From positions 248,001 through 312,000 of the forward strand of contig JACDGV010000002.1 in NCBI GenBank assembly GCA_013821425.1: a stretch of DNA of 64,000 nt, in the 5' to 3' direction. Positions 1 to 64,000 of this stretch are shown one piece after another. Origin of the DNA: Nitrosospira sp. Lineage in GTDB: Bacteria > Pseudomonadota > Gammaproteobacteria > Burkholderiales > Nitrosomonadaceae. The translations under genes and the position numbers were made by a program. The notes under the pieces are model-generated. The model was not told the DNA's origin, did no database searches, and saw nothing but the letters and a program-made list of their open reading frames with translations. The first letter of the stretch is position 1. Each line of letters starts with the position of its first letter.

Positions 1-141
1 CTGGCAAAGATGAAGAAAAGCTATGCTGCCAACAAAAAATCGATGAGCAAGAAACAGGCACAATACGACAAGGAAACGAAGCACGGTCTCGTTGAAAAAA
101 AACAAACGGCGTGGGAAGAAAAAATTAGCGAAGGTTTTTAA
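1..141 (+). CDS. C-terminal tail of a basic protein (5' end outside window)
   Basis: The frame is open from the first base to a TAA at 139-141 and gives 46 residues without a start, so the gene would begin upstream. The tail is hydrophilic and very rich in Lys, with scattered Gln and Glu, and ends KISEGF. No membrane segment or known motif is visible. The family is not recognised. The call rests on openness and composition only, so a chance open frame is possible. Confidence 0.5.
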   Translation: MAKMKKSYAANKKSMSKKQAQYDKETKHGLVEKKQTAWEEKISEGF

Positions 142-208
142 ACTGAACTTTCAAAGGTTTCATATCGGCAGCACTAGCCGGGCCAATATGGCCCGGTCCG
201 ATCGATTT

Positions 209-721
209 TCAGCAGCAAACTCCCGCTTCCATCCTCTGTCCCTCGCGCCGTTTTTCTTTCACCGGTCCGCAGCATGCAGTTTCTTTTCGGCTCTCGGTTC
301 CGGCTGGGGCGCCGCTGGTCGCGCTAACCGTCATTGTGCCGTGGTTGCTGCCAAAAACGGGAATATTGTCCAGCGTGTGGAATGTTTCCCACGCGATGCC
401 CTGGGGATCTGTTGCCCAGTACTTGTCGGACCTGGCATAACAGCAGGTCGCGCCCTCCTCAACCGTGTACCCGGCTTGCAACGCCTCAAGCCGTGCATGC
501 ATCTCTGCCAGCTCATCGGAAGACTCCACCTGTACGCCCAGATGATTCAGGCCAGGCTTCTGCCCGCGTTGCGAAACAGCAAAGTTCATGCGCGGATCAT
601 CCAGCATCCATTTCGCGTAATCTGGCTTGGTGATGGATGGTTCTGCGCCGAAAAGCGTGGAGTAAAACTGGATACTATCGGCTAAATTTCCTACGGCGAC
701 ATGTACGTGCATACGTTTCAT
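209..721 (-). CDS. arsI: ArsI-like C-As lyase (VOC/glyoxalase fold dioxygenase)
   Basis: A 170-residue cytoplasmic protein of the vicinal-oxygen-chelate fold. ArsI enzymes use Fe(II) and O2 to cleave the carbon-arsenic bond of trivalent methyl- and aryl-arsenicals. Visible features are an N-terminal HVHVAV strand, NHLGVQ with His60, a vicinal cysteine pair Cys93-Cys94 (ATCCYARSDK) that in ArsI binds the arsenical, and WETF with Glu112 as a likely metal ligand. A further C-terminal Cys pair (TACCGP, and GVCC at the end) is extra. The start overlaps the arsR stop by 4 bp (ATGA), so the two are translationally coupled. The closest alternative is the CadI cadmium-induced family, which is the same fold. 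Confidence 0.85.
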   Translation of the reverse strand: MKRMHVHVAVGNLADSIQFYSTLFGAEPSITKPDYAKWMLDDPRMNFAVSQRGQKPGLNHLGVQVESSDELAEMHARLEALQAGYTVEEGATCCYARSDKYWATDPQGIAWETFHTLDNIPVFGSNHGTMTVSATSGAPAGTESRKETACCGPVKEKRREGQRMEAGVCC

Positions 722-1053
722 GATGTCCTCTCTTCAGTTGTGCAACGCTCAGGATCAGTGGCGCAAGAGTCGCCACTGCAGCAGTTTTCAGTCAAAAAGG
801 AAAGCAATTCGTTCATGGTGGCGAAATTGGCGGTATAAAAGATGAACCGGCCTTCGGGACGCGCACTTACCAATCCCGCATGGCTCAGTTCCTTCAGATG
901 GAAGGAAAGAGATGAAGGAGAGATTCCAGTGCGTTCTCCGATTTTCCCGGCGGAGAGACCGGAGCGCCCTGCCTCAACCAGGGCTCGATAAACCGCAAGC
1001 CGGGATTCCTGGGCAAGAGCGGACAGGGCCACTATAACATGTTTTGCTTTCAT
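718..1053 (-). CDS. arsR: ArsR-family arsenical repressor
   Basis: A 111-residue winged-helix repressor of the ArsR/SmtB family that would release its operator when trivalent arsenic binds. The helix-turn-helix spans roughly residues 32-62 (SAGKIGERTGISPSSLSFHL). The usual ELCVC arsenic site in helix alpha3 is absent. Instead Cys91-Cys92, Cys97 and Cys104 sit in a C-terminal extension, as in the Acidithiobacillus-type ArsR. It is the first gene of a two-gene operon with arsI. Partner and C-terminal thiol site together suggest response to organic arsenicals as well as arsenite; that specificity is inferred. Confidence 0.88.
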   Translation of the reverse strand: MKAKHVIVALSALAQESRLAVYRALVEAGRSGLSAGKIGERTGISPSSLSFHLKELSHAGLVSARPEGRFIFYTANFATMNELLSFLTENCCSGDSCATDPERCTTEERTS

Positions 1054-1059
1054 GTTTCA

Positions 1060-1089
1060 ATCTTACATGGAATATTAAAATAATGTCAA
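1060..1089 (-). promoter_or_regulatory. Promoter of arsR-arsI
   Basis: On the minus strand a perfect TTGACA (1084-1089) lies 18 bp from TAAGAT (1060-1065). The -10 box is only about 6 bp from the arsR ATG, so the transcript would have a very short leader or none. The AT-rich spacer is a likely ArsR operator, but no clear dyad was resolved. Confidence 0.5.
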
Positions 1090-1385
1090 GCTATTTCTAT
1101 GACAGAGCGAGTACCGCAATAGCGTGGAAAAACTGTTTTTTTTGCCACGCATCATTTAGTGAAAGTTGGGTGGGTGCCGCATTTGCTCTGGCGGAGGTTT
1201 AACGGTTTCGCTATGTACGACGTCGTACAGAAAAGGAAATCATAGAGTGGCAAACTCGTGCCGATCCGATTTACATCCTTGATGTTAATTGAGGCATCAC
1301 AAGCCAGAGCATCAATGACCGGACGGACTGATACTTGAATAATATGGCCGGTCTGTTGTCCGGGCGAAGCCAGCGTCAGGTTTGT
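1090..1385. other. Intergenic, no gene seen
   Basis: Spacer between the divergent arsR operon and the first PLD gene. It contains a poly-T/poly-A patch near 1135-1142. A minus-strand open frame crosses it and runs into the PLD gene, but lacks any recognisable family or ribosome site. Confidence 0.5.
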
Positions 1386-1394
1386 GAAATAGCG

Positions 1395-1432
1395 TATGAA
1401 TATGGAACAGCTCTGTGAACATGGAACAGCTT
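1395..1432 (+). repeat. 19-bp imperfect tandem repeat over the PLD start
   Basis: Two adjacent units, TATGAATATGGAACAGCTC and TGTGAACATGGAACAGCTT, cover the translation start. Because 19 is not a multiple of three, the first unit's ATG (1396) is out of frame with the enzyme and opens a 24-codon frame ending at 1470. The second unit supplies the in-frame GTG/ATG. The same arrangement is present in the downstream gene copy (3734-3771). Confidence 0.8.
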
Positions 1433-3622
1433 TATGCCGCCAAAGTGGATGCCGCGAAAGCTTCGGATGAGAAGCTTGGACACGCAGCATCCATCCTCAA
1501 GCCCGGCAGCAACTGCTGGCGCATCGAGCAAGCCGAGCGTGTCGCCTTTCTTGTCAATGGCGCTGCCTATTTTCGCGCCTTCCGGGAGACGGTAAAACAG
1601 GCACAGCGCTCAGTGCTGATCATGGCGTGGGATATCGATAGCCGGCTCGAGCTCATCCGGGAGCACGAACCCGACGGGTTCCCCATAAAATTAAGCGATT
1701 TCCTCGCCAACGTCTTGGACCGCAATGATCAACTCGATATCCACGTGCTGAATTGGGATTTTCCCATGATCTTTGCGGCGGACCGGGAGTGGATGCCGCT
1801 CTACAAGGACGAGTGGATATCCCACCCGAGGCTGCACTTTCATCTGGACGACCATTATCCCCCGGGAGGGTGCCATCACCAGAAAATTGTCGTGGTGGAT
1901 GACCAGGTGGCGTTTGTGGGCGGCCTGGACCTGACGTTCGGGCGTTGGGATACTCCGGAACACCTGCCACAGGACCCGCGCCGGTGCGATCTCCGAGGCG
2001 AGGCTGTACCACAGCCCTATCACGATATCCAGATAATGGTCTGCGGACCCATCGCAGCCGCCCTGGGTGATCTTGCCCGCGAGCGCTGGCATCGCGCCAC
2101 TGGGCAGGAACTGGCCTCGCCTCACATTCCATCCGGAAAGAGCTACTGGCCAGAGTATCTTGCGCCGGATGTGAAAAACGTTCAGGTCGGGATAGCCCGC
2201 ACCTTTCCCCGGCACGAGACCCAGGCAGAGGTGCGTGAAGTGGAACAACTCCTGGTGGATGCGATTGCCGCTGCCCGGACTTCGATCTACATTGAAGCCC
2301 AGTATTTTACTGCGGGCAAAGTCGCTGCCGCCCTTGTGAAGCGATTGGAGGAGACCGATGGGCCGGAAATCGTTGCGGTACTCCCGGAACACACCGTCGG
2401 CTGGCTATCTCAAAATACCATGGACGTTCTGCGCGAACGCGTTTTCAAGCGGCTTCAGGCGGCCGACCAGCACAGCCGGTTGCGCCTGTATCGTCCCTGT
2501 GTGCCGGGCCTTGATGGAGAATGCGTCAATGTGCACTCAAAGCTCATCATCATCGACGATGAACTGGTCCGCATCGGCTCCGCGAACCTCAATAACCGCT
2601 CAATGGGTCTGGATACCGAATGCGATCTTGTGATCGAGGCAAGCGGGAAACCGCACATTCGCGCCGCCATTAGCGCCTTCCGCAGCCGCCTGCTTGGCGA
2701 GCATCTGGGCAGCGAAGCCGGTGAGATTGAAGCCTGTCTTCAACGCGAAGGCTCCCTGATCGGTACGATAGAACATTTCTGCGGCTCTGGCCGGAGCTTG
2801 CGACCACTGGTGCTGCGTGTCACGCCCGATATGGATGCGCTGGTGCCCGATACACAGATCGTCGATCCAGACCAGCCCATCGATTCCGACCAGTTGATCA
2901 CCGAATTTATGCCGGAAGAGCAGCGCGAGCCCGCACGCAACCATATCCTGCTGATCGTATCGATACTCGCCGCCATTCTGGTACTGGCCGCCGCCTGGCA
3001 ATGGTCGCCCCTTAGGGAATGGGTTAGCATGGAGTCGATGCTGAGCCTGGCGGCCCAGGCCCAGCAAGCACGGGGTACGCCATTACTGGTATTCGGTGTT
3101 TTCCTTATCGCCGGCCTGGTTGCATTTCCGCTCACCGTGCTCATCGTCGTTTGCGTACTGGTATTCGGTCCCTGGCTTGGGTTCCTCTATTCGGCGCTGG
3201 GCGCGTTGTCGAGTGCGACAATGTCCTACGCGCTCGGCCATTTTCTGGGTCATGATACTGTTCGCCGGTTTGCCGGCAAAAAACTCGCAAAACTCAACAG
3301 GCGCTTGGCGCGGCGAGGGTTAATCACTATCATCATCGTTCGAATTATCCCCATTGCGCCTTTTTCAGTCATCAACATGATTGCCGGGGCCTCCCGCATC
3401 CGCTTCCGTGATTTTGCCCTCGGTACCGCCATAGGCATGCTGCCGGGGATCATGGCGATATCATTGTTTACGGATACCCTTGCTGCAACCATGCAAAAAC
3501 CGGATCTGCCGGCCTTCGCCCTGTTAGCCGTGATCGTGGCAGCCGTTATTGTCGCCGGCTGGGCAGTCTGGCGGTGGGAAAAAAAACACCTAAACTCTCG
3601 CTTGAGAGCCGAGACGGATTAA
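1415..3622 (+). CDS. Phospholipase D/cardiolipin synthase-like protein with C-terminal VTT membrane domain (copy 1)
   Basis: 735 residues. Two PLD catalytic motifs are intact: HQKIVVVDD with His155, Lys157, Asp162, and HSKLIIIDD with His374, Lys376, Asp381 followed by GSANLNNRS. This predicts phosphatidyl transfer or phosphodiester hydrolysis as in cardiolipin synthases. A transmembrane helix follows at about 511-530. A VTT/DedA-like (TVP38/TMEM64) domain fills 550-715, with FGPWLG and a conserved PG (MLPG). The start is GTG 1415 or ATG 1421 inside a 19-bp tandem repeat. The next gene is a near-identical copy and the third an EEP phosphatase, recalling the E. coli clsB-ybhP neighbourhood. The protein probably acts on membrane lipids at the inner membrane. 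Confidence 0.9.
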   Translation: MNMEQLYAAKVDAAKASDEKLGHAASILKPGSNCWRIEQAERVAFLVNGAAYFRAFRETVKQAQRSVLIMAWDIDSRLELIREHEPDGFPIKLSDFLANVLDRNDQLDIHVLNWDFPMIFAADREWMPLYKDEWISHPRLHFHLDDHYPPGGCHHQKIVVVDDQVAFVGGLDLTFGRWDTPEHLPQDPRRCDLRGEAVPQPYHDIQIMVCGPIAAALGDLARERWHRATGQELASPHIPSGKSYWPEYLAPDVKNVQVGIARTFPRHETQAEVREVEQLLVDAIAAARTSIYIEAQYFTAGKVAAALVKRLEETDGPEIVAVLPEHTVGWLSQNTMDVLRERVFKRLQAADQHSRLRLYRPCVPGLDGECVNVHSKLIIIDDELVRIGSANLNNRSMGLDTECDLVIEASGKPHIRAAISAFRSRLLGEHLGSEAGEIEACLQREGSLIGTIEHFCGSGRSLRPLVLRVTPDMDALVPDTQIVDPDQPIDSDQLITEFMPEEQREPARNHILLIVSILAAILVLAAAWQWSPLREWVSMESMLSLAAQAQQARGTPLLVFGVFLIAGLVAFPLTVLIVVCVLVFGPWLGFLYSALGALSSATMSYALGHFLGHDTVRRFAGKKLAKLNRRLARRGLITIIIVRIIPIAPFSVINMIAGASRIRFRDFALGTAIGMLPGIMAISLFTDTLAATMQKPDLPAFALLAVIVAAVIVAGWAVWRWEKKHLNSRLRAETD

Positions 3623-3724
3623 ACCGCTCAGCTGTCTAACACTTGTTACGTGCAATAGCCATGCAGGCAATGGCTATCAAGCCGGTTGGCTCCACCAGGT
3701 AACCCAAAGGTCAACTACTGTCTC
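3623..3724 (+). other. Spacer between the two PLD copies
   Basis: About 100 bp of unique sequence separates the copy 1 stop from the beginning of the duplicated tract at about 3725. It shows a short dyad-like stretch (GCAATAGCCATGCAGGCAAT and repeats of ATGGCTAT) but no convincing terminator, so read-through into copy 2 is likely. Confidence 0.4.
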
Positions 3725-3753
3725 GGAAATAGCGATGAATATGGAACAGCTCT

Positions 3754-5955
3754 GTGAACATGGAACAGCTTTATGCCGCCAAAGTGGATGCCGCGAAAGC
3801 TTCGGATGAGAAGCTTGGACACGCAGCATCCATCCTCAAGCCCGGCAGCAACTGCTGGCGCATCGAGCAAGCCGAGCGTGTCGCCTTTCTTGTCAATGGC
3901 GCTGCCTATTTTCGCGCCTTCCGGGAGACGGTAAAACAGGCACAGCGCTCAGTGCTGATCATGGCGTGGGATATCGATAGCCGGCTCGAGCTCATCCGGG
4001 AGCACGAACCCGACGGGTTCCCCATAAAATTAAGCGATTTCCTCGCCAACGTCTTGGACCGCAATGATCAACTCGATATCCACGTGCTGAATTGGGATTT
4101 TCCCATGATCTTTGCGGCGGACCGGGAGTGGATGCCGCTCTACAAGGACGAGTGGATATCCCACCCGAGGCTGCACTTTCATCTGGACGACCATTATCCC
4201 CCGGGAGGGTGCCATCACCAGAAAATTGTCGTGGTGGATGACCAGGTGGCGTTTGTGGGCGGCCTGGACCTGACGTTCGGGCGTTGGGATACTCCGGAAC
4301 ACCTGCCACAGGACCCGCGCCGGTGCGATCTCCGAGGCGAGGCTGTACCACAGCCCTATCACGATATCCAGATAATGGTCTGCGGACCCATCGCAGCCGC
4401 CCTGGGTGATCTTGCCCGCGAGCGCTGGCATCGCGCCACTGGGCAGGAACTGGCCTCGCCTCACATTCCATCCGGAAAGAGCTACTGGCCAGAGTATCTT
4501 GCGCCGGATGTGAAAAACGTTCAGGTCGGGATAGCCCGCACCTTTCCCCGGCACGAGACCCAGGCAGAGGTGCGTGAAGTGGAACAACTCCTGGTGGATG
4601 CGATTGCCGCTGCCCGGACTTCGATCTACATTGAAGCCCAGTATTTTACTGCGGGCAAAGTCGCTGCCGCCCTTGTGAAGCGATTGGAGGAGACCGATGG
4701 GCCGGAAATCGTTGCGGTACTCCCGGAACACACCGTCGGCTGGCTATCTCAAAATACCATGGACGTTCTGCGCGAACGCGTTTTCAAGCGGCTTCAGGCG
4801 GCCGACCAGCACAGCCGGTTGCGCCTGTATCGTCCCTGTGTGCCGGGCCTTGATGGAGAATGCGTCAATGTGCACTCAAAGCTCATCATCATCGACGATG
4901 AACTGGTCCGCATCGGCTCCGCGAACCTCAATAACCGCTCAATGGGTCTGGATACCGAATGCGATCTTGTGATCGAGGCAAGCGGGAAACCGCACATTCG
5001 CGCCGCCATTAGCGCCTTCCGCAGCCGCCTGCTTGGCGAGCATCTGGGCAGCGAAGCCGGTGAGATTGAAGCCTGTCTTCAACGCGAAGGCTCCCTGATC
5101 GGTACGATAGAACATTTCTGCGGCTCTGGCCGGAGCTTGCGACCACTGGTGCTGCGTGTCACGCCCGATATGGATGCGCTGGTGCCCGATACACAGATCG
5201 TCGATCCAGACCAGCCCATCGATTCCGACCAGTTGATCACCGAATTTATGCCGGAAGAGCAGCGCGAGCCCGCACGCAACCATCTGCTGATCGTATCGAT
5301 ACTCGCCGCCATTCTGGTACTGGCCGCCGCCTGGCAATGGTCGCCCCTTAGGGAATGGGTAAGAGTTGAAACCCTGGTCAGTTTCGTGGCCGAATTACGG
5401 AAAAGCCCGGCCACCCCATTATTGGCGATCTGCCTTTTTGTTATCGGCGGCCTGGTTGCATTTCCGCTCACCGTACTCATCATTGCGTGCGTATTTGTAT
5501 TCGACGCATGGCTCGGCTTTCTCTACTCCCTGCTCGGCGCGTGCTTGAGTGCGATGACGACTTATGGACTCAGCCATATGTTGGGCCATGACATCATACG
5601 GCGATTTGCAGGTAATAAAATCAACGCGCTGAACAAGCGACTGGCCCAGCGGGGGATAATGACCATGGTGGTCGCGCGAATTTTCCCGTTTTCCCCATTT
5701 TTAATCATTAACCTGCTTGCTGGCGCCTCGCATATCCGCTTGCGGGATTTTGCTCTCGGTACCGCCATCGGTTTGGTCCCCCGAATTAGTGTAATTGCCC
5801 TGGTTACGGATTATCTCGTGACTCTTGACAAATCCGACCTGCCACCCGTTGCCGTATTCGCTGGAGTTGTCGTCATCATAATCGCAAGTGGCTTGGTAAT
5901 GTGGTGGTGGGAAAAGCGGCAGGGGAAATTGCGCCTGAGAGCGGAACACGATTGA
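3754..5955 (+). CDS. Phospholipase D/cardiolipin synthase-like protein with diverged VTT domain (copy 2)
   Basis: 733 residues. From its start to about residue 535 it matches copy 1 at DNA level except for one missing codon (NHILL becomes NHLL). Both PLD motifs (His155/Lys157/Asp162 and His374/Lys376/Asp381) are kept. After GGGAATGGGT (ending 5360) identity stops abruptly and the C-terminal VTT domain agrees with copy 1 only at roughly half of its positions. Conserved glycines differ: FGPWLG has become FDAWLG and LPG has become VPR. The catalytic half is therefore under gene conversion or recently duplicated, while the membrane half has diverged. It lies immediately before, and is probably co-transcribed with, the EEP phosphatase. 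Confidence 0.88.
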   Translation: MNMEQLYAAKVDAAKASDEKLGHAASILKPGSNCWRIEQAERVAFLVNGAAYFRAFRETVKQAQRSVLIMAWDIDSRLELIREHEPDGFPIKLSDFLANVLDRNDQLDIHVLNWDFPMIFAADREWMPLYKDEWISHPRLHFHLDDHYPPGGCHHQKIVVVDDQVAFVGGLDLTFGRWDTPEHLPQDPRRCDLRGEAVPQPYHDIQIMVCGPIAAALGDLARERWHRATGQELASPHIPSGKSYWPEYLAPDVKNVQVGIARTFPRHETQAEVREVEQLLVDAIAAARTSIYIEAQYFTAGKVAAALVKRLEETDGPEIVAVLPEHTVGWLSQNTMDVLRERVFKRLQAADQHSRLRLYRPCVPGLDGECVNVHSKLIIIDDELVRIGSANLNNRSMGLDTECDLVIEASGKPHIRAAISAFRSRLLGEHLGSEAGEIEACLQREGSLIGTIEHFCGSGRSLRPLVLRVTPDMDALVPDTQIVDPDQPIDSDQLITEFMPEEQREPARNHLLIVSILAAILVLAAAWQWSPLREWVRVETLVSFVAELRKSPATPLLAICLFVIGGLVAFPLTVLIIACVFVFDAWLGFLYSLLGACLSAMTTYGLSHMLGHDIIRRFAGNKINALNKRLAQRGIMTMVVARIFPFSPFLIINLLAGASHIRLRDFALGTAIGLVPRISVIALVTDYLVTLDKSDLPPVAVFAGVVVIIIASGLVMWWWEKRQGKLRLRAEHD

Positions 5956-5964
5956 GCAGTGCAC

Positions 5965-6654
5965 ATGCGTCTCACACTTGTTACCTATAATATCCATGCA
6001 GCTATTGGCACGGACGGCCGCTTTAACCCCGCGCGCGTAGTAGATGTCCTGCGGGAGCTGGACGCGGATGTCGTGGCACTGCAGGAAGTGGAGCACCATG
6101 ACGTCGATGGTAGAGACCTCCTGGATTATCTGGCGGAGCAAACCGGTTTGACAGCCGTTGCCGGCCCCACCCTGCTGCGCGAGACCCGTCAATATGGCAA
6201 CGCCATATTGACGAAGCTTCCTGTCCTCGCCGTAAACAGGGTTAACCTTACCCTGCCGGGGCACGAAGCGCGCGGCGCCATCGATGTCACACTCGCCGGG
6301 AAAGGGCGGCGCATGCAGGTAGTGGGAACGCATCTGGGGCTCGCCCCATGGGAACGCCGCGAACAGGTTCGCAAGTTGCTCAAGCTGTTCGAGATCGGGT
6401 CCGCGGACATTCATGTGCTGCTGGGTGACGTGAATGAATGGTTCCTCTGGGGACGGCCGCTGCGCTGGCTGCAGGCGCACTTCAGGCCCACCCCGCATTG
6501 CGCGACCTTCCCGTCGCGTCGGCCCTTCATTGCCCTTGATCGAATGTGGGTGCACCCGCGCCGGCGTCTCGAAAGGCTGGAGGTGCACGTCAGCAGCCTG
6601 GCTCGCCGCGCATCTGACCATCTGCCGTTAAAGGGTATAATCCGCGTGGATTAG
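5965..6654 (+). CDS. Endonuclease/exonuclease/phosphatase (EEP) family hydrolase
   Basis: About 229 residues, a metal-dependent phosphodiesterase fold. Motifs in order: TYNIH (Asn), LQEVE (metal-binding Glu), GTHLG (His), LLGDVNEW (Asp and Asn), and SDHLPL (catalytic Asp-His) near the end. It begins 9 bp after copy 2 of the PLD gene; a GTG 6 bp upstream (5959) is an alternative start. The E. coli YbhP protein beside ClsB is the same family, so action on a lipid or headgroup phosphate in the same pathway is a reasonable inference, not shown. Confidence 0.85.
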   Translation: MRLTLVTYNIHAAIGTDGRFNPARVVDVLRELDADVVALQEVEHHDVDGRDLLDYLAEQTGLTAVAGPTLLRETRQYGNAILTKLPVLAVNRVNLTLPGHEARGAIDVTLAGKGRRMQVVGTHLGLAPWERREQVRKLLKLFEIGSADIHVLLGDVNEWFLWGRPLRWLQAHFRPTPHCATFPSRRPFIALDRMWVHPRRRLERLEVHVSSLARRASDHLPLKGIIRVD

Positions 6655-6655
6655 G

Positions 6656-6679
6656 CTTAAGGAAGCCCTGAACAGTTCT
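6656..6679 (+). repeat. Solo terminal repeat of an IS5-type MITE
   Basis: CTTAA followed by GGAAGCCCTGAACA matches the first 14 bases of the terminal repeat of the element at 19857-20430, including the YTAR-type target, but then diverges. No opposite end is seen nearby, so it is an isolated relic just after the EEP stop codon. Confidence 0.4.
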
Positions 6680-6907
6680 CCGGGCCAGGGTTTCTTGTTC
6701 TTTCCATCAGATACGCGTTACGTGGACCACCGCACAGATGATGCGCATTTGCCCCTATATCATTCGCTTGTATTCGCTGGGTGAATGGCTGGTTTGCTTT
6801 GGTGCAGTCGTCTGTCGCGAACTCAGGGTATTGATGCAGAGATCCGCCGCCTAAGAATGCCAAGACTTTTGTGAACGCTGACGCGGTTTAATTTAGAGGA
6901 GGTTCAA

Positions 6908-7459
6908 ATGTTAGGAAGAATTGTAACACTCGCTGCCGTCGCCGCAGGCGGCGTCATGCTATCGAAGAAACTCAGGAAAAATGGCGAATCGGGGAAGAAG
7001 ACGTCGGTGATCGAAGATTCGGTTGAGGTGAATGTACCCGTAAGCACGGCATACAATCAGTGGACTCAGTTCGAAGAGTTTCCCAAATTCATGAAGGGGG
7101 TAAACGAGGTGCGGCAGCTTGACGATACACATTTGTACTGGCGTGCCGAGATTGGGGGAAAAGAGGAAGAATGGGACGCCGAAATTACCGAGCAGGTTCC
7201 CGACACGCGCATCGCATGGCGAAGCACGAGCGGGATCAAGAATGACGGAGTCGTCAGTTTTTTTGAGATTTCGGATTCCGTCACGCGCGTCGTGGTGAAA
7301 ATGGAGTATGGCCCGAAGGGCTTCATTGAAGAAATCGGGGACGCATTGGGAATAGTAAAGCTGCGAACGACCGGAGATCTCAAGCGTTTCAAGGAATTCC
7401 TCGAAAACCGGGGAGGAAAAGAAACAGGAGCGTGGCGCGGTTCCGTAGGCCAGCACTGA
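6908..7459 (+). CDS. SRPBCC (START/Bet v1-like) cyclase/dehydrase-type protein
   Basis: 183 residues. A hydrophobic N-terminus (about 3-18, LGRIVTLAAVAAGGVML) could anchor it in the membrane. The SRPBCC domain follows at 35-165, with the typical VPVSTAYNQWTQFEEFPKFM opening, a WDAEI strand and IAWRSTSG. Proteins of this type bind hydrophobic ligands in a deep pocket; the ligand is unknown here. GAGGAGG lies 8 bp before the ATG. It stands alone after a 250-bp spacer. Confidence 0.8.
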   Translation: MLGRIVTLAAVAAGGVMLSKKLRKNGESGKKTSVIEDSVEVNVPVSTAYNQWTQFEEFPKFMKGVNEVRQLDDTHLYWRAEIGGKEEEWDAEITEQVPDTRIAWRSTSGIKNDGVVSFFEISDSVTRVVVKMEYGPKGFIEEIGDALGIVKLRTTGDLKRFKEFLENRGGKETGAWRGSVGQH

Positions 7460-7822
7460 TTTTTCCGTACTCAACCGCCGGGGCGAGGTCACGAATGTGC
7501 GCGGCCGCTATATTCAGCGTATTAGACTCACGCGTATCACGCCAGGGTCGTCCGCGAACGCCAGCAGCATACGCCGTACCCGATCTTCTCAGGCAGTTGC
7601 AAAATCGGCTCCCTGGGAAGGGTCGGCGCCGTCCTGCAGGATCGCCATCAGACGCTGACTCTGCGCAGGGCTGCCAGGCACCGGGACAAATCCAGTGTCA
7701 CCGATACGCATGCCTCGGTGCCTAGACGTGTAAAGACAATAGGTTCTCCCTCGCGGCCGTTTGCGAAACTGCGCAATTCTTTCCGCCGTAAAAATCGGGG
7801 AAGTTCATGCGGTATCGTCTTC
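7460..7822. other. Gene-poor stretch, no clear gene
   Basis: Open frames here are short, overlap on both strands and lack ribosome sites or recognisable families. A minus-strand frame over 7648-7887 (containing FANGREGEPIVF) may be decayed coding sequence continuous with the remnant at 7860-8000. Confidence 0.4.
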
Positions 7823-8005
7823 CTAAGTTGAACAAGAATGCGTTGGGGTGGGATCAGACTGGTCCGTTGGGCGCATAATCGCGGCAATTTGGGTGCCAGT
7901 TATAACAGGGGAACCGGGGGGGAATACGCGCTCCTCAAAACGCACGTGGGAGCTGACGAGTTCACCGAACCGTGCGCATGCACTCTGCTGGCCCCCACGG
8001 TTCAA
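7823..8005 (-). pseudogene. Possible hemerythrin-domain remnant
   Basis: A minus-strand frame reads ARFGELVSSHVRFEERVFP, closely resembling the central helix of hemerythrin HHE domains (HVRFEER.LFP with metal-binding His and Glu). A stop lies 15 bp upstream (8018-8020), there is no ATG, and the sequence after FPP no longer looks like the family. Most of the gene is missing, replaced upstream by the FMN reductase gene. Recognised by eye from one helix, so confidence is modest. Confidence 0.35.
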
Positions 8006-8009
8006 TTGC

Positions 8010-8576
8010 TCATTGCCTCATTGTTTTCAGCGCCTGGGCCCACTTATGTAACTCGTCCAGCAATGAAGTACCCGAATTAACGTGATGTTCCCCCGGCATG
8101 AAGTTCCTGTCCACATCCAGTTGGGCGGAAACGTTCTGCACCGTCACGGCCTCCACCATCGGCATCATCTTCAACGTGGTCAAGGTGATCTTTTCTACCA
8201 AAGCAGAACGGAGCCCACCTGAAATCCCACCATAACTGACAAGCCCCGCGGGCTTGTAGTTCCATTCCTTGTAGACGTAGTTGAGCGCATTCAACAGGGA
8301 TGGCGGAGGTCCGAAGTTATATTCGGGAGTAACGAACACATAGGCATCCGCCGCGTTCACACTGGCAGCCCATCTTTTCGTGTGTTCGTGGCGGTAGTTC
8401 TGGCGGATCGGATGTTCGGGCTCATCGTACACCGGAAGATTAAATTCCGCGAGATCAACCCACATCACCTTAAACTTGCCATGCTGAACGGCGAGGTCGT
8501 AGAACCAACGCGCGACAGCGGGGCCTACTCTGCCAGGGCGCGTGCTGCAAATGATGATGTGCAGTTCAGTTACCAT
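8010..8576 (-). CDS. NADPH-dependent FMN reductase-like flavoprotein
   Basis: 188 residues, flavodoxin-like fold of the NADPH:FMN reductase/azoreductase group. The phosphate-binding loop is CSTRPGRVGPAVA (about 10-22), the second signature PEYNFGPPPSLLNALN (about 84-99), then YGGISGG. Such enzymes transfer two electrons from NAD(P)H to quinones, azo compounds or metals such as chromate; the substrate cannot be told. Its start overlaps the end of the upstream histidine kinase gene by 11 bp, so it is probably translated from the same mRNA. Confidence 0.85.
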   Translation of the reverse strand: MVTELHIIICSTRPGRVGPAVARWFYDLAVQHGKFKVMWVDLAEFNLPVYDEPEHPIRQNYRHEHTKRWAASVNAADAYVFVTPEYNFGPPPSLLNALNYVYKEWNYKPAGLVSYGGISGGLRSALVEKITLTTLKMMPMVEAVTVQNVSAQLDVDRNFMPGEHHVNSGTSLLDELHKWAQALKTMRQ

Positions 8577-10953
8577 CCAGCTTGCAGGCGACGTTATTCC
8601 CCTGCTCTTCCAACAAAGCCAGCAATTGCTTGAATTCGATCGGCTTTGTCAGATGAGCGTTGAAACCAGCCTCCTCAGCGAGCTTTTTATCCTTCTCCTG
8701 GCCCCAACCCGTTGCCGCGATGAGGCGCATGTTCGCGCCCCAGGGAGCGGCCCGGATAATACGGGCCACCTCATAACCTGAAAGGTGGGGCATGCCAATA
8801 TCCAGCAAGGCAATATGGGGTTGAAAACGCTCTGCCTCGTGAATGGCGGCTTCGCCATCATGCACCATCCTTGTCTCATGCTCATCGCGTTGCAATAACA
8901 TCGAAATCGCCATTGCGGCCGCCTCGTTGTCATCCGCAACGAGGATACGGTATCTTGGCCTGGAACCCGATTCGGAACTCGGGTCTGGCATCTTCGCCGG
9001 CGGTGGTGCGAAGATTTCTTCCGAATCGACCGTAGGCAGGCGCACGTAGAATGTGCTGCCCTGCCCTATGCCGCTGCTGGTGGCGTAGACCCAGCCGCCG
9101 TGCAGTTCAGCAATCGTTCGCACGAGGGCAAGTCCGATCCCCAGTCCTCCGGAAGTTTGCTGGCGCCTGGCTTTTGCCTGCGAGAACATATCGAAAATTT
9201 CCTCTATGCAGGACGGTTCAATTCCTATCCCGTTATCTGTAACGCTAACCAGCACCCCGTCAGCAGTCGGACTCATGTCAACTGCGATTTTTCCTCCCGC
9301 ATCCATGTACTTCGCCGCGTTTGAGAGCAGGTTGGAAAAAACCTGGGCGAGCCGCACTGGGTCGCCATAAACCATTACCGATGCAGGCAACCGCGTTACC
9401 GACAGGCTGTGATTTGCTTCATCCAGGAGGTGCTGCGTTGTCTCAATGGCGGTCTCGATGATGGAATCCAGGGTGATCCGCTGCCTGCGCAGCGTAACCC
9501 GTTCCAGAGACAGACGCGAAACGTCCAGAAGATCGTCCAGCATTACTCTCATGCTTCTGCACTGGCGCCGCACCACCTGTACGGCCCATTCCTGCCTGGC
9601 GCTGTCGAGTCCGGGCGACTGCAGCAAAACAGCCACCCCGTCGATTGCGGCAAGAGGATTGCGCAATTCATGCGAAAGCGTGGCAATAAACTCATCCTTG
9701 CGCCGGTCAGCGTCTCGCAGATGCTCGGTGATGCGTAGGCTTTCGATGAAATCCGCCGCCTGCCGTGCATATAAATCGAGCATCCTCGACCCGCGGCCGT
9801 CGGGTACGTGAGGAAACCGGAAATGGGTGGAAAGAACGCCAAGCGCCTTCCCTTCCCGGCTGAACAGCGGGGTGGACTGTATCGCCCGATAGTTGCCCAT
9901 TTCTGACGCACTCCGTTGTATAACCGGTTGCTGTTTATCGCCTAGCACATCCTCGATCATTACCCGCTGTCTTGTGCGAATTGCGCGCGCGCAAGGGGAA
10001 TCATCATTGCCATCGACAACCCCGAACAACTCGATAAACTCATCCTTGAAACCCTGATGCGCGGCAATGGACAATACCTTTCGGACAGGATCATACAGCC
10101 GGATATACCCCATATCGGCCCCACGCAAATCGATGGCAGCTTGCAGTATTTCCTTCAGCGCCGAGCCCAGATCGGGAATATTCAGGAGACGCATGCTGAG
10201 TTCATGGAGACGGCTCAGTGAAGCAAGCTCAAATTCGAGCTGTTGCTGCATCGCTCGCAGGGCCTCGTCAGTCCGCACCCGTTCCGAAACTTGATATTGA
10301 AGTGTTTTGTTTGCCAGTGACAATTCTTCAGTACGTTCTTCCACCTTGCGTTCCAGAATATCGCGGGCACTGGCGCTTCCATCGGCAGTACTTGTAAGCT
10401 GGCATGCAGCCGAGGCAAAATTTGACAAGCTCGTCATCAGCCGCAGGTCCTCTCCATCGAATTTGCGCTCGGGCGAATGGGCCGCCACCCAAAGGTTGCC
10501 GGCCGGCTTCTCGCCATAGTGGAACGGTAGCAGCAGTGCTTCCGTTACCGGTGGTTGATTACTGGAAGCGGGGGGAAAGCTGGCGGGATCCTCGCACAAC
10601 GTCGGCGCGTCGTACGCTGCCACTAGTCCCGATGGGCTGGTGAATCGGCTTAAAGTGGTGCCTGCGTATGAAGCGAGTATCCCTGCACACGCATCGAGGC
10701 GGACTTCATGGCCATCGGGCTTGAGGATGTTAATTCCAGCGGAACCGGCGCGGCATAAATTGAGTGCCGTATGGGACAACTCCTGAAACAGCCTGAAGGG
10801 ATGGGTGGCAAGCTGATAAGCAAGCGCGACAAGGGCAAGGTTCTCGGCCTCAAAATCGGGCGCCCGTGACGGACGCCGGGATAACGTTCCAAGTCCAGGA
10901 GGCTTGTCGTGCCGAGGCAGCTCTGGTGCCCCTGTAGGATCGTCTTCCGCCAA
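8566..10953 (-). CDS. Hybrid sensor histidine kinase (GAF-GAF-HisKA-HATPase-REC)
   Basis: 795 residues with no transmembrane segment, so a cytoplasmic sensor. A degenerate GAF-like domain spans about 45-190, a coiled coil 195-250, a second GAF about 250-405, the HisKA H-box ATLSHELRNP with His428, the HATPase N-box NLLSNAAKY and G-boxes DNGIGI and GLGIGLAL, and a C-terminal receiver from about 670 with phospho-acceptor Asp in LLDIGMP and Lys in LTKP. There is no output domain, so phosphate must pass to another protein. The next gene, an FMN reductase, overlaps it by 11 bp, hinting at a redox signal. Confidence 0.9.
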   Translation of the reverse strand: MAEDDPTGAPELPRHDKPPGLGTLSRRPSRAPDFEAENLALVALAYQLATHPFRLFQELSHTALNLCRAGSAGINILKPDGHEVRLDACAGILASYAGTTLSRFTSPSGLVAAYDAPTLCEDPASFPPASSNQPPVTEALLLPFHYGEKPAGNLWVAAHSPERKFDGEDLRLMTSLSNFASAACQLTSTADGSASARDILERKVEERTEELSLANKTLQYQVSERVRTDEALRAMQQQLEFELASLSRLHELSMRLLNIPDLGSALKEILQAAIDLRGADMGYIRLYDPVRKVLSIAAHQGFKDEFIELFGVVDGNDDSPCARAIRTRQRVMIEDVLGDKQQPVIQRSASEMGNYRAIQSTPLFSREGKALGVLSTHFRFPHVPDGRGSRMLDLYARQAADFIESLRITEHLRDADRRKDEFIATLSHELRNPLAAIDGVAVLLQSPGLDSARQEWAVQVVRRQCRSMRVMLDDLLDVSRLSLERVTLRRQRITLDSIIETAIETTQHLLDEANHSLSVTRLPASVMVYGDPVRLAQVFSNLLSNAAKYMDAGGKIAVDMSPTADGVLVSVTDNGIGIEPSCIEEIFDMFSQAKARRQQTSGGLGIGLALVRTIAELHGGWVYATSSGIGQGSTFYVRLPTVDSEEIFAPPPAKMPDPSSESGSRPRYRILVADDNEAAAMAISMLLQRDEHETRMVHDGEAAIHEAERFQPHIALLDIGMPHLSGYEVARIIRAAPWGANMRLIAATGWGQEKDKKLAEEAGFNAHLTKPIEFKQLLALLEEQGNNVACKLDGN

Positions 10954-11261
10954 CTAAAGCTCCCGGCCGAATTGCGACCTGTTTTCCGAGGCTTGTTGTT
11001 ATATCCTGATGCGAAAGCGCGTTCTGTTCGTAAGCGCACAGACAAAGCGTTACCTGGCGCCACGGCTCATTGCGGTCTTCCGGAAATCCCTCTTTCGCGA
11101 TGGTTCCCATCAGTTCCAGGAAGGTTCTCCCCTGAATTCTTCAGTAGGCCCACGCCAGATTTTACCTTGTCAACTACACCGGAGGACACAGAAACACACC
11201 CTCCGAGGTTCTCAGCTTACGAATGGAGGACCTCGGGGAGAACGCAATAGCCGAAAGGATA
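10954..11261. other. Intergenic, no gene seen
   Basis: 308 bp between the BON-domain gene and the start of the histidine kinase gene, both on the minus strand. It should hold the kinase promoter. Short overlapping frames on both strands lack ribosome sites and family resemblance. Confidence 0.4.
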
Positions 11262-11594
11262 TTAATCGTCCTTTTGGATCTTGATGCGGTTAAGAACCTT
11301 TTTTACGCCTTCCACAGAGTGGGCAATCGAGTGGGCTTTATCCGCTTCAGCCTTACTGTTGGCTGTACCGCTCAGCACCACCACACCATCCTTGTCCGTG
11401 TCGACCTGAATATCCAGGGCGCTGACACTATCGTCCCCGGCAAGTTTCGCTTTTACTTTAGTCGTGATTATCGAATCGCTGACATATTCTCCGACGGTGC
11501 CTCGATCTTTGTCTGTGTCGGTGGCATGACTGGCAACAGGCGCGAACAACAGACCGGCGACAAGAAACGGAACCGCATATTTAACGTTTTTCAT
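11262..11594 (-). CDS. Periplasmic BON-domain protein (OsmY-like)
   Basis: 110 residues: signal peptide MKNVKYAVPFLVAGLLFAP ending at ASHA (about residue 25), then one BON domain (about 35-108: DSIITTKVKAKL, GVVVLSGTANS, VEGVKKVLNRI). BON domains bind phospholipid membranes and protect the envelope during osmotic stress. The 15 bp before this ATG read GGAAGGAG, so the in-frame ATG at 11609 is part of the ribosome site rather than the start. OsmY has two BON domains; this has one. Confidence 0.85.
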   Translation of the reverse strand: MKNVKYAVPFLVAGLLFAPVASHATDTDKDRGTVGEYVSDSIITTKVKAKLAGDDSVSALDIQVDTDKDGVVVLSGTANSKAEADKAHSIAHSVEGVKKVLNRIKIQKDD

Positions 11595-11787
11595 GACTTC
11601 TCCTTCCATATTTATTAAGGGAAGCCCATAGTCATGCGTAGCCCACTGCTCAGTCTGTTCGCTTCCTCACATTGCACAGCTTATACTTTGTCGCTTTGTC
11701 ATGCACGGCGGGCGCCTCATGTGGTTATCCGAAGGTTATCTGGCGATACGCGGCAGAAAATCCGATTCTCATCACTTCAAAGGTCAG

Positions 11788-13602
11788 TCACCACCATAAG
11801 CCTGTTTCCGGATACGACGTGTACTCCTCCGCCTCAACCGGGACTATGCCGGTAGCATGGGAACGCTTGAACTGGGCGGCACCGGTTTCTATTTGCTCCT
11901 TCATCCATTGCACGAACTTCGGGTGCGGGGCAAACCCGCTGCCCAGATCATATTCAAGCCCGGAGAGAAATCGCCGCTCCGGACCTTCCCCGGTTGTCCG
12001 TGCGGGTATCACGATAGCTCTCCCCCCATGCTTCGTTGCGTCTTCCACCATTTCGCGTACTTTTTCAATCCAGGGGGCGCGCTTGTCCCGCCAGTCCTCG
12101 CGCCACGTAGCCACCCTTATTGCCGCGAATTTCGCGCCGCCTGCATCGCGCATGTGTTCGGCTATCGCTTCCAGCGCGGTTTGCCATTGCGCGTTCTGGC
12201 GGTCGTCTCCCGACCCGTGCGCTACCAGGACTACCGTGTCGCACTGCGGATTCCTGGACAATGCGAGCGACCGGTCAAGCAACGCAGCCGCAAAAAGAGG
12301 ACTGGATCCCAAGCCCCCCACGGTCTCCACCGGCAAAGCCGTGCGAATCCGCGGCGCGGGCACCGCCGCCGATTCATTGGAATGTCCATGTCCATGCCCA
12401 TGACCGCTATTACCCCTGGTGGCGACATGATTGAGCGCCCGGGACTCTGCGCCTTCTCCTTCTATATCCAGACCCGTCATACGCTCGACGGCATCCCGAA
12501 AACTTTCCTCCAGCGCAAACACCCGTACGATTACAGCCGCCCTCGCGCCCCTGTGCTCCAGCTTGCGGATGGCACGCTCAATTGTTGCCGGGTCAGCCAT
12601 GGAGAATGCAAACTCGATTTTATAATCTTTCATCAACGGTTGAACCGCCTCGCGTATCGATTCGTTCCAGTTGAAATCCGACCCGTGCGAGAGGAGCACA
12701 ACGCCGATATCCTTTCTTGCGAGTTGCTGGTTCCGGTTGGCCACATGTTTTAGCCACGTTGCCAAATTCTCAACAACGGGATCAGCAGCTCCGCTGGCCT
12801 GGATCAACTCGACCTGTGCCGGCAGCAGACGTTTCAATCGGGCGTCGAACGACATCATGCTGTCGAACTTGGGGCCGAAATGAAACGGTACCACCTTGGC
12901 ATTGGGATCGCTATTGCTGTCGGTATCAGCTACCGCGGCGATCAATTCCCGTTTGAATTCAGCTGCCCGGATCTCCCCCTCATCGCCCCTGATATCATGC
13001 GCAATTACTACCGTGATCGATGCAAAACCAAAACCCGCCGCTGCCTTTTCCGCGATCCGATCCAGATCCGCGCGTATCTCCCGCTCGTTATCGGTATTCG
13101 TTGCGCCAAACCCGGCAACTACTATACGGCTATCTGCCGGATTCTTGATTACGCGGAATTTGTCGGCCAGATCCTCAACTGCAAAAAAAGTTTCACCATA
13201 AGGACGCGCGTACGAAACAGGAACACCGCCCCTCTCCTCCTCCAAAAGCCGGCGGACGAGCGCAAAACGCGGGTTTGCAGCCGAGATGAACAGGGGAATC
13301 ACGACAATGCGTACTGCTCCCCTGCCTACAACCGTATCAATACCTGCGCGAAGATATTTCCGGGTGCGCTCGTCGGTGACAAATACCAGTGACGCGTTGT
13401 GCTCCCGTCCAAATATGTCGAATGCGTCGATAATGTCTTCGTTTCCGGCGAAGCCGCGATCGGAGGCCAGAATGACAAAACCGGTTTTTACGTCCTGTTG
13501 AGGTTCGGCGCCGATCGCTGGACTCGGACCGGCAAATACCAATGTCAGCGCAGCAACCAGCGACAGATAAAACCAGCGCGAAATACCGCATTGTATTTTC
13601 AT
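11788..13602 (-). CDS. Exported multi-module CbiX/sirohydrochlorin chelatase-like protein
   Basis: 604 residues with a signal peptide (hydrophobic 11-24, likely cut near AIGA at 29-32). CbiX-type half-domains recur four times: GFVILASDRG (41), VVAGFGATNT (161), VVLLSHGSDF with His306, and VVLVAHGSGDD with His462. The SHGS/AHGS signatures are those of class II cobalto/ferrochelatases. A His-Gly linker (401-408, four His) precedes the last module. Cytoplasmic CbiX has one or two half-domains, so the length and export are unusual. A Fur box lies 84 bp upstream, so a role in periplasmic iron, cobalt or tetrapyrrole handling is inferred; chelatase activity is unproven. Confidence 0.8.
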   Translation of the reverse strand: MKIQCGISRWFYLSLVAALTLVFAGPSPAIGAEPQQDVKTGFVILASDRGFAGNEDIIDAFDIFGREHNASLVFVTDERTRKYLRAGIDTVVGRGAVRIVVIPLFISAANPRFALVRRLLEEERGGVPVSYARPYGETFFAVEDLADKFRVIKNPADSRIVVAGFGATNTDNEREIRADLDRIAEKAAAGFGFASITVVIAHDIRGDEGEIRAAEFKRELIAAVADTDSNSDPNAKVVPFHFGPKFDSMMSFDARLKRLLPAQVELIQASGAADPVVENLATWLKHVANRNQQLARKDIGVVLLSHGSDFNWNESIREAVQPLMKDYKIEFAFSMADPATIERAIRKLEHRGARAAVIVRVFALEESFRDAVERMTGLDIEGEGAESRALNHVATRGNSGHGHGHGHSNESAAVPAPRIRTALPVETVGGLGSSPLFAAALLDRSLALSRNPQCDTVVLVAHGSGDDRQNAQWQTALEAIAEHMRDAGGAKFAAIRVATWREDWRDKRAPWIEKVREMVEDATKHGGRAIVIPARTTGEGPERRFLSGLEYDLGSGFAPHPKFVQWMKEQIETGAAQFKRSHATGIVPVEAEEYTSYPETGLWW

Positions 13603-13685
13603 GGTTATTTGCTGGTGAATGGGTGAATGAGATGAGGCAGGCTATATGAGAATTTAGAAAATGCTCACCTGCCTGGAACCTTAAT

Positions 13686-13704
13686 ACTAATGAGAATGAT
13701 TGTC
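13686..13704 (-). promoter_or_regulatory. Fur box upstream of the CbiX-like gene
   Basis: The 19-mer ACTAATGAGAATGATTGTC (plus strand) agrees with the Fur consensus GATAATGATAATCATTATC at 14 of 19 positions, counting 6-6-1-6 hexamers. It lies 84 bp before the start of the exported chelatase-like gene, a normal place for iron repression. Confidence 0.65.
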
Positions 13705-14045
13705 AATATTGCATGAGGGCATATCATCTGGCCATAGCAACGCGTTTAAACAACTACGTTGCTGGGATCCACGTTGGAGGTACCGAATGCAGCTTGTTCC
13801 ATCTTCGGTACAAAAAAAAAGCGTGCGCCCCACCAGTTAACCCATTCCAAGGCGGAATCAGCGCTCCGCCTCGCTATCTTGCCAATCACATTGTTCGAAG
13901 TGGTAAATCGTGCAGAACCGACATTATGCGGCATTTATCGCTCCCGATATACCGCCGGATCGCCGCCGCACGGCAATCAGTCTATTAAATACCTTTCGTC
14001 GAACTGCCTTCGTTCCAGCCGCCATTGAACTGAAAGGGGAAAATG
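13705..14045. other. Gene-poor stretch, no gene recognised
   Basis: Short frames occur on both strands but none has a ribosome site or known family. A run of nine A's lies at about 13811-13819. Confidence 0.4.
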
Positions 14046-14309
14046 TTAATACCGTTTAAGCGGAGCTGGCCCCGAGTCCGGATTCTCATTTCTGGGATCG
14101 TGATGCGCTTGGGAGCCGGTAATGGATTTTGCTTCCTCGTGGGTTTCCTGCTTTTTGGTAGATCGGTCCTTCATTTTCTCATTAGCTCTGTTCCCATCGG
14201 TTTTGCCATCGACGAGAATGGCTTCGTCCGATGCGGACGGCACTAATTCCGCCTCCGATAACTCTTTTTCCGTGGATTTATCGTTTTTCTTGTCCGAAGG
14301 ATTTTCCAT
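14046..14309 (-). CDS. Small hydrophilic protein of unknown function
   Basis: 87 residues, no Cys, no hydrophobic stretch, dominated by Lys, Glu, Asp, Ser and Asn; probably disordered and cytosolic. AGGGGAGG lies 5 bp before the ATG, which is the main support for a real gene. Composition recalls small desiccation- or stress-related hydrophilins, but no motif allows a family call. Confidence 0.6.
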   Translation of the reverse strand: MENPSDKKNDKSTEKELSEAELVPSASDEAILVDGKTDGNRANEKMKDRSTKKQETHEEAKSITGSQAHHDPRNENPDSGPAPLKRY

Positions 14310-14669
14310 GATACCTCCCCTAATAAATAATCGGCAACGGCGCCATTCGTATTGTCGCTATCTGTATGCGCCGGTTCAGTGCGGTAGCGTACAACCAGCG
14401 GAGCGGAAGCGCCTCCCCCTTGAGGCCCTTTCCTAACAGGCTGCTCTTCATTCTTTTTTGAAGAGAAACGCTTGGGCTGCTGTCTTGCCGGATTCGCCCG
14501 GCACCCGCTTGTCCTTGCCAGATGCATGGGGTGCTTTAATGTCTCGCTTGTCTCGCTTGTGTCTGCTAGCGAACAGAACAGCTCGTCCGCATACATCACT
14601 ATATCGAAGCCGAAGTTTATTGACCGCCGGTCATTCGGTATCTCTCACCTATCAACTTAAGGAGAATCC
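14310..14669. other. Intergenic; an open basic frame without a start
   Basis: Between divergent genes. A minus-strand frame ending with TGA at 14448-14450 encodes a Lys-rich tail (KDKRVPGESGKTAAQAFLF) but has no usable start codon; it may be decayed sequence. The promoter of the following DUF4142 gene must lie here too. Confidence 0.35.
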
Positions 14670-15200
14670 ATGAAAAAGTTATTAATATTAGCGGTCGCCC
14701 TGATGTTCCCCGCCTTTGCCGCGGTTGCGGAATCAGGAGATAAAAAGGGCAAACTCACTGATGCTGAGATTGCGCATGTTGTGGTTACCGCCAACACGGT
14801 CGATATTGAAAACGGCGAGCTTGCAAAAAAGAAGGCGTCGCATGAAGACGTCAAGGCATATGCCCATCGAATGATTGGCGAGCATACCGACGTCAATAAG
14901 CAGGCGCAGGAGTTAGCGACCAAGCTCAACGTGACGCCCAAGGATAATGAAATCAGCAAGAGCCTGAAAGACGATGGTAAAAAGAATTTGGACAAGTTGA
15001 AGGGCATGAGCGGAAAAGAATTCGACAAAGCCTATATCGATGCGGAAATCAAGCTCCATAAACAGGTAATTGACGTTGCCGACAAAAAACTTGTTCCGAA
15101 TGTCCAGAACGATGAGTTGAAAGCCTTGCTGGTCAAGGTTCGGCCATCGCTTGTCTCGCATCTTGAGCATGCCGAGAAGGTTAAGGACACGCTGGACTAA
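14670..15200 (+). CDS. Exported DUF4142 protein (copy 1)
   Basis: 176 residues: signal peptide MKKLLILAVALMFPAFAAVA, then a DUF4142 domain, a ferritin-like helical bundle usually found in the periplasm. Typical stretches are LTDAEIAHVVVTANTVDIENG, VKAYAHRMIGEHTDVN and the C-terminal RPSLVSHLEHAEKV. Function of the family is not established; it is often linked to stress. AAGGAGAA lies 5 bp before the ATG. A paralogue lies at 16164-16685. A hairpin at 15227-15252 closes the unit. Confidence 0.88.
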   Translation: MKKLLILAVALMFPAFAAVAESGDKKGKLTDAEIAHVVVTANTVDIENGELAKKKASHEDVKAYAHRMIGEHTDVNKQAQELATKLNVTPKDNEISKSLKDDGKKNLDKLKGMSGKEFDKAYIDAEIKLHKQVIDVADKKLVPNVQNDELKALLVKVRPSLVSHLEHAEKVKDTLD

Positions 15201-15226
15201 AAGGGCCGAGAAGCGAATACACCGAT

Positions 15227-15252
15227 GAGCCCGAACCAAACGGTTCGGGCTC
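15227..15252 (+). terminator. Hairpin after the first DUF4142 gene
   Basis: A perfect 11-bp stem (GAGCCCGAACC with GGTTCGGGCTC) closes a four-base loop AAAC, 27 bp after the stop. There is no T-tract right after it, so termination may be imperfect. Confidence 0.6.
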
Positions 15253-15280
15253 CGCGAGGCCTATTAATTTAGTGTCCGAA

Positions 15281-15297
15281 GGAAGCCTGAACAAGTC
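15281..15297 (+). repeat. Solo fragment of the IS5-type MITE terminal repeat
   Basis: GGAAGCCTGAACAAGTC matches the terminal repeat of the element at 19857-20430 with one base missing. It lies just upstream of the decayed peptidase gene and has no partner end. Confidence 0.45.
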
Positions 15298-15357
15298 AGC
15301 GGACAGCTTCATCGAAAGTTCCCTGAGCGCCCCTTGGCTACCCCATCTCCTGGCAGG

Positions 15358-15960
15358 TATACGAGGCGAAGTACCTACAAATTTCCCGAACGAACAGGTC
15401 GCACGAAATCATCGTTGTTGGTGTGCACTACGACACAGGCTGCGGGTTGCCGGGAGCTAACGACAACGGTTCGGCCATTGCCGCGTTCTTGCGACCGGCA
15501 CGTGCGTATGCGGGAAAACAGTTTTCACGCACTCTGCGCTTCGTTGCCTTCACCAAGGAAGAGAGTCCTTTCACCCGTTGAAGATGGGTAGCCGGGTTTA
15601 CGCCAGGGGTGCCGGGAGCGCGGAGAAGAGATAGTTGCCATGATCTGCCAGGAAATTATTGGTTTCCTGGACCGAAAGGGCAGTCAGCGACTGTCGTTGA
15701 TGGGTCTACCCCTGCCCAGGCGGCGAAACTTTATTGCCATTGTCGGAACCCAAGGTCCCGAAATTGTCTGTTGGGGTCGCCCACCTGTTTCATGTTCATG
15801 TGGATATTCCGTGTAAAGCACTGACGCTCCCGACTAACTTTCCGGATGCATGGATAATCTCCGCTCACTGGTCCTTCTGGAAAGAAGAATACCTCCGCTG
15901 TGATGGTTACCGATACCGCGCCCAGCGAGCGTTATATAATAACGGCTCCTACCGTTCTCT
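15358..15960 (+). pseudogene. Decayed M28-family zinc aminopeptidase
   Basis: Pieces of an M28 peptidase appear in order but in different frames: IIVVGVHYDTGCGLPGANDN (zinc-binding HYD and ANDN), TLRFVAFTKEESPF (catalytic EE), MGSRVYAR, EEIVAMICQEIIGF, NFIAIVGTQ, and ISAHWSFWKE then MVTDTAP. At least three frame changes and the missing start show it is dead. It lies between two paralogous DUF4142 genes, so the peptidase may be the original neighbour of an ancestral gene. Identification is from family motifs known to me; an alignment would fix the exact breakpoints. Confidence 0.75.
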
Positions 15961-16163
15961 CCTTTCCGGATGGTTTCCGGCGCTATATTTCGTGAGCAGC
16001 ATAAGGATGCTTGCCCCTACCTGGGGAGCCACTTTCGACCGTATTCTCGTTAAGAACCGGGCTGTTTTTTGCTTTGTCTGATAACGCACAGAAAAACCCG
16101 CAATTCCCGCATATTGTGAGACCTGTTTAATCCCATCCGTGATAACCAGAAAAGGAGATATTC

Positions 16164-16685
16164 ATGAAAAATTTACTCATCCTGGCCACTGCGCTGATAT
16201 TTCCCGCCTTCCCCGTGTCTGCGGCGGATCTCAACGACGCGGAAATTGCAGGCATTGTAGTCGCTGCGAATGAGGTTGATATCGAAGCCGGCAGATATGC
16301 TCAAACCAAGTCGACCAATGAGGAGGTCAAAGCCTACGCCCATCGTATGGTTGGCGAACACACGGACGTTAACGAGTCAGCAAAAAAACTGGTAAGCAAG
16401 CTGGGAATCAAGCCTGAGGAGACCACCACTAGCCTGGGCCTGAAAGCCGAAGGAAAGGCAAACCTCATTAAATTCCGGGTGCTGGATGGCGAAAACTTCG
16501 ACAAGTCGTACATTAGCGAAGAAATTGAACTTCACAGAAAAGTGATTGATGTGGTAGACAAAAAACTGCTACCCAGTGCCAAGAATGAAGAACTGAAAGC
16601 AATGCTGAAGCAAGTGCGCCCATCCCTGGTTTCGCATCTTGAGCACGCGCAGAAAGTTCAGGGAATGTTAACTGGTAACCGCTAA
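16164..16685 (+). CDS. Exported DUF4142 protein (copy 2)
   Basis: 173 residues: signal peptide MKNLLILATALIFPAFPVSA followed by the same helical domain as the protein at 14670: LNDAEIAGIVVAANEVDIEAG, VKAYAHRMVGEHTDVN, RPSLVSHLEHAQKV. Clearly a tandem paralogue, diverged across the middle. AAAAGGAGA lies 5 bp before the ATG. Two hairpins downstream (16741-16767 and 16811-16847) end transcription towards the convergent ferritin-like gene. Confidence 0.88.
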   Translation: MKNLLILATALIFPAFPVSAADLNDAEIAGIVVAANEVDIEAGRYAQTKSTNEEVKAYAHRMVGEHTDVNESAKKLVSKLGIKPEETTTSLGLKAEGKANLIKFRVLDGENFDKSYISEEIELHRKVIDVVDKKLLPSAKNEELKAMLKQVRPSLVSHLEHAQKVQGMLTGNR

Positions 16686-16740
16686 AGAGCAGGAAGGCGG
16701 TGATCCTGTTACCTGGTCGCAACTGTCCTTTCAATCAGAA

Positions 16741-16767
16741 GAGTGTGGCACTTTAGGTGGCACACTC
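16741..16767 (+). terminator. Hairpin after the second DUF4142 gene
   Basis: GAGTGTG pairs with CACACTC; one mismatch inside, then three more pairs and a five-base loop. It is followed by TCCTTTAC, a weak T-rich tail. Confidence 0.5.
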
Positions 16768-16810
16768 TCCTTTACGACCTCCCTTCCGGTCCAGCAAGCG
16801 GTGTACCAAA

Positions 16811-16847
16811 CACAAGGAGGAAGTGCGTCTACACCTTCCTCCTTGTG
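16811..16847. terminator. Bidirectional hairpin between convergent genes
   Basis: A perfect 13-bp inverted repeat (CACAAGGAGGAAG with CTTCCTCCTTGTG) with an 11-base loop lies between the DUF4142 gene and the convergent ferritin-like gene, in the right place to stop both. Confidence 0.65.
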
Positions 16848-16907
16848 GTACTCGTCGGTCCGACCCTTCACCCTCACCGCGTCGAAGGACAAAAGATCGG
16901 GTATTCA

Positions 16908-17642
16908 TCACGATGCGACTGCGGCGTCTTCCATTATCATTTGCTTGTACCACTGGCGAACGTGCGTCAGATGAACGTCTTCCTCCTGGAGTGCCGTCTG
17001 GAACTCGCGGGCCATCTCGTCCATTCCCATTTTTTCCGCAAGAACGATAAGTAACTGCCATGCATCGTTATCGGCGAGCTCGGCGATAAGAATGGCCTCG
17101 AGACAGTGAGCAACGGAAGTCCGAGGGTCGGTCAGTACCTGAATCAGGCCTATCGAAGCCATGGCATCGACATCGGCCGATGGCGTTTGCGCGGTTGGAT
17201 CCGCTCCGATCGAGCGAATCGCGCCTTCCACCAGCTTGAAATGCCGAAACTCTTCGTCCCGAAATTTCCTTAACGTATTGAGCGGGATTCCATGGCCTTG
17301 ATCCACTGTGGCTGAACACTTGGTGATGAGTGCGTCATAAAGGCGCACGCCGCTTCGCTCGAAAGCAAGCCGGCAACCAAGCTTGTCTATGAATGCCTCA
17401 GGGTTTTTTCCAGCCAGTTTTTCCATCGCCGTGCTCGCCATTCCTTTCAGAGTCCCTGGCGGTGGAACCGACCCTATAACACCCGCTCCGGCTATGTACT
17501 CGCGACGCATTTTTGCAATCGCCTGCTCGTCGCCGGGAGAGGAAGAAGGCGTGGCATTGCTCAGCGCCACCATTTCCTTGATATCTATTGGCGACATATC
17601 GATTCCGGTTCGGTTGGTTCCTAAAACTGTGCTTTTTTCCAT
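16908..17642 (-). CDS. Ferritin-like domain protein
   Basis: 244 residues, no signal peptide. The helical core (about 85-235) has spaced carboxylate/His sites: RLAFERSGVRLYDAL, RDEEFRHFKLVEGAI, LEAILIAELADNDAW and LQEEDVHLTHVRQWY, resembling the E..EExxH pattern of ferritin-like di-iron proteins of the YciE/DUF892 kind. Metal binding is likely, substrate unknown. AGGAGG lies 8 bp before the chosen ATG (17642); an upstream in-frame start at 17675 would place that site inside the gene. It follows another ferritin-like gene, 43 bp downstream of it, and is probably in the same operon. Confidence 0.75.
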   Translation of the reverse strand: MEKSTVLGTNRTGIDMSPIDIKEMVALSNATPSSSPGDEQAIAKMRREYIAGAGVIGSVPPPGTLKGMASTAMEKLAGKNPEAFIDKLGCRLAFERSGVRLYDALITKCSATVDQGHGIPLNTLRKFRDEEFRHFKLVEGAIRSIGADPTAQTPSADVDAMASIGLIQVLTDPRTSVAHCLEAILIAELADNDAWQLLIVLAEKMGMDEMAREFQTALQEEDVHLTHVRQWYKQMIMEDAAVAS

Positions 17643-17685
17643 GATGGTGACCTCCTGTTGTCTACCTTCGGGCATACACTAACCG

Positions 17686-18891
17686 CTAGCGGGTAAGCTC
17701 TTCATCGCGGGCGAACTCCGTATAAGCGAGTTCCCTGCCGCGGACAAGTTCCGTGCCGGGTGACCATTGATACCCGGCTGCAACCGTATTTGTCGGGGAG
17801 CCCGATGAATTGAGGTGTTCCCGATATTGCTGCGATTCAGGCCCTTCCTGGGATTTGGGCACAAACTGCGTGCCACGTGCGCGCAAATCGACTTCCTGGT
17901 TCAGTATCTTCCGCACGAACTCGCGCTGGCTTTCATATTTGATCGGTTCGGGCAGGTCCGCCGGCAGTATTTCTGCCGGATCGCGGCGTTCGTGCTGCTT
18001 GAACAATTCCCTTGCGACGTGCAAATGCCCAAGCTCGTAGTCGAGGCATCGCTCCCAGATCGCCTTGATCCGGGGGTCGGATTCCTGCTGCACGCAGCTA
18101 TAGTAGTTGTAGACCTCGTTGGCTTCATGCAGCATCCATTTCTCCAGCCAGGTTTCATTGGGGTCGATAATGGACTCGTATTGAGTGACATGCTGCTCCT
18201 CTATTGACGCAATCTCTATGTATAACTGGCGCACGACCGGGTCTGCATAGAGAGGTGCGACGTTCAGGTAGAAATTTTGTGTCTGCTGTTCACCGGATAA
18301 AATAGTCAGCGCATGCAGTTTCGAAATCGGCGCCGCCAGCGCGCGATTGTAGTGTTCGCGCAGATCGTCCTGCGGCGCGCGATGCTCCACTATTGTCGGG
18401 CGGCCGGGAACGATATCCGTATAGCATTGCAGGATATTGTTCGCGTCCTTTCCTTCCAGCCGGTCCAGCATTGCGCTATAACGATAGAGATGGTCGAAAT
18501 CCTCCAGCATCCCAAAACGATATACCTGCGCCAGATACTCGTCTGGCTCGTTTTGCGCGACAAGCGCCGTCACTTCAATCGCTACCTGCTCATAAGCGAT
18601 CGTTGTTTCCAGCGTAGAGTGGTCGGCCCCCAACAGCCCGTTCACCGTGGTTGCCTGGTGCTGTTCCGTACGACGCACTTCTGCAAGGGGTAGCTGCAGA
18701 TCACGGTTCATGCGTGCGCATGAGTGCGAGAAACGCAACGCTTCCATTTCTATTCCATTCATCAGAATGATCCGAACCCGCGTGAATGCGTCGTCGTCGA
18801 GCTTGCTGATGGGCGTTTGGACCAACTCCTTCCACGTGAACCGCTGCCTGTCGATCGGGCAGCCTCTGTCTTCCTGTAAATTAAGCGCCAT
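17686..18891 (-). CDS. Large ferritin-like protein of unknown function
   Basis: 401 residues, cytosolic. Two helical halves each carry metal-ligand-like spacings: IEMEALRFSHSCARM, TIAYEQVAIEVTALV, MLEDFDHLYRYSAML in the first; IEIASIEEQHVTQYESII, LHEANEVYNYYSCV and LDYELGHLHVARELF in the second. The C-terminal 60 residues (from about 340) are polar and probably disordered. It looks like a duplicated ferritin-like bundle with a tail. AAAGGAGA lies 5 bp before the ATG, and a second ferritin-like gene follows. Role in iron or oxidative stress is inferred only. Confidence 0.7.
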   Translation of the reverse strand: MALNLQEDRGCPIDRQRFTWKELVQTPISKLDDDAFTRVRIILMNGIEMEALRFSHSCARMNRDLQLPLAEVRRTEQHQATTVNGLLGADHSTLETTIAYEQVAIEVTALVAQNEPDEYLAQVYRFGMLEDFDHLYRYSAMLDRLEGKDANNILQCYTDIVPGRPTIVEHRAPQDDLREHYNRALAAPISKLHALTILSGEQQTQNFYLNVAPLYADPVVRQLYIEIASIEEQHVTQYESIIDPNETWLEKWMLHEANEVYNYYSCVQQESDPRIKAIWERCLDYELGHLHVARELFKQHERRDPAEILPADLPEPIKYESQREFVRKILNQEVDLRARGTQFVPKSQEGPESQQYREHLNSSGSPTNTVAAGYQWSPGTELVRGRELAYTEFARDEELTR

Positions 18892-19018
18892 TTTATTCTC
18901 CTTTGGAAATGCTTTCGGTGTACAGCCTATGGATTAGGTGAAGCGTGGAGATATTCCCCATGCTCCTCCTGAATCACAGCCGGCGAGTAGAACGTTCCTG
19001 AGGTGATCATAACGGGGC

Positions 19019-19424
19019 TTATCTGTCACCACCTGAACTGCTGCCCCCGCCGGATCCTGAACCGGTTCCCTGGCTGCTCCCGCCCATCCCGCCGAGCGAG
19101 CTTTCTGCTGGCGGGTCCATCTTGACCCCGCCCTGGAGCAGGTTGGTTGAACCGGTCGCGCTGTCATCGTCTCTCAGGTTGCTGAGACCCTCGTTGGTCG
19201 ACCGGCCTTGCCCGCTGCCCTGTTCCGCATTGGAACCGCCGGTGCCGCTCCTGCTGGTGCCCAGGCTTTTTTCCGTACCGTCGGGCGACTCGCTGCTCAG
19301 GGCTTCGCTAATCATGAAGCTTCCAGCGCCGGGTTCCGCGTGCGCAATCCCTCCCAGTCCGAACCAGGGCGGCAATCGCCGCCGAGCAGGCTTTTTTACC
19401 ACTATCCTCGGGTAGTCCTTTCAT
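19019..19424 (-). CDS. Gly/Ser-rich small exported protein, signal peptide apparently frameshifted
   Basis: The good ribosome site (GGAG, 5 bp before ATG 19424) starts MKGLPEDSGKKACSAAIAAL, then the frame fails. The neighbouring frame continues FGLGGIAHA, a normal end of a signal peptide, and then the Gly/Ser-rich mature chain EPGAGSFMISEAL...GSGSGGGSSSGGDR to 19019. One base gained or lost near 19360-19370 would rejoin them. Otherwise a GTG at 19402 gives a 127-residue protein without a proper signal peptide. The mature chain contains Asn-Leu-Arg-Asp-Asp-Asp and poly-Gly/Ser stretches and is probably disordered. Related in style to the exported proteins at 21937 and 25141. Confidence 0.55.
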
Positions 19425-19518
19425 TTTCACTCCTCTATCCGTTATCGAAGATGTACAAGAAGTTCCTGTTTTAGTCTTCCATCAAATCTGATGGAGTTAT
19501 AGTGGGCTAGTTGGCATC

Positions 19519-19856
19519 CTATCGGCAAAAAGCGCCTTGGCTCTGTTCGCCAACAGACATAAAGCCGCACTTTCCAGTCCGTCTGGCTGAGGATGAATTC
19601 GTGCGCATGCGCGCGCGCCGCGCAGCCGCTTCAATTTCCGCCTGAGCTACTCCCGGGCTGCCATAAGCCATGTTTTCAGCAAAAGAACAGCGCAGCAACG
19701 AGGTATCCTGGGACACCACGCCTCCGGCTCGGCGCAGGCTGTCCTGGGTCAATTCCCGTATGTCTTGCCCGTCGATCCGGATGCTGCCCTCCTCGATCTC
19801 CTGAAAGCGCAGTTCATCAGTGTCGCCTTCCCCGAGCTCAGCTAATCCTCGAGAAC
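19519..19856 (-). pseudogene. Fragment of an ABC exporter ATP-binding domain
   Basis: The frame contains EGSIRIDGQDIRELTQDSLRR, VVSQDTSLLRCSFAENMAYG and AQAEIEAAARRAR, the segment between Walker A and the signature motif in MsbA/HlyB-type exporters (D-loop side Q-loop VVSQDTSL). Walker A, the LSGGQ signature, Walker B and the membrane domain are all missing. The 5' side ends at the MITE at 19857, which may have inserted here or marks the edge of a deletion. Confidence 0.75.
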
Positions 19857-20430
19857 TTAAGGAAGCCCTGAACAAGTCCTACGCGGGCGCGACGAGTCTT
19901 TGCGGGATGGGATGTGCGAAAGACGACAACGCGAATGGTTGCGACCGCGCAGGGCCGAGCAGTATCTTCCGAAGGAAGATGCGACTCCCGAGCGGGATGC
20001 AGGCGCCCAAGGAGACACAAACGCGGTCAGGCATCCCCGCCGCTGCCGATCCCCGCTTCGCACGGCCCCTCGGCCAACGCTCTGGGGCGCCCCTTCGCTA
20101 GGAGCCTGACAAAGCAGACCTCCCGCAAAGCCCCGTCCCTTCGGGTTGCGGGAGAATCGGGCGCGACCGCGAAGGGCGGAGCAGTGCCTTCCGCAGGAAG
20201 GTGCGACCCCCAGCGGGATGCAGGCGCCCCAAGGGCTATGGACGCAGTCGGGCATCCCCGCCGCTGCCCGATCTCCGCTATGCGGGGGCCCCTCGGGCAA
20301 CGCTTTGGGGCGCCACTGCGTTACACTCCTTGGCATCGTAGTCCAAGCTACGACCTGTGTCGTGCGCCTTGTGATCATCCCGATTTTACCGCAACGCGCT
20401 CCGGGGAGGACTTGTTCAGGGCTTCCCTAA
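19857..20430. mobile_element. 574-bp MITE with IS5-type terminal inverted repeats
   Basis: Perfect 20-bp inverted repeats, GGAAGCCCTGAACAAGTCCT at 19861-19880 and its complement at 20407-20426, are bordered by TTAA on the left and CTAA on the right, both fitting the YTAR target of IS5-group elements. Inside there is no transposase, only GC-rich sequence with a long direct repeat, so it must depend on an enzyme encoded elsewhere. Single ends of the same family occur at 6661, 15281 and 40349. Confidence 0.75.
19941..20322 (+). repeat. About 160-bp direct repeat within the MITE
   Basis: 19941-20100 and 20163-20322 are imperfect copies: both run GCGACCGCG, a GAGCAGT..CTTCCG..GGAAG hairpin, GAGCGGGATGCAGGCGCCC or AGCGGGATGCAGGCGCCCC, CATCCCCGCCGCTGCC and CAACGCT.TGGGGCGCC. 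Spacing 222 bp. Each copy has strong secondary-structure potential. Confidence 0.75.
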
Positions 20431-20780
20431 GCCGGCAATAGGATATAGGCAATGCGGGTAATGCCGCGTATCATCAGATAAGCCAGCTCATGGGAAATAA
20501 AATACTGCGAAAGATATGCATCACCTCCTATGGGTTACACCGTCGAAGCGGAAGGAATCGAAGCATTCCCGAGCGCGCACGCTGCCGCGCTCGTTCTGGT
20601 GGCGGAAGCCCGTCGCGTAACCATATCCGAGGCCAATCGCTCTCGCAGATGTGATAGACCGACAGGAAGCCTCGGTACTAGAAAGCCGCAGATGTGATAG
20701 ACCGACAGGAAGCCGCCCGTCCCTGCAATTGCATATTAGTTTGCGTGGACTAACCGTTCTGGGCAGATAAGAGGATACAA
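20431..20780. other. Gene-poor stretch with two 28-bp direct repeats
   Basis: No supported gene. A 28-bp sequence beginning CGCAGATGTGATAGACCGAC occurs at 20644-20671 and again at 20687-20714 (43-bp period). A minus-strand frame next to the MITE (HELAYLMIRGITRIAYILLP) looks like a piece of a membrane protein but has no context. Confidence 0.6.
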
Positions 20781-21033
20781 TTGTCACTGCCGTCCCGGTT
20801 TCCTTTAGGGCGAATTGGAAAGCGTCTGGGATTCAGTCGCGTCAACAGCGCTCCAGACCTTGATGCCGGGGCAAGCACATTTATTATGTTCGTTTCCGCA
20901 CAGCGGGGTTCAAGAGTAATGTCTAATATTCAGCACGGCCTGCCACTCGCCGGTGGGGTCGTCGTTCGCCTCGCGGGAGAAACGACAACCCACGCCAGGT
21001 GGAGCAGCATGATCATGTTCGAGAGGAGTTTGG

Positions 21034-21648
21034 ATGGGAAGAAATAGTACCCCCGGCCATGTCGGCTTTATTCCCGACGGGAACCGCCGCTGGGCTATGA
21101 GCAAGGGACTGTCGAAGGAGCAGGGATACGCCTACGGTATCGATCCGGGTCTAATGCTGATCGAGCAATGCATCGAATCGGGTATTGTCGAGGTTTCCAT
21201 CTACGGCTTCACTCAGGACAATACTAAACGGTCGCATGCTCAGAAGATTGCATTTACGGATGCATGCGTCGCGTTTGCCTCTGAAATTTCGCGACGCAAA
21301 GTAGCATTGCTTGTGGTCGGCGATGAAACCTCAGCGCAATTTCCCGAGGGGCTGGAAGTATACAGGACACGCCAGGGCAGCGGCATGAAGGTAAATCTGC
21401 TTGTTAACTACGGTTGGGAATGGGATTTGGGCGGTCTCAAAAATGGCGGTTTGCGATCGAGTGAAGTTTCCCGGATGGACCTGATCGTACGATGGGGAGG
21501 AGGAAGGCGTCTGAGCGGTTTTCTTCCAGTGCAATCGGTTTATGCGGATTTTTATGTCCGGGATGAATACTGGCCGGATTTCAAGCCCCGGCATTTCGAC
21601 CAGGCGTTATCCTGGTTCAAGCGGCAAGACCGGACATTCGGTGGCTGA
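21034..21648 (+). CDS. Divergent cis-prenyltransferase (UppS-like)
   Basis: 204 residues. The undecaprenyl-diphosphate-synthase signature is present as HVGFIPDGNRRWA with catalytic Asp15; Met of the usual IMDGN is Pro here. The second signature is RWGGGRRLSGFLPVQSVYADF, where the family normally has RTSGExRLSNFLxWQxxYxE. So the isopentenyl-diphosphate-binding region is altered: the motif Glu is replaced by Gly. The protein is also shorter than UppS (about 250). GAGGAG lies 7 bp before the ATG. It stands alone, away from any cdsA/dxr cluster, so it is likely a second, specialised enzyme; product unknown. Confidence 0.75.
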   Translation: MGRNSTPGHVGFIPDGNRRWAMSKGLSKEQGYAYGIDPGLMLIEQCIESGIVEVSIYGFTQDNTKRSHAQKIAFTDACVAFASEISRRKVALLVVGDETSAQFPEGLEVYRTRQGSGMKVNLLVNYGWEWDLGGLKNGGLRSSEVSRMDLIVRWGGGRRLSGFLPVQSVYADFYVRDEYWPDFKPRHFDQALSWFKRQDRTFGG

Positions 21649-21936
21649 CAAGGCCTAACCCTGAATACACATCCTCCGTAAAGAGCCTATGCCCGTACCG
21701 CAGCGGCGGCCGTATGGGCGGCCCGTCCTTCACCGCGTGGGCATGCACGATTGTGCATAACGGGAACGGGGAGATTCGGCGGCCATACCCCAGTCCACGA
21801 CGGCAGCGGGGACGGCGCGCGCCGGGTTAGGTAAGTGTAGCGGGCCCCTGATGTAACGCGCGAGGCATACCGCAAACCATATCCACACCCCTAACCCTGC
21901 ACTAACCCTCATCTCGATAATTCCATGAAAGCGGCA

Positions 21937-22296
21937 TCAATATCCTCCGCCCGATTGGCCCGATGAGCCGCCCGATGTAGAACCGCCTTGCCCGGAACCG
22001 CCGGATCCCTGCCTCATGGATGAACCGCCAGAAGTCCCGCCTTGCCCGCTACCCGATCCTTGTCCCATGGATGAACCACCCGAGTCTTGCTGGTAGCTCT
22101 CCTGTCCGGAAGAGGTGCTCCCCTGACCGGACTGGCCCGAGGAACTCCCTCGATCTACAGGACCGCCGTGTCCCGACATGTCGCCACGTTGCCCGGTCTG
22201 ATCCCCCGCACCTGCGGCAAAAGCCGCTCCGGAGATACCGAGAACGATAACACTGGCGAATGTCGCCACTCGCGATGTATTTTTAAGGAAATTCAT
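21937..22296 (-). CDS. Gly/Ser/Gln-rich exported protein
   Basis: 119 residues: signal peptide MNFLKNTSRVATFASVIVLG, cut near AAFA (about 27), then a low-complexity chain of Gly, Ser and Gln with repeated GGSSMGQGSGSG/GGSSMRQGSGGSG units and a terminal GGGY. No Cys, no charged clusters; disordered and likely in the periplasm or outside. GGAGG lies 8 bp before the ATG. Same architecture as 25141-25497, whose last residues are GSGGY. Function unknown. Confidence 0.7.
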   Translation of the reverse strand: MNFLKNTSRVATFASVIVLGISGAAFAAGAGDQTGQRGDMSGHGGPVDRGSSSGQSGQGSTSSGQESYQQDSGGSSMGQGSGSGQGGTSGGSSMRQGSGGSGQGGSTSGGSSGQSGGGY

Positions 22297-22446
22297 GATA
22301 CCACCCTCCAGTTAGCACAGCTACATTGCTGTACTGTCCATGCTACCGAGGTTGCCGTGCATCTTCCGTACGATGACGCACAAAGATGGAAAACGAAGGT
22401 TATTATGCCCGGAGGTGGAAGCTGCTCTTGCCATTAGCCGCGCAGT

Positions 22447-23130
22447 TCAAGCTGCATTTCCTCGTTCCGACTCGCGAGTCGCGATATTCGGACGGAACGC
22501 GAATGTCGCGCCCGGTTTCAGATAGATGATCTTGTCCGCAAGCCCGGCCCGCTCGATTTCTGACTTGAAATCGCTCAGCGGCGACCTGAAAACGTCATAG
22601 TCATTGTAATGAATAGGGATTGCCTTTTCCGGCATGATGACTTGCATCATCCTTACCCCCTCTTCCGCGTCCATGGTCACGGTTACAAAGCCGAGTAACC
22701 GCGTCCCCCCCAGATTCAGCAGGGCAAGATCGACGCCAGGATACCGACGTGGAATTTCCCTGATATCGCTGAAAACCATCGTGTCCGCGCTGATGTACAT
22801 TCTATAGCTACGCCTGATACCATTTCTGCCGAAGTCCAGCATGGAACCCATCACCTCTGGCAGAAGTTTCGCCAGCAAAGGCGGTCCATGGCGGCCAGGC
22901 ATGGCTGTAACGCGTAATGTGGCCCTGCCCTTTTCGACCACCAGGACCTCCCATGTTTTCAGCGGATAGCGTTTTAGAAACCCAAGCTCTTGCAGCGCCC
23001 CGGATGATTCCCCGGTAGTCACGATAGAAATGCTGCGGCTTAACTTTTCCTGCACGAACCGGTCAAAATGATCTTCATGCATATGCGATAACACGATGAG
23101 ATCGACGGGCGGGAGGTTTTCCAGCTCCAT
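22447..23130 (-). CDS. Metallo-beta-lactamase-fold hydrolase (5' end displaced by a frameshift)
   Basis: 227 residues from ATG 23130, an MBL hydrolase with the metal motif SHMHEDHFD (His16, His18, Asp20, His21), a second ligand region MPGRHGPP, SADTMVF (bridging Asp) and PIHYNDYDVF. The usual first beta strands are encoded upstream in the same frame (GTATVIIRYGELTILTDPNF) back to about 23290, but no start codon exists there before a stop at 23347-23349. So translation from 23130 would lack the N-terminal strands. The resemblance is to the UlaG/RomA-like MBL group; substrate not known. Confidence 0.75.
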   Translation of the reverse strand: MELENLPPVDLIVLSHMHEDHFDRFVQEKLSRSISIVTTGESSGALQELGFLKRYPLKTWEVLVVEKGRATLRVTAMPGRHGPPLLAKLLPEVMGSMLDFGRNGIRRSYRMYISADTMVFSDIREIPRRYPGVDLALLNLGGTRLLGFVTVTMDAEEGVRMMQVIMPEKAIPIHYNDYDVFRSPLSDFKSEIERAGLADKIIYLKPGATFAFRPNIATRESERGNAA

Positions 23131-23434
23131 GGCCGGGTTAGTAAGCCGTTTTGAGGTCAGGCCGTACCCAAGGTGAACATGATCCCCCTGGTGTAAAAAA
23201 TTGGGATCGGTCAGGATTGTCAGTTCACCGTAGCGGATAATAACGGTTGCGGTACCAACAAAAGTTACGGACCCCGCCGGGTCCCCCTCCTCCGTGGTCC
23301 CAGGTGGGGCCGGAAGCGTCAGCAGATCTGTATTCCGGTTCTTCGGTCATGCTAATCCCATATGGACGTACATTACTCTGCAAAGTACCGGTCAGGATAG
23401 CGGCGCCGACAAGCTGATAGATGAGGCGCAACAT
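23131..23434 (-). pseudogene. Detached 5' part of the MBL hydrolase gene
   Basis: An ATG at 23434 starts MLRLIYQLVGAAILTGTLQ, a signal-peptide-like N-terminus, and the frame runs on to about 23225. The MBL strands GSVTFVGTATVIIRYGEL begin in the other frame at about 23290. A one-base change in the G-rich run at 23270-23300 would fuse the two into an exported or membrane-bound MBL protein of about 330 residues. Confidence 0.55.
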
Positions 23435-23567
23435 CAAGCCAGGCAATAATCCCGCAGCAAGCTTTCACGCCGGTTTAAAAGATGACGTGCACGCCCTGCC
23501 CTCCTCTTTCATGGCGGCCGAGGTGGTCTCCGGAAATATTGCAGGGGTGTGAAGCTCAGGAAAGAAA

Positions 23568-24425
23568 TCAGGCAAAAAGCGTCCACGGATTCTCGCGCGT
23601 CTTCGGCGCTTCCTCTGCTATCGCGCTGTGGGCTAATCGACCAGCTTTCTCCCAAAGACCTATTAGCTTGCGTACTTCTGGCCCGCTGCTTTCTTTTAGG
23701 GTTGCCTGGGCGTAGGCCAGTTCTCCAAACGCAAAAAATACGCCTGCTTGGAGAGCCCTGACTCCAATTATACTATACCCGGCGATCGCTTTTCGTATCA
23801 ATTTAATATGCTCGGAAATGAGAAACCTGAGTTCGTGGGCAAGCGGTAGTGAATCAACGAGTTTTTCCAATTCCGCAGCCTCGGCAACGATGCCATCCAG
23901 CTCTTCCTGCTTGATGGGTATCTCGCTCTCAGGAAGAACCTCGGTCCAGCTTTCCAGGGGGTTCAGGGTATCGGCGGAGAGAAATTGCCGGACACTCTCC
24001 CAGTTTGTCGCGAGATACACCGGAGAAAGAGCCTGCTCAAGGTGCCCTAGTACCACAGCATCGCTCTCTTCTTCGCTTCCTGAATCACGCAATAGCGCTC
24101 TCAGCAGATCCAGTTCCTGATTCAACCACAGCAAGCGCTCGGCGACGTCTATCGATAGCTTTACCTCATACGGCTCTTCCATGTGAAAAAGCAGGGCCCA
24201 AGCTTTCAACCCCGCCATGTTATCCGGCAACGCGGCGCCCTCATCGAGAATGCGATATAGTCTTGAAGCGGGGTTAAATTGTTGCGGCACGACGAGATCC
24301 ATTAGGCGCAAATTAACCGAACCCGGTTCATAAATCGAACATATCCTGATGAACGGTTCCGAATGAGGATCCGGGCTAGCATAGGCTAGACCGGGCATCA
24401 AAACAGCGCAAGGCGAAATAATCAA
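23568..24425 (-). CDS. Unknown helical protein
   Basis: Up to 285 residues; start uncertain (24425 or the ATG at 24398). Polar, Leu- and Glu-rich, with long amphipathic helices at about 90-120, 170-215 and 215-280. No signal peptide is convincing and no motif is recognised. Conserved-looking stretches are FNPASRLYRILDEGAALPDNMAGLKAWALLF (split here as FNPASRLYRILDEG and LKAWALLFHM) and a Gly/Ala hydrophobic patch YSIIGVRALQAGVFFAFG near 225. It lies between the MBL gene and the small exported proteins. Real because it is long, uninterrupted and codon-like; function open. Confidence 0.6.
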   Translation of the reverse strand: MIISPCAVLMPGLAYASPDPHSEPFIRICSIYEPGSVNLRLMDLVVPQQFNPASRLYRILDEGAALPDNMAGLKAWALLFHMEEPYEVKLSIDVAERLLWLNQELDLLRALLRDSGSEEESDAVVLGHLEQALSPVYLATNWESVRQFLSADTLNPLESWTEVLPESEIPIKQEELDGIVAEAAELEKLVDSLPLAHELRFLISEHIKLIRKAIAGYSIIGVRALQAGVFFAFGELAYAQATLKESSGPEVRKLIGLWEKAGRLAHSAIAEEAPKTRENPWTLFA

Positions 24426-24464
24426 CCGGGCTAGCGTGAGTGTAACCTGGCTATTTGACTCTAA

Positions 24465-24776
24465 TTACGGGTTTCCCGGGCCGCCGATATCTCTGGGAGG
24501 AGCCTTATGGTCTCCCGGGTCATGCGGATGCGAGCCGCCACCGGCGCCCTGGCCCGCACCCTTGTCTTCCGTGCGCCGGTCCATGTCTTTGTCCTTTTTA
24601 TAACTGCCGCTTTTCTTCTCATGTTTTTCATATCCGTGGGGCTTTTTCTTGTCGCTCCCCTCGCTTGGCATGCCCTCGTAGGCCTGGGCCACCCCAGCCG
24701 CCCCTGCTCCGAGAGCCAACGCTGCCGCAATCATGGATGGGATAATCTTTTTCTTCAAGATCGATAAGTTTTTCAT
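24465..24776 (-). CDS. Small charged exported protein
   Basis: 103 residues: signal peptide MKNLSILKKKIIPSMIAAAL ending at VAQA (about 32), then a Lys/Asp/Gly/His-rich chain (KKKPHGYEKHEKKSGSYKKD, GAGGGSHPHDPGDHKAPP) with no hydrophobic core. The signal peptide is clearly related to that of the Gly-rich protein at 25141, so the two share ancestry at the N-terminus only. GAGGAG lies 7 bp before the ATG. The His/Asp content could bind metal ions, but nothing proves it. Confidence 0.65.
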   Translation of the reverse strand: MKNLSILKKKIIPSMIAAALALGAGAAGVAQAYEGMPSEGSDKKKPHGYEKHEKKSGSYKKDKDMDRRTEDKGAGQGAGGGSHPHDPGDHKAPPRDIGGPGNP

Positions 24777-25140
24777 GGAAATCTCCTCAAAAATTCGGAT
24801 TTAGATGGGAAAAAGGCGACTTGCCTCCCGCTGAGTACATGCGTTATCCCGGGATTCCTATCTCTATGCCCGCGTTACTGACCAGAGAATATGCATATCT
24901 TGATCGCCAATATCGACTGGCACTGTTCGGAAACACACACACCCCTAAAAATTGTTTTCAGGGAATGCGGGGATTACGGGGCTGTCGAAAAAATGCCTGA
25001 TGCTTTTATTCACCAAATGGAAGTGCGCGTGGAAATACGGCAAGGGTGGAGATAGCGAGGCTGGCGAAGAAAGCGAGCCGGTTAGGTACAGTAACCCGGC
25101 CCGCAGTACAATTCAGCTTAAAGGGTGCCGGCAGATTCTC
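24777..25140. other. Intergenic, no gene seen
   Basis: 364 bp between two small exported-protein genes, both on the minus strand; it should carry the promoter of the gene at 24465. No motif recognised. Confidence 0.4.
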
Positions 25141-25497
25141 CTAGTATCCGCCACTCCCGCCACCGCTTGATCCACCCGACCCCGAGCCGCCTCCTCCTGT
25201 ACCGCTCGACCCGCCAGTGCCGCCAGTGCCGCCGGTGCCGCTCGTGCCGCCCGTACTACCGGAACCACCCGTGCCGCCCATGCTTCCAGAACCGCTCGTA
25301 CCGCCCATGCTACCCCTGTCCGAACCGCTGGTTCCGCCCTGCTGGCTTGAGGATCCGGATTGCGTGCCCGTGCTCCCCTGCCCCGGCATGCTGCTGCCCG
25401 TCGCATGGGCCACGCCCGCCGCTCCCAATCCAATGGTGAAAGCCACCGCTATCATGGAGGAAATGACCTTCCCTTTAAATATTGATAAATCGTTCAT
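25141..25497 (-). CDS. Gly/Ser/Thr-rich repetitive exported protein
   Basis: 118 residues: signal peptide (MNDLSIFKGKVISSMIAVAF, cut near VAHA at 31), then a nearly pure Gly/Ser/Thr chain made of GGTSGSGSMGG-like and SGTGGTGG units, ending GGGSGGY. The DNA repeats follow a 9- to 18-bp period, so the length probably varies between strains. A ribosome site (AGGAG) lies 8 bp before the ATG. The N-terminus matches the exported protein at 24465, and the body and terminal Tyr match the one at 21937. Confidence 0.7.
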   Translation of the reverse strand: MNDLSIFKGKVISSMIAVAFTIGLGAAGVAHATGSSMPGQGSTGTQSGSSSQQGGTSGSDRGSMGGTSGSGSMGGTGGSGSTGGTSGTGGTGGTGGSSGTGGGGSGSGGSSGGGSGGY

Positions 25498-25565
25498 GAA
25501 AATACTCCTAAAAAATTAATCGTAAAAAAAACGTTTCTTCAACTTCGCTGCTGACAGTACTCGAC

Positions 25566-25844
25566 CTAATGGCTCTTGTGGCTTTGGCTGCCGGCTTTGG
25601 CATGCTGTGCGGACGAGCCGCCGCGGCCGGAAGAGGACTGGCTACCCGAACCACTTTTGCCACCATGAGAAGCTTCGCCGCCCTTGCGGCCGGCGGCCCG
25701 GGCTTCCTCGGAGTCAAACTCATGCGCCGTCCCTTTTTCATGGGCCGCCTTTCCACCCTTGCTGGCTATTTCCCGCTGCTTATTTTCGTCCATCGAGGCA
25801 AAGCCCCGTTTGCTCTCGCCACCACTGCTTTTTGATGAAGGCAT
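25566..25844 (-). CDS. KGG-repeat stress protein (YciG-like)
   Basis: 92 residues, hydrophilic. Contains the stress-induced KGG motif twice: REIASKGGKAAHEKGTAHEF and ARAAGRKGGEASHGGKSG, preceded by RGFASMDENKQ as in E. coli YciG. The tail is Ser/Gly/His-rich. YciG sits with the ferritin-like genes yciF/yciE in enterics; here ferritin-like genes lie 8 kb away in the same accessory region. GAGGAG lies 7 bp before ATG 25844, so the longer frame from 25886 is not the start. Role: general stress, mechanism unknown. Confidence 0.8.
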   Translation of the reverse strand: MPSSKSSGGESKRGFASMDENKQREIASKGGKAAHEKGTAHEFDSEEARAAGRKGGEASHGGKSGSGSQSSSGRGGSSAQHAKAGSQSHKSH

Positions 25845-26091
25845 CTTTATCTCCTCATTACAAAATTTTACAAATTCCGCTGGCACCGATTTGCGCTTCC
25901 TGCGCGTCGCATATTCATGCCTTCGGAAACCCTATCCCGGCTATGGCGGCCGCGACATGGTTGCATGGTAAGAAGGCTACCGGCGTTTTTATGTTCGGAG
26001 ACACACATAAACTGAAAAATAATCAGTTCGTTTGCATTTCAGCAGTTCATCGGGAGCACTGAAGAATCTGCGAATACTCGTCCATCATGAA

Positions 26092-26982
26092 TCATGCCGA
26101 CACGTGACCGCGCGCGTAACCCGCTTCACTCGGTTCGAACAACGTGCCTTGGGGATGAAGGGGCGGCATGTTTTCCTGCTGATTGGTACCGCGTCTGGCG
26201 GACAGCTTGTCGCCCAGACTTGGCATCAGCCTGGACACCGCGATATCTATCACGGCCATCGCCCCGACTGTTACATCCCGTCCCCCCGTGGTGGCTGCTT
26301 TAAGAATCGCTTCAGCGACTTCTTCCGGTTCGATAAGCGGAGGAGGCAGCTTGGGTTCCTTGTCCATATAATTTCTCGCGTGTTGCGGGAAAGGCGTATT
26401 CACGGCCGAAGGCTGGATCAGCGTGATGGATACGGGCGCCCCGTCGAGTTCCTCGATTTCCACCCGTAGCGCATCGGTAAAGCCTTTGACCGCATGCTTC
26501 GAGGCCGAGTAAATGCCCAGCAGCGGCACAACGGCTTCGGATACTTCGCTGCCCACGTTGATAAGCGCTCCACCCTGTCGTTTCAGATAGGGCAAAGCCG
26601 CGATTGAACCATTTACCACGCCCCAGAAGTTCGTATCGAAGAGACGCCGCGCGTCGGCTTCGCTCACTTCATCCAGTCGCCCATAAATGGAGACCCCTGC
26701 ATTGTTCACCCAGGTATCGATGCGGCCGAAGCGGTTGATGGTCTCCCGCGCAGCGGCTTGCACTTTTTCCCCATCGGCAACATCCGCGACAAAATGAATT
26801 GCCTCGCCGCCCGCGGCCGCTATTTCTGCTGTCAGATTATTGAGCGTTTTCGGACTGCGCGCGATAAGCATCAGTTTCGCGCCGCGATCCGCAGCCAGCC
26901 TTGCTGAAGCAAGGCCGATGCCACTTGATGCGCCGGTGATGACGATGACCTGCTGATCCAAAGGTTTATGAGAAGCGGACAT
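26092..26982 (-). CDS. Short-chain dehydrogenase/reductase (classical SDR)
   Basis: 296 residues. NAD(P)-binding TGASSGIG at 16-23, NNAG at 93-96, catalytic Ser145, Tyr158 and Lys162 (YSASK). An Arg in ARSPKT after the second strand favours NADPH. The C-terminal extension from about 245 (LPSLGDKLSARRGTNQQ, GTLFEPS) resembles SDR members with a membrane-facing tail. AGGAGAG lies 6 bp before ATG 26982, so the 27-residue longer frame is rejected. Substrate not predictable. Confidence 0.88.
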   Translation of the reverse strand: MSASHKPLDQQVIVITGASSGIGLASARLAADRGAKLMLIARSPKTLNNLTAEIAAAGGEAIHFVADVADGEKVQAAARETINRFGRIDTWVNNAGVSIYGRLDEVSEADARRLFDTNFWGVVNGSIAALPYLKRQGGALINVGSEVSEAVVPLLGIYSASKHAVKGFTDALRVEIEELDGAPVSITLIQPSAVNTPFPQHARNYMDKEPKLPPPLIEPEEVAEAILKAATTGGRDVTVGAMAVIDIAVSRLMPSLGDKLSARRGTNQQENMPPLHPQGTLFEPSEAGYARGHVSA

Positions 26983-27519
26983 GATTTCTCTCCTGTAAAA
27001 TTCCGGACAACGAAAATTCCCGGACGGTAGCACCCAACCAATTCGCCGCGGCAGAGTTGACAAAAGATTTGCCTGGCTCGACGTGTGGTGGATAATTTAG
27101 ACTAGAAGCAAAGACTGTCCCGGGACTGTGCAGCAGCGCACATAACCCAGTGGTTAGTTGATGCGAAACTAGCGGATGATGCAAGACGAAAAGTAAGAGT
27201 GACCGATAAGGGTCGGCGACGCTGGCGAGTGCAAAACAGCCCTTGTTCCGCGCAGGGGTATTTGAGACAATCCAGATGCGGATAAACTCGCCCAAATGAT
27301 CGTGGGCATGGTCGCTGCCTCGCGTCCAGGTTCACGTTATTGTTATAGATTCCGGGCTCCTGCCGTTGTATATCCTGCAGGCGCTTACGCGACAAAGACA
27401 AAATGACGGAGGATCGCATCAGCAATGCTGTCCGAGCCCACAGTGCGCGCACATGAACGATCGAACATGAACTTGCCCGCTAACGACTTGTTGGCAACGA
27501 CCCCGAAAAAGGAACAAGA
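26983..27519. other. Gene-poor stretch between SDR and histidine kinase
   Basis: 537 bp between divergent genes. Two minus-strand frames cross it but have no ribosome site, no known motif and an unusual Arg/Ser/Cys-rich composition. Both genes' promoters should be here. Confidence 0.45.
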
Positions 27520-29619
27520 ATGGCCATGACGGAAGATAACGAAGAGAAGCTGCTACGCTCTGTAGCGTTGCAAACTTCCACTATTATTCTCCAGGCCCGG
27601 CAACGCGCGGAGCATGACCTCAAACAGGCGAAAAAGGAATTGGAGGAAAAGGCGCGGCAACTCGATCACTCCCTCTCTATCCTGCGCGCGACCATCGAAG
27701 CCACCGCCGACGGAATTCTAGTAACCGACGAACATGGCGTTGTGCTTCGTTTCAATGAGCGGTATCTGCAGATGTGGCAGATGCCTCGCGAGATTACGGA
27801 TCTCCGTGACCATCGGCAGTTCCTGAAATTCTGCTGCAAGCATCTGAAAGAGTCGGAGGGGTTTTTGGAGAGGACGGACGGGATTTACGAATCATGGCCC
27901 GAAGATACATATGATTTACTGGAGCTGATCGATGGCACGGTGCTGGAGCGGTTCTCCAAAATACAATATATAGAGGAGCAAAATATCGGCCGCGTATGGA
28001 GCTTTCGGGATATCACGGCACGGAAGCGCGCCGAGGAAGCGGTGCTTGAAAGTGGCGAGCGGATACGTTTTGTGGCCGAAGCAATGCCGCAGAAAATTTT
28101 TATCGCACAGGCTGACGGAGAGGTGGATCATGTGAATCAGCAGTGGCTCGATTATACCGGCCTTCCCTGTGAACAAATGACAGGATGGAAATGGACAGGA
28201 CTCATTCATCCGGATGATGTCGACGAGAATATCAGGCGCTGGCGATATGCTATTGATACAGGGCAACCCTTCCAGATAGAGCATCGCATCCGTGATGCCA
28301 GCGGTAATTACCGCTGGCATCTTACCCGGGCCAAGGCCAAGCGCGATGCCAGGGGCAACGTGTCGATGTGGGTGGGTTCGCATACCGATATCGACAGCCT
28401 GAAGCGCGAAGAAGAAGCGAAGAAACGGCTTCTCGAGCATGAGCGGGTTGCGCGTACTGAAGCCGAACGGGCGAGTCAGCTCAAGGATGAATTTCTCGCA
28501 ACGCTATCCCACGAACTGAGAACGCCGCTCAATGCTATTCTTGGATGGTCACAGCTCGTCCTGCAGGGCAACATGGACCCGCAGAACGTTCGGCGGGCCT
28601 TGGAAACCATCGAGAGAAACGCCCGCGCACAGAACAAGCTCATCGGCGACCTTCTGGAGATGAGCAGCATCATCTCCGGCAAGGTCAGGCTCGACATCCA
28701 GCGTCTGGACCTGGCCGCCGTGGTTGAGGCGGCCGTCGAGTCGATAGCCCCGGCGGCACAAGCCAAAGGAATAACCCTGAGAAAAATGATTGACCCATCG
28801 GCAGGTCCCATTTCGGGTGACTATGACCGGCTTCAACAAATAATCTGGAATCTTCTGTCCAATGCGGTCAAGTTCACGCCCCGTAACGGCAACGTGGACA
28901 TTACCGTCGAGCGCTCCGATTCTCTTTTGCGGGTGACAGTGAAAGATTCCGGCCCCGGTATTGAACCCGGCTTTCTGCCCTATATTTTCGACCGTTTCCG
29001 TCAAGCTGACTCTTCGCTTACCCGGCAGCACGCAGGGCTCGGCCTGGGGCTTGCCATCGTCAAGCAGCTTGTAGGGCTACACGGAGGCATGGTTCACGCG
29101 GAGAGTGGCGGCGAAGGCAAAGGCGCATCATTTATTATGAGTCTTCCTCTCGTCCCTCTCACTGAAGTACATCTGTCCGAGACAACCGCAAGATTGCTGG
29201 ATGCGAATGCCGAGTCCATGGGGCTCCCAGGCATCCAGGTTCTCGTTATCGATGATGAAGCGGATTCGCGCGAACTCATCCATGAGATACTGACGAAATG
29301 CAAAGCGGAGGTAACCACCGCTGCCAGCGCCGAGGAAGGACTGCAAATCATGAAGACTCACAGGCCGGACGTGATAATAAGCGACATCGGCATGCCTGGC
29401 AAGGATGGGTACCAGTTCATCCGCGAAGTAAGGACTTTCCCCGCAGTCCAGGGGGGCGAGATACCGGCGATTGCGTTCACCGCGTTTGCCCGGTCGCGAG
29501 AGAGGACGAAGGCCATGAATGCGGGCTACCAGACGTACCTTTCCAAGCCTGTCGAACCGCAGGAACTGATCGCCACCATCCGGACTCTGACTAAATGGAT
29601 GCACAAGCCCGGCAGCTAG
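27520..29619 (+). CDS. Hybrid sensor histidine kinase (PAS-PAS-HisKA-HATPase-REC), paralogue A
   Basis: 699 residues, cytosolic. A coiled coil (22-52) leads to PAS 1 (about 55-165) and PAS 2 with PAC (about 180-295: QKIFIAQADG, WLDYTGLP, WVGSHTDID). The H-box is ATLSHELRTPLNAI with His331, then N-box NLLSNAVKFTP, G-boxes DSGPGI and GLGLGLAI, and a receiver domain 573-695 with Asp622 (SDIGMP) and Lys in LSKP. The first PAS (ILVTDEHGVVLRFNERY) is typical of signal-sensing kinases without cofactor. AAGGA lies 5 bp before ATG 27520. It is a close paralogue of the kinase at 33767. No partner regulator adjoins it. Confidence 0.9.
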   Translation: MAMTEDNEEKLLRSVALQTSTIILQARQRAEHDLKQAKKELEEKARQLDHSLSILRATIEATADGILVTDEHGVVLRFNERYLQMWQMPREITDLRDHRQFLKFCCKHLKESEGFLERTDGIYESWPEDTYDLLELIDGTVLERFSKIQYIEEQNIGRVWSFRDITARKRAEEAVLESGERIRFVAEAMPQKIFIAQADGEVDHVNQQWLDYTGLPCEQMTGWKWTGLIHPDDVDENIRRWRYAIDTGQPFQIEHRIRDASGNYRWHLTRAKAKRDARGNVSMWVGSHTDIDSLKREEEAKKRLLEHERVARTEAERASQLKDEFLATLSHELRTPLNAILGWSQLVLQGNMDPQNVRRALETIERNARAQNKLIGDLLEMSSIISGKVRLDIQRLDLAAVVEAAVESIAPAAQAKGITLRKMIDPSAGPISGDYDRLQQIIWNLLSNAVKFTPRNGNVDITVERSDSLLRVTVKDSGPGIEPGFLPYIFDRFRQADSSLTRQHAGLGLGLAIVKQLVGLHGGMVHAESGGEGKGASFIMSLPLVPLTEVHLSETTARLLDANAESMGLPGIQVLVIDDEADSRELIHEILTKCKAEVTTAASAEEGLQIMKTHRPDVIISDIGMPGKDGYQFIREVRTFPAVQGGEIPAIAFTAFARSRERTKAMNAGYQTYLSKPVEPQELIATIRTLTKWMHKPGS

Positions 29620-29829
29620 GTCAACAACGGATTACGGGGCCACACGCACGGAAACTCGGGGCTCCTGGTGCGCCCGCTTGAAATTCCGCACAGGCATCCT
29701 CATATTCCGTTACTGATCCATATGCCGCTAGCCCAATCTGCAGGAATCAGGAGTAATCCGATAAACGCCGGTGCTTGAAGGGGGCTGCGCAGGAGCTCAT
29801 TTTGAATAACAACAGGGATTCTCGCGATA

Positions 29830-30888
29830 ATGATAATACCAACTGAACCCATTGGAAGCATCCCGCGCCGCCCCGAATTGATCGAGGCACTTGCCAATGA
29901 AGACCACGCTGACCCGAAGCTGGCCCATCTCTACGAAGATGCAATACGGGACACGATAGAAAGGTTTGAAGCCACCGGCTCGCCGGTAATTACCGATGGC
30001 GAGCAGAAAAAATACCACAATTTCTGGACCTATTGCGTGCACGGGCTTGCCAATACCGCTCCTGATGGTTTCACTATACCTTTCAGCGCGGGCCACAACC
30101 GTCGCATGCCCCGGTTAACGTCTGGGCCGTTCCGTTACCGGATTTACGCGGACAGCTATCTGGATATTGCGATGCGTCACGCGTCTGTCCCCGTCAAGCA
30201 GGCCGTTATCTCGCCTTCTGCCTTGAGCCTGATGTACCCGGCGGAAGAGATTCCCGGCTATTCGCGCGCGGAGTTCATTGATGACCTGCTGCGGGAACAC
30301 GAAACGGAGATTCGCCGCTGTCTCGACAAGGGCGCGCACAAAGTGCAGATCGACTTCACCGAAGGGCGGCTGGCGATAAAGCTGGATCCAAGCGGAAAAC
30401 TCCTTAACAGTTTTATCGACCTGAATAACCTCGCCCTCTCGCGTTTTACCCCCGAAGAACTCACGCGCATCGGCGTGCACACTTGCCCTGGTGCCGACCG
30501 TGATTCCACGCACAGCGCAGATGTCGACTATGCCGAGCTGTTGCCCAGCCTGTTCCATCTGAAAGCGAGGAATTTTTATATTGCGCTTGCCGGGGAACAG
30601 GATCGTGTGCGGGTTCTGAAAATCATACGCGCTCATATGCAGCCGGACCAGCGGATATTTATTGGGGTAACCGCCCCGATCGACCCGCGTATAGAGAGTC
30701 CGGAAGAAATTTGTAACTGTATTGTGGAAGCCGCACAATACATTCCCCTTGATCAACTGGGCACCACGGACGATTGCGGATTCTCGCCTTTTTGCGACGA
30801 TACCTCAACCAGCCGCGATACGGCTTTTGAAAAGATCCAGTCCCGGGTAGCTGGAACCGCTCTTGCGTTGAAGATGATAGCAGGGTAA
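29830..30888 (+). CDS. MetE C-terminal-domain-like protein (cobalamin-independent methyltransferase family)
   Basis: 352 residues, a TIM barrel like the catalytic half of MetE, without the N-terminal half (MetE is about 750). Zinc ligands are visible as VHTCPG (His217, Cys219) and DDCGFSPF (Cys316); a Glu such as Glu256 could be the fourth. The N-terminus (PTEPIGSIPR) is typical of short MetE-like proteins. These use a methyl donor other than the polyglutamyl folate in some cases, and the acceptor is not known. It lies between two divergent kinase genes with no methionine genes beside it. The ATG has a weak ribosome site. Confidence 0.8.
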   Translation: MIIPTEPIGSIPRRPELIEALANEDHADPKLAHLYEDAIRDTIERFEATGSPVITDGEQKKYHNFWTYCVHGLANTAPDGFTIPFSAGHNRRMPRLTSGPFRYRIYADSYLDIAMRHASVPVKQAVISPSALSLMYPAEEIPGYSRAEFIDDLLREHETEIRRCLDKGAHKVQIDFTEGRLAIKLDPSGKLLNSFIDLNNLALSRFTPEELTRIGVHTCPGADRDSTHSADVDYAELLPSLFHLKARNFYIALAGEQDRVRVLKIIRAHMQPDQRIFIGVTAPIDPRIESPEEICNCIVEAAQYIPLDQLGTTDDCGFSPFCDDTSTSRDTAFEKIQSRVAGTALALKMIAG

Positions 30889-30999
30889 GCAGCCGGAATG
30901 GCAGGCCCCTTATCCCGGAAGACCGAATCGCTTCCCCAGGAACTTTCGCGCCAACCCCAGGCAGACGGTAAACTTGTCAAGCCGATACGCCTACCGCTT

Positions 31000-33492
31000 T
31001 CAGTGGCCTGCCCCGCTGCCTTGGAGCGTGCCTATTAAATTCTTTAGCACGGTAAAATCCACTGGCTTGGTGAGGTGATGATCGAAGCCGCTTTCACGGG
31101 ACAGCCGGCGGTCTTCTTCCTGGCCCCAGCCGGTCAGGGCGACCAGCTTGATATCGCCGTATTCCGGCTGCTGGCGAATATGGCGCGCAACCTCGTGGCC
31201 AGTCATGCCGGGCATGCCGATATCCATCAGGATCACGTTCGGTTGATAATCGGGGATCGCGGCAAGCGCAGCGGGGCCGCTGTCGACCGACCGGACGTGC
31301 AGGCCCGTGGATTCAAGCAGCATCGCAAGGACTTCCCCTGCGTCACGATTATCGTCGACCACCAGCACACGCATTGGCGATAGCGGCGCCGCCTTGATTT
31401 CGGGCTCGGCGCCCGGCCCGTGCGCGGGTGACTCCGATGACTCCGATGACTGTGATGACTGTGATAATGGCAGACGCACGATGAACTCACTCCCCCGGTT
31501 CTTCCCTTCGCTTTTGACCTCGACACTGCCTCCATGCATCCTGACCAGCCGCTGTACCAGGTTGAGACCAATGCCCAGCCCCTCCTGCGCCCCGACGCCA
31601 CTGCGGCGTTCTTGGGCAAACATGTCGAACAGGCGAGGCAGCATCCCTGGCAGGATGCCGATACCGTTATCGAGCACGGACACAATGGCATTGTCACCTT
31701 CCTGCCGCAAGGTCAGCCAGATATGCCCACCCTTCGGAGTATACCGGGCCGCGTTGTTGAGCAGATTGGTAAACACCTGCTCAAGCCGCACCGCGTCCGC
31801 ATGCACAGGCAACGGCTCTTCCGGAGTACACGTGCTCAATACCTGTTCGTTCTCGGCGATCTGCGCCATGCTCGCTTCGACAGCATTGCGCAGCACAAGA
31901 GCCAGATCCATGGTGGCCCGCCTCAGTTCAATCTTGCCGCTGGTAATGCGCGATATCTCAAGCAGATCATCCACCAGCCGAACCATATGATTGACTTGCC
32001 GGCTGATGATCGGCAAAAGCTGTGAGAGAGCCTCGGCGCCGCCGGGACCATCAATAATAGCCAGCGCATTGGAAATGGGCGCAAGCGGGTTGCGCAGCTC
32101 GTGCGCAAGCATGGCCAGGAACTCATCCTTGCAGCGGTCGGCTTCCAGCAAGGCTGTTTCCGCCTCAACCGCGTCCGTAATATCGATGGACAGGCCAATG
32201 TGTCCCGCATAGTCTCCGGTCGGGGTAAACCACGGCAGTGCGTAGGAATTCAGCCAACGCCATTCCCCGTGTCCGTTCCTGACCCGCACCCGATGTTCCA
32301 GGGGGGAACGGTGGCCCAATGCCTGCCTCACGGCGGCCAGGTAAGCCGATCCATCTTCCAGGTGAAACGCCATACGCCATCCACCCTGCATCAGCTCTTC
32401 CCGCGTCATCCCGACCATATCCATGCATCGCTGGCTTAGATAGCTTATATTTCCACTCGCATCCACCTGCCAGATAAGCGCGGGAGATGCCTCGGCCATG
32501 GCACGAAATTTTTCCTCGCTCTCGCGTAACGCCTCTTCGGCCTGTTTTCGCTTTTGCACGTGCTGGGTAACGTCGATGCCATGACCCAGAATACGCTGAA
32601 AGGTGCCGTCCTCATCACAAAGCGGAAGATAAACAAGATCGATAAAGCGCACCTCGGGCGGCTGACCAGCGGTGCGGGCAAGGGTCACCGGTAGCTCGAA
32701 CCCCATGAACGCCTTGCCCGTGGCCATGACCTCGTTGAGCCTGTGCTGGTAGCCGCCCTCGGCAGATTCAGGTATTGCCTCGAAGGCCGGGCGGCCGATC
32801 AGTTCGCGTTGGCCGACAAGTTGGTAATAGGCATCGTTGGCAAACTCGAATACGAATTCGGGACCCCGAAGCACCTGCAAAAACGATGGCGCGTGACGAA
32901 ACACTTCTTCCAGCAACCGGATTCGCTTTGCTTGCAGCGCTTCGTTGAGCCGTGCTCGTTCCGCCTCGTTAGCGCGTGCGCGGACGAGTTCTGTCGTTTC
33001 GCTTACCGTCACAAGCACGCCCCCTGGCACACCCGTTTCAGATACGGATTTGCTGGGCATCAAGTCTTGGGTGCCGCCCGGTACGGGGCTGTAAGTGAGA
33101 TTGAAGAATGCCTCCTCCGGCGTCCCGCTGCGGTTAAGCACCAGCCGCTGCTCGTCGAAACTGAATGACGCGCCCCGCTTCATGACGCCTTCGCATATCG
33201 GGCCGATAAAACTCCACGCCTCCGGCCAGCATGCACTCGCCATCTGGCCAAGGCCCCCGGGGTGCTTTCCGCCCATCAAATCGCGAAAGGCGCTGTTGTA
33301 TATTTGTATAAGATTCGGTCCCCAAAGCAATACCGCGGCGGATGGCAGCGAAAGGATGATACTGACCGCAAGCTCAAGGTGCGGCGGCCAGCCCGCAATC
33401 GGCCCCAGGCCGGATTCAGTCCAGTCGCGAGCAAAAATCAGCTCGCCCATTTCACTGTCGGGCAACCAGCCCGGCATTTCAGGCTGCTTCAT
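31000..33492 (-). CDS. Hybrid sensor histidine kinase with three PAS-like domains
   Basis: 830 residues, cytosolic. An N-terminal PAS-like domain (about 15-165, with DWTESGLGPIAGWPPHL typical of this kinase group) is followed by a second PAS (195-315) and a third with PAC (325-440). The H-box is AMLAHELRNPLAPI with His464, then N-box NLLNNAARYTP, G-boxes DNGIGI and GLGIGLNL, and a C-terminal receiver with Asp in LMDIGMP and Lys in LTKP. A Ser-rich linker (SQSSQSSESSES) joins kinase and receiver and is encoded by a 9-bp tandem repeat. Without an output domain it must act through a phosphotransfer partner. Antisense to its two flanking kinase paralogues. Confidence 0.9.
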   Translation of the reverse strand: MKQPEMPGWLPDSEMGELIFARDWTESGLGPIAGWPPHLELAVSIILSLPSAAVLLWGPNLIQIYNSAFRDLMGGKHPGGLGQMASACWPEAWSFIGPICEGVMKRGASFSFDEQRLVLNRSGTPEEAFFNLTYSPVPGGTQDLMPSKSVSETGVPGGVLVTVSETTELVRARANEAERARLNEALQAKRIRLLEEVFRHAPSFLQVLRGPEFVFEFANDAYYQLVGQRELIGRPAFEAIPESAEGGYQHRLNEVMATGKAFMGFELPVTLARTAGQPPEVRFIDLVYLPLCDEDGTFQRILGHGIDVTQHVQKRKQAEEALRESEEKFRAMAEASPALIWQVDASGNISYLSQRCMDMVGMTREELMQGGWRMAFHLEDGSAYLAAVRQALGHRSPLEHRVRVRNGHGEWRWLNSYALPWFTPTGDYAGHIGLSIDITDAVEAETALLEADRCKDEFLAMLAHELRNPLAPISNALAIIDGPGGAEALSQLLPIISRQVNHMVRLVDDLLEISRITSGKIELRRATMDLALVLRNAVEASMAQIAENEQVLSTCTPEEPLPVHADAVRLEQVFTNLLNNAARYTPKGGHIWLTLRQEGDNAIVSVLDNGIGILPGMLPRLFDMFAQERRSGVGAQEGLGIGLNLVQRLVRMHGGSVEVKSEGKNRGSEFIVRLPLSQSSQSSESSESPAHGPGAEPEIKAAPLSPMRVLVVDDNRDAGEVLAMLLESTGLHVRSVDSGPAALAAIPDYQPNVILMDIGMPGMTGHEVARHIRQQPEYGDIKLVALTGWGQEEDRRLSRESGFDHHLTKPVDFTVLKNLIGTLQGSGAGH
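31430..31465 (-). repeat. 9-bp in-frame tandem repeat in the kinase linker
   Basis: Four 9-bp units, two GACTCCGAT and two GACTGTGAT on the plus strand, encode a repeated Ser-Glu-Ser/Ser-Gln-Ser motif between the HATPase and receiver domains. Copy-number change would keep frame and alter linker length. Confidence 0.8.
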
Positions 33493-33766
33493 GAATTACG
33501 CTCTCCTCCACTCTGGTTTGTCTGTCTCCCGCCATCCCGGTCGTTATTCTGCTTTACCCGTTTCCCCGTTTCCCGGACACGCCCGCCTATTTTAGACGAC
33601 AGCTCGGCGCCTGCGGGGATATGTTGAAGTGCTATAAAGAAAATAAAACCTCCTTTGCGCCCCGAGGTCAAATATAAGGCTCTTTATGTCCGCGGGTTCG
33701 ATGGGGCAGGGTCGAACGGTTCTCAGCCCTGGGGAAAGGGCAAGTCGTTGTGTTAATGGAGATAGC

Positions 33767-35875
33767 ATGATGGAATATAACCAGGACAGCCAGTCGGACG
33801 AGGCGGCGCGGCAAGCTGCTTCCAACGCCATTCTTGAAATAAGCCAGCGTATCGAACCCGAACTCGAGCAGGTCAGGAAGACATTCGAGGAAACGATGAA
33901 GCAGATTGATAACGCCCTCGCGATCTTGCGCGCAACCATCGAATCGACCACCGATGGGATCCTGGTTACCGACGAGAATGCCAATGTACTCCGTTATAAC
34001 GAGCGGTATCTGCAAATATGGCAAATTCCCCCGGAAGTCGCAGACGGCGCGCAGCATCAGCAACTCCTGAACTTCTGCTCCATGTATTTGACAGATTCCC
34101 GGCAGTTCCTCGCCAAGGCAGCGGAAGTATACGCGAGCTGGCCGCGGCACAGCGACGACCTGCTGGAATTTGCCGACGGCAGAGTGTTCGACCAATATTC
34201 CAAAGTACAGTATGTAAATGGCAAGAGCATAGGCCGCGTCTGGAGCTTCCGCGATGTAACGGCGCGCAAACGTGCGGAAGACGCCGCGCGGGAAAGCGGC
34301 GAGCGCCTTTGCTTCATGGCCGACGCGATGCCGCAGAAAATATTCACGGCGCGGCCTGATGGAACGTTCGACTACTTCAACCAGCAATGGAAGGACTATT
34401 CAGGGTTGGACACTGGACAACTGGGAGGCTGGCAATGGACCAGACTGATCCATCCTGATGATCTGGACGAGAGCACCACGCGCTGGCGGGCAAGCCTGGC
34501 CACGGGCGAGCCGTTTCAGGCGGAATGCCGCTTCCGCCGCGCAAACGGCGGCTACAGCTGGCATCTGATTCGAGCCCAGGCTAAACGCGACGCCAAGGGC
34601 AATATATCGATGTGGGTGGGTTCCAATACCGACATAGACGCCCTGAAACGGGCGGACGAGGAGAAGAGGGAACTCCTTGAGAGGGAACGGACTGCCAGGA
34701 ATGAAGCCGAACAGGCGAGTCAATCGAAGGATGAATTTCTCGCAACGCTGTCGCACGAACTCAGGACGCCGCTCAATGCCATCCTCGGATGGTCGCAGCT
34801 CATTTCGCAAGGAACGATGGGTGAGGAAGAGGTGCGGCGGGGGCAGGAGATCATAGAACGGAATGCGCGCGCACAGAACAAGCTTATCGGGGATCTTCTC
34901 GAAATGAGCAGCATCGTCTCCGGCCAGGTAAAGCTTGACGTGCAACGGGAGGATATTGCCGGGATAGCGGAGGCGGCGATTGAATCGGTGGCACCGGCTG
35001 CGGAAGCCAGGGGGATTCATCTCCGGAAAACGATAGACCCAGGGGCTGGGCTGGTTTCGGGCGATCATAACCGGCTGCAGCAGGTGATCTGGAACCTTCT
35101 TACGAACGCCGTCAAATTCACCCCGAAGGGCGGTACCGTAGAGATCATAGTCGAGCGTATAGCATCGCATATCGACGTTACGGTCAAGGACTCGGGGATG
35201 GGTATCAACCCGGAGTTCCTCGAATACGTATTCGACCGTTTTCGGCAGGCCGATTCTTCGCTTAGACGAACTCACGGCGGCTTGGGGCTGGGTCTCTCCA
35301 TCGTGAAGCAGCTCGTTGGGCTCCATGGGGGAACGGTTCGGGCGGAAAGCTCCGGCGAAGGCCGGGGTGCATCCTTTATCGTGAGCCTCCCGCTCGCTCC
35401 CGTCAACACCAGGAGAAGCGAACAACTACCGGCGGCGGGTTCTCCGCTAGCCCCTGACAGTGGAAAAATAAGGCTGACAGGGATAAAGGTGCTCGTCATT
35501 GATGACGAGGCTGATGCGCGCGACCTTATCGGCGAGGTGCTGACCCAGTGCGAAGCCGATGTCATCACCGCGGCCAATGCCGCGGAAGGAGTGGAACTCC
35601 TGAAGACCCAGAGACCGGATGTGATAATAAGCGACATTGGCATGCCGGAAGGAGATGGTTATCATCTCATTCGCGAAGTAAGACATCTCGCCGCCGCCCA
35701 GGGAGGAAAAACACCCGCTATCGCGCTGACTGCATTTGCCCATTCCCGCGACCGCACGGATGCCCTGGTCGCCGGCTATCACACCCATCTTTCCAAACCC
35801 GTCGAATCCCATGAGCTGATAGCCGCGATAGGGAGCCTGACAGGGTGGAGGCGAAAGCCGGCTCCAACCCTATGA
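33767..35875 (+). CDS. Hybrid sensor histidine kinase (PAS-PAS-HisKA-HATPase-REC), paralogue B
   Basis: 702 residues, same architecture as the kinase at 27520: coiled coil, PAS 1 (ILVTDENANVLRYNERYLQ), PAS 2 (MPQKIFTARPDGTFDYFNQQW), H-box ATLSHELRTPLNAI with His330, N-box NLLTNAVKFTP, G-boxes, and receiver with SDIGMP. GGAG lies 5 bp before ATG 33767; the frame extends 27 codons further upstream but without a ribosome site. The two PAS domains and catalytic core are very similar to paralogue A, the signal-sensing parts less so, so the pair came from duplication with sensory divergence. Confidence 0.9.
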   Translation: MMEYNQDSQSDEAARQAASNAILEISQRIEPELEQVRKTFEETMKQIDNALAILRATIESTTDGILVTDENANVLRYNERYLQIWQIPPEVADGAQHQQLLNFCSMYLTDSRQFLAKAAEVYASWPRHSDDLLEFADGRVFDQYSKVQYVNGKSIGRVWSFRDVTARKRAEDAARESGERLCFMADAMPQKIFTARPDGTFDYFNQQWKDYSGLDTGQLGGWQWTRLIHPDDLDESTTRWRASLATGEPFQAECRFRRANGGYSWHLIRAQAKRDAKGNISMWVGSNTDIDALKRADEEKRELLERERTARNEAEQASQSKDEFLATLSHELRTPLNAILGWSQLISQGTMGEEEVRRGQEIIERNARAQNKLIGDLLEMSSIVSGQVKLDVQREDIAGIAEAAIESVAPAAEARGIHLRKTIDPGAGLVSGDHNRLQQVIWNLLTNAVKFTPKGGTVEIIVERIASHIDVTVKDSGMGINPEFLEYVFDRFRQADSSLRRTHGGLGLGLSIVKQLVGLHGGTVRAESSGEGRGASFIVSLPLAPVNTRRSEQLPAAGSPLAPDSGKIRLTGIKVLVIDDEADARDLIGEVLTQCEADVITAANAAEGVELLKTQRPDVIISDIGMPEGDGYHLIREVRHLAAAQGGKTPAIALTAFAHSRDRTDALVAGYHTHLSKPVESHELIAAIGSLTGWRRKPAPTL

Positions 35876-35918
35876 GTCGGCAGCTGCTTTTCCCGCGCTC
35901 GCATGAGGTTTAGTAATA

Positions 35919-36944
35919 GTGGCGCCAGGATGGTATATTGATTCAGCCTTCAACCTCGTCAGCCACCTCCAGAATATGCGCCGCTTCTTCCTGATTGGTG
36001 TCGTTGTCCTGTTTTCGGGTATCGCAGTCACGCTGTTTGCAGCCATTGGCGTTGGCGAGATTTTATCCGGCGCCGTGCCAACCGCGGTCAGTACGCTCTC
36101 GGTTGATTTTCCGGTGGAACCGGTGCGCATTCCCGCCGATGCCGACTCCGGAAGCGAGGATGCCAGCATTCACGGCTGGCTGGCGCAGGGCGTTCGCGGC
36201 GGCGGCGTGGTATTGCTGGTTCACTCCATTCGGAGCAATCGAGTCGAGATGCTGAGCCGGGCGAGGTTCCTGAACGAACAGGGCTATGGCGTTCTGCTCA
36301 TCGATCTGCAGGCGCACGGCGAAACGCCAGGGGACCGGATCACCTTTGGCCTGCGAGAATCGCAAGATGTCGAGGCTTCGGTGGCGTATCTGCGCAACAC
36401 CTTTCCGGGGGAACGCATCGGGGGCATCGGGGTCTCGCTCGGCGCGGCCGCTATCCTGCTAGCCAGGACTCCCCTCAGGCTCGACGCCGTAGTGCTCGAA
36501 TCGGTCCACCCCACCATAGAAGAAGCAGTGGATAACCGGCTGAGACTCCATCTAGGCGAATTCGGGCCGGTTTTCTCGCCGCTCCTGTTGTGGCAGCTAT
36601 CGTTTCGTCTTGGCACTTCTTCCGGCGAGCTGAACCCCATCAACGGCATGGACGACCTCAACGCCCCATTACTGCTGATTTCGGGCACCGATGACCGGCA
36701 TACCACCGTGACGGAAACCGAACGCCTGTTTGCCGCCGCCCGGCAACCAAAAGAGATGTGGATTGTCCCCGGAGGCGGGCACTTCAATATGCATGCCTAC
36801 GCCGGCAAGGAATATGAGGAGCGTATCTCGGATTTCCTTGACTGGTACCTGCGCGGGCGGGGCGAGGCCGTGCTCGACCGGATGGATGCTCGCCGGGGAC
36901 ACACCCCCCACAACTGGGGCCTGTCTAAAGGAATCGCCGAATGA
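35919..36944 (+). CDS. Membrane-anchored alpha/beta hydrolase
   Basis: Up to 341 residues. One transmembrane segment near 22-48 (MRRFFLIGVVVLFSGIAVTLF) anchors a cytoplasmic- or periplasm-facing hydrolase. The nucleophile elbow is GVSLGA with Ser173, Asp follows in SGTDDRH and His in GGGHFNM. It resembles dienelactone/serine-peptidase S9-like hydrolases; substrate unknown. The GTG start at 35919 has a poor ribosome site; ATG 35976 would start right at the transmembrane helix and is the likely alternative. Its stop codon overlaps the next gene's ATG (ATGA), so the two are translationally coupled. Confidence 0.8.
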   Translation: MAPGWYIDSAFNLVSHLQNMRRFFLIGVVVLFSGIAVTLFAAIGVGEILSGAVPTAVSTLSVDFPVEPVRIPADADSGSEDASIHGWLAQGVRGGGVVLLVHSIRSNRVEMLSRARFLNEQGYGVLLIDLQAHGETPGDRITFGLRESQDVEASVAYLRNTFPGERIGGIGVSLGAAAILLARTPLRLDAVVLESVHPTIEEAVDNRLRLHLGEFGPVFSPLLLWQLSFRLGTSSGELNPINGMDDLNAPLLLISGTDDRHTTVTETERLFAAARQPKEMWIVPGGGHFNMHAYAGKEYEERISDFLDWYLRGRGEAVLDRMDARRGHTPHNWGLSKGIAE

Positions 36945-38419
36945 CGCAAGATGAACTTGAAAGGCACCATGCCCGGCAGCAGCAGGAGGCTGCTCGCGCG
37001 GCGGCGAGCCTGAAACTGCCAAAAAATGCCACCATATCCGACTTTGGCGAATTGTCCCGGAAAACCATGTCCGCCGTGGTAAAAGGCTTTGGGATGCCCG
37101 TCAACGAGACGGGAAGCTGGGTTGACTCCGTGCCGCTCCCCCTGCAATTGATGACCCAGCCGAAGCTGACGGTCGATCTCACCCTTGATGCCCTCGCTTC
37201 GGCCAATCCGTACGGCATCAGCATGGAGTCACTGTGCAAGCTCGCGCAGAAAGGGTTTATTTACCTGAACCTGAGGGACTATGACTCGGACCTGCAAAAC
37301 GGCCTGAAAGGGCATCTCGCCCAACAGGTGAAACTCGACCAGATTTTCGCCCAGGCCCCCGAAGCCGTCTACTTTGGCAGCGCAGTGCGCAAGGGAATAT
37401 TCGACGCGGCCATTATCCGAAGTCGTCAGGCAACCGCACCGTACGACGCCGGCCATGACAAGGGACTCATCGAATACGAGCATTATCGTGAAGAGGCCGC
37501 CAATGCACTAAGGCCTGTTTGTACCGAGTATGCGAACCTGCCGGATGAGGATATCAGGGTACGCGCTGCGTACTTTCGGGACAGGCGCTCTTCGGCCGAT
37601 GCGGTTTTCTGGCACTACGCCTATCTGCGCTCGGTCCAGGACTATCTCCCCTATGAAATCAACCGCCAGCTTATGGAAGCCTTTCACAAGGCTGCGGAGT
37701 CGGTTCGCGATCTGACCAGGTTCATGCGTCTCGCGCGTATCTGCCACCTCAACTTCACCGCGCCGATCACGGCCTCGTTCGGCACAACCTACAACATCAC
37801 TCCCGAAGAGTACAAGGAATTGATAAGGCTCCGAACGTGGCCGTCAGACCCCGTTCATCACGACCCCGAGTATGATGAACTCATCGATCAGCTCCTGTAT
37901 TGCCTGTTTGACCGAAAATCTCCCTTGAATGCGCGCAGTGTAGCGACGCTCAAGCTGCAGCTCAGGGAGGACCCGGCGAAAATCATCTTCACCGACACGA
38001 TGATCGATGCGCTGATCGACGTTCTCCAGCGCAGCCGCCTCAAGCTCAGGTCGGCGGCGGAAATCCTGAGCGAACTGGGCCCCGCCTCTTTTGTCGACGG
38101 CAAGGCCCCGGACCTGGAGGATCTGATCAGTCAGTATAATGCCATCGAATCCGAATCGTTCCACCTCATTGCGAAAGAAAAACAACTGGCAAAACTGTTT
38201 ACCGTCGGAACGGGAACGGTTGCCGCATTGCCTGGTCTCGGGCTCTATTTTGGATTAGGCGTGGCAATGCCGTGGCTCGCAGCCGCGGCGGCGGCCGGTC
38301 CCCTGGCGGCTTTACTGGCGAATCAGGTTACACCCGCGGTAGCCGAATCCGTGATCGAAAAAATCAAGCCGCAAAAGCTCGACAGGATGCTTTATCGCGT
38401 CCACAAGGTTACCAGGTAG
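36941..38419 (+). CDS. Large protein of unknown function coupled to the hydrolase
   Basis: 492 residues, overlapping the upstream gene by 4 bp (ATGA). No signal peptide. The bulk is helical and polar; a hydrophobic Ala/Gly/Leu-rich hairpin at about 425-465 (ALPGLGLYFGLGVAMPWLAA, then AGPLAALLA) suggests membrane insertion near the C-terminus, followed by a short basic tail. Conserved-looking parts are SWVDSVPLPLQLMTQPKLTV and PVCTEYANLPDEDIRVRAAYFRD (given here as TEYANLPDEDIRVRA). The family is not recognised. Strict coupling to the alpha/beta hydrolase argues for a shared task at the membrane, which is inference. Confidence 0.7.
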   Translation: MTQDELERHHARQQQEAARAAASLKLPKNATISDFGELSRKTMSAVVKGFGMPVNETGSWVDSVPLPLQLMTQPKLTVDLTLDALASANPYGISMESLCKLAQKGFIYLNLRDYDSDLQNGLKGHLAQQVKLDQIFAQAPEAVYFGSAVRKGIFDAAIIRSRQATAPYDAGHDKGLIEYEHYREEAANALRPVCTEYANLPDEDIRVRAAYFRDRRSSADAVFWHYAYLRSVQDYLPYEINRQLMEAFHKAAESVRDLTRFMRLARICHLNFTAPITASFGTTYNITPEEYKELIRLRTWPSDPVHHDPEYDELIDQLLYCLFDRKSPLNARSVATLKLQLREDPAKIIFTDTMIDALIDVLQRSRLKLRSAAEILSELGPASFVDGKAPDLEDLISQYNAIESESFHLIAKEKQLAKLFTVGTGTVAALPGLGLYFGLGVAMPWLAAAAAAGPLAALLANQVTPAVAESVIEKIKPQKLDRMLYRVHKVTR

Positions 38420-38833
38420 GAAAAGCGGAGGGACAGACCTACTTCCCTTTACCCTTTACTCCTGGAGCAATTTGCCTGGTTCCGGTCCCGCCCATCGCAC
38501 CGTGCCCACGTTCTCCCTCACTGGAGATCGCTTAGGCTTCCTTAGCCCACCGTAGCCGACAATCAACTGTGTCGCCATATTATTCACATGCATCGCCTGT
38601 TCAACATAAGGATGACTGTGGACTCTTGCCAGCTTCCAGTTTCCAACTGGGGCGAACAGATGAATCAGCTATGTGCCATAGCGTACAGAGCGATTACATT
38701 TTATGTTTGACGATATTGGCCGGGCCCCTCCCTCTGTAGCACGTGACTTGCCGGCAGGCGGTCGAACCCGGGCGAAGTCGTGCAGGGGGCGAAGGGTAAT
38801 TTGATAACTTCTGAATAAAAAAAGGAAAATATT
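38420..38833. other. Intergenic, no gene seen
   Basis: 414 bp between two plus-strand genes. Contains GGCTTCCTTAG at about 38534, a possible half of an IS5-type end. The promoter of the FAD/Rieske gene should be here; an AAAAAAAGGAAAA tract precedes the start. Confidence 0.4.
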
Positions 38834-40348
38834 GTGGATACCATTTCCGTCTGGCGCGGCACGGCGCGCGAAACTGAAGCCGAGGCCGGTTTTCCGATGC
38901 TGCAGGAAGAGACTGCCACCGATGTCGTGATTGTTGGCGGCGGCATTACCGGAGTTACGCTGGCCTTGAATCTGGCCGAACAGGGCACGCCGGTCGTACT
39001 GTTGGAGGCTCGCGATATAGGTTTCGGCAGTACTGGCAACTCGACGGGTAATCTTTATGAAACCATCAGTCACGGTATCCACCGCATAGCCGATCAATGG
39101 GACAACGACACCGCACACGCTGTCGCCGCAGCCCGCCGTGAAGCGGTCGCGCAAATCGAGCGCCTGGTGGAGAAGTACAACATCGACTGCGGATTCAGGC
39201 GCTGCGCCTTGCACCGCTATGCCACCTCGGAGGATGCGAAGGAACGTGTGGAAAACGAGTATCAGGCCTCGCTCAAGGCGGGTTTGCAGGTGCGTCTCGA
39301 GCAAGCGTTGCCGTCTCCCTTTCCCCCGCCGCATGGACCCGTGATGGTCCTTGACAATCAGGCGCAGTTTCACCCGCAGGCTTACGTCCGGGAGCTTGCA
39401 CGCCAGGCCGCAAACCGGGGTTGCCGCCTGTTCGAGAACTCCAAGGTTCTCGAGGTGGATACCGACCAGCGCATGGTACGTACCGCCAGCGGCAGGGTGA
39501 CAGCCAGGGAGATCGTGTTTGCGACCCATTCGCCCTTGGGCTTGCATCTGGTGCAGGCGGAAATGCTCGTGAACCGCGAATATGGAATCGCCGAGCCTAT
39601 GGCGAGGGACTCATTCCCCGCCGGCATCTTCTGGGGCGCCGGGACCGACCGTATTTCGGTGCGCAGCGTGGACGTGGGGGATGCGTCATTCCTTGTCTGC
39701 GTTGGGGAAGAGCACAAGACCGGACATGAAGATACCGGTCTCAGCCTCGAGCGACTGGAAGCAACAGCCCGTTCGCATGTCGGTCTGCGCGAGGCGGTAT
39801 TCCGGTGGTCCGCCCAGAATTACAGCCCGGCTGACAATTTGCCCTATATCGGCCGCGACACGACCGGCTGTTTCATAGCAACCGGCTTTGCAACCGATGG
39901 TCTTGTCTACGGCACTGTGGCCGCATCGGTGATTTCCCACCAGCTCGCCGGCCGCGACGACGTCTTCGCGCCCATCGTGAAGGCGAGCCGCTTTTCGCCG
40001 CTAAAGGGCGCCAAGGGCATGATTGAAGAAAACGTGACGGTAATGAAGTCCCTGATCAAGGACTACCTGACCGAACGCGAGACAATCGCGCTATCGGAAC
40101 TCATGCCGGGCAAAGGTGGCATAGTGAAGATCGGAAAAATGGAATCCCTTGCCGCATACAGGGATCCTGACGGCAAATTATTCGCCGTCTCGCCGGTTTG
40201 CACCCATATGAAGTGCAGAGTACACTGGAACAGCATGGAAACAAGCTGGGACTGCCCTTGCCACGGCAGCCGCTTTGCGCCTGACGGGGCGGTGATCGAG
40301 GGGCCGGCGACCGAGCCGCTAAAACGAACCTTCCTGCCCGAATGCTAG
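38834..40348 (+). CDS. FAD-dependent oxidoreductase with C-terminal Rieske [2Fe-2S] domain
   Basis: 504 residues. The FAD-binding Rossmann motif VVIVGGGITG (31-40) starts a DAO-type glycine-oxidase-like domain; a second FAD contact is GFATDGLVYG near 360. The Rieske cluster at the end has CTHMKC (Cys456, His458) and CPCHGSRF (Cys474, His477). Such fusions couple oxidation of an amine or related donor to the iron-sulfur centre; the substrate is unknown. Start is GTG 38834 with AAGGA 6 bp upstream. Its TAG stop lies inside CTAG, the target next to a MITE end. Confidence 0.88.
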   Translation: MDTISVWRGTARETEAEAGFPMLQEETATDVVIVGGGITGVTLALNLAEQGTPVVLLEARDIGFGSTGNSTGNLYETISHGIHRIADQWDNDTAHAVAAARREAVAQIERLVEKYNIDCGFRRCALHRYATSEDAKERVENEYQASLKAGLQVRLEQALPSPFPPPHGPVMVLDNQAQFHPQAYVRELARQAANRGCRLFENSKVLEVDTDQRMVRTASGRVTAREIVFATHSPLGLHLVQAEMLVNREYGIAEPMARDSFPAGIFWGAGTDRISVRSVDVGDASFLVCVGEEHKTGHEDTGLSLERLEATARSHVGLREAVFRWSAQNYSPADNLPYIGRDTTGCFIATGFATDGLVYGTVAASVISHQLAGRDDVFAPIVKASRFSPLKGAKGMIEENVTVMKSLIKDYLTERETIALSELMPGKGGIVKIGKMESLAAYRDPDGKLFAVSPVCTHMKCRVHWNSMETSWDCPCHGSRFAPDGAVIEGPATEPLKRTFLPEC

Positions 40349-40396
40349 GGAAGCCCGAACAAGTCCTCCGCGGGCGCGACGAGGCTTTTGCGGGTA
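40349..40396 (+). repeat. Solo left end of the IS5-type MITE
   Basis: GGAAGCCCGAACAAGTCCT matches the terminal repeat with one base missing, and the following GCGGGCGCGACGAGGCTTTT continues as in the complete element (19881 onward). Preceded by CTAG, which also contains the stop codon of the FAD/Rieske gene. No right end is seen near it. Confidence 0.6.
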
Positions 40397-40476
40397 GCCT
40401 GATCGCAATGTGAACTGAATGAACCATGCCCGGCCGGGCGGCCGCGCATGTAGATAGCCGGTGGACGCTTGAGTTG

Positions 40477-41073
40477 CTATGTCAGCTCGCCGCTTTGCTG
40501 CACATCTTGCAGCGTTCGGAGAATCATCTGCTCGAGCATTTTTCCAAATGCCTGGTCGGAAGGAAAGACTTCTATGTTTTCCGGTACGTCCATATTGCCG
40601 ATGGCGGTATGGAATGCGTGCTTTATGCCCGTCCGGCTGACACTCCTGCCCCTGGCGGTGATAAACATCGACATTTCGTAGAGGTCGGTGATGGTTTTTC
40701 CACGTACCCAGAGCGGTAATGCCGTACGGGCTGTTTCCGCGGCGACGCTGCCACTGTCGGCAACATTGTTCACTACTACCCTGATCTCACCCTCATCGAC
40801 CTGGTCCGCAGCGATTATAATTATCGCGGCGGTATTCCTGAGTATGCTGTTAGCATAGTCTTTCAGGGGCACGTCCCCCCGAGGGAAATGCTTTCCATTA
40901 CGCTGAAACTCGACAACAAGCTTCAGGCGCAGCGGATTGCCACTCCTTTCCAGATCATGATACGCAACCTTGGGAATCGAGGCGGCCAGGAAGGATCTCG
41001 GCTGCGATGCACAGCCGGCCAGGGCGAACGAGGCAATGCAGGCTAGCAAAATCGCAGGCGGGGCAAAATTCAT
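40477..41073 (-). CDS. Lipoprotein of unknown function
   Basis: 198 residues: lipoprotein signal peptide with lipobox LAGC (Cys about 20), then a compact domain (PKVAYHDLERSGNPLRLKLV, VNNVADSGSVAAETARTALP, GRSVSRTGIKHAF). The ATG at 41073 immediately precedes the hydrophobic stretch; the longer frame from 41163 would put 30 charged residues before the signal peptide. Likely on the outer membrane, periplasmic side; family not recognised. It follows the MITE end and precedes a 317-bp spacer to pyruvate kinase. Confidence 0.65.
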   Translation of the reverse strand: MNFAPPAILLACIASFALAGCASQPRSFLAASIPKVAYHDLERSGNPLRLKLVVEFQRNGKHFPRGDVPLKDYANSILRNTAAIIIIAADQVDEGEIRVVVNNVADSGSVAAETARTALPLWVRGKTITDLYEMSMFITARGRSVSRTGIKHAFHTAIGNMDVPENIEVFPSDQAFGKMLEQMILRTLQDVQQSGELT

Positions 41074-41390
41074 CCTGTTTTCCGTCTCTGAATCCGTCTT
41101 GCGAATCCGTGAATAAGTTTTACGTGGAGCGCCTGGTGGAAAAACGGGATGCCCGCACGACACGGCGCAGATTGAAGCTTAGCCGACGATACCACGGAGT
41201 GCAACCTGCAGACGGTATTTTCCAGCAACACGCTCAAAGACTCTCACCAACTTCAACAACCTGATGCAACAGGCCTTCATTGTCCAACGTAACCGGGTGT
41301 CATATCCTTTAGTCTCGCAATCCTGACACCTGAAGCCTAAAGCGGCAGATACAGGCAGATATACTCTGCGGCGATTTATTCAAAACGGGT
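41074..41390. other. Intergenic, no gene seen
   Basis: 317 bp between two minus-strand genes. A perfect palindrome CGGGTTTAAACCCG lies at the stop of pyruvate kinase (about 41387-41400) and may be part of its terminator. Confidence 0.45.
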
Positions 41391-42872
41391 TTAAACCCGA
41401 GCCGGGATCAGGCGGATCGTCTGCAGCGTGTCGGCCTTGCCGCTGGTGCACAGGGTGCCGCCCTTGGGTTCGGCATCGTCAGCCGCGCCGAGTGCGGATA
41501 AAAGTACCGCCTCATCGTCCGGTTGCGCCAGCCCGTGCGCGAATAGCCACTCCCCTGCGTGCGCGGCATGCGCCTGCAGGCCTCCTGCGGGGGCGTCCGG
41601 GAAAAGCGGCGCCACGCCGTGCACCAGCGCCAGGCTGCGATACAGCCGCGCGGAATCGCTGATCATGACCAGCGGCATGCGAGGACGGAAGCGGGCAACA
41701 TCCAGCGCCGCTGCCAGGGTGCCGACCGGCACGATTACCGCACGGGCGCCAAGACGTGCCGCAAGCTGGCAAGCTGCAAAACTCAGCGCGTCGTCGGGAG
41801 AACTGGACATTCCCGGATGCCCCCGCTCTGTCGTCATGCGTCCCCCGTACTCCGCTTCGGTGGCGGCGAGCACGCGCTGGAGCATCTCCACCGCGGCGAT
41901 GGGAAAGGCCCCAATAGCGGTTTCCGCCGACAGCATCACCGCATCCGTGCCGTCAAGCACCGCGTTGGCCACGTCGGTGACTTCCGCCCGCGTGGCGTGC
42001 TCATGCTCCACCATGGATTCAAGCATTTGCGTAGCGGTAATTACCGGCCGCGCCCACGCGTTGGCCATGGCGATAATCTGCTTCTGCACCACGGGCACCC
42101 TGGCGAGATCCGTTTCGACACCGAGATCGCCACGGGCCACCATCACGCCATCGGCGGCCTGCACAATCGCTTCCAGGTTTGCGAGTGCCTTGCGCTTCTC
42201 TATCTTGGCGATTAGCAGCGGTTGCGCGCCGGAAGGTGGTAGTAACACCCGCACGCGGGCAATATCGTCCGCCGATTGCACGAAAGAAATGCCCACCCAC
42301 TCGGCCTCTTGCGATATTGCGAATGCAAGCTGATGTCTGTCGTCTTCGGTCGGAATCAGCGCGTCCAGGGCAGATTCCGGCACATTTATGCCGGAACCGG
42401 AGCGCACGGTGCCGCCGATACGCACTTCGCACGTGGCCTCGCTCGCGACAGCCGTTTTCACGCGAAGCTCGATGGATCCATCGGCAAGAAAAACCCCTTC
42501 CCCCGCGCGAAGCGCCGTGAGCAATTCGCGGTCACGCACGGGAAGAAAATCACTATCCGCTTCCGCAACGCCGCCTTCTACACGGAGCGTTATGATTGCA
42601 CCCTCCTCCAGCTTGCAGCATCCACCAGGCAAATCGCCAATGCGAAACTTTGGCCCCGGCAAATCGATAAGGATGGCGACAGGTTCGCCACACTCGCGCG
42701 CCGCGTGGCGAACACGCTGTATACGATCGGCATGTTCGGCATGGCTGCCATGGGAAGTATTCACGCGCGCGACGTTCATGCCACAGCCAATCAGGCGCTC
42801 GATTACCCCGGGCGGATCCGTTGCCGGCCCGAGCGTGCACACGATTTTGGTTCGATTCCAGCCGCATCTCAT
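41391..42872 (-). CDS. pyk: Pyruvate kinase
   Basis: 493 residues, glycolytic phosphotransfer from phosphoenolpyruvate to ADP. Motifs: TKIVCTLGPATDP with Arg and Asn of the active site, the Mg site VMVARGDLGVE, catalytic Lys in LLIAKIEKRKAL, and ITATQMLESM. The C-terminal allosteric domain is present. Total length is normal for the enzyme (about 480). The start at 42872 (ATG) is used because an upstream stop is close. No glycolytic neighbours; it stands between a lipoprotein gene and mgtC. Confidence 0.92.
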   Translation of the reverse strand: MRCGWNRTKIVCTLGPATDPPGVIERLIGCGMNVARVNTSHGSHAEHADRIQRVRHAARECGEPVAILIDLPGPKFRIGDLPGGCCKLEEGAIITLRVEGGVAEADSDFLPVRDRELLTALRAGEGVFLADGSIELRVKTAVASEATCEVRIGGTVRSGSGINVPESALDALIPTEDDRHQLAFAISQEAEWVGISFVQSADDIARVRVLLPPSGAQPLLIAKIEKRKALANLEAIVQAADGVMVARGDLGVETDLARVPVVQKQIIAMANAWARPVITATQMLESMVEHEHATRAEVTDVANAVLDGTDAVMLSAETAIGAFPIAAVEMLQRVLAATEAEYGGRMTTERGHPGMSSSPDDALSFAACQLAARLGARAVIVPVGTLAAALDVARFRPRMPLVMISDSARLYRSLALVHGVAPLFPDAPAGGLQAHAAHAGEWLFAHGLAQPDDEAVLLSALGAADDAEPKGGTLCTSGKADTLQTIRLIPARV

Positions 42873-42924
42873 ATGACGTGTTCCAATACCTTTTCCATGA
42901 TGATGAGCCTTCGGGGACGATTCA

Positions 42925-43410
42925 TTATCGCCCGCTTTTTGGCCAGATTTTAGGCACGAGATGCAAAATGATCAAAGCCAGGATCGCGCTCAGCACGGCA
43001 GTTGCTTCGCGTCCAAGACCGGCGGCTATGCCGATCGCCGCCGTCAACCACAAACCTGCCGCGGTCGTGAGCCCTTTGACTGTATCGTCGCTGGCGCTTT
43101 TGAGTATTGTCCCTGCTCCAAGGAACCCGACCCCGGTGACAATCCCCTGAATCACCCGCGAAACTGCCTCATCCGACATCTGCATTTGTTGAGGAATGAG
43201 TACGAGGAGCGCTGCGCCGACCGCAACCAGCATATGTGTCCGCACTCCCGCGGCCTTTCCGCTCTGCTCCCGCTCCAGCCCCAGCAGCGCTCCTAGCGCG
43301 GCAGCTATCGTCAGACGCAAGGAGATGCGGACAAACTCCGTTGCCGTGGGAAGGTCGGAGAATTCCGCCCTTATCATACCGCCTATTTCCTGCCACCATG
43401 TTTCCATCAT
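42925..43410 (-). CDS. MgtC/SapB family inner-membrane protein
   Basis: 161 residues with four to five transmembrane segments. Family signatures present: LRLTIAAALGALLGLEREQ (cytoplasmic loop motif with Arg-Glu), AGVRTHMLVAVGAALL, and GFLGAGTILK. MgtC proteins act on F-ATPase and adaptation to low Mg2+ or acid; the C-terminal cytoplasmic domain of classical MgtC (about 80 residues) is missing, as in SapB-type members. A strong AAGGAGAT lies right before the ATG pair. Situated behind pyruvate kinase in the same direction. Confidence 0.85.
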   Translation of the reverse strand: MMETWWQEIGGMIRAEFSDLPTATEFVRISLRLTIAAALGALLGLEREQSGKAAGVRTHMLVAVGAALLVLIPQQMQMSDEAVSRVIQGIVTGVGFLGAGTILKSASDDTVKGLTTAAGLWLTAAIGIAAGLGREATAVLSAILALIILHLVPKIWPKSGR

Positions 43411-43644
43411 ATCTCCTTGTTCAGGAAAACAGGTATTCGCGCGAAATCAGCGACCCGCGATATCAGGGTCTCTATTCCGGCTCCACCGGCACCGGGTATC
43501 TTACCGCAATATGCGTTCGGCACCTGCCGCCGGCGCGCTGCTGGTTTCACGATTAACGCTGTAATCCCGGGCGCAACCGCCTGCCTTGAGGGCGCGTTGC
43601 TGACCGATGACCTTATTCCATTCGCACCGCCCGTATGGGCTTCC

Positions 43645-44352
43645 CTAAAGCAGGGATAAACCACTTCCGGCTAGCGCGGTCAGCAAAACGACCTTCCATG
43701 GCGAGGCTTTCCATGCAGGATGAAAAAACTCAGCAATGCAAATAATGCTTTGGGCCTGGAAAGCCCGACGCTCAAATGACCGGCATCGGTTATCCGCAAA
43801 TTCCTGCAAAGCCACAGCCCACCGACGGCGCCCGAGATGATTGCGCAGATTTGCCCGAGAGCCGTCGGCAAGAAGACCACTATCAGTACGGAGCCAACGG
43901 CAATGGCGGCGCGCTCGCGATCGGGGCAAAGATTGCGCGCCATGCCCCAGACGGCCTGTGCAACGACGGCCACGGCAACAAGCTTCAGGCCATGAATAAT
44001 GCCTTGCCCGAGCGACCCGCCAAAGGCAGACGGTGTAGGCGAAGGCAAGCAACAACAGCACGGAAGGCAGCGTGAAAGCGGCCCAAGCAATCAGGGCGCC
44101 CCCAAATCCCCCTCTCAACAGTTCTAGCGCAAAGCCCACCTGACTGCTGGCGGGACCCGGCAAAAACTGGCATAACGCGACGAGATCGGCGTAAGCCGGC
44201 TCGCTTATCCATTTGCGCCGCGTGACCAGCTCATCGCGGAAATATCCCAGGTGGTCAACAGGCCCGCCGAAAGAGGTGAGCCCCAGTTTCAGGAGGGCGC
44301 GCAGGATCTCGCGCCAGTTCCGGTTTGCGCGGACATGCCCTGCTTCCGTCAC
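43645..44352 (-). pseudogene. Broken chromate transporter (ChrA, first half)
   Basis: The first frame gives LKLGLTSFGGPVDHLGYFRDEL, ALCQFLPGPASSQVGFAL and FTLPSVLLLLAFAYTV, the conserved start of ChrA. It then fails near 44030, where the neighbouring frame continues LGQGIIHGLKLVAVAVVAQAVWG, CPDRERAAIAVGSVLIV and LPTALGQICAIISG. Only the first CHR domain exists and the gene ends about 43700, so at least one frameshift and loss of the second half. Chromate export is not possible from this remnant. Confidence 0.75.
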
Positions 44353-44376
44353 CCTTTTGAGACCGTATTACGCGTA

Positions 44377-46083
44377 TTACGAGCTGCACGACAGCGCTGA
44401 GCACCCCGCCTTATGGCGGGCCCATTCGGGACGCCTGTCAGCCAGAACATCGTGCTCCGGTTGCTCGTCGTAGGGGTTTTTCAGCACGTGCATGATCCGT
44501 TCCAGGACAGACGCATCACCCTGCTCCAGTGCGTCGATTGCCTGCTGCGCCAGGTAATTGCGCAGGACATACTTGGGATTGGCGCACCGCATCCGCTCCA
44601 GGCGTGATTGCGCCGGCGCCCCGTCGAGGGCAGCCCGCGCAATATATCGGCGTAACCAGCCAGCCAGCAGGCCCAGATGCGGGGACGCGAATGCCTGCTG
44701 CTCATCGTAGAATGCCCGGCGCAGGAAGCCGGCCAGTGCTGCGTCGTCATGCAGGGTGGCGCCATCCCCAGCGCGCATATCCACAGGAACATCCATCAGG
44801 CCATGAAAGAAGAGCGTCATGTCCGTCTCAACCTCCTGTAGCAGAGCGAACAGGTCACTCAAAAGGGCGTTATCACTCTCGCCCTCCAGCGAAACAAGGC
44901 CAAGCTTGTCAGCCAGCATCCCCTGCCATGTCTGCTGGAAGGTATCGACGAAAATGCCCAGCCCGCGTTCCAGCGCGGCGTCGTCATCGACCAGCGGAGC
45001 GAGCGCGCCGGCCAGACGGGTCAGGTTCCAGTGCGCGACGTCGGCCTGGTTACCGAAGCAATAGCGCCGCCCCTGGGCATCGGTCGTGTTAGGGGTCCAC
45101 TGTAAATCGAAACCCTCCAGCCAGCCATAGGGACCATAGTCAATGGTCAGCCCGAGTATGGACATATTATCGGTGTTCATAACGCCATGGACAAAGCCCG
45201 CGCGCATCCAGTGCGCCATTAGCGTGCCGGTACGCCGGCAGATTTCTTCAAACCAGCGGGCGTAGGTCGATTTATCCGTAATCGAGGGCGCGGAAGAGAT
45301 GTGAGATGCCGCAGTGGACGGCGGGGAGAACTCGGGGAAATGTTGCGATATAACGTAATCCGCCAGCCGCCTGAGCGTTTCCAGCTCCCCGTGCGCCGTC
45401 AGTATCTCGAAGTTGCCGAAGCGGACGAACGATGGCGCGACACGGCAGACAATGGCACCCGTTTCCGGCTGCGGGTTGCCATCGTAGAACATATCCCGCA
45501 CCACCGACTCTCCAGTGGCGACAAGACTCAGGGCACGGGTAGTCGGAATACCCAGATAATACATGGCTTCGCTGCACAGGAATTCGCGCACCGAGGAGCG
45601 AAGCACCGCGCGGCCATCCGCTGTGCGAGAGTACGGGGTTTTGCCCGCGCCCTTCAGTTGCAACTCGCGGCTGATACCATCCGGACCGATTACTTCGCCC
45701 AGAGTGATCGCCCGTCCATCGCCCAGCTGCCCCGCCCAGTGGCCGAACTGGTGCCCTCCGTAACGCGCTGCATAGGGCTTCATGCCGGGAAGGACGCGGT
45801 TGCCGCCGAGCACCTCCACAGCTGGGCCGGTCAGCGAATCGGGGCGCGCTGCGCCAAGCATCTCCCCAACGGGACCGGCCCAGGCCAGTAGCTTTGGCGC
45901 TCGCACCGGAGTAGGATGGACAAGCGTATAGCAGGCATTGCGCACTTGGCGCGGCACGTTTGTGGTCTCCGTATCGCCGGGCAGCTCCCGCACGAAACTA
46001 TTGTCGAAGGGTAAGTCGCAGAGAGCAGGGAGCGCGGAGATTGGAACGTGCTGCCTGGCGTTGCCCTGATTCTTCAGATTCAT
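44377..46083 (-). CDS. selO: SelO/YdiU protein adenylyltransferase
   Basis: 568 residues, the pseudokinase-fold AMPylator that transfers AMP to hydroxyls of proteins and is linked to redox stress. Signatures: RYGGHQFGHWAGQLGDGRAI, ELQLKGAGKTPYSR, DGRAVLRSSVREFLCSEAM, HGVMNTDNMSILG (catalytic Asp/Asn) and the conserved C-terminal end KAGCSALSCSS with the Cys pair that in eukaryotes includes selenocysteine. Length is normal (about 480-570). Divergently transcribed from the small gene at 46159. Confidence 0.92.
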   Translation of the reverse strand: MNLKNQGNARQHVPISALPALCDLPFDNSFVRELPGDTETTNVPRQVRNACYTLVHPTPVRAPKLLAWAGPVGEMLGAARPDSLTGPAVEVLGGNRVLPGMKPYAARYGGHQFGHWAGQLGDGRAITLGEVIGPDGISRELQLKGAGKTPYSRTADGRAVLRSSVREFLCSEAMYYLGIPTTRALSLVATGESVVRDMFYDGNPQPETGAIVCRVAPSFVRFGNFEILTAHGELETLRRLADYVISQHFPEFSPPSTAASHISSAPSITDKSTYARWFEEICRRTGTLMAHWMRAGFVHGVMNTDNMSILGLTIDYGPYGWLEGFDLQWTPNTTDAQGRRYCFGNQADVAHWNLTRLAGALAPLVDDDAALERGLGIFVDTFQQTWQGMLADKLGLVSLEGESDNALLSDLFALLQEVETDMTLFFHGLMDVPVDMRAGDGATLHDDAALAGFLRRAFYDEQQAFASPHLGLLAGWLRRYIARAALDGAPAQSRLERMRCANPKYVLRNYLAQQAIDALEQGDASVLERIMHVLKNPYDEQPEHDVLADRRPEWARHKAGCSALSCSS

Positions 46084-46158
46084 TTTATTTGATCAGTATG
46101 GAGTGGAAGTTGATTGACACCTGCCCATGGCAGACCCGAATATATTTAAAGGCCAAAA

Positions 46159-46413
46159 ATGGCAAAGCTGAGTGACTACGTTAAAACGGCTGCAGACCAG
46201 TACGTGCAGGAACGGGGAGATACCGAGCTCTGCCCCCGCTGGATTGCAGAATTCTTTCAGGACTGTGGAGTGCAGGATGATTATCCCCGCCAGGATCTCA
46301 TCGCTTTCGCAGACATGGTGCAGAAAGAGTTAATCAAAAAATACGAGCAGGCCGCCAAAAAAGCCGATCTTCAACTGGATAAAATGATGGCGAAGCTTTC
46401 GCGCAAGCCCTAA
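46159..46413 (+). CDS. Small protein of unknown function
   Basis: 84 residues, cytosolic, helical, with a Cys pair (Cys25 and Cys36: ELCPRW and DCGVQD) and a Lys-rich C-terminal helix. No recognised family. AAAGG lies 6 bp before the ATG. Divergent from selO with only about 75 bp between starts, so the promoters would share this region. Confidence 0.6.
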   Translation: MAKLSDYVKTAADQYVQERGDTELCPRWIAEFFQDCGVQDDYPRQDLIAFADMVQKELIKKYEQAAKKADLQLDKMMAKLSRKP

Positions 46414-46529
46414 TTCTCGAGTATTGCCGGGCTAGTGCTACTGGCCGACGTTTATCGCATCGTTCATCGCCTAAAGCCGTTCAAATCAGGGACTCAGCCC
46501 CGGCAATAATAGTTGGACGCCCTGAAAGA

Positions 46530-47066
46530 TTATTGCGGAGGCGGCGGCGGAGGATTTCCGGGCGGGGGCGGCGGCGTTGTACTATCCGGTAAAGGCCGGG
46601 ATGAGACCCCGGGCTCCTGACTGCGAGAGCTATCCATGATCTGGCCGGATACAGGAACACGATGGCCTTTGCCGTACATGCACTGCGTATAGCCCATGTC
46701 ATAACGTTGCTGGCTGATGTTCCCTGAAGACCTTGCAGTGCCTGTTCCCATCAGTCCTCCCAGCAAGAGGCCGCTGCCGGCACCGATGGCAGCACCGCTT
46801 GCTCCGCCGAAAGCACCCCCCGTCGCAGCGCCGACGCCTGTGCCCACCGCCGCAGTTCCCAGGCCGCTTAATATTGAGGCTCTGCTGGGAGTCTGTCCTC
46901 TAACCTGTTCACTCGCATATTGTCTGCAGTACGAATCATCGTCACGAAACTCATCGAAAGTTTTGCCGGATCCCGGAAGGGCCATCACACCAGGGCCGCT
47001 CGGTATTGTCGCGCATGAAGCCAATCCAAACGCCATTAGTAAAGAGACCGATCTGTATGCGCGCAT
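46530..47066 (-). CDS. Glycine-zipper lipoprotein
   Basis: 178 residues: lipobox LASC (Cys about 18) after a short signal peptide, then a DEFRDDDSYCRQYASEQV segment with a further Cys, a glycine zipper (LGTAAVGTGVGAATGGAFGG, then GAAIGAGSGLLLGGLMG) that can pass through or oligomerise in membranes, and a Pro-rich tail of Pro runs. Such proteins sit in the outer membrane and often affect envelope integrity. AGAGGGG lies 5 bp before ATG 47066; the longer frame from 47126 would place that site inside the gene. It follows 47086-47625, 19 bp downstream. Confidence 0.75.
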   Translation of the reverse strand: MRAYRSVSLLMAFGLASCATIPSGPGVMALPGSGKTFDEFRDDDSYCRQYASEQVRGQTPSRASILSGLGTAAVGTGVGAATGGAFGGASGAAIGAGSGLLLGGLMGTGTARSSGNISQQRYDMGYTQCMYGKGHRVPVSGQIMDSSRSQEPGVSSRPLPDSTTPPPPPGNPPPPPPQ

Positions 47067-47085
47067 ATTACCCCTCTTGATTGAT

Positions 47086-47625
47086 TTAGTTGGTTGCTGG
47101 CTGCGGAGCCACTCGCAGCCAGCCATCCGGGCATTTCTTCACGTATGGGTAGTATCCTTCCGGGTTTCTACAATAGTGCCAGTAGTTTGCTGCACTCTGC
47201 GAGGGTGATGGGGGTTGGACAGCCTGTTGCCGCTCTATGTAGACCGGGGGCGTAACGGGCACGGCAATAACAGGAGGATACGAGTAATACGGCGCGTAAT
47301 AAGGAGCGCCAAAACCATAACCTCCATAACCTCCATAACCTCCATAACCCCTATACCCGAACCCGCCACCATAATAACCCAGGCCAATGCCATATCCGCT
47401 ACCAAAGCCGAAACCAGGATAGCCGCCGCCATAGAAAATCCCGCTCACGTGGTGATGACCGGCGTGGTGATGGTGATGACCCCCGTGATGATGGCCCCCA
47501 TGATGATCCCCGCCATGATGATCGTGACCACCACCATCGTGGTGATTCCCATCGCCTGCCCTTGCGGGACCCATGTAGAGCGACCCGAGCAGAAAGAAAA
47601 TCAGGTAAACAAGTTTCCTTTGCAT
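47086..47625 (-). CDS. His-rich, Gly/Tyr-rich exported protein
   Basis: 179 residues: signal peptide ending at ARAG (about 23), a His-Gly-Asp block (residues 27-62, more than 20 His), a Gly/Tyr block (YGGGYPGFGFGSGYGIGLGY and YRGYGGYGGYGGYGFGAPYY), a Pro-rich part, and a C-terminal domain NYWHYCRNPEGYYPYVKKC with two Cys near CPDGWLRV. Likely periplasmic metal (Zn, Cu, Ni) buffering and/or surface interaction; inferred from composition. CAGGAG lies 5 bp before the ATG. Probably co-transcribed with the glycine-zipper lipoprotein. Confidence 0.75.
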   Translation of the reverse strand: MQRKLVYLIFFLLGSLYMGPARAGDGNHHDGGGHDHHGGDHHGGHHHGGHHHHHAGHHHVSGIFYGGGYPGFGFGSGYGIGLGYYGGGFGYRGYGGYGGYGGYGFGAPYYAPYYSYPPVIAVPVTPPVYIERQQAVQPPSPSQSAANYWHYCRNPEGYYPYVKKCPDGWLRVAPQPATN

Positions 47626-47978
47626 ATACTCCTGTACTTCACCATTTCACCTGCGGGACTATGAAGCCTGATGCGCTCAAAATTTTGCTGCGCGCCTTTT
47701 GCTCCCCTTTGCTCCGGAATGCTAACATTAGATTGCCAACTTGCGGCGGCGTTCCATTTGATCCGGGAAAACCATGTTATTTCATAGTATCGCAGGTACG
47801 GATCAGAAGGTGCGAATCGGAAAAGGCCCTCCCTTCCGCCCCAACCGCCTCGATGGACGGAGTCGGGGTTCCGGCGTTCCCTGGTGGAATTCGGCAGTCT
47901 GGACCGAAGTAGTATGTGACTCCGACATGGCTCAGGTATTTGGAACAGAGGATAACGCGAGAGACGACCGGATAAGAC
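47626..47978. other. Intergenic, no gene seen
   Basis: 353 bp between divergent genes (His-rich protein, small ORF before egtB). Frames on both strands are short and unsupported. Promoters of both units must lie here; no operator recognised. Confidence 0.45.
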
Positions 47979-48287
47979 ATGCACATGATCCAGCTTTTGC
48001 TGCCACTCTGGAGCAATGACGGCGAACGATTACCGCACGCACTTTTTGAGCAGGTCCGGGACGAACTCACGGGGCGCTATGGCGGTCTGACAGCCTACGC
48101 ACGGACACCGGCAAGCGGGCTGTGGCGCCAACAGGGCGGCGAGACCGTCCACGACGACATCGTCGTCTACGAAGTCATGGCGGACGGCCTTGATGTGGAA
48201 TGGTGGGTTAGCTACCGTACTGAACTGGAGAAGCGCTTCAGGCAGGATCAGTTGGTGGTAAGAGCCCACAAAATTCGCGTCTTGTAA
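47979..48287 (+). CDS. Small conserved-looking protein upstream of egtB
   Basis: 102 residues, cytosolic; sequence MHMIQLLLPLWSNDGERLPH with a pattern of alternating beta strands and a C-terminal RKRF-like part (RTELEKRFRQDQLVV). No recognised family. It lies 137 bp before egtB in the same direction and may belong to its operon. A start at the second Met (47985) is equally possible. Confidence 0.6.
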   Translation: MHMIQLLLPLWSNDGERLPHALFEQVRDELTGRYGGLTAYARTPASGLWRQQGGETVHDDIVVYEVMADGLDVEWWVSYRTELEKRFRQDQLVVRAHKIRVL

Positions 48288-48424
48288 TTGGCAGCCCATG
48301 ATTGCGGCCGGTGAACAGAGCGGCCGACCGGCGACCGCGCCAAGTCATGCAGGTGCCCGATCGGTTATTACGGCCAAGGGCCTTGCCCCTGGCAGTTTCC
48401 CTCTTGCCCTTCAGGAAAAGGACC

Positions 48425-49723
48425 ATGACATCTTCTTCACTATTTGCGAACTACACTTCGATACGCGCGCGTACGCTGGAACTCATCGAGCCTCTGAATG
48501 GCGAGGACTGCTGCGTACAGTCGATGCCGGAAGCAAGCCCGGTAAAATGGCACCTGGGCCATATTGCCTGGTTCTTTGAAACCTTTGTGCTTCAGCATTA
48601 CGAAAAGCCTTTCAAACCTTTTCACCAGGCCTTTCAAACGATGTTCAGTTCCTACAATGCATCCGGTCAGACCCATCCGGACCCGCTGCGCGGCCTGTTC
48701 ACCCGGCCTTCCCTGTCCGTGGTGCGGGACTATTGCCGCAACGTGGACGAGCGCATCGCCCAGGTCCTGAATGGCAAGGCGGAAGACAAGATGTTGCGTA
48801 TGCTGACCGTCCTTGGCATGAATCACGAGCAACAGCATCAGGAACTCATCCTCACCGATATCAAGCACCTGCTGTCACAAAATCCGCTCAACCCGAGTTA
48901 TGCCGGAGATACCGCAGCCGTGACGCCGGCCGTGTCCAGCGCCACCCCTCCCCCGCTGGAATGGCGCCGCTTCGAAGGCGGCCTGGTGGAGATCGGATAC
49001 AAGGGAGAGGAATTCAGCTACGATAACGAGTCGCCCCGGCACAAGCAATACCTGCAACCCTACCACCTTGCATCGCGCCTCGTCACGAATGGGGAATATC
49101 TTGAATTCATGGAAGCGGGAGGTTACGACGATCCCGCGATCTGGTTCTCGGAAGGGTGGGACTGGATAAAAGACAACGGGCGTGAGCATCCGCTGTACTG
49201 GCGCCGCGATAAGAGCGGCTGGCAGGAATTCACGCTCAGCGGACTGGGCCCGCTGGACCCGGCGTTGCCGGCTGTTCACATGTCATTATACGAAGCCGAG
49301 GCCTATGCGCGGTGGGCGGATGCAAGGCTTCCCACCGAGGCCGAATGGGAGCACGCCGCCTCTCAGCAGGAAATAGAAGGCTGTTTTGCCGACAATAACC
49401 GCTTTCATCCCTCCGTCGCTGGGGCCGTCAATAACGCCGGCCCCGTCCAACTTTACGGCGATGCTTGGGAATGGACGCAGTCGAGTTATTCGCCTTACCC
49501 CGGCTATAACCCGGCGAAACCGAACGACCACCAGCCCATGTCCATTGTCTGGGATGAAGCGGTGGGCGAATACAACAGCAGGTCAATGGTGAACCAGTAT
49601 GTATTGAGGGGCGGATCGTGCGCCATTCCCCGGGAGCGAATTCGCGCCAGTTTCCGCAACTTCTTCCCGGCAAGCACGTGCTGGCAGTTCTCGGGCATCC
49701 GTCTTGCGCGCGATGCGAACTGA
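48425..49723 (+). CDS. egtB: EgtB-type sulfoxide synthase (ergothioneine pathway)
   Basis: 432 residues. EgtB joins an L-cysteine or gamma-glutamylcysteine thiol to the imidazole of hercynine, using non-haem iron and O2. The iron ligands match the family: His46 (HLGHIAWF) with His134 and His138 (NHEQQHQE). The C-terminal FGE/sulfatase-modifying-like domain includes EWTQSSYSPYP and RGGSCAIPRERIRASFRNF. AGGAAAAGG lies just before ATG 48425; the longer frame has an Arg-rich head and no ribosome site. No egtD methyltransferase or egtC lies beside it, so the substrate type cannot be set from context. Confidence 0.88.
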   Translation: MTSSSLFANYTSIRARTLELIEPLNGEDCCVQSMPEASPVKWHLGHIAWFFETFVLQHYEKPFKPFHQAFQTMFSSYNASGQTHPDPLRGLFTRPSLSVVRDYCRNVDERIAQVLNGKAEDKMLRMLTVLGMNHEQQHQELILTDIKHLLSQNPLNPSYAGDTAAVTPAVSSATPPPLEWRRFEGGLVEIGYKGEEFSYDNESPRHKQYLQPYHLASRLVTNGEYLEFMEAGGYDDPAIWFSEGWDWIKDNGREHPLYWRRDKSGWQEFTLSGLGPLDPALPAVHMSLYEAEAYARWADARLPTEAEWEHAASQQEIEGCFADNNRFHPSVAGAVNNAGPVQLYGDAWEWTQSSYSPYPGYNPAKPNDHQPMSIVWDEAVGEYNSRSMVNQYVLRGGSCAIPRERIRASFRNFFPASTCWQFSGIRLARDAN

Positions 49724-49753
49724 TATCCGTTGAACTGCGCAAATAAGGCATAA

Positions 49754-50419
49754 ATGATCAATCCTTCCCGAACCCTTGTTTTCATCGCCCTTTGCGCGGC
49801 CTGCACGGGATGGCTGACAGGTTGTACTGTGACGGGTAAGACGACCCAGTCGCAACGAACGACCATAGAGCAGCTCCTCATCAGCCAGTCAGTACAACGC
49901 AGCCTTGCCCAGGCACCGGAAGGCTTGATACCCGTCCCTCCCGGCTCCGGCGTGATGCTGGATACCTCGGCTATTGCCGTCGCCACGGGAACCAGTTCGG
50001 ACCAGAAGCTCATGCAGCAAATGGTAACGGGCTGGCTCGGGTACCATGGATATGCGGTTCAGGATGACGAGCGGAACGCGACGCATCGCATCAACGTGAT
50101 CGTGGGAGCGTTGGGGACGGAAACCGGGGGCAGTTTTTTTGGAATGCCGGCGTCGAGCAGCCAGGTCATTCCCATCTCCCTTCCGGAAATGGCGCTTTAC
50201 AAGGCCCAGTATCAGACCGGGTATGTCAGGTTCTACATGGATATTTTTGAACTGCCGTCAGGCAGGCTTATCCACTCGACCCCTACTTTCCTGGCCGAGT
50301 CCTATTACAACAACCATACCGTTCTGTTTTTCATTTCATTTGCCCAGACAGATATTGAACAACCGCCCCAGTTGGGTACCTTTCGCGAGCAACGCAAGAT
50401 GGAGAACCGGGTGGAGTAA
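49754..50419 (+). CDS. Lipoprotein of unknown function
   Basis: 221 residues: lipobox LTGC (Cys about 24), then a domain with SVQRSLAQAPEGLIPVPPG, DQKLMQQMVTGWLGYHGYAV, GSFFGMPASSSQVIPISLPE and a Phe-rich C-terminal part (YNNHTVLFFISFAQTDI). Probably outer membrane or periplasm; family not recognised. 30 bp after egtB in the same direction, so likely co-transcribed, though no functional link is visible. Confidence 0.7.
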   Translation: MINPSRTLVFIALCAACTGWLTGCTVTGKTTQSQRTTIEQLLISQSVQRSLAQAPEGLIPVPPGSGVMLDTSAIAVATGTSSDQKLMQQMVTGWLGYHGYAVQDDERNATHRINVIVGALGTETGGSFFGMPASSSQVIPISLPEMALYKAQYQTGYVRFYMDIFELPSGRLIHSTPTFLAESYYNNHTVLFFISFAQTDIEQPPQLGTFREQRKMENRVE

Positions 50420-50455
50420 GCGGCGGGAGCGGAAGAAATTCAGAGAATCCCGGCT

Positions 50456-51730
50456 TCAGGCAATCGCATCCAGCGCCTGGGATACATCCTCGATAATGTC
50501 GTCAATATGCTCTATACCCACGGATATCCGGACAAGGCCCTCCGGCACCCCGGCCGCCTTTAATTCGTCCGGGTTCAATTGCCGATGGGTTGTCGAGGCG
50601 GGATGGCACGCGAGTGACTTGGCATCGCCAATGTTCACCAGCCGCAAGATCATCTTCAACGCATCGATAAATTGACTGCCGGAGGCTGCTCCTCCCTTTA
50701 TGCCGAAGCTCAGTATGCCCGACGCTTTACCCTTGCTTATCCTGTTGCACAGGTCATGATACCTGCTGCCGGGCAATCCGGCATAATTCACCCACTCCAC
50801 TTTTGGATGTTTCTCAAGATACCCCGCGAGTTGCAGGGCGTTCTCGCAATGCCTCTCCATTCTCAGACCCAGCGTTTCCAGCCCCTGCAATATTAAAAAA
50901 GCACTGTGCGGCGACAGTGCGGCGCCGGTATTGCGTAGCGGCACGACCCGGCAGCGGCCGATATAGGCAGCCGTCTCGAATGCTTCCGTGTAGACGATAT
51001 CGTGATACGAGGGATCCGGTTCGGTCAGCAAGGGAAAGCGGTCCTTGTGTTTTACCCAATCGAATTTGCCGGAATCAACGATTATCCCGCCAACAGTCGT
51101 GCCATGCCCGCCGACATATTTCGTGAGCGAGTGCACGACGATATCTGCCCCAAATTCGAAAGGCCGGCAAAGATAAGGGGTTGAAACCGTGCTATCGACG
51201 ATAAGCGGCACGCCGTGCTTGTGGGCAATGCCGGCCAGCTTCCCGATGTCGGCAATATTTCCCGCGGGATTTCCGATGGATTCGCAAAAGACCGCGCGGG
51301 TCTTACTATCTATATTACCCTCCATGGCTTCAAAGTCGTCGTGCGACACCATGCGAACATCGATGCCTTGCCGGGGGAATGTATGGGCAAACAAATTGTA
51401 GGTGCCCCCGTAGAGCTGGCTGGTACTCACGATGTTCTCGCCCGTGCTGGCTATGCACTGGATGGCGTAGGTGATCGCCGCCATGCCCGAGGCAACGGCC
51501 AGCGCGCCGACGCCGCCCTCCATCTCCGCTATACGCTGCTCCAGCACAGCAGTAGTGGGATTCATTATTCTTGTATAGATATTCCCCGGCACCTTCAGGT
51601 CAAACAAGTCGGCGCCATGCTGGGTATTGTCGAAGGTATAGGAAGTCGTCTGGTAAATAGGGACCGCAGCGGCCCGTGTCGTGGCTTCGGATTGATACCC
51701 GTGGTGCAATGCCAGTGTTTCCAGTTTCAT
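50456..51730 (-). CDS. metY: O-acetylhomoserine sulfhydrylase
   Basis: 424 residues, PLP-dependent; makes homocysteine from O-acetylhomoserine and sulfide. Features: YQTTSYTFDN, SGMAAITYAI, VDSTVSTPYLCRPFEFGADI, the PLP Lys in VHSLTKYVGGHGT, and the long insertion of the Met17/MetY group (PLLTEPDPSYHDIVYTE). Length matches MetY rather than MetB/MetC (about 390). The start at 51730 is confirmed by LETLALHHGYQ, standard for the family. It is convergent with the lipoprotein gene and separated from the MetE-like gene by 20 kb. Confidence 0.92.
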   Translation of the reverse strand: MKLETLALHHGYQSEATTRAAAVPIYQTTSYTFDNTQHGADLFDLKVPGNIYTRIMNPTTAVLEQRIAEMEGGVGALAVASGMAAITYAIQCIASTGENIVSTSQLYGGTYNLFAHTFPRQGIDVRMVSHDDFEAMEGNIDSKTRAVFCESIGNPAGNIADIGKLAGIAHKHGVPLIVDSTVSTPYLCRPFEFGADIVVHSLTKYVGGHGTTVGGIIVDSGKFDWVKHKDRFPLLTEPDPSYHDIVYTEAFETAAYIGRCRVVPLRNTGAALSPHSAFLILQGLETLGLRMERHCENALQLAGYLEKHPKVEWVNYAGLPGSRYHDLCNRISKGKASGILSFGIKGGAASGSQFIDALKMILRLVNIGDAKSLACHPASTTHRQLNPDELKAAGVPEGLVRISVGIEHIDDIIEDVSQALDAIA

Positions 51731-51950
51731 GCCGTCCTCTCTTGCTCGTTTTGGGAACCTTGATTTTAGCCTACGTCTCCTGCCTGATAAAAGCGAGCAG
51801 TGCCGCAGGAAGGCTTCTTGATGCCGGTTTGGTTCATCTGTTGCGGGTTTCGGCTATTCGCTCCTGCCATGCGAACTGCAAACCGCGCTTTGGCAGAATA
51901 TCGGTCAAAGAGACTGTGAAACCAGGAGACTATGCGAGACGTTAAAACCA

Positions 51951-52985
51951 TTAAAACGGAGTCAGAAAGGACACGCCGCTGGCTCCTACCGCCGACCCGT
52001 TCTCAAGGCGCCGGGCAAACCGGCTTCCTTCCGTTTCGCTGTTATCGCCAAGCACCCGGGTCACCCTGCTCCTGTGAAAGCTCGACAGCTGTCTCCAAAA
52101 CGGAATGACGCACGCCGCCTCTCTCCCATACAACTCTCCATGCAGCTTGGGCAGCTCGTGCCAGGGAGCGGTAGGCCTGGCGTGATGCGCATTGTGATAA
52201 CCGAAATTAAGAGTAACAAGATTCAACCACGGGTGATTAACTGAAACCGGGTTGCTGAATGTATGTGATTGCTCGTAATTCTTGTCGCCCCGGCGCTTCG
52301 CGCCATCGAGGCTGTCAGCAGACGGCATGACTAGCTCATAGCTATGCTGAAGCGCATCCATGAACCGCAAAATCGTCAGGAATACTGCGCAGGCCAGGAG
52401 GTAACATGCATAGGCCGCTGGCGCGTGCAAAAACAGCATGAAAAGCAGGCCGAACCGCGCAGCTACAACCCCGGTCGTCCGGGGCCGCTGCTTTTTTTTC
52501 TCTTCGAAGATGAAAGGCGCGGCAACGAGGACCCCATGCATGATCAATTCGACAGCGGGAACGTACAGCCATTCCAGTATCTCTACAATTTTGAGCTGAA
52601 CGGGGTGCCGCGCAAGATATCCCCTGTAGTCAAACGCGGCGGCATCGATGTTATCGACGTGATGCCGCAGGTGCTTCGCGCGCAAATCCATAAATGTCCC
52701 ATAGCACGCGCCGGTAAGCCAGCTCAACATGCTTCCCATCCTGGCATTGTAGCCCGGCAATTTGAACAGGGCATTGTGTGCGCATTCGTGAATCATGTAC
52801 GAGGCTATGACCATGCCGTGGGCCATTGCGAACGTACCGACTGCCATCAGAACCGGATTCAGGGACAAAATAAGCGCAACTCCGCCAAAATAGGCAAGCT
52901 GACAGTAAAACAGTGCTCCTGCCCCCCGAAGCAAGCCGCCCCTGTAACGGAAATGCGCTTCTTCAAATCTTCTCAACATAGCCAT
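51951..52985 (-). CDS. Membrane fatty-acid desaturase
   Basis: 344 residues with about four membrane segments. Three histidine boxes are intact: HECAHN, HLRHH (with the Val-Asp after it) and HNAHH near the C-terminus, ligating the di-iron centre of the acyl-lipid desaturase family. Delta position cannot be told. The start is ATG 52985 with AAAGG 6 bp upstream; the frame reaches back to 53090 but that would begin inside a palindromic operator. A winged-helix protein gene runs the other way from the same spacer and may regulate it. Confidence 0.88.
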   Translation of the reverse strand: MAMLRRFEEAHFRYRGGLLRGAGALFYCQLAYFGGVALILSLNPVLMAVGTFAMAHGMVIASYMIHECAHNALFKLPGYNARMGSMLSWLTGACYGTFMDLRAKHLRHHVDNIDAAAFDYRGYLARHPVQLKIVEILEWLYVPAVELIMHGVLVAAPFIFEEKKKQRPRTTGVVAARFGLLFMLFLHAPAAYACYLLACAVFLTILRFMDALQHSYELVMPSADSLDGAKRRGDKNYEQSHTFSNPVSVNHPWLNLVTLNFGYHNAHHARPTAPWHELPKLHGELYGREAACVIPFWRQLSSFHRSRVTRVLGDNSETEGSRFARRLENGSAVGASGVSFLTPF

Positions 52986-53078
52986 GTGACCTTTCCCTTT
53001 TCGTTCAAACTGCCTGCATACCTGATGATTCAAAACAAACCGCCCTTGTTCGGTCAATTCCCTTTTGGGATAATATTT

Positions 53079-53100
53079 GCAATTATACATGTAAAATTGC
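53079..53100. promoter_or_regulatory. Palindromic operator between desaturase and regulator genes
   Basis: A 22-bp inverted repeat, GCAATTATACA and TGTAAAATTGC, pairs at 10 of 11 positions with no spacer. It lies midway in the divergent region, 94 bp from the desaturase start and 89 bp from the regulator start, in a very AT-rich stretch that should also hold both promoters. Confidence 0.7.
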
Positions 53101-53188
53101 GATAATAAACAGGCATGTTATGCTGCGCAGCAATTAGTGCGGAACAGCCACCATGATCCTCAAACGAAGCAGGAAAAAAGGAACAGGA

Positions 53189-53605
53189 ATGAATAAACCT
53201 CCTGGATACTCGAATAAAAGGCGGCGGCGCTTCATCGAGCTGCTGACCAGCACGGATCAGTATTGGGTAGAAGTGATGGGAGACATGCTCTTCCACGACC
53301 TGAACTATTATGACTTGTTCACCCAGATGTGGCTGAATTCGAAGAACGCCCCTGACGGTTCATTTCGCAAGTCGGAGCTGTACCAGTTCATGCCAAACAT
53401 CAGTCAACGGACCGCGGTCAAATACGTTCAGATCGCAATCGATCACGGCTTGCTCATCGAACATACGGATCCCGAAGATCTCCGCTCCCGGCGAATCGCC
53501 ATGTCCGTCGGCCTCAAGCAAAAAATCGAGCTTTTCCTGGATTATTCCATAGCGGTATTCGGGGCGTTAGCTCCGCCGCTGTCCAAGCGGAAGCCACAGC
53601 GCTGA
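53189..53605 (+). CDS. Winged-helix transcription regulator (MarR-like)
   Basis: 138 residues. A winged helix-turn-helix spans about 55-105 (FRKSELYQFMPNISQRTAVK, HGLLIEHTDPEDLRSRRIAM), with an N-terminal helix dimerisation part and a C-terminal helix as in MarR-type or related regulators of membrane lipid synthesis. AGGAACAGGA lies just before ATG 53189, so the 12-residue longer frame is rejected. Divergent from the desaturase with a palindrome between them; a thermal or acyl-CoA signal would fit but is inference. Confidence 0.75.
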   Translation: MNKPPGYSNKRRRRFIELLTSTDQYWVEVMGDMLFHDLNYYDLFTQMWLNSKNAPDGSFRKSELYQFMPNISQRTAVKYVQIAIDHGLLIEHTDPEDLRSRRIAMSVGLKQKIELFLDYSIAVFGALAPPLSKRKPQR

Positions 53606-53785
53606 CGAAAGGGGAACTGCAACGGCACGACGTCCTGATAACCGTGGACGGGGACCCGCAGCTACGCCGGGGTTCAGACGATTCCCCAGAACGGGCCTGC
53701 CGCAGAAGATTTGGGAATAGCGGGATTTTTAAATGGAGCGGGAAACCCCGGCCCAGGTCACTCGGATATAAGCAACCGCAGATAC

Positions 53786-54310
53786 TTATCTGTCGAGCCT
53801 TTCCTTCGACGCATCGACAAGATCGCATATGGCAAGCCCAACCGCCAGTGTAACGAAGATGGCAGCCAGGGATTTGCCCGAAAGGCGTTTCTCGAAACCC
53901 GGCGTGAGCCGTTTAGGAATAAGATAATAGTCCGTAATGTAAGCGCCGGCTGTCACTACCGCAGCGCCAACGAGGGGCCGCGTCAGCGACTTTTCAGGCG
54001 CGGGACGCCTCGCGGCAGCGTGAGCGGTGCCGCCCCGGCTTCCGAAAAATTTTTCATAGAATAGCGCCCAGAATATCGCCGAGGCATGATTCAGCAAAAA
54101 ACCCGTAAGCGTGTATTTTAGGGAAGCCTTATCTTTCCGCGCAGCTTTGTCTCCCCACAGGACGTGGCTCGTTGCGTTCAAGGGAGCTGCAAAAGAGCCG
54201 TCTTCAAGCTTGCCGGCAACGGAAGCGGTCAACGCTGTTGCGAGTCCGCTTATGGTGCCGGACGTAACAGCCCGCCTGAGTATGCCCGGCGCATCCTTTG
54301 TATTGTTCAT
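53786..54310 (-). CDS. Small membrane protein of unknown function
   Basis: 174 residues with two or three hydrophobic segments (SGLATALTASVAG, LLNHASAIFWALFYEKFF, PLVGAAVVTAGAYITDYYLI and AAIFVTLAVGLAICDLV) and basic loops. The fold is unknown. GAGGAG lies 7 bp before ATG 54310, which makes the upstream frame (to 54406) unlikely. A similar small protein family occurs beside stress genes in related betaproteobacteria as far as I know; not confirmed here. Confidence 0.6.
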   Translation of the reverse strand: MNNTKDAPGILRRAVTSGTISGLATALTASVAGKLEDGSFAAPLNATSHVLWGDKAARKDKASLKYTLTGFLLNHASAIFWALFYEKFFGSRGGTAHAAARRPAPEKSLTRPLVGAAVVTAGAYITDYYLIPKRLTPGFEKRLSGKSLAAIFVTLAVGLAICDLVDASKERLDR

Positions 54311-54524
54311 GTCAAAGCTCCTCATGGATGGGTTTCGGAAAGTACGTTTTTTGAGAATACCCCTTGGCTGCGGGCACGGCTGTGCAGTAGCGCACATTCC
54401 GGTCAAGACAACAAGCCTCTGCCTCCCCCTCCCCCTTCAGGAGAAGGTAGGGGACACCGAAGTTGCCGGCATTACGGGGAAATGCATCCGAGCCACCAGC
54501 AGCCTCATAATCCGCAATATACCG

Positions 54525-56576
54525 TCATTCCGTTTTTGGAGAAGCCCCCGGCACCGGCGCTATGGGCATTACCGGAATGGGCGCCTGAGTCACGACCCGC
54601 GTTTGCTGCGGATCGCTGAACTGAATGCCCGATTCCCGGAAGCGTTCCAGTATTCTCCGGTTAAAGCTGCGCTGCACCGCCCACCGTCCCTTGTCCAGCG
54701 TTTGCATCTGCCCCAGGATGGTAATAATCGAACCGTCAACGTGATCCACTCCCCATATCTCGGGATCGGCCAGAATCAGGTGATTCAGTTGAGGATTGCT
54801 GCGCATCTCCTTGCATACGCTCCTGATCGCGGCAAGTACCCTGTCCACGTCGGAGTCTGCCGTCACACTCACCCGGATGGCAGCATTCCCGATTCCCCGG
54901 TGACTGCTGGATGCGGCAGACACGGAGCCAAAGGCATTGGTAACGGTGGAAACGGAACTGAAGGGCACGACATGCAGCGACCCATCCGAAGCGCGTAACC
55001 GGACGGTACGTATCGACAGGTGCTCGACCACCCCCGATACGCCGGCAACAGTGATGAAATCCCCTACCTGTATGGCATTTTCCATCAACAGGAAAATGCC
55101 GGTAATAAAATCCTGGACGAGTTTTTGCGAACCGAAACCTAACGCAACTCCGATAATGCTGGCTCCCGCGAGCAAGGGAGCAATCGTGATACCCAATTCG
55201 TGAAGCGCGGCTAGCAATACGATCATCCCGATGATGATAAGTAGCGTGGTACGCAGCATGGGTAAAAGGGTGCGGAGACGGGCCGCTCGAGCTGTGTCGC
55301 CAACATCGGTCCACCGGTCGATCCGGCGGGAAATCACGACATTAAGGGCTTCCCATGCCGACGCCGCCAGCGCGAGCGTAATCGCTATTGTGGCCGCGGC
55401 GGAGGCAACGCGGCGGCCCACGGAACCGCGCTCGAACCATGAGAGCGTATCTACGCCCCAGACCTGCAGTAACACGATAAAAGCGCCGGTCCCGATCAAT
55501 ATGGAAACGACACGGTAAATCAGCAGGTGATAGGTGCCCTTTGTGGCAACCTCCTCCTCATCTACCTCTTCATACCCGGTGGCCGTCGGAGCGCGATGCT
55601 CAGGTGCGTTTTCCCGGTCCGCGAGGAATGCACGGTCGATTGCGCCCAAGACGAAGATCGAAACTAGGCTGGCCCCCACGATAACTGTCGCCGACAAGGC
55701 GAAGAAATACAGTACGCGCTGAAATCCGTTTTCCGCCCCGGCGGACCATAGCAGCCAGGCGGCGACTATCAGGAATGTGGCCACGAATGGCCAGCTGTCT
55801 GCCAGTATCTCCCGCAACCCGAACAACCCGCTCCAGTTATCTCCGGCGGTGCCGCGTATAGCCTCCGCGGTAGCTTTCCGGCTACGCAAGACCATCGCCA
55901 GCAGCATGATGTGGACAGCCAGCCCAACCAGCTTGGAAAGCGCGATATGAGTATCGCGGGTTCCTCCTGTGTGCAGTGCAAGCTCGGCGACAGCCGTGCC
56001 AAAGACAGCGACGATGATGATGCGGCGCAACCAGCGATTCACATACGCCGCCGCGGCATCGCTGATGTGCATCAGTCGGAGTTTCTGCCCAAGCGGCGAT
56101 GCCATGAGGTGAACCACGCTCAACACTAAGCGCGTCGTTACATAGGCCTCGACGATGGCGAGCGTCATGTCGTGGAACACTGCCGGGCGACCGCCAAATA
56201 TATTGAGCAGCAGCATGGCTGTCGCCATGAAAGCGGCAAGCGAAATCAGTTCCAGCACCCAGTGTGCGAGCGCGAACGGGAAGCGTCGAAGCAAGCTCCA
56301 GTGGTGGCTGGCGGAGGGAGCCGGGGGCGCGGCGGGGGTGGCGGCGGAAGGCATGATCGCGGGTGCTGCGCCAAGCGAAGCTTTTTCTTTTTTGCGGTCG
56401 ATCGCGTTTTGCCGGCTGGCAGCTCGCTGTTCCACCCGTTCGCGGGGACCCCGGAGGCCACGGTGCAAAAGCCACTCCAGGAATAGCGCCGCCCCGAGTA
56501 CCGCTATGATCTTCCACAAGCCGCCGAGCACTTGCAAGCGACGCTCGGGCGTGCCAAGGTGGTACTCTGCCACCAC
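54525..56576 (-). CDS. MscS-family mechanosensitive channel (main part, 5' frameshift)
   Basis: 683 residues from GTG 56576, a large MscS of the YbiO/MscM kind. Many transmembrane segments; the pore helix and beta domain carry LLAGASIIGVALGFGSQKLVQ, DFITGIFLLMENAIQVGDFI, and VEHLSIRTVRLRASDG. The N-terminus joins in frame-shifted register to the part at 56504-57082, which supplies the signal peptide and coiled region of the same protein. So the complete protein would be about 850 residues, similar to YbiO. A single indel near 56570-56585 (a GTGG-rich run) explains the split, real or a sequence error. Confidence 0.85.
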   Translation of the reverse strand: MVAEYHLGTPERRLQVLGGLWKIIAVLGAALFLEWLLHRGLRGPRERVEQRAASRQNAIDRKKEKASLGAAPAIMPSAATPAAPPAPSASHHWSLLRRFPFALAHWVLELISLAAFMATAMLLLNIFGGRPAVFHDMTLAIVEAYVTTRLVLSVVHLMASPLGQKLRLMHISDAAAAYVNRWLRRIIIVAVFGTAVAELALHTGGTRDTHIALSKLVGLAVHIMLLAMVLRSRKATAEAIRGTAGDNWSGLFGLREILADSWPFVATFLIVAAWLLWSAGAENGFQRVLYFFALSATVIVGASLVSIFVLGAIDRAFLADRENAPEHRAPTATGYEEVDEEEVATKGTYHLLIYRVVSILIGTGAFIVLLQVWGVDTLSWFERGSVGRRVASAAATIAITLALAASAWEALNVVISRRIDRWTDVGDTARAARLRTLLPMLRTTLLIIIGMIVLLAALHELGITIAPLLAGASIIGVALGFGSQKLVQDFITGIFLLMENAIQVGDFITVAGVSGVVEHLSIRTVRLRASDGSLHVVPFSSVSTVTNAFGSVSAASSSHRGIGNAAIRVSVTADSDVDRVLAAIRSVCKEMRSNPQLNHLILADPEIWGVDHVDGSIITILGQMQTLDKGRWAVQRSFNRRILERFRESGIQFSDPQQTRVVTQAPIPVMPIAPVPGASPKTE

Positions 56577-57082
56577 CCGGCCACCGTTCTCGCCTCCAGG
56601 AGCATGCCTGCGGTCAGCCGGAGCTGGTCCGACGCCACTTCCAGCCGATTCCCTATCACCTCAACCAGCTGGGCCCCCCCCTCCCCCGTTTCGCGCACAA
56701 CAGGCTCGGGAGAACTCTCGGTTGCCTCGGGACTGGCTGGGACCGCGGCATTTAACGTTGTGCTGGCTTCCGCTGCTTGTGCGATAGCGCTGAGGGCCTG
56801 TTCGAGTTCGCCCCGTTTCTTCTCATCCCGCAGTATGGAAAGCATATGCCTGGCTTCTGCCGCCGTAACGGCGGGCGCAGGAATCTCCTCGGGCAAGGAC
56901 GTACCCGCTTCGTCGGCATGGGTGGGAACCGACATCGTCATTACCAACGGCAGGGTCAACGACGCCAGGACCAAAAACACCGTAAAGTTGTTAGCTCGAA
57001 ACAACAGGGGCGGGTAGGCAAGTGCCACGGGAGCGCTTGCGCAGTGAGAGAACAGGGATACCCGTGCATGGGGCAGGCGCAA
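56504..57082 (-). CDS. N-terminal part of the MscS channel, out of frame with the rest
   Basis: 192 residues if translated alone: signal peptide-like LVLASLTLPLVMTMSVPTHA, then a coiled, periplasmic region (TAAEARHMLSILRDEKKRGE, LEQALSAIAQAAEA, NRLEVASDQLRLTAGMLLEA) characteristic of YbiO-type channels. It ends in EARTVAGWWQSTT, where the other frame continues VVAEYHLGTPERRLQVLGG. Start codon uncertain (TTG at 57082; no good ribosome site). The overlap of 73 bp is an accident of the frameshift, not a second gene. Confidence 0.65.
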   Translation of the reverse strand: MRLPHARVSLFSHCASAPVALAYPPLLFRANNFTVFLVLASLTLPLVMTMSVPTHADEAGTSLPEEIPAPAVTAAEARHMLSILRDEKKRGELEQALSAIAQAAEASTTLNAAVPASPEATESSPEPVVRETGEGGAQLVEVIGNRLEVASDQLRLTAGMLLEARTVAGWWQSTTLARPSVACKCSAACGRS

Positions 57083-57282
57083 AGCGATAATCGGCCTTTT
57101 AGGGCGGCGATGTCCGTGCGCCGTCGTACATTGAAACCTGCCCCGCGACCATGGCCCCCCTGCCCTGGCTCGTTTAGCGCATTTTAGCTTTTCCTATGCG
57201 GCTTATCGCACCGATAACATAAGCGGGAAAGGGAATGATACGGGTGTCTAAACCGGATAGAGAAACGTCAAGGAGGCATGCC
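57083..57282. other. Intergenic before the small membrane peptide
   Basis: Holds the promoter of the channel gene on one strand and of the small peptide on the other. No dyad or -35/-10 pair was convincing. Confidence 0.35.
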
Positions 57283-57366
57283 ATGTATCACCCTTTAGTG
57301 ATTTGGGCTCCCTATATTCTTGTACTCGCCTCTGTTTTGGGGTTTTTGGGAATGCTCTGGATATAG
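57283..57366 (+). CDS. 27-residue hydrophobic single-pass peptide
   Basis: A 28-codon gene, ATG to TAG, preceded at 6 bp by a perfect AGGAGG (57271-57276). The product begins MYHPLVIWAP and continues hydrophobic (YILVLASVLGFLGMLWI), one transmembrane helix with no charged residue except a His. The length and style resemble accessory membrane peptides such as those bound to terminal oxidases or pumps, but it matches none I know. The ribosome site is the main support; another ATG 5 bp upstream is closed after seven codons. Confidence 0.6.
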   Translation: MYHPLVIWAPYILVLASVLGFLGMLWI

Positions 57367-57464
57367 TCTTATAGCTCAGACCGGTGCATAAGAGCTGAAT
57401 CATTGGCTATTTATCCAGCGAGCAAGCGAGGGGTAGCGCCCCATTCGATCTAAACCGTACTGGC

Positions 57465-57745
57465 CCAGCCAGCGACCCGGCATGGCGGGATGGACCCCTA
57501 AAGCACTTTCCGTGGTACCGAATTCCCCGACATGCAAACTATAAACATTGCTTGCACCGGCTGCTCCCCCAAATAAGCATCGATCACAGTGACCTCTGCC
57601 GGTATGACATTTAAGGCAAGCCGGATTGAATCTCGAAGAAGCCCCAGGTCACGCCGATCACTACAGCAACGATGAGCAAGCTAACTACGGGGTCGAGCCA
57701 GTACCAGCCCGTAACCATCATTGCCAGACCTGCCGGTTCAGGCAC
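57465..57745 (-). pseudogene. Decayed cation diffusion facilitator (CzcD/YiiP family)
   Basis: On the minus strand AGLAMMVTGWYWLDPVVSLL, IVAVVIGVTWGFFE, then DAYLGEQPVQAMF and, in a different frame, GTTESALGVHPAMPG are recognisable in order. They match the last transmembrane part and the cytoplasmic C-terminal domain of CDF transporters (WLDPVVSL..., TTETALTAHLVMPG). The start and first half are missing and the frame changes at least twice, so no functional Zn/Cd/Co efflux protein can be made. Confidence 0.65.
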
Positions 57746-57824
57746 TTCCCCGTAGGCTATAAATCCTGCCGAGGGGTTTCCAGATTAATCGAGCTTCCGC
57801 TATTCCCCTGTTGGGGCGCATGGC

Positions 57825-58169
57825 ATGATAGAAATCATTAAGACATCCACTTCTCATCTCGCTTCGGGCATAGAAATTCTCGCTGCGATCATCATTTTGC
57901 TTGCAGTCATTGAAGCCACCTACCGGGGATTAAGACTGTTCTTCGCCAGGCCCAGGCCGCCTGAACAAAAAACAATCGAGGTGCGATTAAGACTTGGAAG
58001 ATGGCTATCCCTATCGCTTGAATTTATGCTCGCTGCAGACATAATAAGCACGATTATCGCGCCATCGTGGGAGGAAATTGCCAAGCTTGCCGTAATAATT
58101 GTACTGCGCACCTCGCTTAACTTTTTTCTTGAGCATGAAATCAGAAACTCGGAAAAACGCGGTGGCTAG
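57825..58169 (+). CDS. DUF1622 membrane protein
   Basis: 114 residues with two or three transmembrane segments (SGIEILAAIIILLAVIEAT, SLEFMLAADIISTIIAP, LAVIIVLRTSLNFFLEH). The SLEFMLAADI and IRTxLNFFLE-type motifs are those of the DUF1622 family, whose function is unknown. Its start has only a weak ribosome site. It lies between a dead CDF gene and the large DUF748 gene. Confidence 0.75.
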   Translation: MIEIIKTSTSHLASGIEILAAIIILLAVIEATYRGLRLFFARPRPPEQKTIEVRLRLGRWLSLSLEFMLAADIISTIIAPSWEEIAKLAVIIVLRTSLNFFLEHEIRNSEKRGG

Positions 58170-58340
58170 AAGCCCATCTGTGACGACAAGGCTTTGCGAC
58201 AAAGGTAAAGCCAGTGTGGCCCTGGGGCTATTGAAGTCATTTCATAGGATTTACGTGCTCGTCCGGCCTGCTTCCATCGTTGCCGATGCCCATTCTTTCG
58301 AGGATCGGGAATCCCACGCCCCCTTCCCCCTCCGCCCTTG

Positions 58341-61300
58341 TTACTGGTCATCCGGCGCGGCGCCAAGGGAAAGCTCTGCGGCAACCGAATCGCCGGATTC
58401 TCCGGTCACGCTCTTTATGCCCGCCGATTCGACGTGTTTCCTGTCAATGCCGGCTTCCATCACTGCGTCAATAACAGCCTGCGCACGGCTTTCCGCCAGC
58501 GACGCCAGCGCATTTTCGGGGAGTGGCTGGAGTTCCGCCAGGCGCTCGAACAACGCGGCGTAGAAGGCGCGGTCCTCGCTGCCGCGCCCAAACAGTCCGA
58601 GTAACGGATTAACGCGGTCCGGCTCACGTCCGGTCTGTCTCGCATACTCTTCCGCGAACTCCCCTACCGCTTTTTTTCCGGCCTGTTCGATGAGCAGTTT
58701 TTCCAGCGCTTTCTGGGTGTCGGCATCGCCATACGCGATCAGTCCCGGATCCTCCCCCGGTTCCAGCCGTATGCCCCTGGCGGCGGCCAGATCCCGCCGC
58801 GCCTGCGCGCTGCGCAAGCGCTCGCCGTCGCGTAGCGGGTCAAATGCCCCCCCCACCATCAACCGTACCTCTGGCCGCTGCTTCATTGCCTCTGCTAGAT
58901 CGTGCAGTTTTTCTCGCTGGGGAGGGGAGAGGAGGGCACTTCCCGCTTCAAACTCCACCGCCTGGAGCTCCTCGTTGGTGCGCCCGCCCAATAATCCGGA
59001 CAGCAGGCGAAAGGGCGAAGTGACGATGCGCTGAATCACGTTCGCAAGCGCCGTGCGTATGAGCACCCCATAGTCGAATCTCGGATTTCCCAGATCGCCC
59101 TCGATGGGCACCGCAAGTCTTATCCTGCCATCGGGCGACCTCAGCAAAGCGATGGCCAGATCAAGCGGAAGGTCCAGCGCAGTCGGCGCTTCAACGCGCT
59201 CGCCAAGTTTGAAGTCTGCCAGCGTGATGCTGTTCTGTCCCACGAGATTGCCGTCTACAACCTTGTAGTGCAACTCGAGCCAGAGATCGCCGGCGGCGAT
59301 TTTTCTACCGGCAAAGGTGGCTGAGTATGGAGAAAGCGCAGGTAATCCGATATTTTCGAAATCCGCCCTGATATCCAGAAATTTCTTGGGATCGGAAGGT
59401 ATCAGCGCACCTGCAGCCCTCGCTGTTCCATACTCCTCGACCTGCCCCGAAAGTTCTGTCTCCGCACGACTCCCGGGCTGAGAAGAGATTCCCGCAATTG
59501 AACCTTCAAGCGCCTGCACCCGGGTAGAGAATGGCAGTACCAGGCTGAGATCCGCGAAGTCGAGCGAACCTCCTGCAATCCGCACCTGGCTGACTTCAAC
59601 TGAGAAGGGCACACCGACCTCGCTGCGATTTTTTTCTGGTGATCGCTGTTTCGTCTTCGCCTCGTCGCCATTGTGTTTCTTTATAACCTGGTTGAGATTG
59701 ACGTTCCTGTCTTCGTCGATAACGAGTTTCATGTCCGGTTCGTGCAGATGCACCTCCTCGATTGCCAGTTGCTTCCGGGGAAGGCTCAGGGAAATCTTTT
59801 GTGCGGAAAGCGTTTTCCATGCGATCAGGCGTTCATTCGCCCCCGCTTCATTTACACGGAAATCATGAATACTGGCACTCCCCTGAGATGTAATTTCCGG
59901 AACGATGCCAGAACGGTATTCCAGTTCAGCGGAGACCGAAACGCTGCCCGATGCGAGATCAACCGCCGCGTGGCGGGAGACAAGCGGATGCAACGGCTCG
60001 AGCGGAATGCCCGTGGCCTCGAGCTTGCCCCGCGCCTCGCTGAAGTCCTGTTGCAACTTGCCACTGGCTTTGACCATCCCCTGCCCGCCAATGCGAAACT
60101 CCGCTGCAAAGTCAAGCGGGGACTCGCTTGCGCTGTCTATATTTCGGAAAGCGGCGGATACCAGGACGATGTCGTACAGGATAGAAGGCTTGAAACTTCG
60201 ATCAATAAGGTGGATGTCGAATTCCTTCAGTTCCAGTAACCCCGTCTGATACTTCCAGGGGGTGTCTGCAGTCCCCTCTTCTCCGTTGGAATCTCGGCCT
60301 GGCTTTTCCTCGCCAGTCGAGTTAGCTGCCGGCAAAAGTTGCAACAGGCCTGCCGGTCCGTCGGCATCTCGAAGGATTACGATATCGCCGCCGCTGAGGG
60401 TAAGGGTGCCAGCACGGGCGACGCGGACATGGGTATCAAGCCGCCCTCCCGTCACCCTGACAGCATCGAGCGTTGCAAGCGGCGTGGTATCTTCCACTTC
60501 AATTGGCGCCACCGCCGCTTTGTTTACCGCCAGTTGTATATCTTCCGCAACAATCCGGGGAGCCCCTGCTCCGCCGGCAATTTCCAAACTGAAGCTGCTG
60601 CCTATCTCCTCGGCGCCGAAAACGAGCGCGGGCGACATTGTATGGTCGGTATACCCCGCCGCCACCTTTTTAATGGCAATATTTTCCATTCGCACCTTCC
60701 ACGGCTGCTCCTCGCGACCCCCCTCACCTGCATTGGCTGCATCAGCCGCATTCCCGCCTTCCGTCCGGTCATCGCTCCCCTGCGTGGTGTCGGTGTTTCC
60801 AGCCAGTTCCAGCCAGTCCAGCGTGCCGTCGCTCGCCAGGCTCGCACTCAGCGTCCCATTGGACAACTCCAGGTGCGGCACGACGATTTCCCGCTCAGCG
60901 AGCGCAAACCGTCCTCCGCTCAAGCGGATAGCACCAAGTGCAAGGAGTGCCCCCCTGCCACCGGCGCTTGCCAGGGACAGATCGGAAATCTCCGCTCGGA
61001 GGTCGGCTACGGTGAGCAGGGTTTCGCCCTGCTGGTGAGAGAAGTCGTACCGGCCTGCCAATGAAAGCTCTCCTCCCGGCTCTGCAATGCGCAATTCATC
61101 GCGCAGGAAGTCCCACGCGGTAGCCAGCTTCATTCCGACTATGCTGAACCCCCCGCTGGATGCCATCGGGTACACCGCAACGCTTCCCGACCAGGCGACG
61201 CTCCCCCCCGCCGGCAATCTTGCTGCCAGCGCATAGTGGCCCTCGCGATCAGGAATCGTGCTAAAGTCCTTCAATTCGAGGTTTATCGGCCCGAATGCCG

Positions 61301-61808
61301 TGCTGACAGGGGTCGAGCCCGAGAGATCGTTTACGTGCACCCTGCTGTCGCTGACGATAACATGCTCGAGCACGAGGCTGGGCGGAGGTTCGTCTTTCTG
61401 CTCCGGGTCCTTTAGGCGTTCGATGATATCCATGATATTCAGCCGGCCCTCCGGGTCGATTTCCAGAGTCAGATCGAACCCCTCCACCCGTAGGTCTGCA
61501 AGTGTCCAGGCGCGCTGGAAGATGCTCGACAGCTCGAAATCGATATACACGCGCTTCAAATGCAATATCTTCCTGCGGTCGGTCCCATCGAGTTGAAACC
61601 CGGAGAAGTCGACGGTAAATAGGTAAGGGTTCATACGGACGCTGTCGATCCTGGCCTGATGGCCCAGGTGCTCCTCGAGATAGCGCGGAAGATGGCGCTC
61701 CACCAGATAGGGAGCGAGCAGAAACCCGCCAAGGGTATAGAGGAGAAGTAATAGCGCGGTTATCCACGTTATCTTGCTGGCTGCAACTCGTCGGATTATT
61801 CTTTTCAT
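58341..61808 (-). CDS. DUF748/AsmA-like giant membrane protein
   Basis: 1155 residues. One N-terminal membrane helix (ITWITALLLLLYTLGGFLLA at 16-35) then a long periplasmic beta-rich domain with DUF748 repeats (RIDSVRMNPYLFTVDFSGFQ, IYDIVLVSAAFRNID-like and VDLASGSVSVSAELEYRSG). AsmA/TamB-like proteins of this type bridge the inner and outer membrane and are thought to move phospholipids. An OmpA-like or peptidoglycan-binding C-terminal part follows (AVEFEAGSALLSPPQREKLH, KHVESAGIKSVTGE). AAGG lies 7 bp before ATG 61808; the frame 33 codons upstream has no ribosome site. Codons are uniform throughout. Confidence 0.85.
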   Translation of the reverse strand: MKRIIRRVAASKITWITALLLLLYTLGGFLLAPYLVERHLPRYLEEHLGHQARIDSVRMNPYLFTVDFSGFQLDGTDRRKILHLKRVYIDFELSSIFQRAWTLADLRVEGFDLTLEIDPEGRLNIMDIIERLKDPEQKDEPPPSLVLEHVIVSDSRVHVNDLSGSTPVSTAFGPINLELKDFSTIPDREGHYALAARLPAGGSVAWSGSVAVYPMASSGGFSIVGMKLATAWDFLRDELRIAEPGGELSLAGRYDFSHQQGETLLTVADLRAEISDLSLASAGGRGALLALGAIRLSGGRFALAEREIVVPHLELSNGTLSASLASDGTLDWLELAGNTDTTQGSDDRTEGGNAADAANAGEGGREEQPWKVRMENIAIKKVAAGYTDHTMSPALVFGAEEIGSSFSLEIAGGAGAPRIVAEDIQLAVNKAAVAPIEVEDTTPLATLDAVRVTGGRLDTHVRVARAGTLTLSGGDIVILRDADGPAGLLQLLPAANSTGEEKPGRDSNGEEGTADTPWKYQTGLLELKEFDIHLIDRSFKPSILYDIVLVSAAFRNIDSASESPLDFAAEFRIGGQGMVKASGKLQQDFSEARGKLEATGIPLEPLHPLVSRHAAVDLASGSVSVSAELEYRSGIVPEITSQGSASIHDFRVNEAGANERLIAWKTLSAQKISLSLPRKQLAIEEVHLHEPDMKLVIDEDRNVNLNQVIKKHNGDEAKTKQRSPEKNRSEVGVPFSVEVSQVRIAGGSLDFADLSLVLPFSTRVQALEGSIAGISSQPGSRAETELSGQVEEYGTARAAGALIPSDPKKFLDIRADFENIGLPALSPYSATFAGRKIAAGDLWLELHYKVVDGNLVGQNSITLADFKLGERVEAPTALDLPLDLAIALLRSPDGRIRLAVPIEGDLGNPRFDYGVLIRTALANVIQRIVTSPFRLLSGLLGGRTNEELQAVEFEAGSALLSPPQREKLHDLAEAMKQRPEVRLMVGGAFDPLRDGERLRSAQARRDLAAARGIRLEPGEDPGLIAYGDADTQKALEKLLIEQAGKKAVGEFAEEYARQTGREPDRVNPLLGLFGRGSEDRAFYAALFERLAELQPLPENALASLAESRAQAVIDAVMEAGIDRKHVESAGIKSVTGESGDSVAAELSLGAAPDDQ

Positions 61809-62080
61809 GTCGGCCTTCACGGGAACAAATGGAGCGTACGGAAAGCAGCGCTGCGAGGCAGGCACCGAGGCCAAGGGTGGTCGTGATGCCGCGAATAGCA
61901 GCCGCAATAGTCAGGCCACGCGCGCAAAAGGACTTCTACCTTAGGTAAAATGAGAAAGAGGTTCTGTACGATATGGCACAGACCCTCCCGTCAGTTGTTG
62001 GCAAGCTGCTGTGCTTGGCCCCGTAATGCTACTGCTCCCAACCCTGCTCACATATCCCATAAACAGAAAAATAGCACCAT

Positions 62081-64000
62081 ATGGAACGAGACGAAGATCC
62101 GCTGTGGTACAAGGACGCCATCATTTACGAGTTGCACGTCAAGACATTCTTTGACAGCACCGGTGATGGCATCGGGGATTTCCCCGGCTTGATTTGCAAG
62201 CTCGACTATCTGCAGGAACTCGGCGTGAACACGCTCTGGCTGCTGCCGTTTTATCCCTCGCCCGGACGCGATGACGGCTACGACATAGCGAATTATCACA
62301 CGGTTCATCCCGATGTGGGCGAGATGTCCGACTTCCACAAGTTCATGCGGGAAGCGCATCGCCGCGGTTTGCGCGTGATCACCGAACTGGTGATTAACCA
62401 TACGTCGGATCAGCATCCCTGGTTTCAGGCCGCGCGGCGCGCGCCGCCAGGCTCGGCCAAGCGGGACTACTACGTATGGAGCGACGATAAATCCAAGTAC
62501 AGCGGCACCCGCAGCATCTTCACTGATACTGAGCAGTCCAACTGGGAATGGGACGAGGTAGCCCAGGCTTATTACTGGCACCGTTTTTTTTCGCATCAGC
62601 CGGATTTGAATTTCGATAATCCCCACGTGTTCAACGCTATCATGCACGTAATGCGGTTCTGGCTGGATGCGGGGGTTGATGGCATGCGCCTGGACGCAAT
62701 GCCTTACCTGTGCGAACGCGAGGGAACCAATAGCGAAAACCTGCCGGAAACCCACGCCGTTATCAAGCGCATGCGGGCTGAGCTGGATGAGCATTACCAC
62801 GACCGTGTGTTCCTGGCAGAAGCAAATCAATGGCCGGAGGATGTGCGGGAGTATTTTGGCGACGGCGACGAATGCCATATGGCCTTTCACTTTCCGCTGA
62901 TGCCGCGCATGTACATGGCCATCGCACAGGAGGACCGACACCCGGTCGTGGAGATTCTGGAGCAGACCCCCGACATTCCGGACAACTGCCAGTGGGCGTT
63001 GTTTCTCCGCAATCACGACGAGCTGTCCCTGGAGATGGTCACCGACCGCGAGCGCGACTATCTCCACCAGACTTATGCTATTGACCCTCAGGCGCGCCTC
63101 CACCTCGGCATTCGGCGCCGGTTGGCGCCATTGCTGGACAACGACCGGCACCGCATTGAACTGATGAATCTCCTGCTGATGACCATGCCTGGTTCTCCGG
63201 TTGTCTATTACGGTGACGAGATCGGAATGGGCGACGACCTTCAGCTTGGCGACCGCAACGGTGTCCGGACACCGATGCAGTGGCGAGGCAGCCTGAATGG
63301 CGGGTTTTCAACCGCTGAACGAGAGCGGCTGTTCCTGCCACCGATCGTTGATCCGGTGTACGGTTTCGCCGCGGTGAATGTGGAATCGCAGAACCGCAGC
63401 ACCTCGTCGCTGCTCAATTGGATGCGGCGCTTGATCGCGGTGCGAAAGGCGCACCGCACATTCGGTCGCGGCACCCTTCGTTTTCTGCGGCCGGGTAATC
63501 GCAAGATTCTCGCCTATCTGCGCGAGCATGAGGATGAAACGATTCTTTGCGTTGCCAACCTGTCCCGGGCAGCGCAGGCAGTGGAACTGGATTTGAGCCC
63601 GTTCAAGGGAAGAGTCCCCATTGAGCTGATGGGCCGCAGCAAGTTTCCCCCGATCGGCGAATTGCCGTACCTGCTCACCCTGAGGGGGCACGGGTTCTAT
63701 GCCTTCGTTCTGTCGGCCGAAGCGACGGCGCCGGATTGGCACGAGGAGCGGCCCGCGCTGCCGGATCTTCCGGTATTGGTATTGGTAGAGACGGGATGGC
63801 GCACCCTTCTTGCCGACAAGGAAGACCGCGGTGGCGGAAATCAGCTGATGGCGCGCAGGGCCCGGGAACAGCTTGAGCAGGAGATCATCCCCCGCTTCTT
63901 CCGTTCCCAGCCCTGGTTCGAAAGCGGGGACGCGACAGCGGATAGATTCGAGCTTGGGGAAGTGCGCGAGTGGTCGACCGATCGCGGAAGCTGGTTGCTG
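62081..64000 (+). CDS. treS: Trehalose synthase running into a maltokinase domain (3' end outside window)
   Basis: 640 codons to the window edge with no stop. GH13 trehalose synthase: catalytic Asp205 (DGMRLDAMP), Glu247 (FLAEANQ) and Asp313 (LRNHDE), opening with [20 protein letters not shown]. It converts maltose and trehalose into one another. After about residue 570 the sequence changes to [22 protein letters not shown]...[16 protein letters not shown], the head of a maltokinase (Mak1/Pep2) domain, so this is the TreS-Pep2 fusion of the GlgE glycogen route. The stop must lie beyond the window. AGGGGA-type ribosome site is absent; upstream in-frame codons are closed by a stop. Confidence 0.9.

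Follow-up and report, generated by a model that had tools for sequence, protein, structure and literature searches.

The gene considered here lies on the reverse strand of the window, by which we mean the whole 64-kb stretch of DNA that was analysed. It encodes a CbiX-like protein of four modules with a signal-like N-terminus and a His-rich linker between its third and fourth modules, and a Fur-like box lies upstream (Table 1, in which related loci carry our own L numbers; G numbers denote genomes). Near the gene, 14670-15200 and 16164-16685 encode similar proteins (57% identical), the first of which matches DUF4142. Elsewhere in the window, two tandem PLDc-VTT genes (1415-3619 and 3754-5952) are identical over about their first 510 residues with the VTT part diverged, which in the sequences looks as after gene conversion or partial duplication.

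Table 1. The four-module gene, its parts and its Fur-like box in the window, with gene orders around its relatives.
Feature	Position or loci	Strand	Basis or remark
Fur-like box	13686..13710	.	7-1-7 core 13691-13705
Apparently exported four-module CbiX-like gene (604 aa)	11788..13602	-	ORF with ATG start; Pfam CbiX 1.4e-10
Signal-peptide-like N-terminus, residues 1-32	13507..13602	-	hydropathy; 23/23 aligned proteins alike
Module 1, about residues 40-157	13132..13485	-	hhalign, module 1 against module 3, probability 94
Module 2, about residues 158-290	12733..13131	-	hhalign, module 2 against module 4, probability 88
Module 3, about residues 296-382, with LSHGS	12457..12717	-	match to CfbA model and to solved CfbA 6m25
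His-rich linker, residues 383-417	12352..12456	-	1-6 His in each of 23 aligned proteins
HGHGHGHS of the linker, residues 401-408	12379-12402	-	
Module 4, about residues 418-584, with VAHGS and APH	11851..12351	-	hhalign, exported two-module CbiX against module 4, probability 95
Codon of H306 in module 3, at the place of the first catalytic His of CbiX	12685..12687	-	invariant 23/23
Codon of H462, same position in module 4	12217..12219	-	invariant 23/23
Codon of H560	11923..11925	-	invariant 23/23
PEP-CTERM gene, receptor, four-module gene	L022-L025		four Nitrosospira loci; receptor upstream
DUF2325, four-module gene, receptor	L026, L027, L079-L084, L077 (weaker DUF2325 match)		receptor downstream
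Six-gene operon, one direction	L073		ExbB, ExbD, cytochrome c-FTR1 permease, receptor, four-module gene, DUF2325

The protein scores above the cut-off of the Pfam CbiX model (E 1.4e-10, in two stretches), and the CfbA model aligns with residues 300-362 at E 3.7e-7, a match far below that model's own cut-off. In profile-profile comparison its N-terminal and C-terminal halves are homologous (probability 98, E 3e-13), where the partners are modules 1 and 3 on the one hand and modules 2 and 4 on the other. Exported two-module CbiX proteins can be aligned with the C half over 212 columns (E 2e-11), and the family profile finds the solved structures of CfbA (6m25, which we take to be the M. jannaschii protein; E 6.5e-8) and SirB (E 8.7e-7). 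Judged by these profiles, the protein is a duplicated two-lobe class II chelatase unit of CbiX type, counting four modules against the one or two of the class II chelatases CbiX, CbiK, SirB and CfbA. Its modules have the alpha/beta half-domain fold of that class, with which the secondary structure of two weak AlphaFold2 models agrees. The full-length model, made with the window and L015 sequences, is of low confidence (pLDDT 44.8) with four beta/alpha runs still visible, and these runs, together with the homology of the halves, bear out the four half-domains that a sequence-only reading of this DNA had described. The C-half model, made with two sequences, is weak as well (pLDDT 49.5). A Foldseek search with it gave 1271 matches, 10 of them at E <=0.001 and 3 of these 10 to SirB or to DR2241, presumably a chelatase-like protein; SirB ranks 6th and CbiK 24th, and among the best 50 of the 1271 the query TM scores run from 0.17 to 0.33, with many sugar-binding proteins. 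Structure prediction, which that reading had proposed as a check, returns four beta/alpha runs and places chelatases among Foldseek's best, but from weak models and at low TM scores, and the result for the C half is only suggestive. The class I family CobN/ChlH has no counterpart here: the window protein lacks a CobN match in Pfam up to E 10, and identity with the CobN-like HmuS was rejected.

The modules are unequal in their motifs. Where HGS is expected, module 1 has an invariant DRGFxGN and module 2 has GYG or GFG, and HGS-type motifs occur in the window protein at H306 and H462 only, so that the two retained HGS motifs of the sequence-only reading are where it saw them, as is its HGHGHGHS linker. 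The invariance of H306, H462 and H560 refers to an alignment of 23 proteins that omits 4 of the 27 intact ones (L019, L020, L075 and L120); the same three residues are present in L019 and L020 (alignment A1) and, by reading, in L075 and L120. According to the available parts of two papers, characterised class II chelatases carry their catalytic His pair within one lobe, His9/His75 in CfbA and His145/His207 in CbiK (PMC7689651, PMC11301274). Aligned with CbiX and CfbA, the window protein retains the first catalytic His in modules 3 and 4 only; the position of the second corresponds to about P111 in module 1 and to S367/F368 in module 3, and a complete pair is found in neither half. The earlier designation as CbiX-like therefore stands, and any chelatase activity would be putative. 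In CfbA the tetrapyrrole lies between two His pairs, as an excerpt of PMC11301274 has it; since modules 3 and 4 are homologous to that enzyme, a haem could have H306 on one face and H462 on the other. The linker by itself is no novelty, because the CbiX-L of B. megaterium has a His-rich C-terminal region (PMC7689651, in part) and the CfbA of 6m25 has a His-rich stretch right after its LLGL strand, at the same place as the linker of the window protein.

A hydrophobic, signal-like N-terminus, called by a hydropathy threshold of our own, is present in all 23 aligned proteins and is preceded by net positive charge in 21 of them; in the window protein it reads MKIQCGISRWFYLSLVAALTLVFAGPSPAIGA. The Manganitrophus ORF of L120 has no recognisable export signal; its assembly may be frame-broken there. 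By hydropathy, the protein appears to be exported to the cell envelope, in agreement with what had been claimed for it.

The core of the Fur-like box, TGAGAATGATTGTCA at 13691-13705, equals TGANAATNATTNTCA with zero mismatches. It is the single match to a 7-1-7 box with at most one mismatch in the 64 kb, where 0.12 would be expected, and at least one such match occurred in 10 of 100 shuffles. In the classical 19-bp register the site scores 14/19 at 13686 and 15/19 at 13692, and by the same measure the window holds one other, unrelated 15/19 site, at 3319. Both the score of 14/19 and the distance of about 84 bp to the gene had thus been given correctly. Promoter-like sites are no commoner than chance and do not place the promoter of the gene. 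In relatives, 54 upstream regions were scored for Fur-like sites (14/19 or better), the background being the roughly 3.8% of stretches drawn at random from these loci that reach 14/19, real sites included. Such sites precede 10 of the 13 operon heads scored, that is, DUF2325 and PEP-CTERM starts: 7 of 9 DUF2325 starts reach 15/19 or better, with no Fur-like site at the DUF2325 heads of L081 and L082, and 3 of 4 PEP-CTERM starts have one of at least 14/19 lying 265-324 bp upstream. The starts of the four-module gene itself score at least 14/19 in 2 of 26 cases (the window and L018), and receptor starts in none of 15. Twelve further scorings, one of them a repeat, gave at least 14/19 in four, namely the gene of L120, the receptor of L120 (15/19), L100 and L103; the operon head of L073 reaches 9/19 only and has no Fur-like site, and the DUF2325 start of L119 reaches 11/19. 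The occurrence of the motif both in the window and at the heads of many operons of relatives supports the proposal that Fur controls this gene, and by its box the gene would belong to the Fur regulon.

The four-module gene was found in 13 of 61 genomes, the window's own included and one as a weak partial match; in 27 of 125 genomes of the family, 21 of them counted intact; in 9 of 369 genomes of the class (its own, four full-length and four weak or partial); and in 5 of 398 genomes of the phylum (its own, one half-length match at 4e-70 and three weak). Candidatus Manganitrophus, of the Nitrospirota, has full-length matches at 31% identity on two plasmids, one of them L120; a third match is in pieces. 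The matches on Manganitrophus plasmids also include H2, counted as a third. A scan of genome contigs with the single window protein returned one locus (Nitrosospira sp. Nsp14), and a scan of viral contigs returned no relative. At least four genomes of the family hold broken or fragmentary copies (G433, G434, G455, G501) and two lack the gene despite having the receptor described below (G479, G482), and the gene is therefore dispensable in places. Second CbiX-like ORFs occur in G498, G440 and G437 (open frames of 369-378 aa), in regions to which the four-module profile has no match.

For the neighbours of the gene, we examined 27 intact full-length loci, 26 from the screened genomes plus L120, and in 14 of them, the window not among these, the gene has a haem-type TonB receptor at most 500 bp away on the same strand; the HMM used was built from six adjacent receptors and may miss TonB receptors of other kinds. 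Thirteen of the 14 adjacent receptors pass the cut-off of the NCBIfam haem/haemoglobin receptor models TIGR01785 or TIGR01786, and the receptor of L083, a contig-end fragment, is unmatched at 1e-60. Wherever a locus has a match to the haem-receptor HMM at any distance, the nearest one is on the strand of the gene (17 of 17). The order with the receptor downstream and DUF2325 in front is found in the Nitrosomonadaceae genus g3. A DUF2325 protein recurs beside the gene or its haem receptor (L021, L026, L027, L073, L079-L085, L101, L103, L119). A PEP-CTERM-type gene lies directly before the haem receptor in L022, L023, L024, L025 and L100, with a Fur-like site of at least 14/19 upstream in four of these five.

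Thirteen loci have no haem-type receptor within 500 bp. Two of them stop at contig ends (L075, L085); three have another TonB receptor 1.5 to 2.8 kb off (L074, where it is siderophore-like, L076 and L120); two have siderophore-type receptors 3.6 to 4.8 kb off (L017, L021); and in the stretch examined around the window's gene and in L016, L018, L019, L020 and L078 two receptor HMMs find none. The genome of the window has no close receptor relative either, its best weak match to other receptors being at E 2.5e-8 with none at 1e-100; in G015 the gene and a haem-type receptor are both present, at separate places. The TonB receptors that were to be sought in the wider genome thus adjoin the gene in many relatives, but a close relative of theirs is missing from its own genome. 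Family-wide, 15 of the 17 genomes with the receptor also hold the gene (Fisher p 2e-10), a figure to be read with caution: the receptor profile (A2) derives from receptors adjoining the gene, which makes the test partly circular, and the genomes are non-independent; the association therefore rests on adjacency and on the NCBIfam models. Since the gene adjoins an outer-membrane haem receptor in so many relatives, a role in handling haem is suggested, and the neighbours support the earlier idea of a metal or tetrapyrrole function outside the cytoplasm.

Of the 25 genomes that hold an intact gene, 22 (all but G191, G439 and G495) were screened for other routes for haem and iron. Haem oxygenase of the PF01126 family is found in none of the 22, HemS in one, FeoB in one and FTR1 in six. 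FecCD permease is present in 13 of the 22 at E 0.001, and in the g3 genus in one of nine genomes.

Shorter exported cousins of the protein occur elsewhere. The two-module exported CbiX proteins keep both His of the catalytic pair in 3 of 3 aligned. In L119 such a protein adjoins HmuY, a TonB receptor, an FMN_bind/Fer4_5 protein and DUF2325, and on two Persicobacter plasmids (L122, L123) its neighbour is one ORF in which FMN_bind, Fer4_5 and a TonB receptor are combined; next comes HmuY in L122 and a 52% identical counterpart of HmuY in L123. This ORF, which lies between the CbiX lipoprotein-like gene and HmuY and includes both TonB plug and barrel (L122 9893-13525, 1211 aa; L123 9872-13540, 1223 aa), looks like a membrane redox module fused to an outer-membrane receptor. 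In the P. gingivalis Hmu system HmuY is a haemophore-like protein, as described in part of PMC13227078. Relatives of half length, exported or lipoprotein-like, are encoded at L087 7198-8169, L118 6421-7389 and L090 7270-9641, the pair of L090 having Met/His-rich N-terminal stretches, and no TonB receptor is among the neighbour genes scanned at these three loci.

What, then, might the four-module protein do? We lean, if only slightly, towards a protein that handles haem in the periplasm, downstream of TonB-dependent haem receptors, that is repressed by Fur under iron-replete conditions and that was built by duplication of a CbiX-type unit. The putative export signal, the duplication, the Fur-like box and the haem-receptor neighbours in relatives are the steps of this scheme that can be read from sequence. 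Haem arriving through the receptor would enter the tetrapyrrole cleft between modules 3 and 4, where H306 and H462, one per lobe, would flank the ring and could ligate its iron. From there the metal would pass to, or be buffered by, the His-rich linker and H560, and iron, or intact haem, would then be handed to the inner membrane. The N half, which has its own strict DRGFxGN and lacks metal histidines, may be a docking or scaffolding part.

This scheme could work in two ways, depending on whether haem is opened or passed on whole. It is possible that the protein is a true periplasmic haem dechelatase, which takes iron out of haem and leaves protoporphyrin, as the class II fold counterpart of the CobN-like HmuS. 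The operon of L073, with its FTR1 iron permease and fused cytochrome c, would suit such an activity, as would the FMN_bind/Fer4_5 redox modules beside the two-module cousins and the lack of PF01126 haem oxygenase in the genomes screened, and periplasmic release of iron from haem has a precedent in Bacteroides, going by portions of PMC6460266, PMC13227078 and PMC10100974. However, the His pair of the characterised CbiX, SirB and CfbA enzymes (PMC7689651, PMC11301274, in their accessible parts) is in neither half, and most of the genomes screened lack FTR1 and FeoB, and we consider a dechelatase a doubtful reading. A non-catalytic periplasmic carrier or store that protects imported haem and passes it on intact, for example towards cytochrome c maturation, appears to us scarcely likelier, and short of probable. 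Ammonia oxidisers contain very large amounts of c-type haem. The loss of the second His, with one His left per lobe, would fit bis-His binding better than metal insertion, and the absence of FecCD permease from eight of nine g3 genomes and the rarity of HemS are in keeping with a carrier, which leaves unexplained, however, the iron permease of L073 and the redox modules beside the two-module cousins. The permease and the redox neighbours speak for release; classical chelatase chemistry is made less likely by the missing second His.

Two further readings depart from haem handling altogether. Perhaps the ligand is another one imported through TonB, such as a ferric siderophore, a cobalt or nickel tetrapyrrole, or free metal bound on the His-rich linker. 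Siderophore-type receptors near L017, L021 and L074, the presence of at least one His in the linker of all 23 aligned proteins and the Met/His-rich stretches of the short cousins in L090 would be compatible with this, but the immediately adjacent receptors, with the one exception among 14, pass haem/haemoglobin models, and we hold another ligand to be unlikely. The CbiX family score would equally suit an ordinary cytosolic sirohydrochlorin chelatase with a long N-terminus. That reading was rejected as highly improbable, given the signal-like start in every aligned protein, the four modules, the incomplete His pair and the receptor neighbours.

To return to the haem-handling protein that we favour, a wider proposal may be ventured, although we hold it with considerable doubt. 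Across at least three phyla (Pseudomonadota, Nitrospirota and Bacteroidota, by the loci seen), exported CbiX-type proteins combined with TonB receptors and electron-supplying FMN/Fe-S or cytochrome modules might constitute a periplasmic route of haem-iron release that originated separately from the CobN-like HmuS route, and the four-module form of ammonia oxidisers might be a remodelled variant in which two His bind haem in a cleft and a His-rich stretch relays metal. Haem salvage by ammonia oxidisers would bear on the iron limitation of nitrification, and the acquisition of haem iron outside the cytoplasm without haem oxygenase is still debated, even for HmuS. The candidate ligands H306, H462 and H560 and the candidate partners DUF2325, FTR1-cytochrome c and FMN_bind/Fer4_5 are separately testable.

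In Nitrosomonas europaea, TonB receptors are under Fur control according to the part of PMC3050691 at hand, in whose main text, as available, the word chelatase is absent. Among open-licence papers, at the level of titles and the beginnings of abstracts, we found none that treats, for ammonia oxidisers, a CbiX-like protein encoded next to a haem receptor; for this reason the four-module form may be undescribed in these organisms. The HmuS/BtuS proteins of Bacteroidota are comparable: they are exported chelatase relatives encoded in a TonB haem receptor operon, induced by iron and haem starvation, and iron is presumed to be set free in the periplasm (PMC6460266, PMC13227078, both in part). They have the class I CobN-like fold, at about 1450 aa with a membrane anchor (PMC13227078, in excerpt), whereas the window protein has no CobN match. 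With CbiX-S, CfbA, SirB, CbiX-L and CbiK the window protein shares the module fold and the HGS motif, and with CbiX-L and CfbA also a His-rich region; these enzymes have one or two modules and the full His pair, whereas it has four modules, begins with a signal-like stretch and has no full pair. The periplasmic cobaltochelatase CbiK-P of Desulfovibrio vulgaris is an exported class II chelatase made of a single CbiK-type unit.

A further comparison is with FetB, which we take to be the same protein as IhtB and whose gene presumably lies beside a TonB receptor. The structure named 'Heme-binding protein FetB' (9b86) is the 40th match (E 5.3e-3) of the weak C-half model in Foldseek. FetB meets the profile of the two-module cousins at E 0.071, and searches with the window protein, with its C half and with its family profile do not reach it. 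A chain of 293 residues, FetB consists of one unit, whereas the window protein is a duplicated unit with a His-rich linker. IhtB of Porphyromonas gingivalis is an outer-membrane CbiK-like protein proposed to take haem iron outside the cell (available sections of PMC6460266 and PMC13227078), and with such an exported class II chelatase-like haem protein already published, the suggestion that a protein of this kind would be new for the family is not supported. Likeness to class II chelatases and a proposed role with haem are common to both, as export would be by the signal-like start of the window protein, but IhtB is placed in the outer membrane and proposed to act outside the cell in those accounts, whereas the window protein is read as periplasmic.
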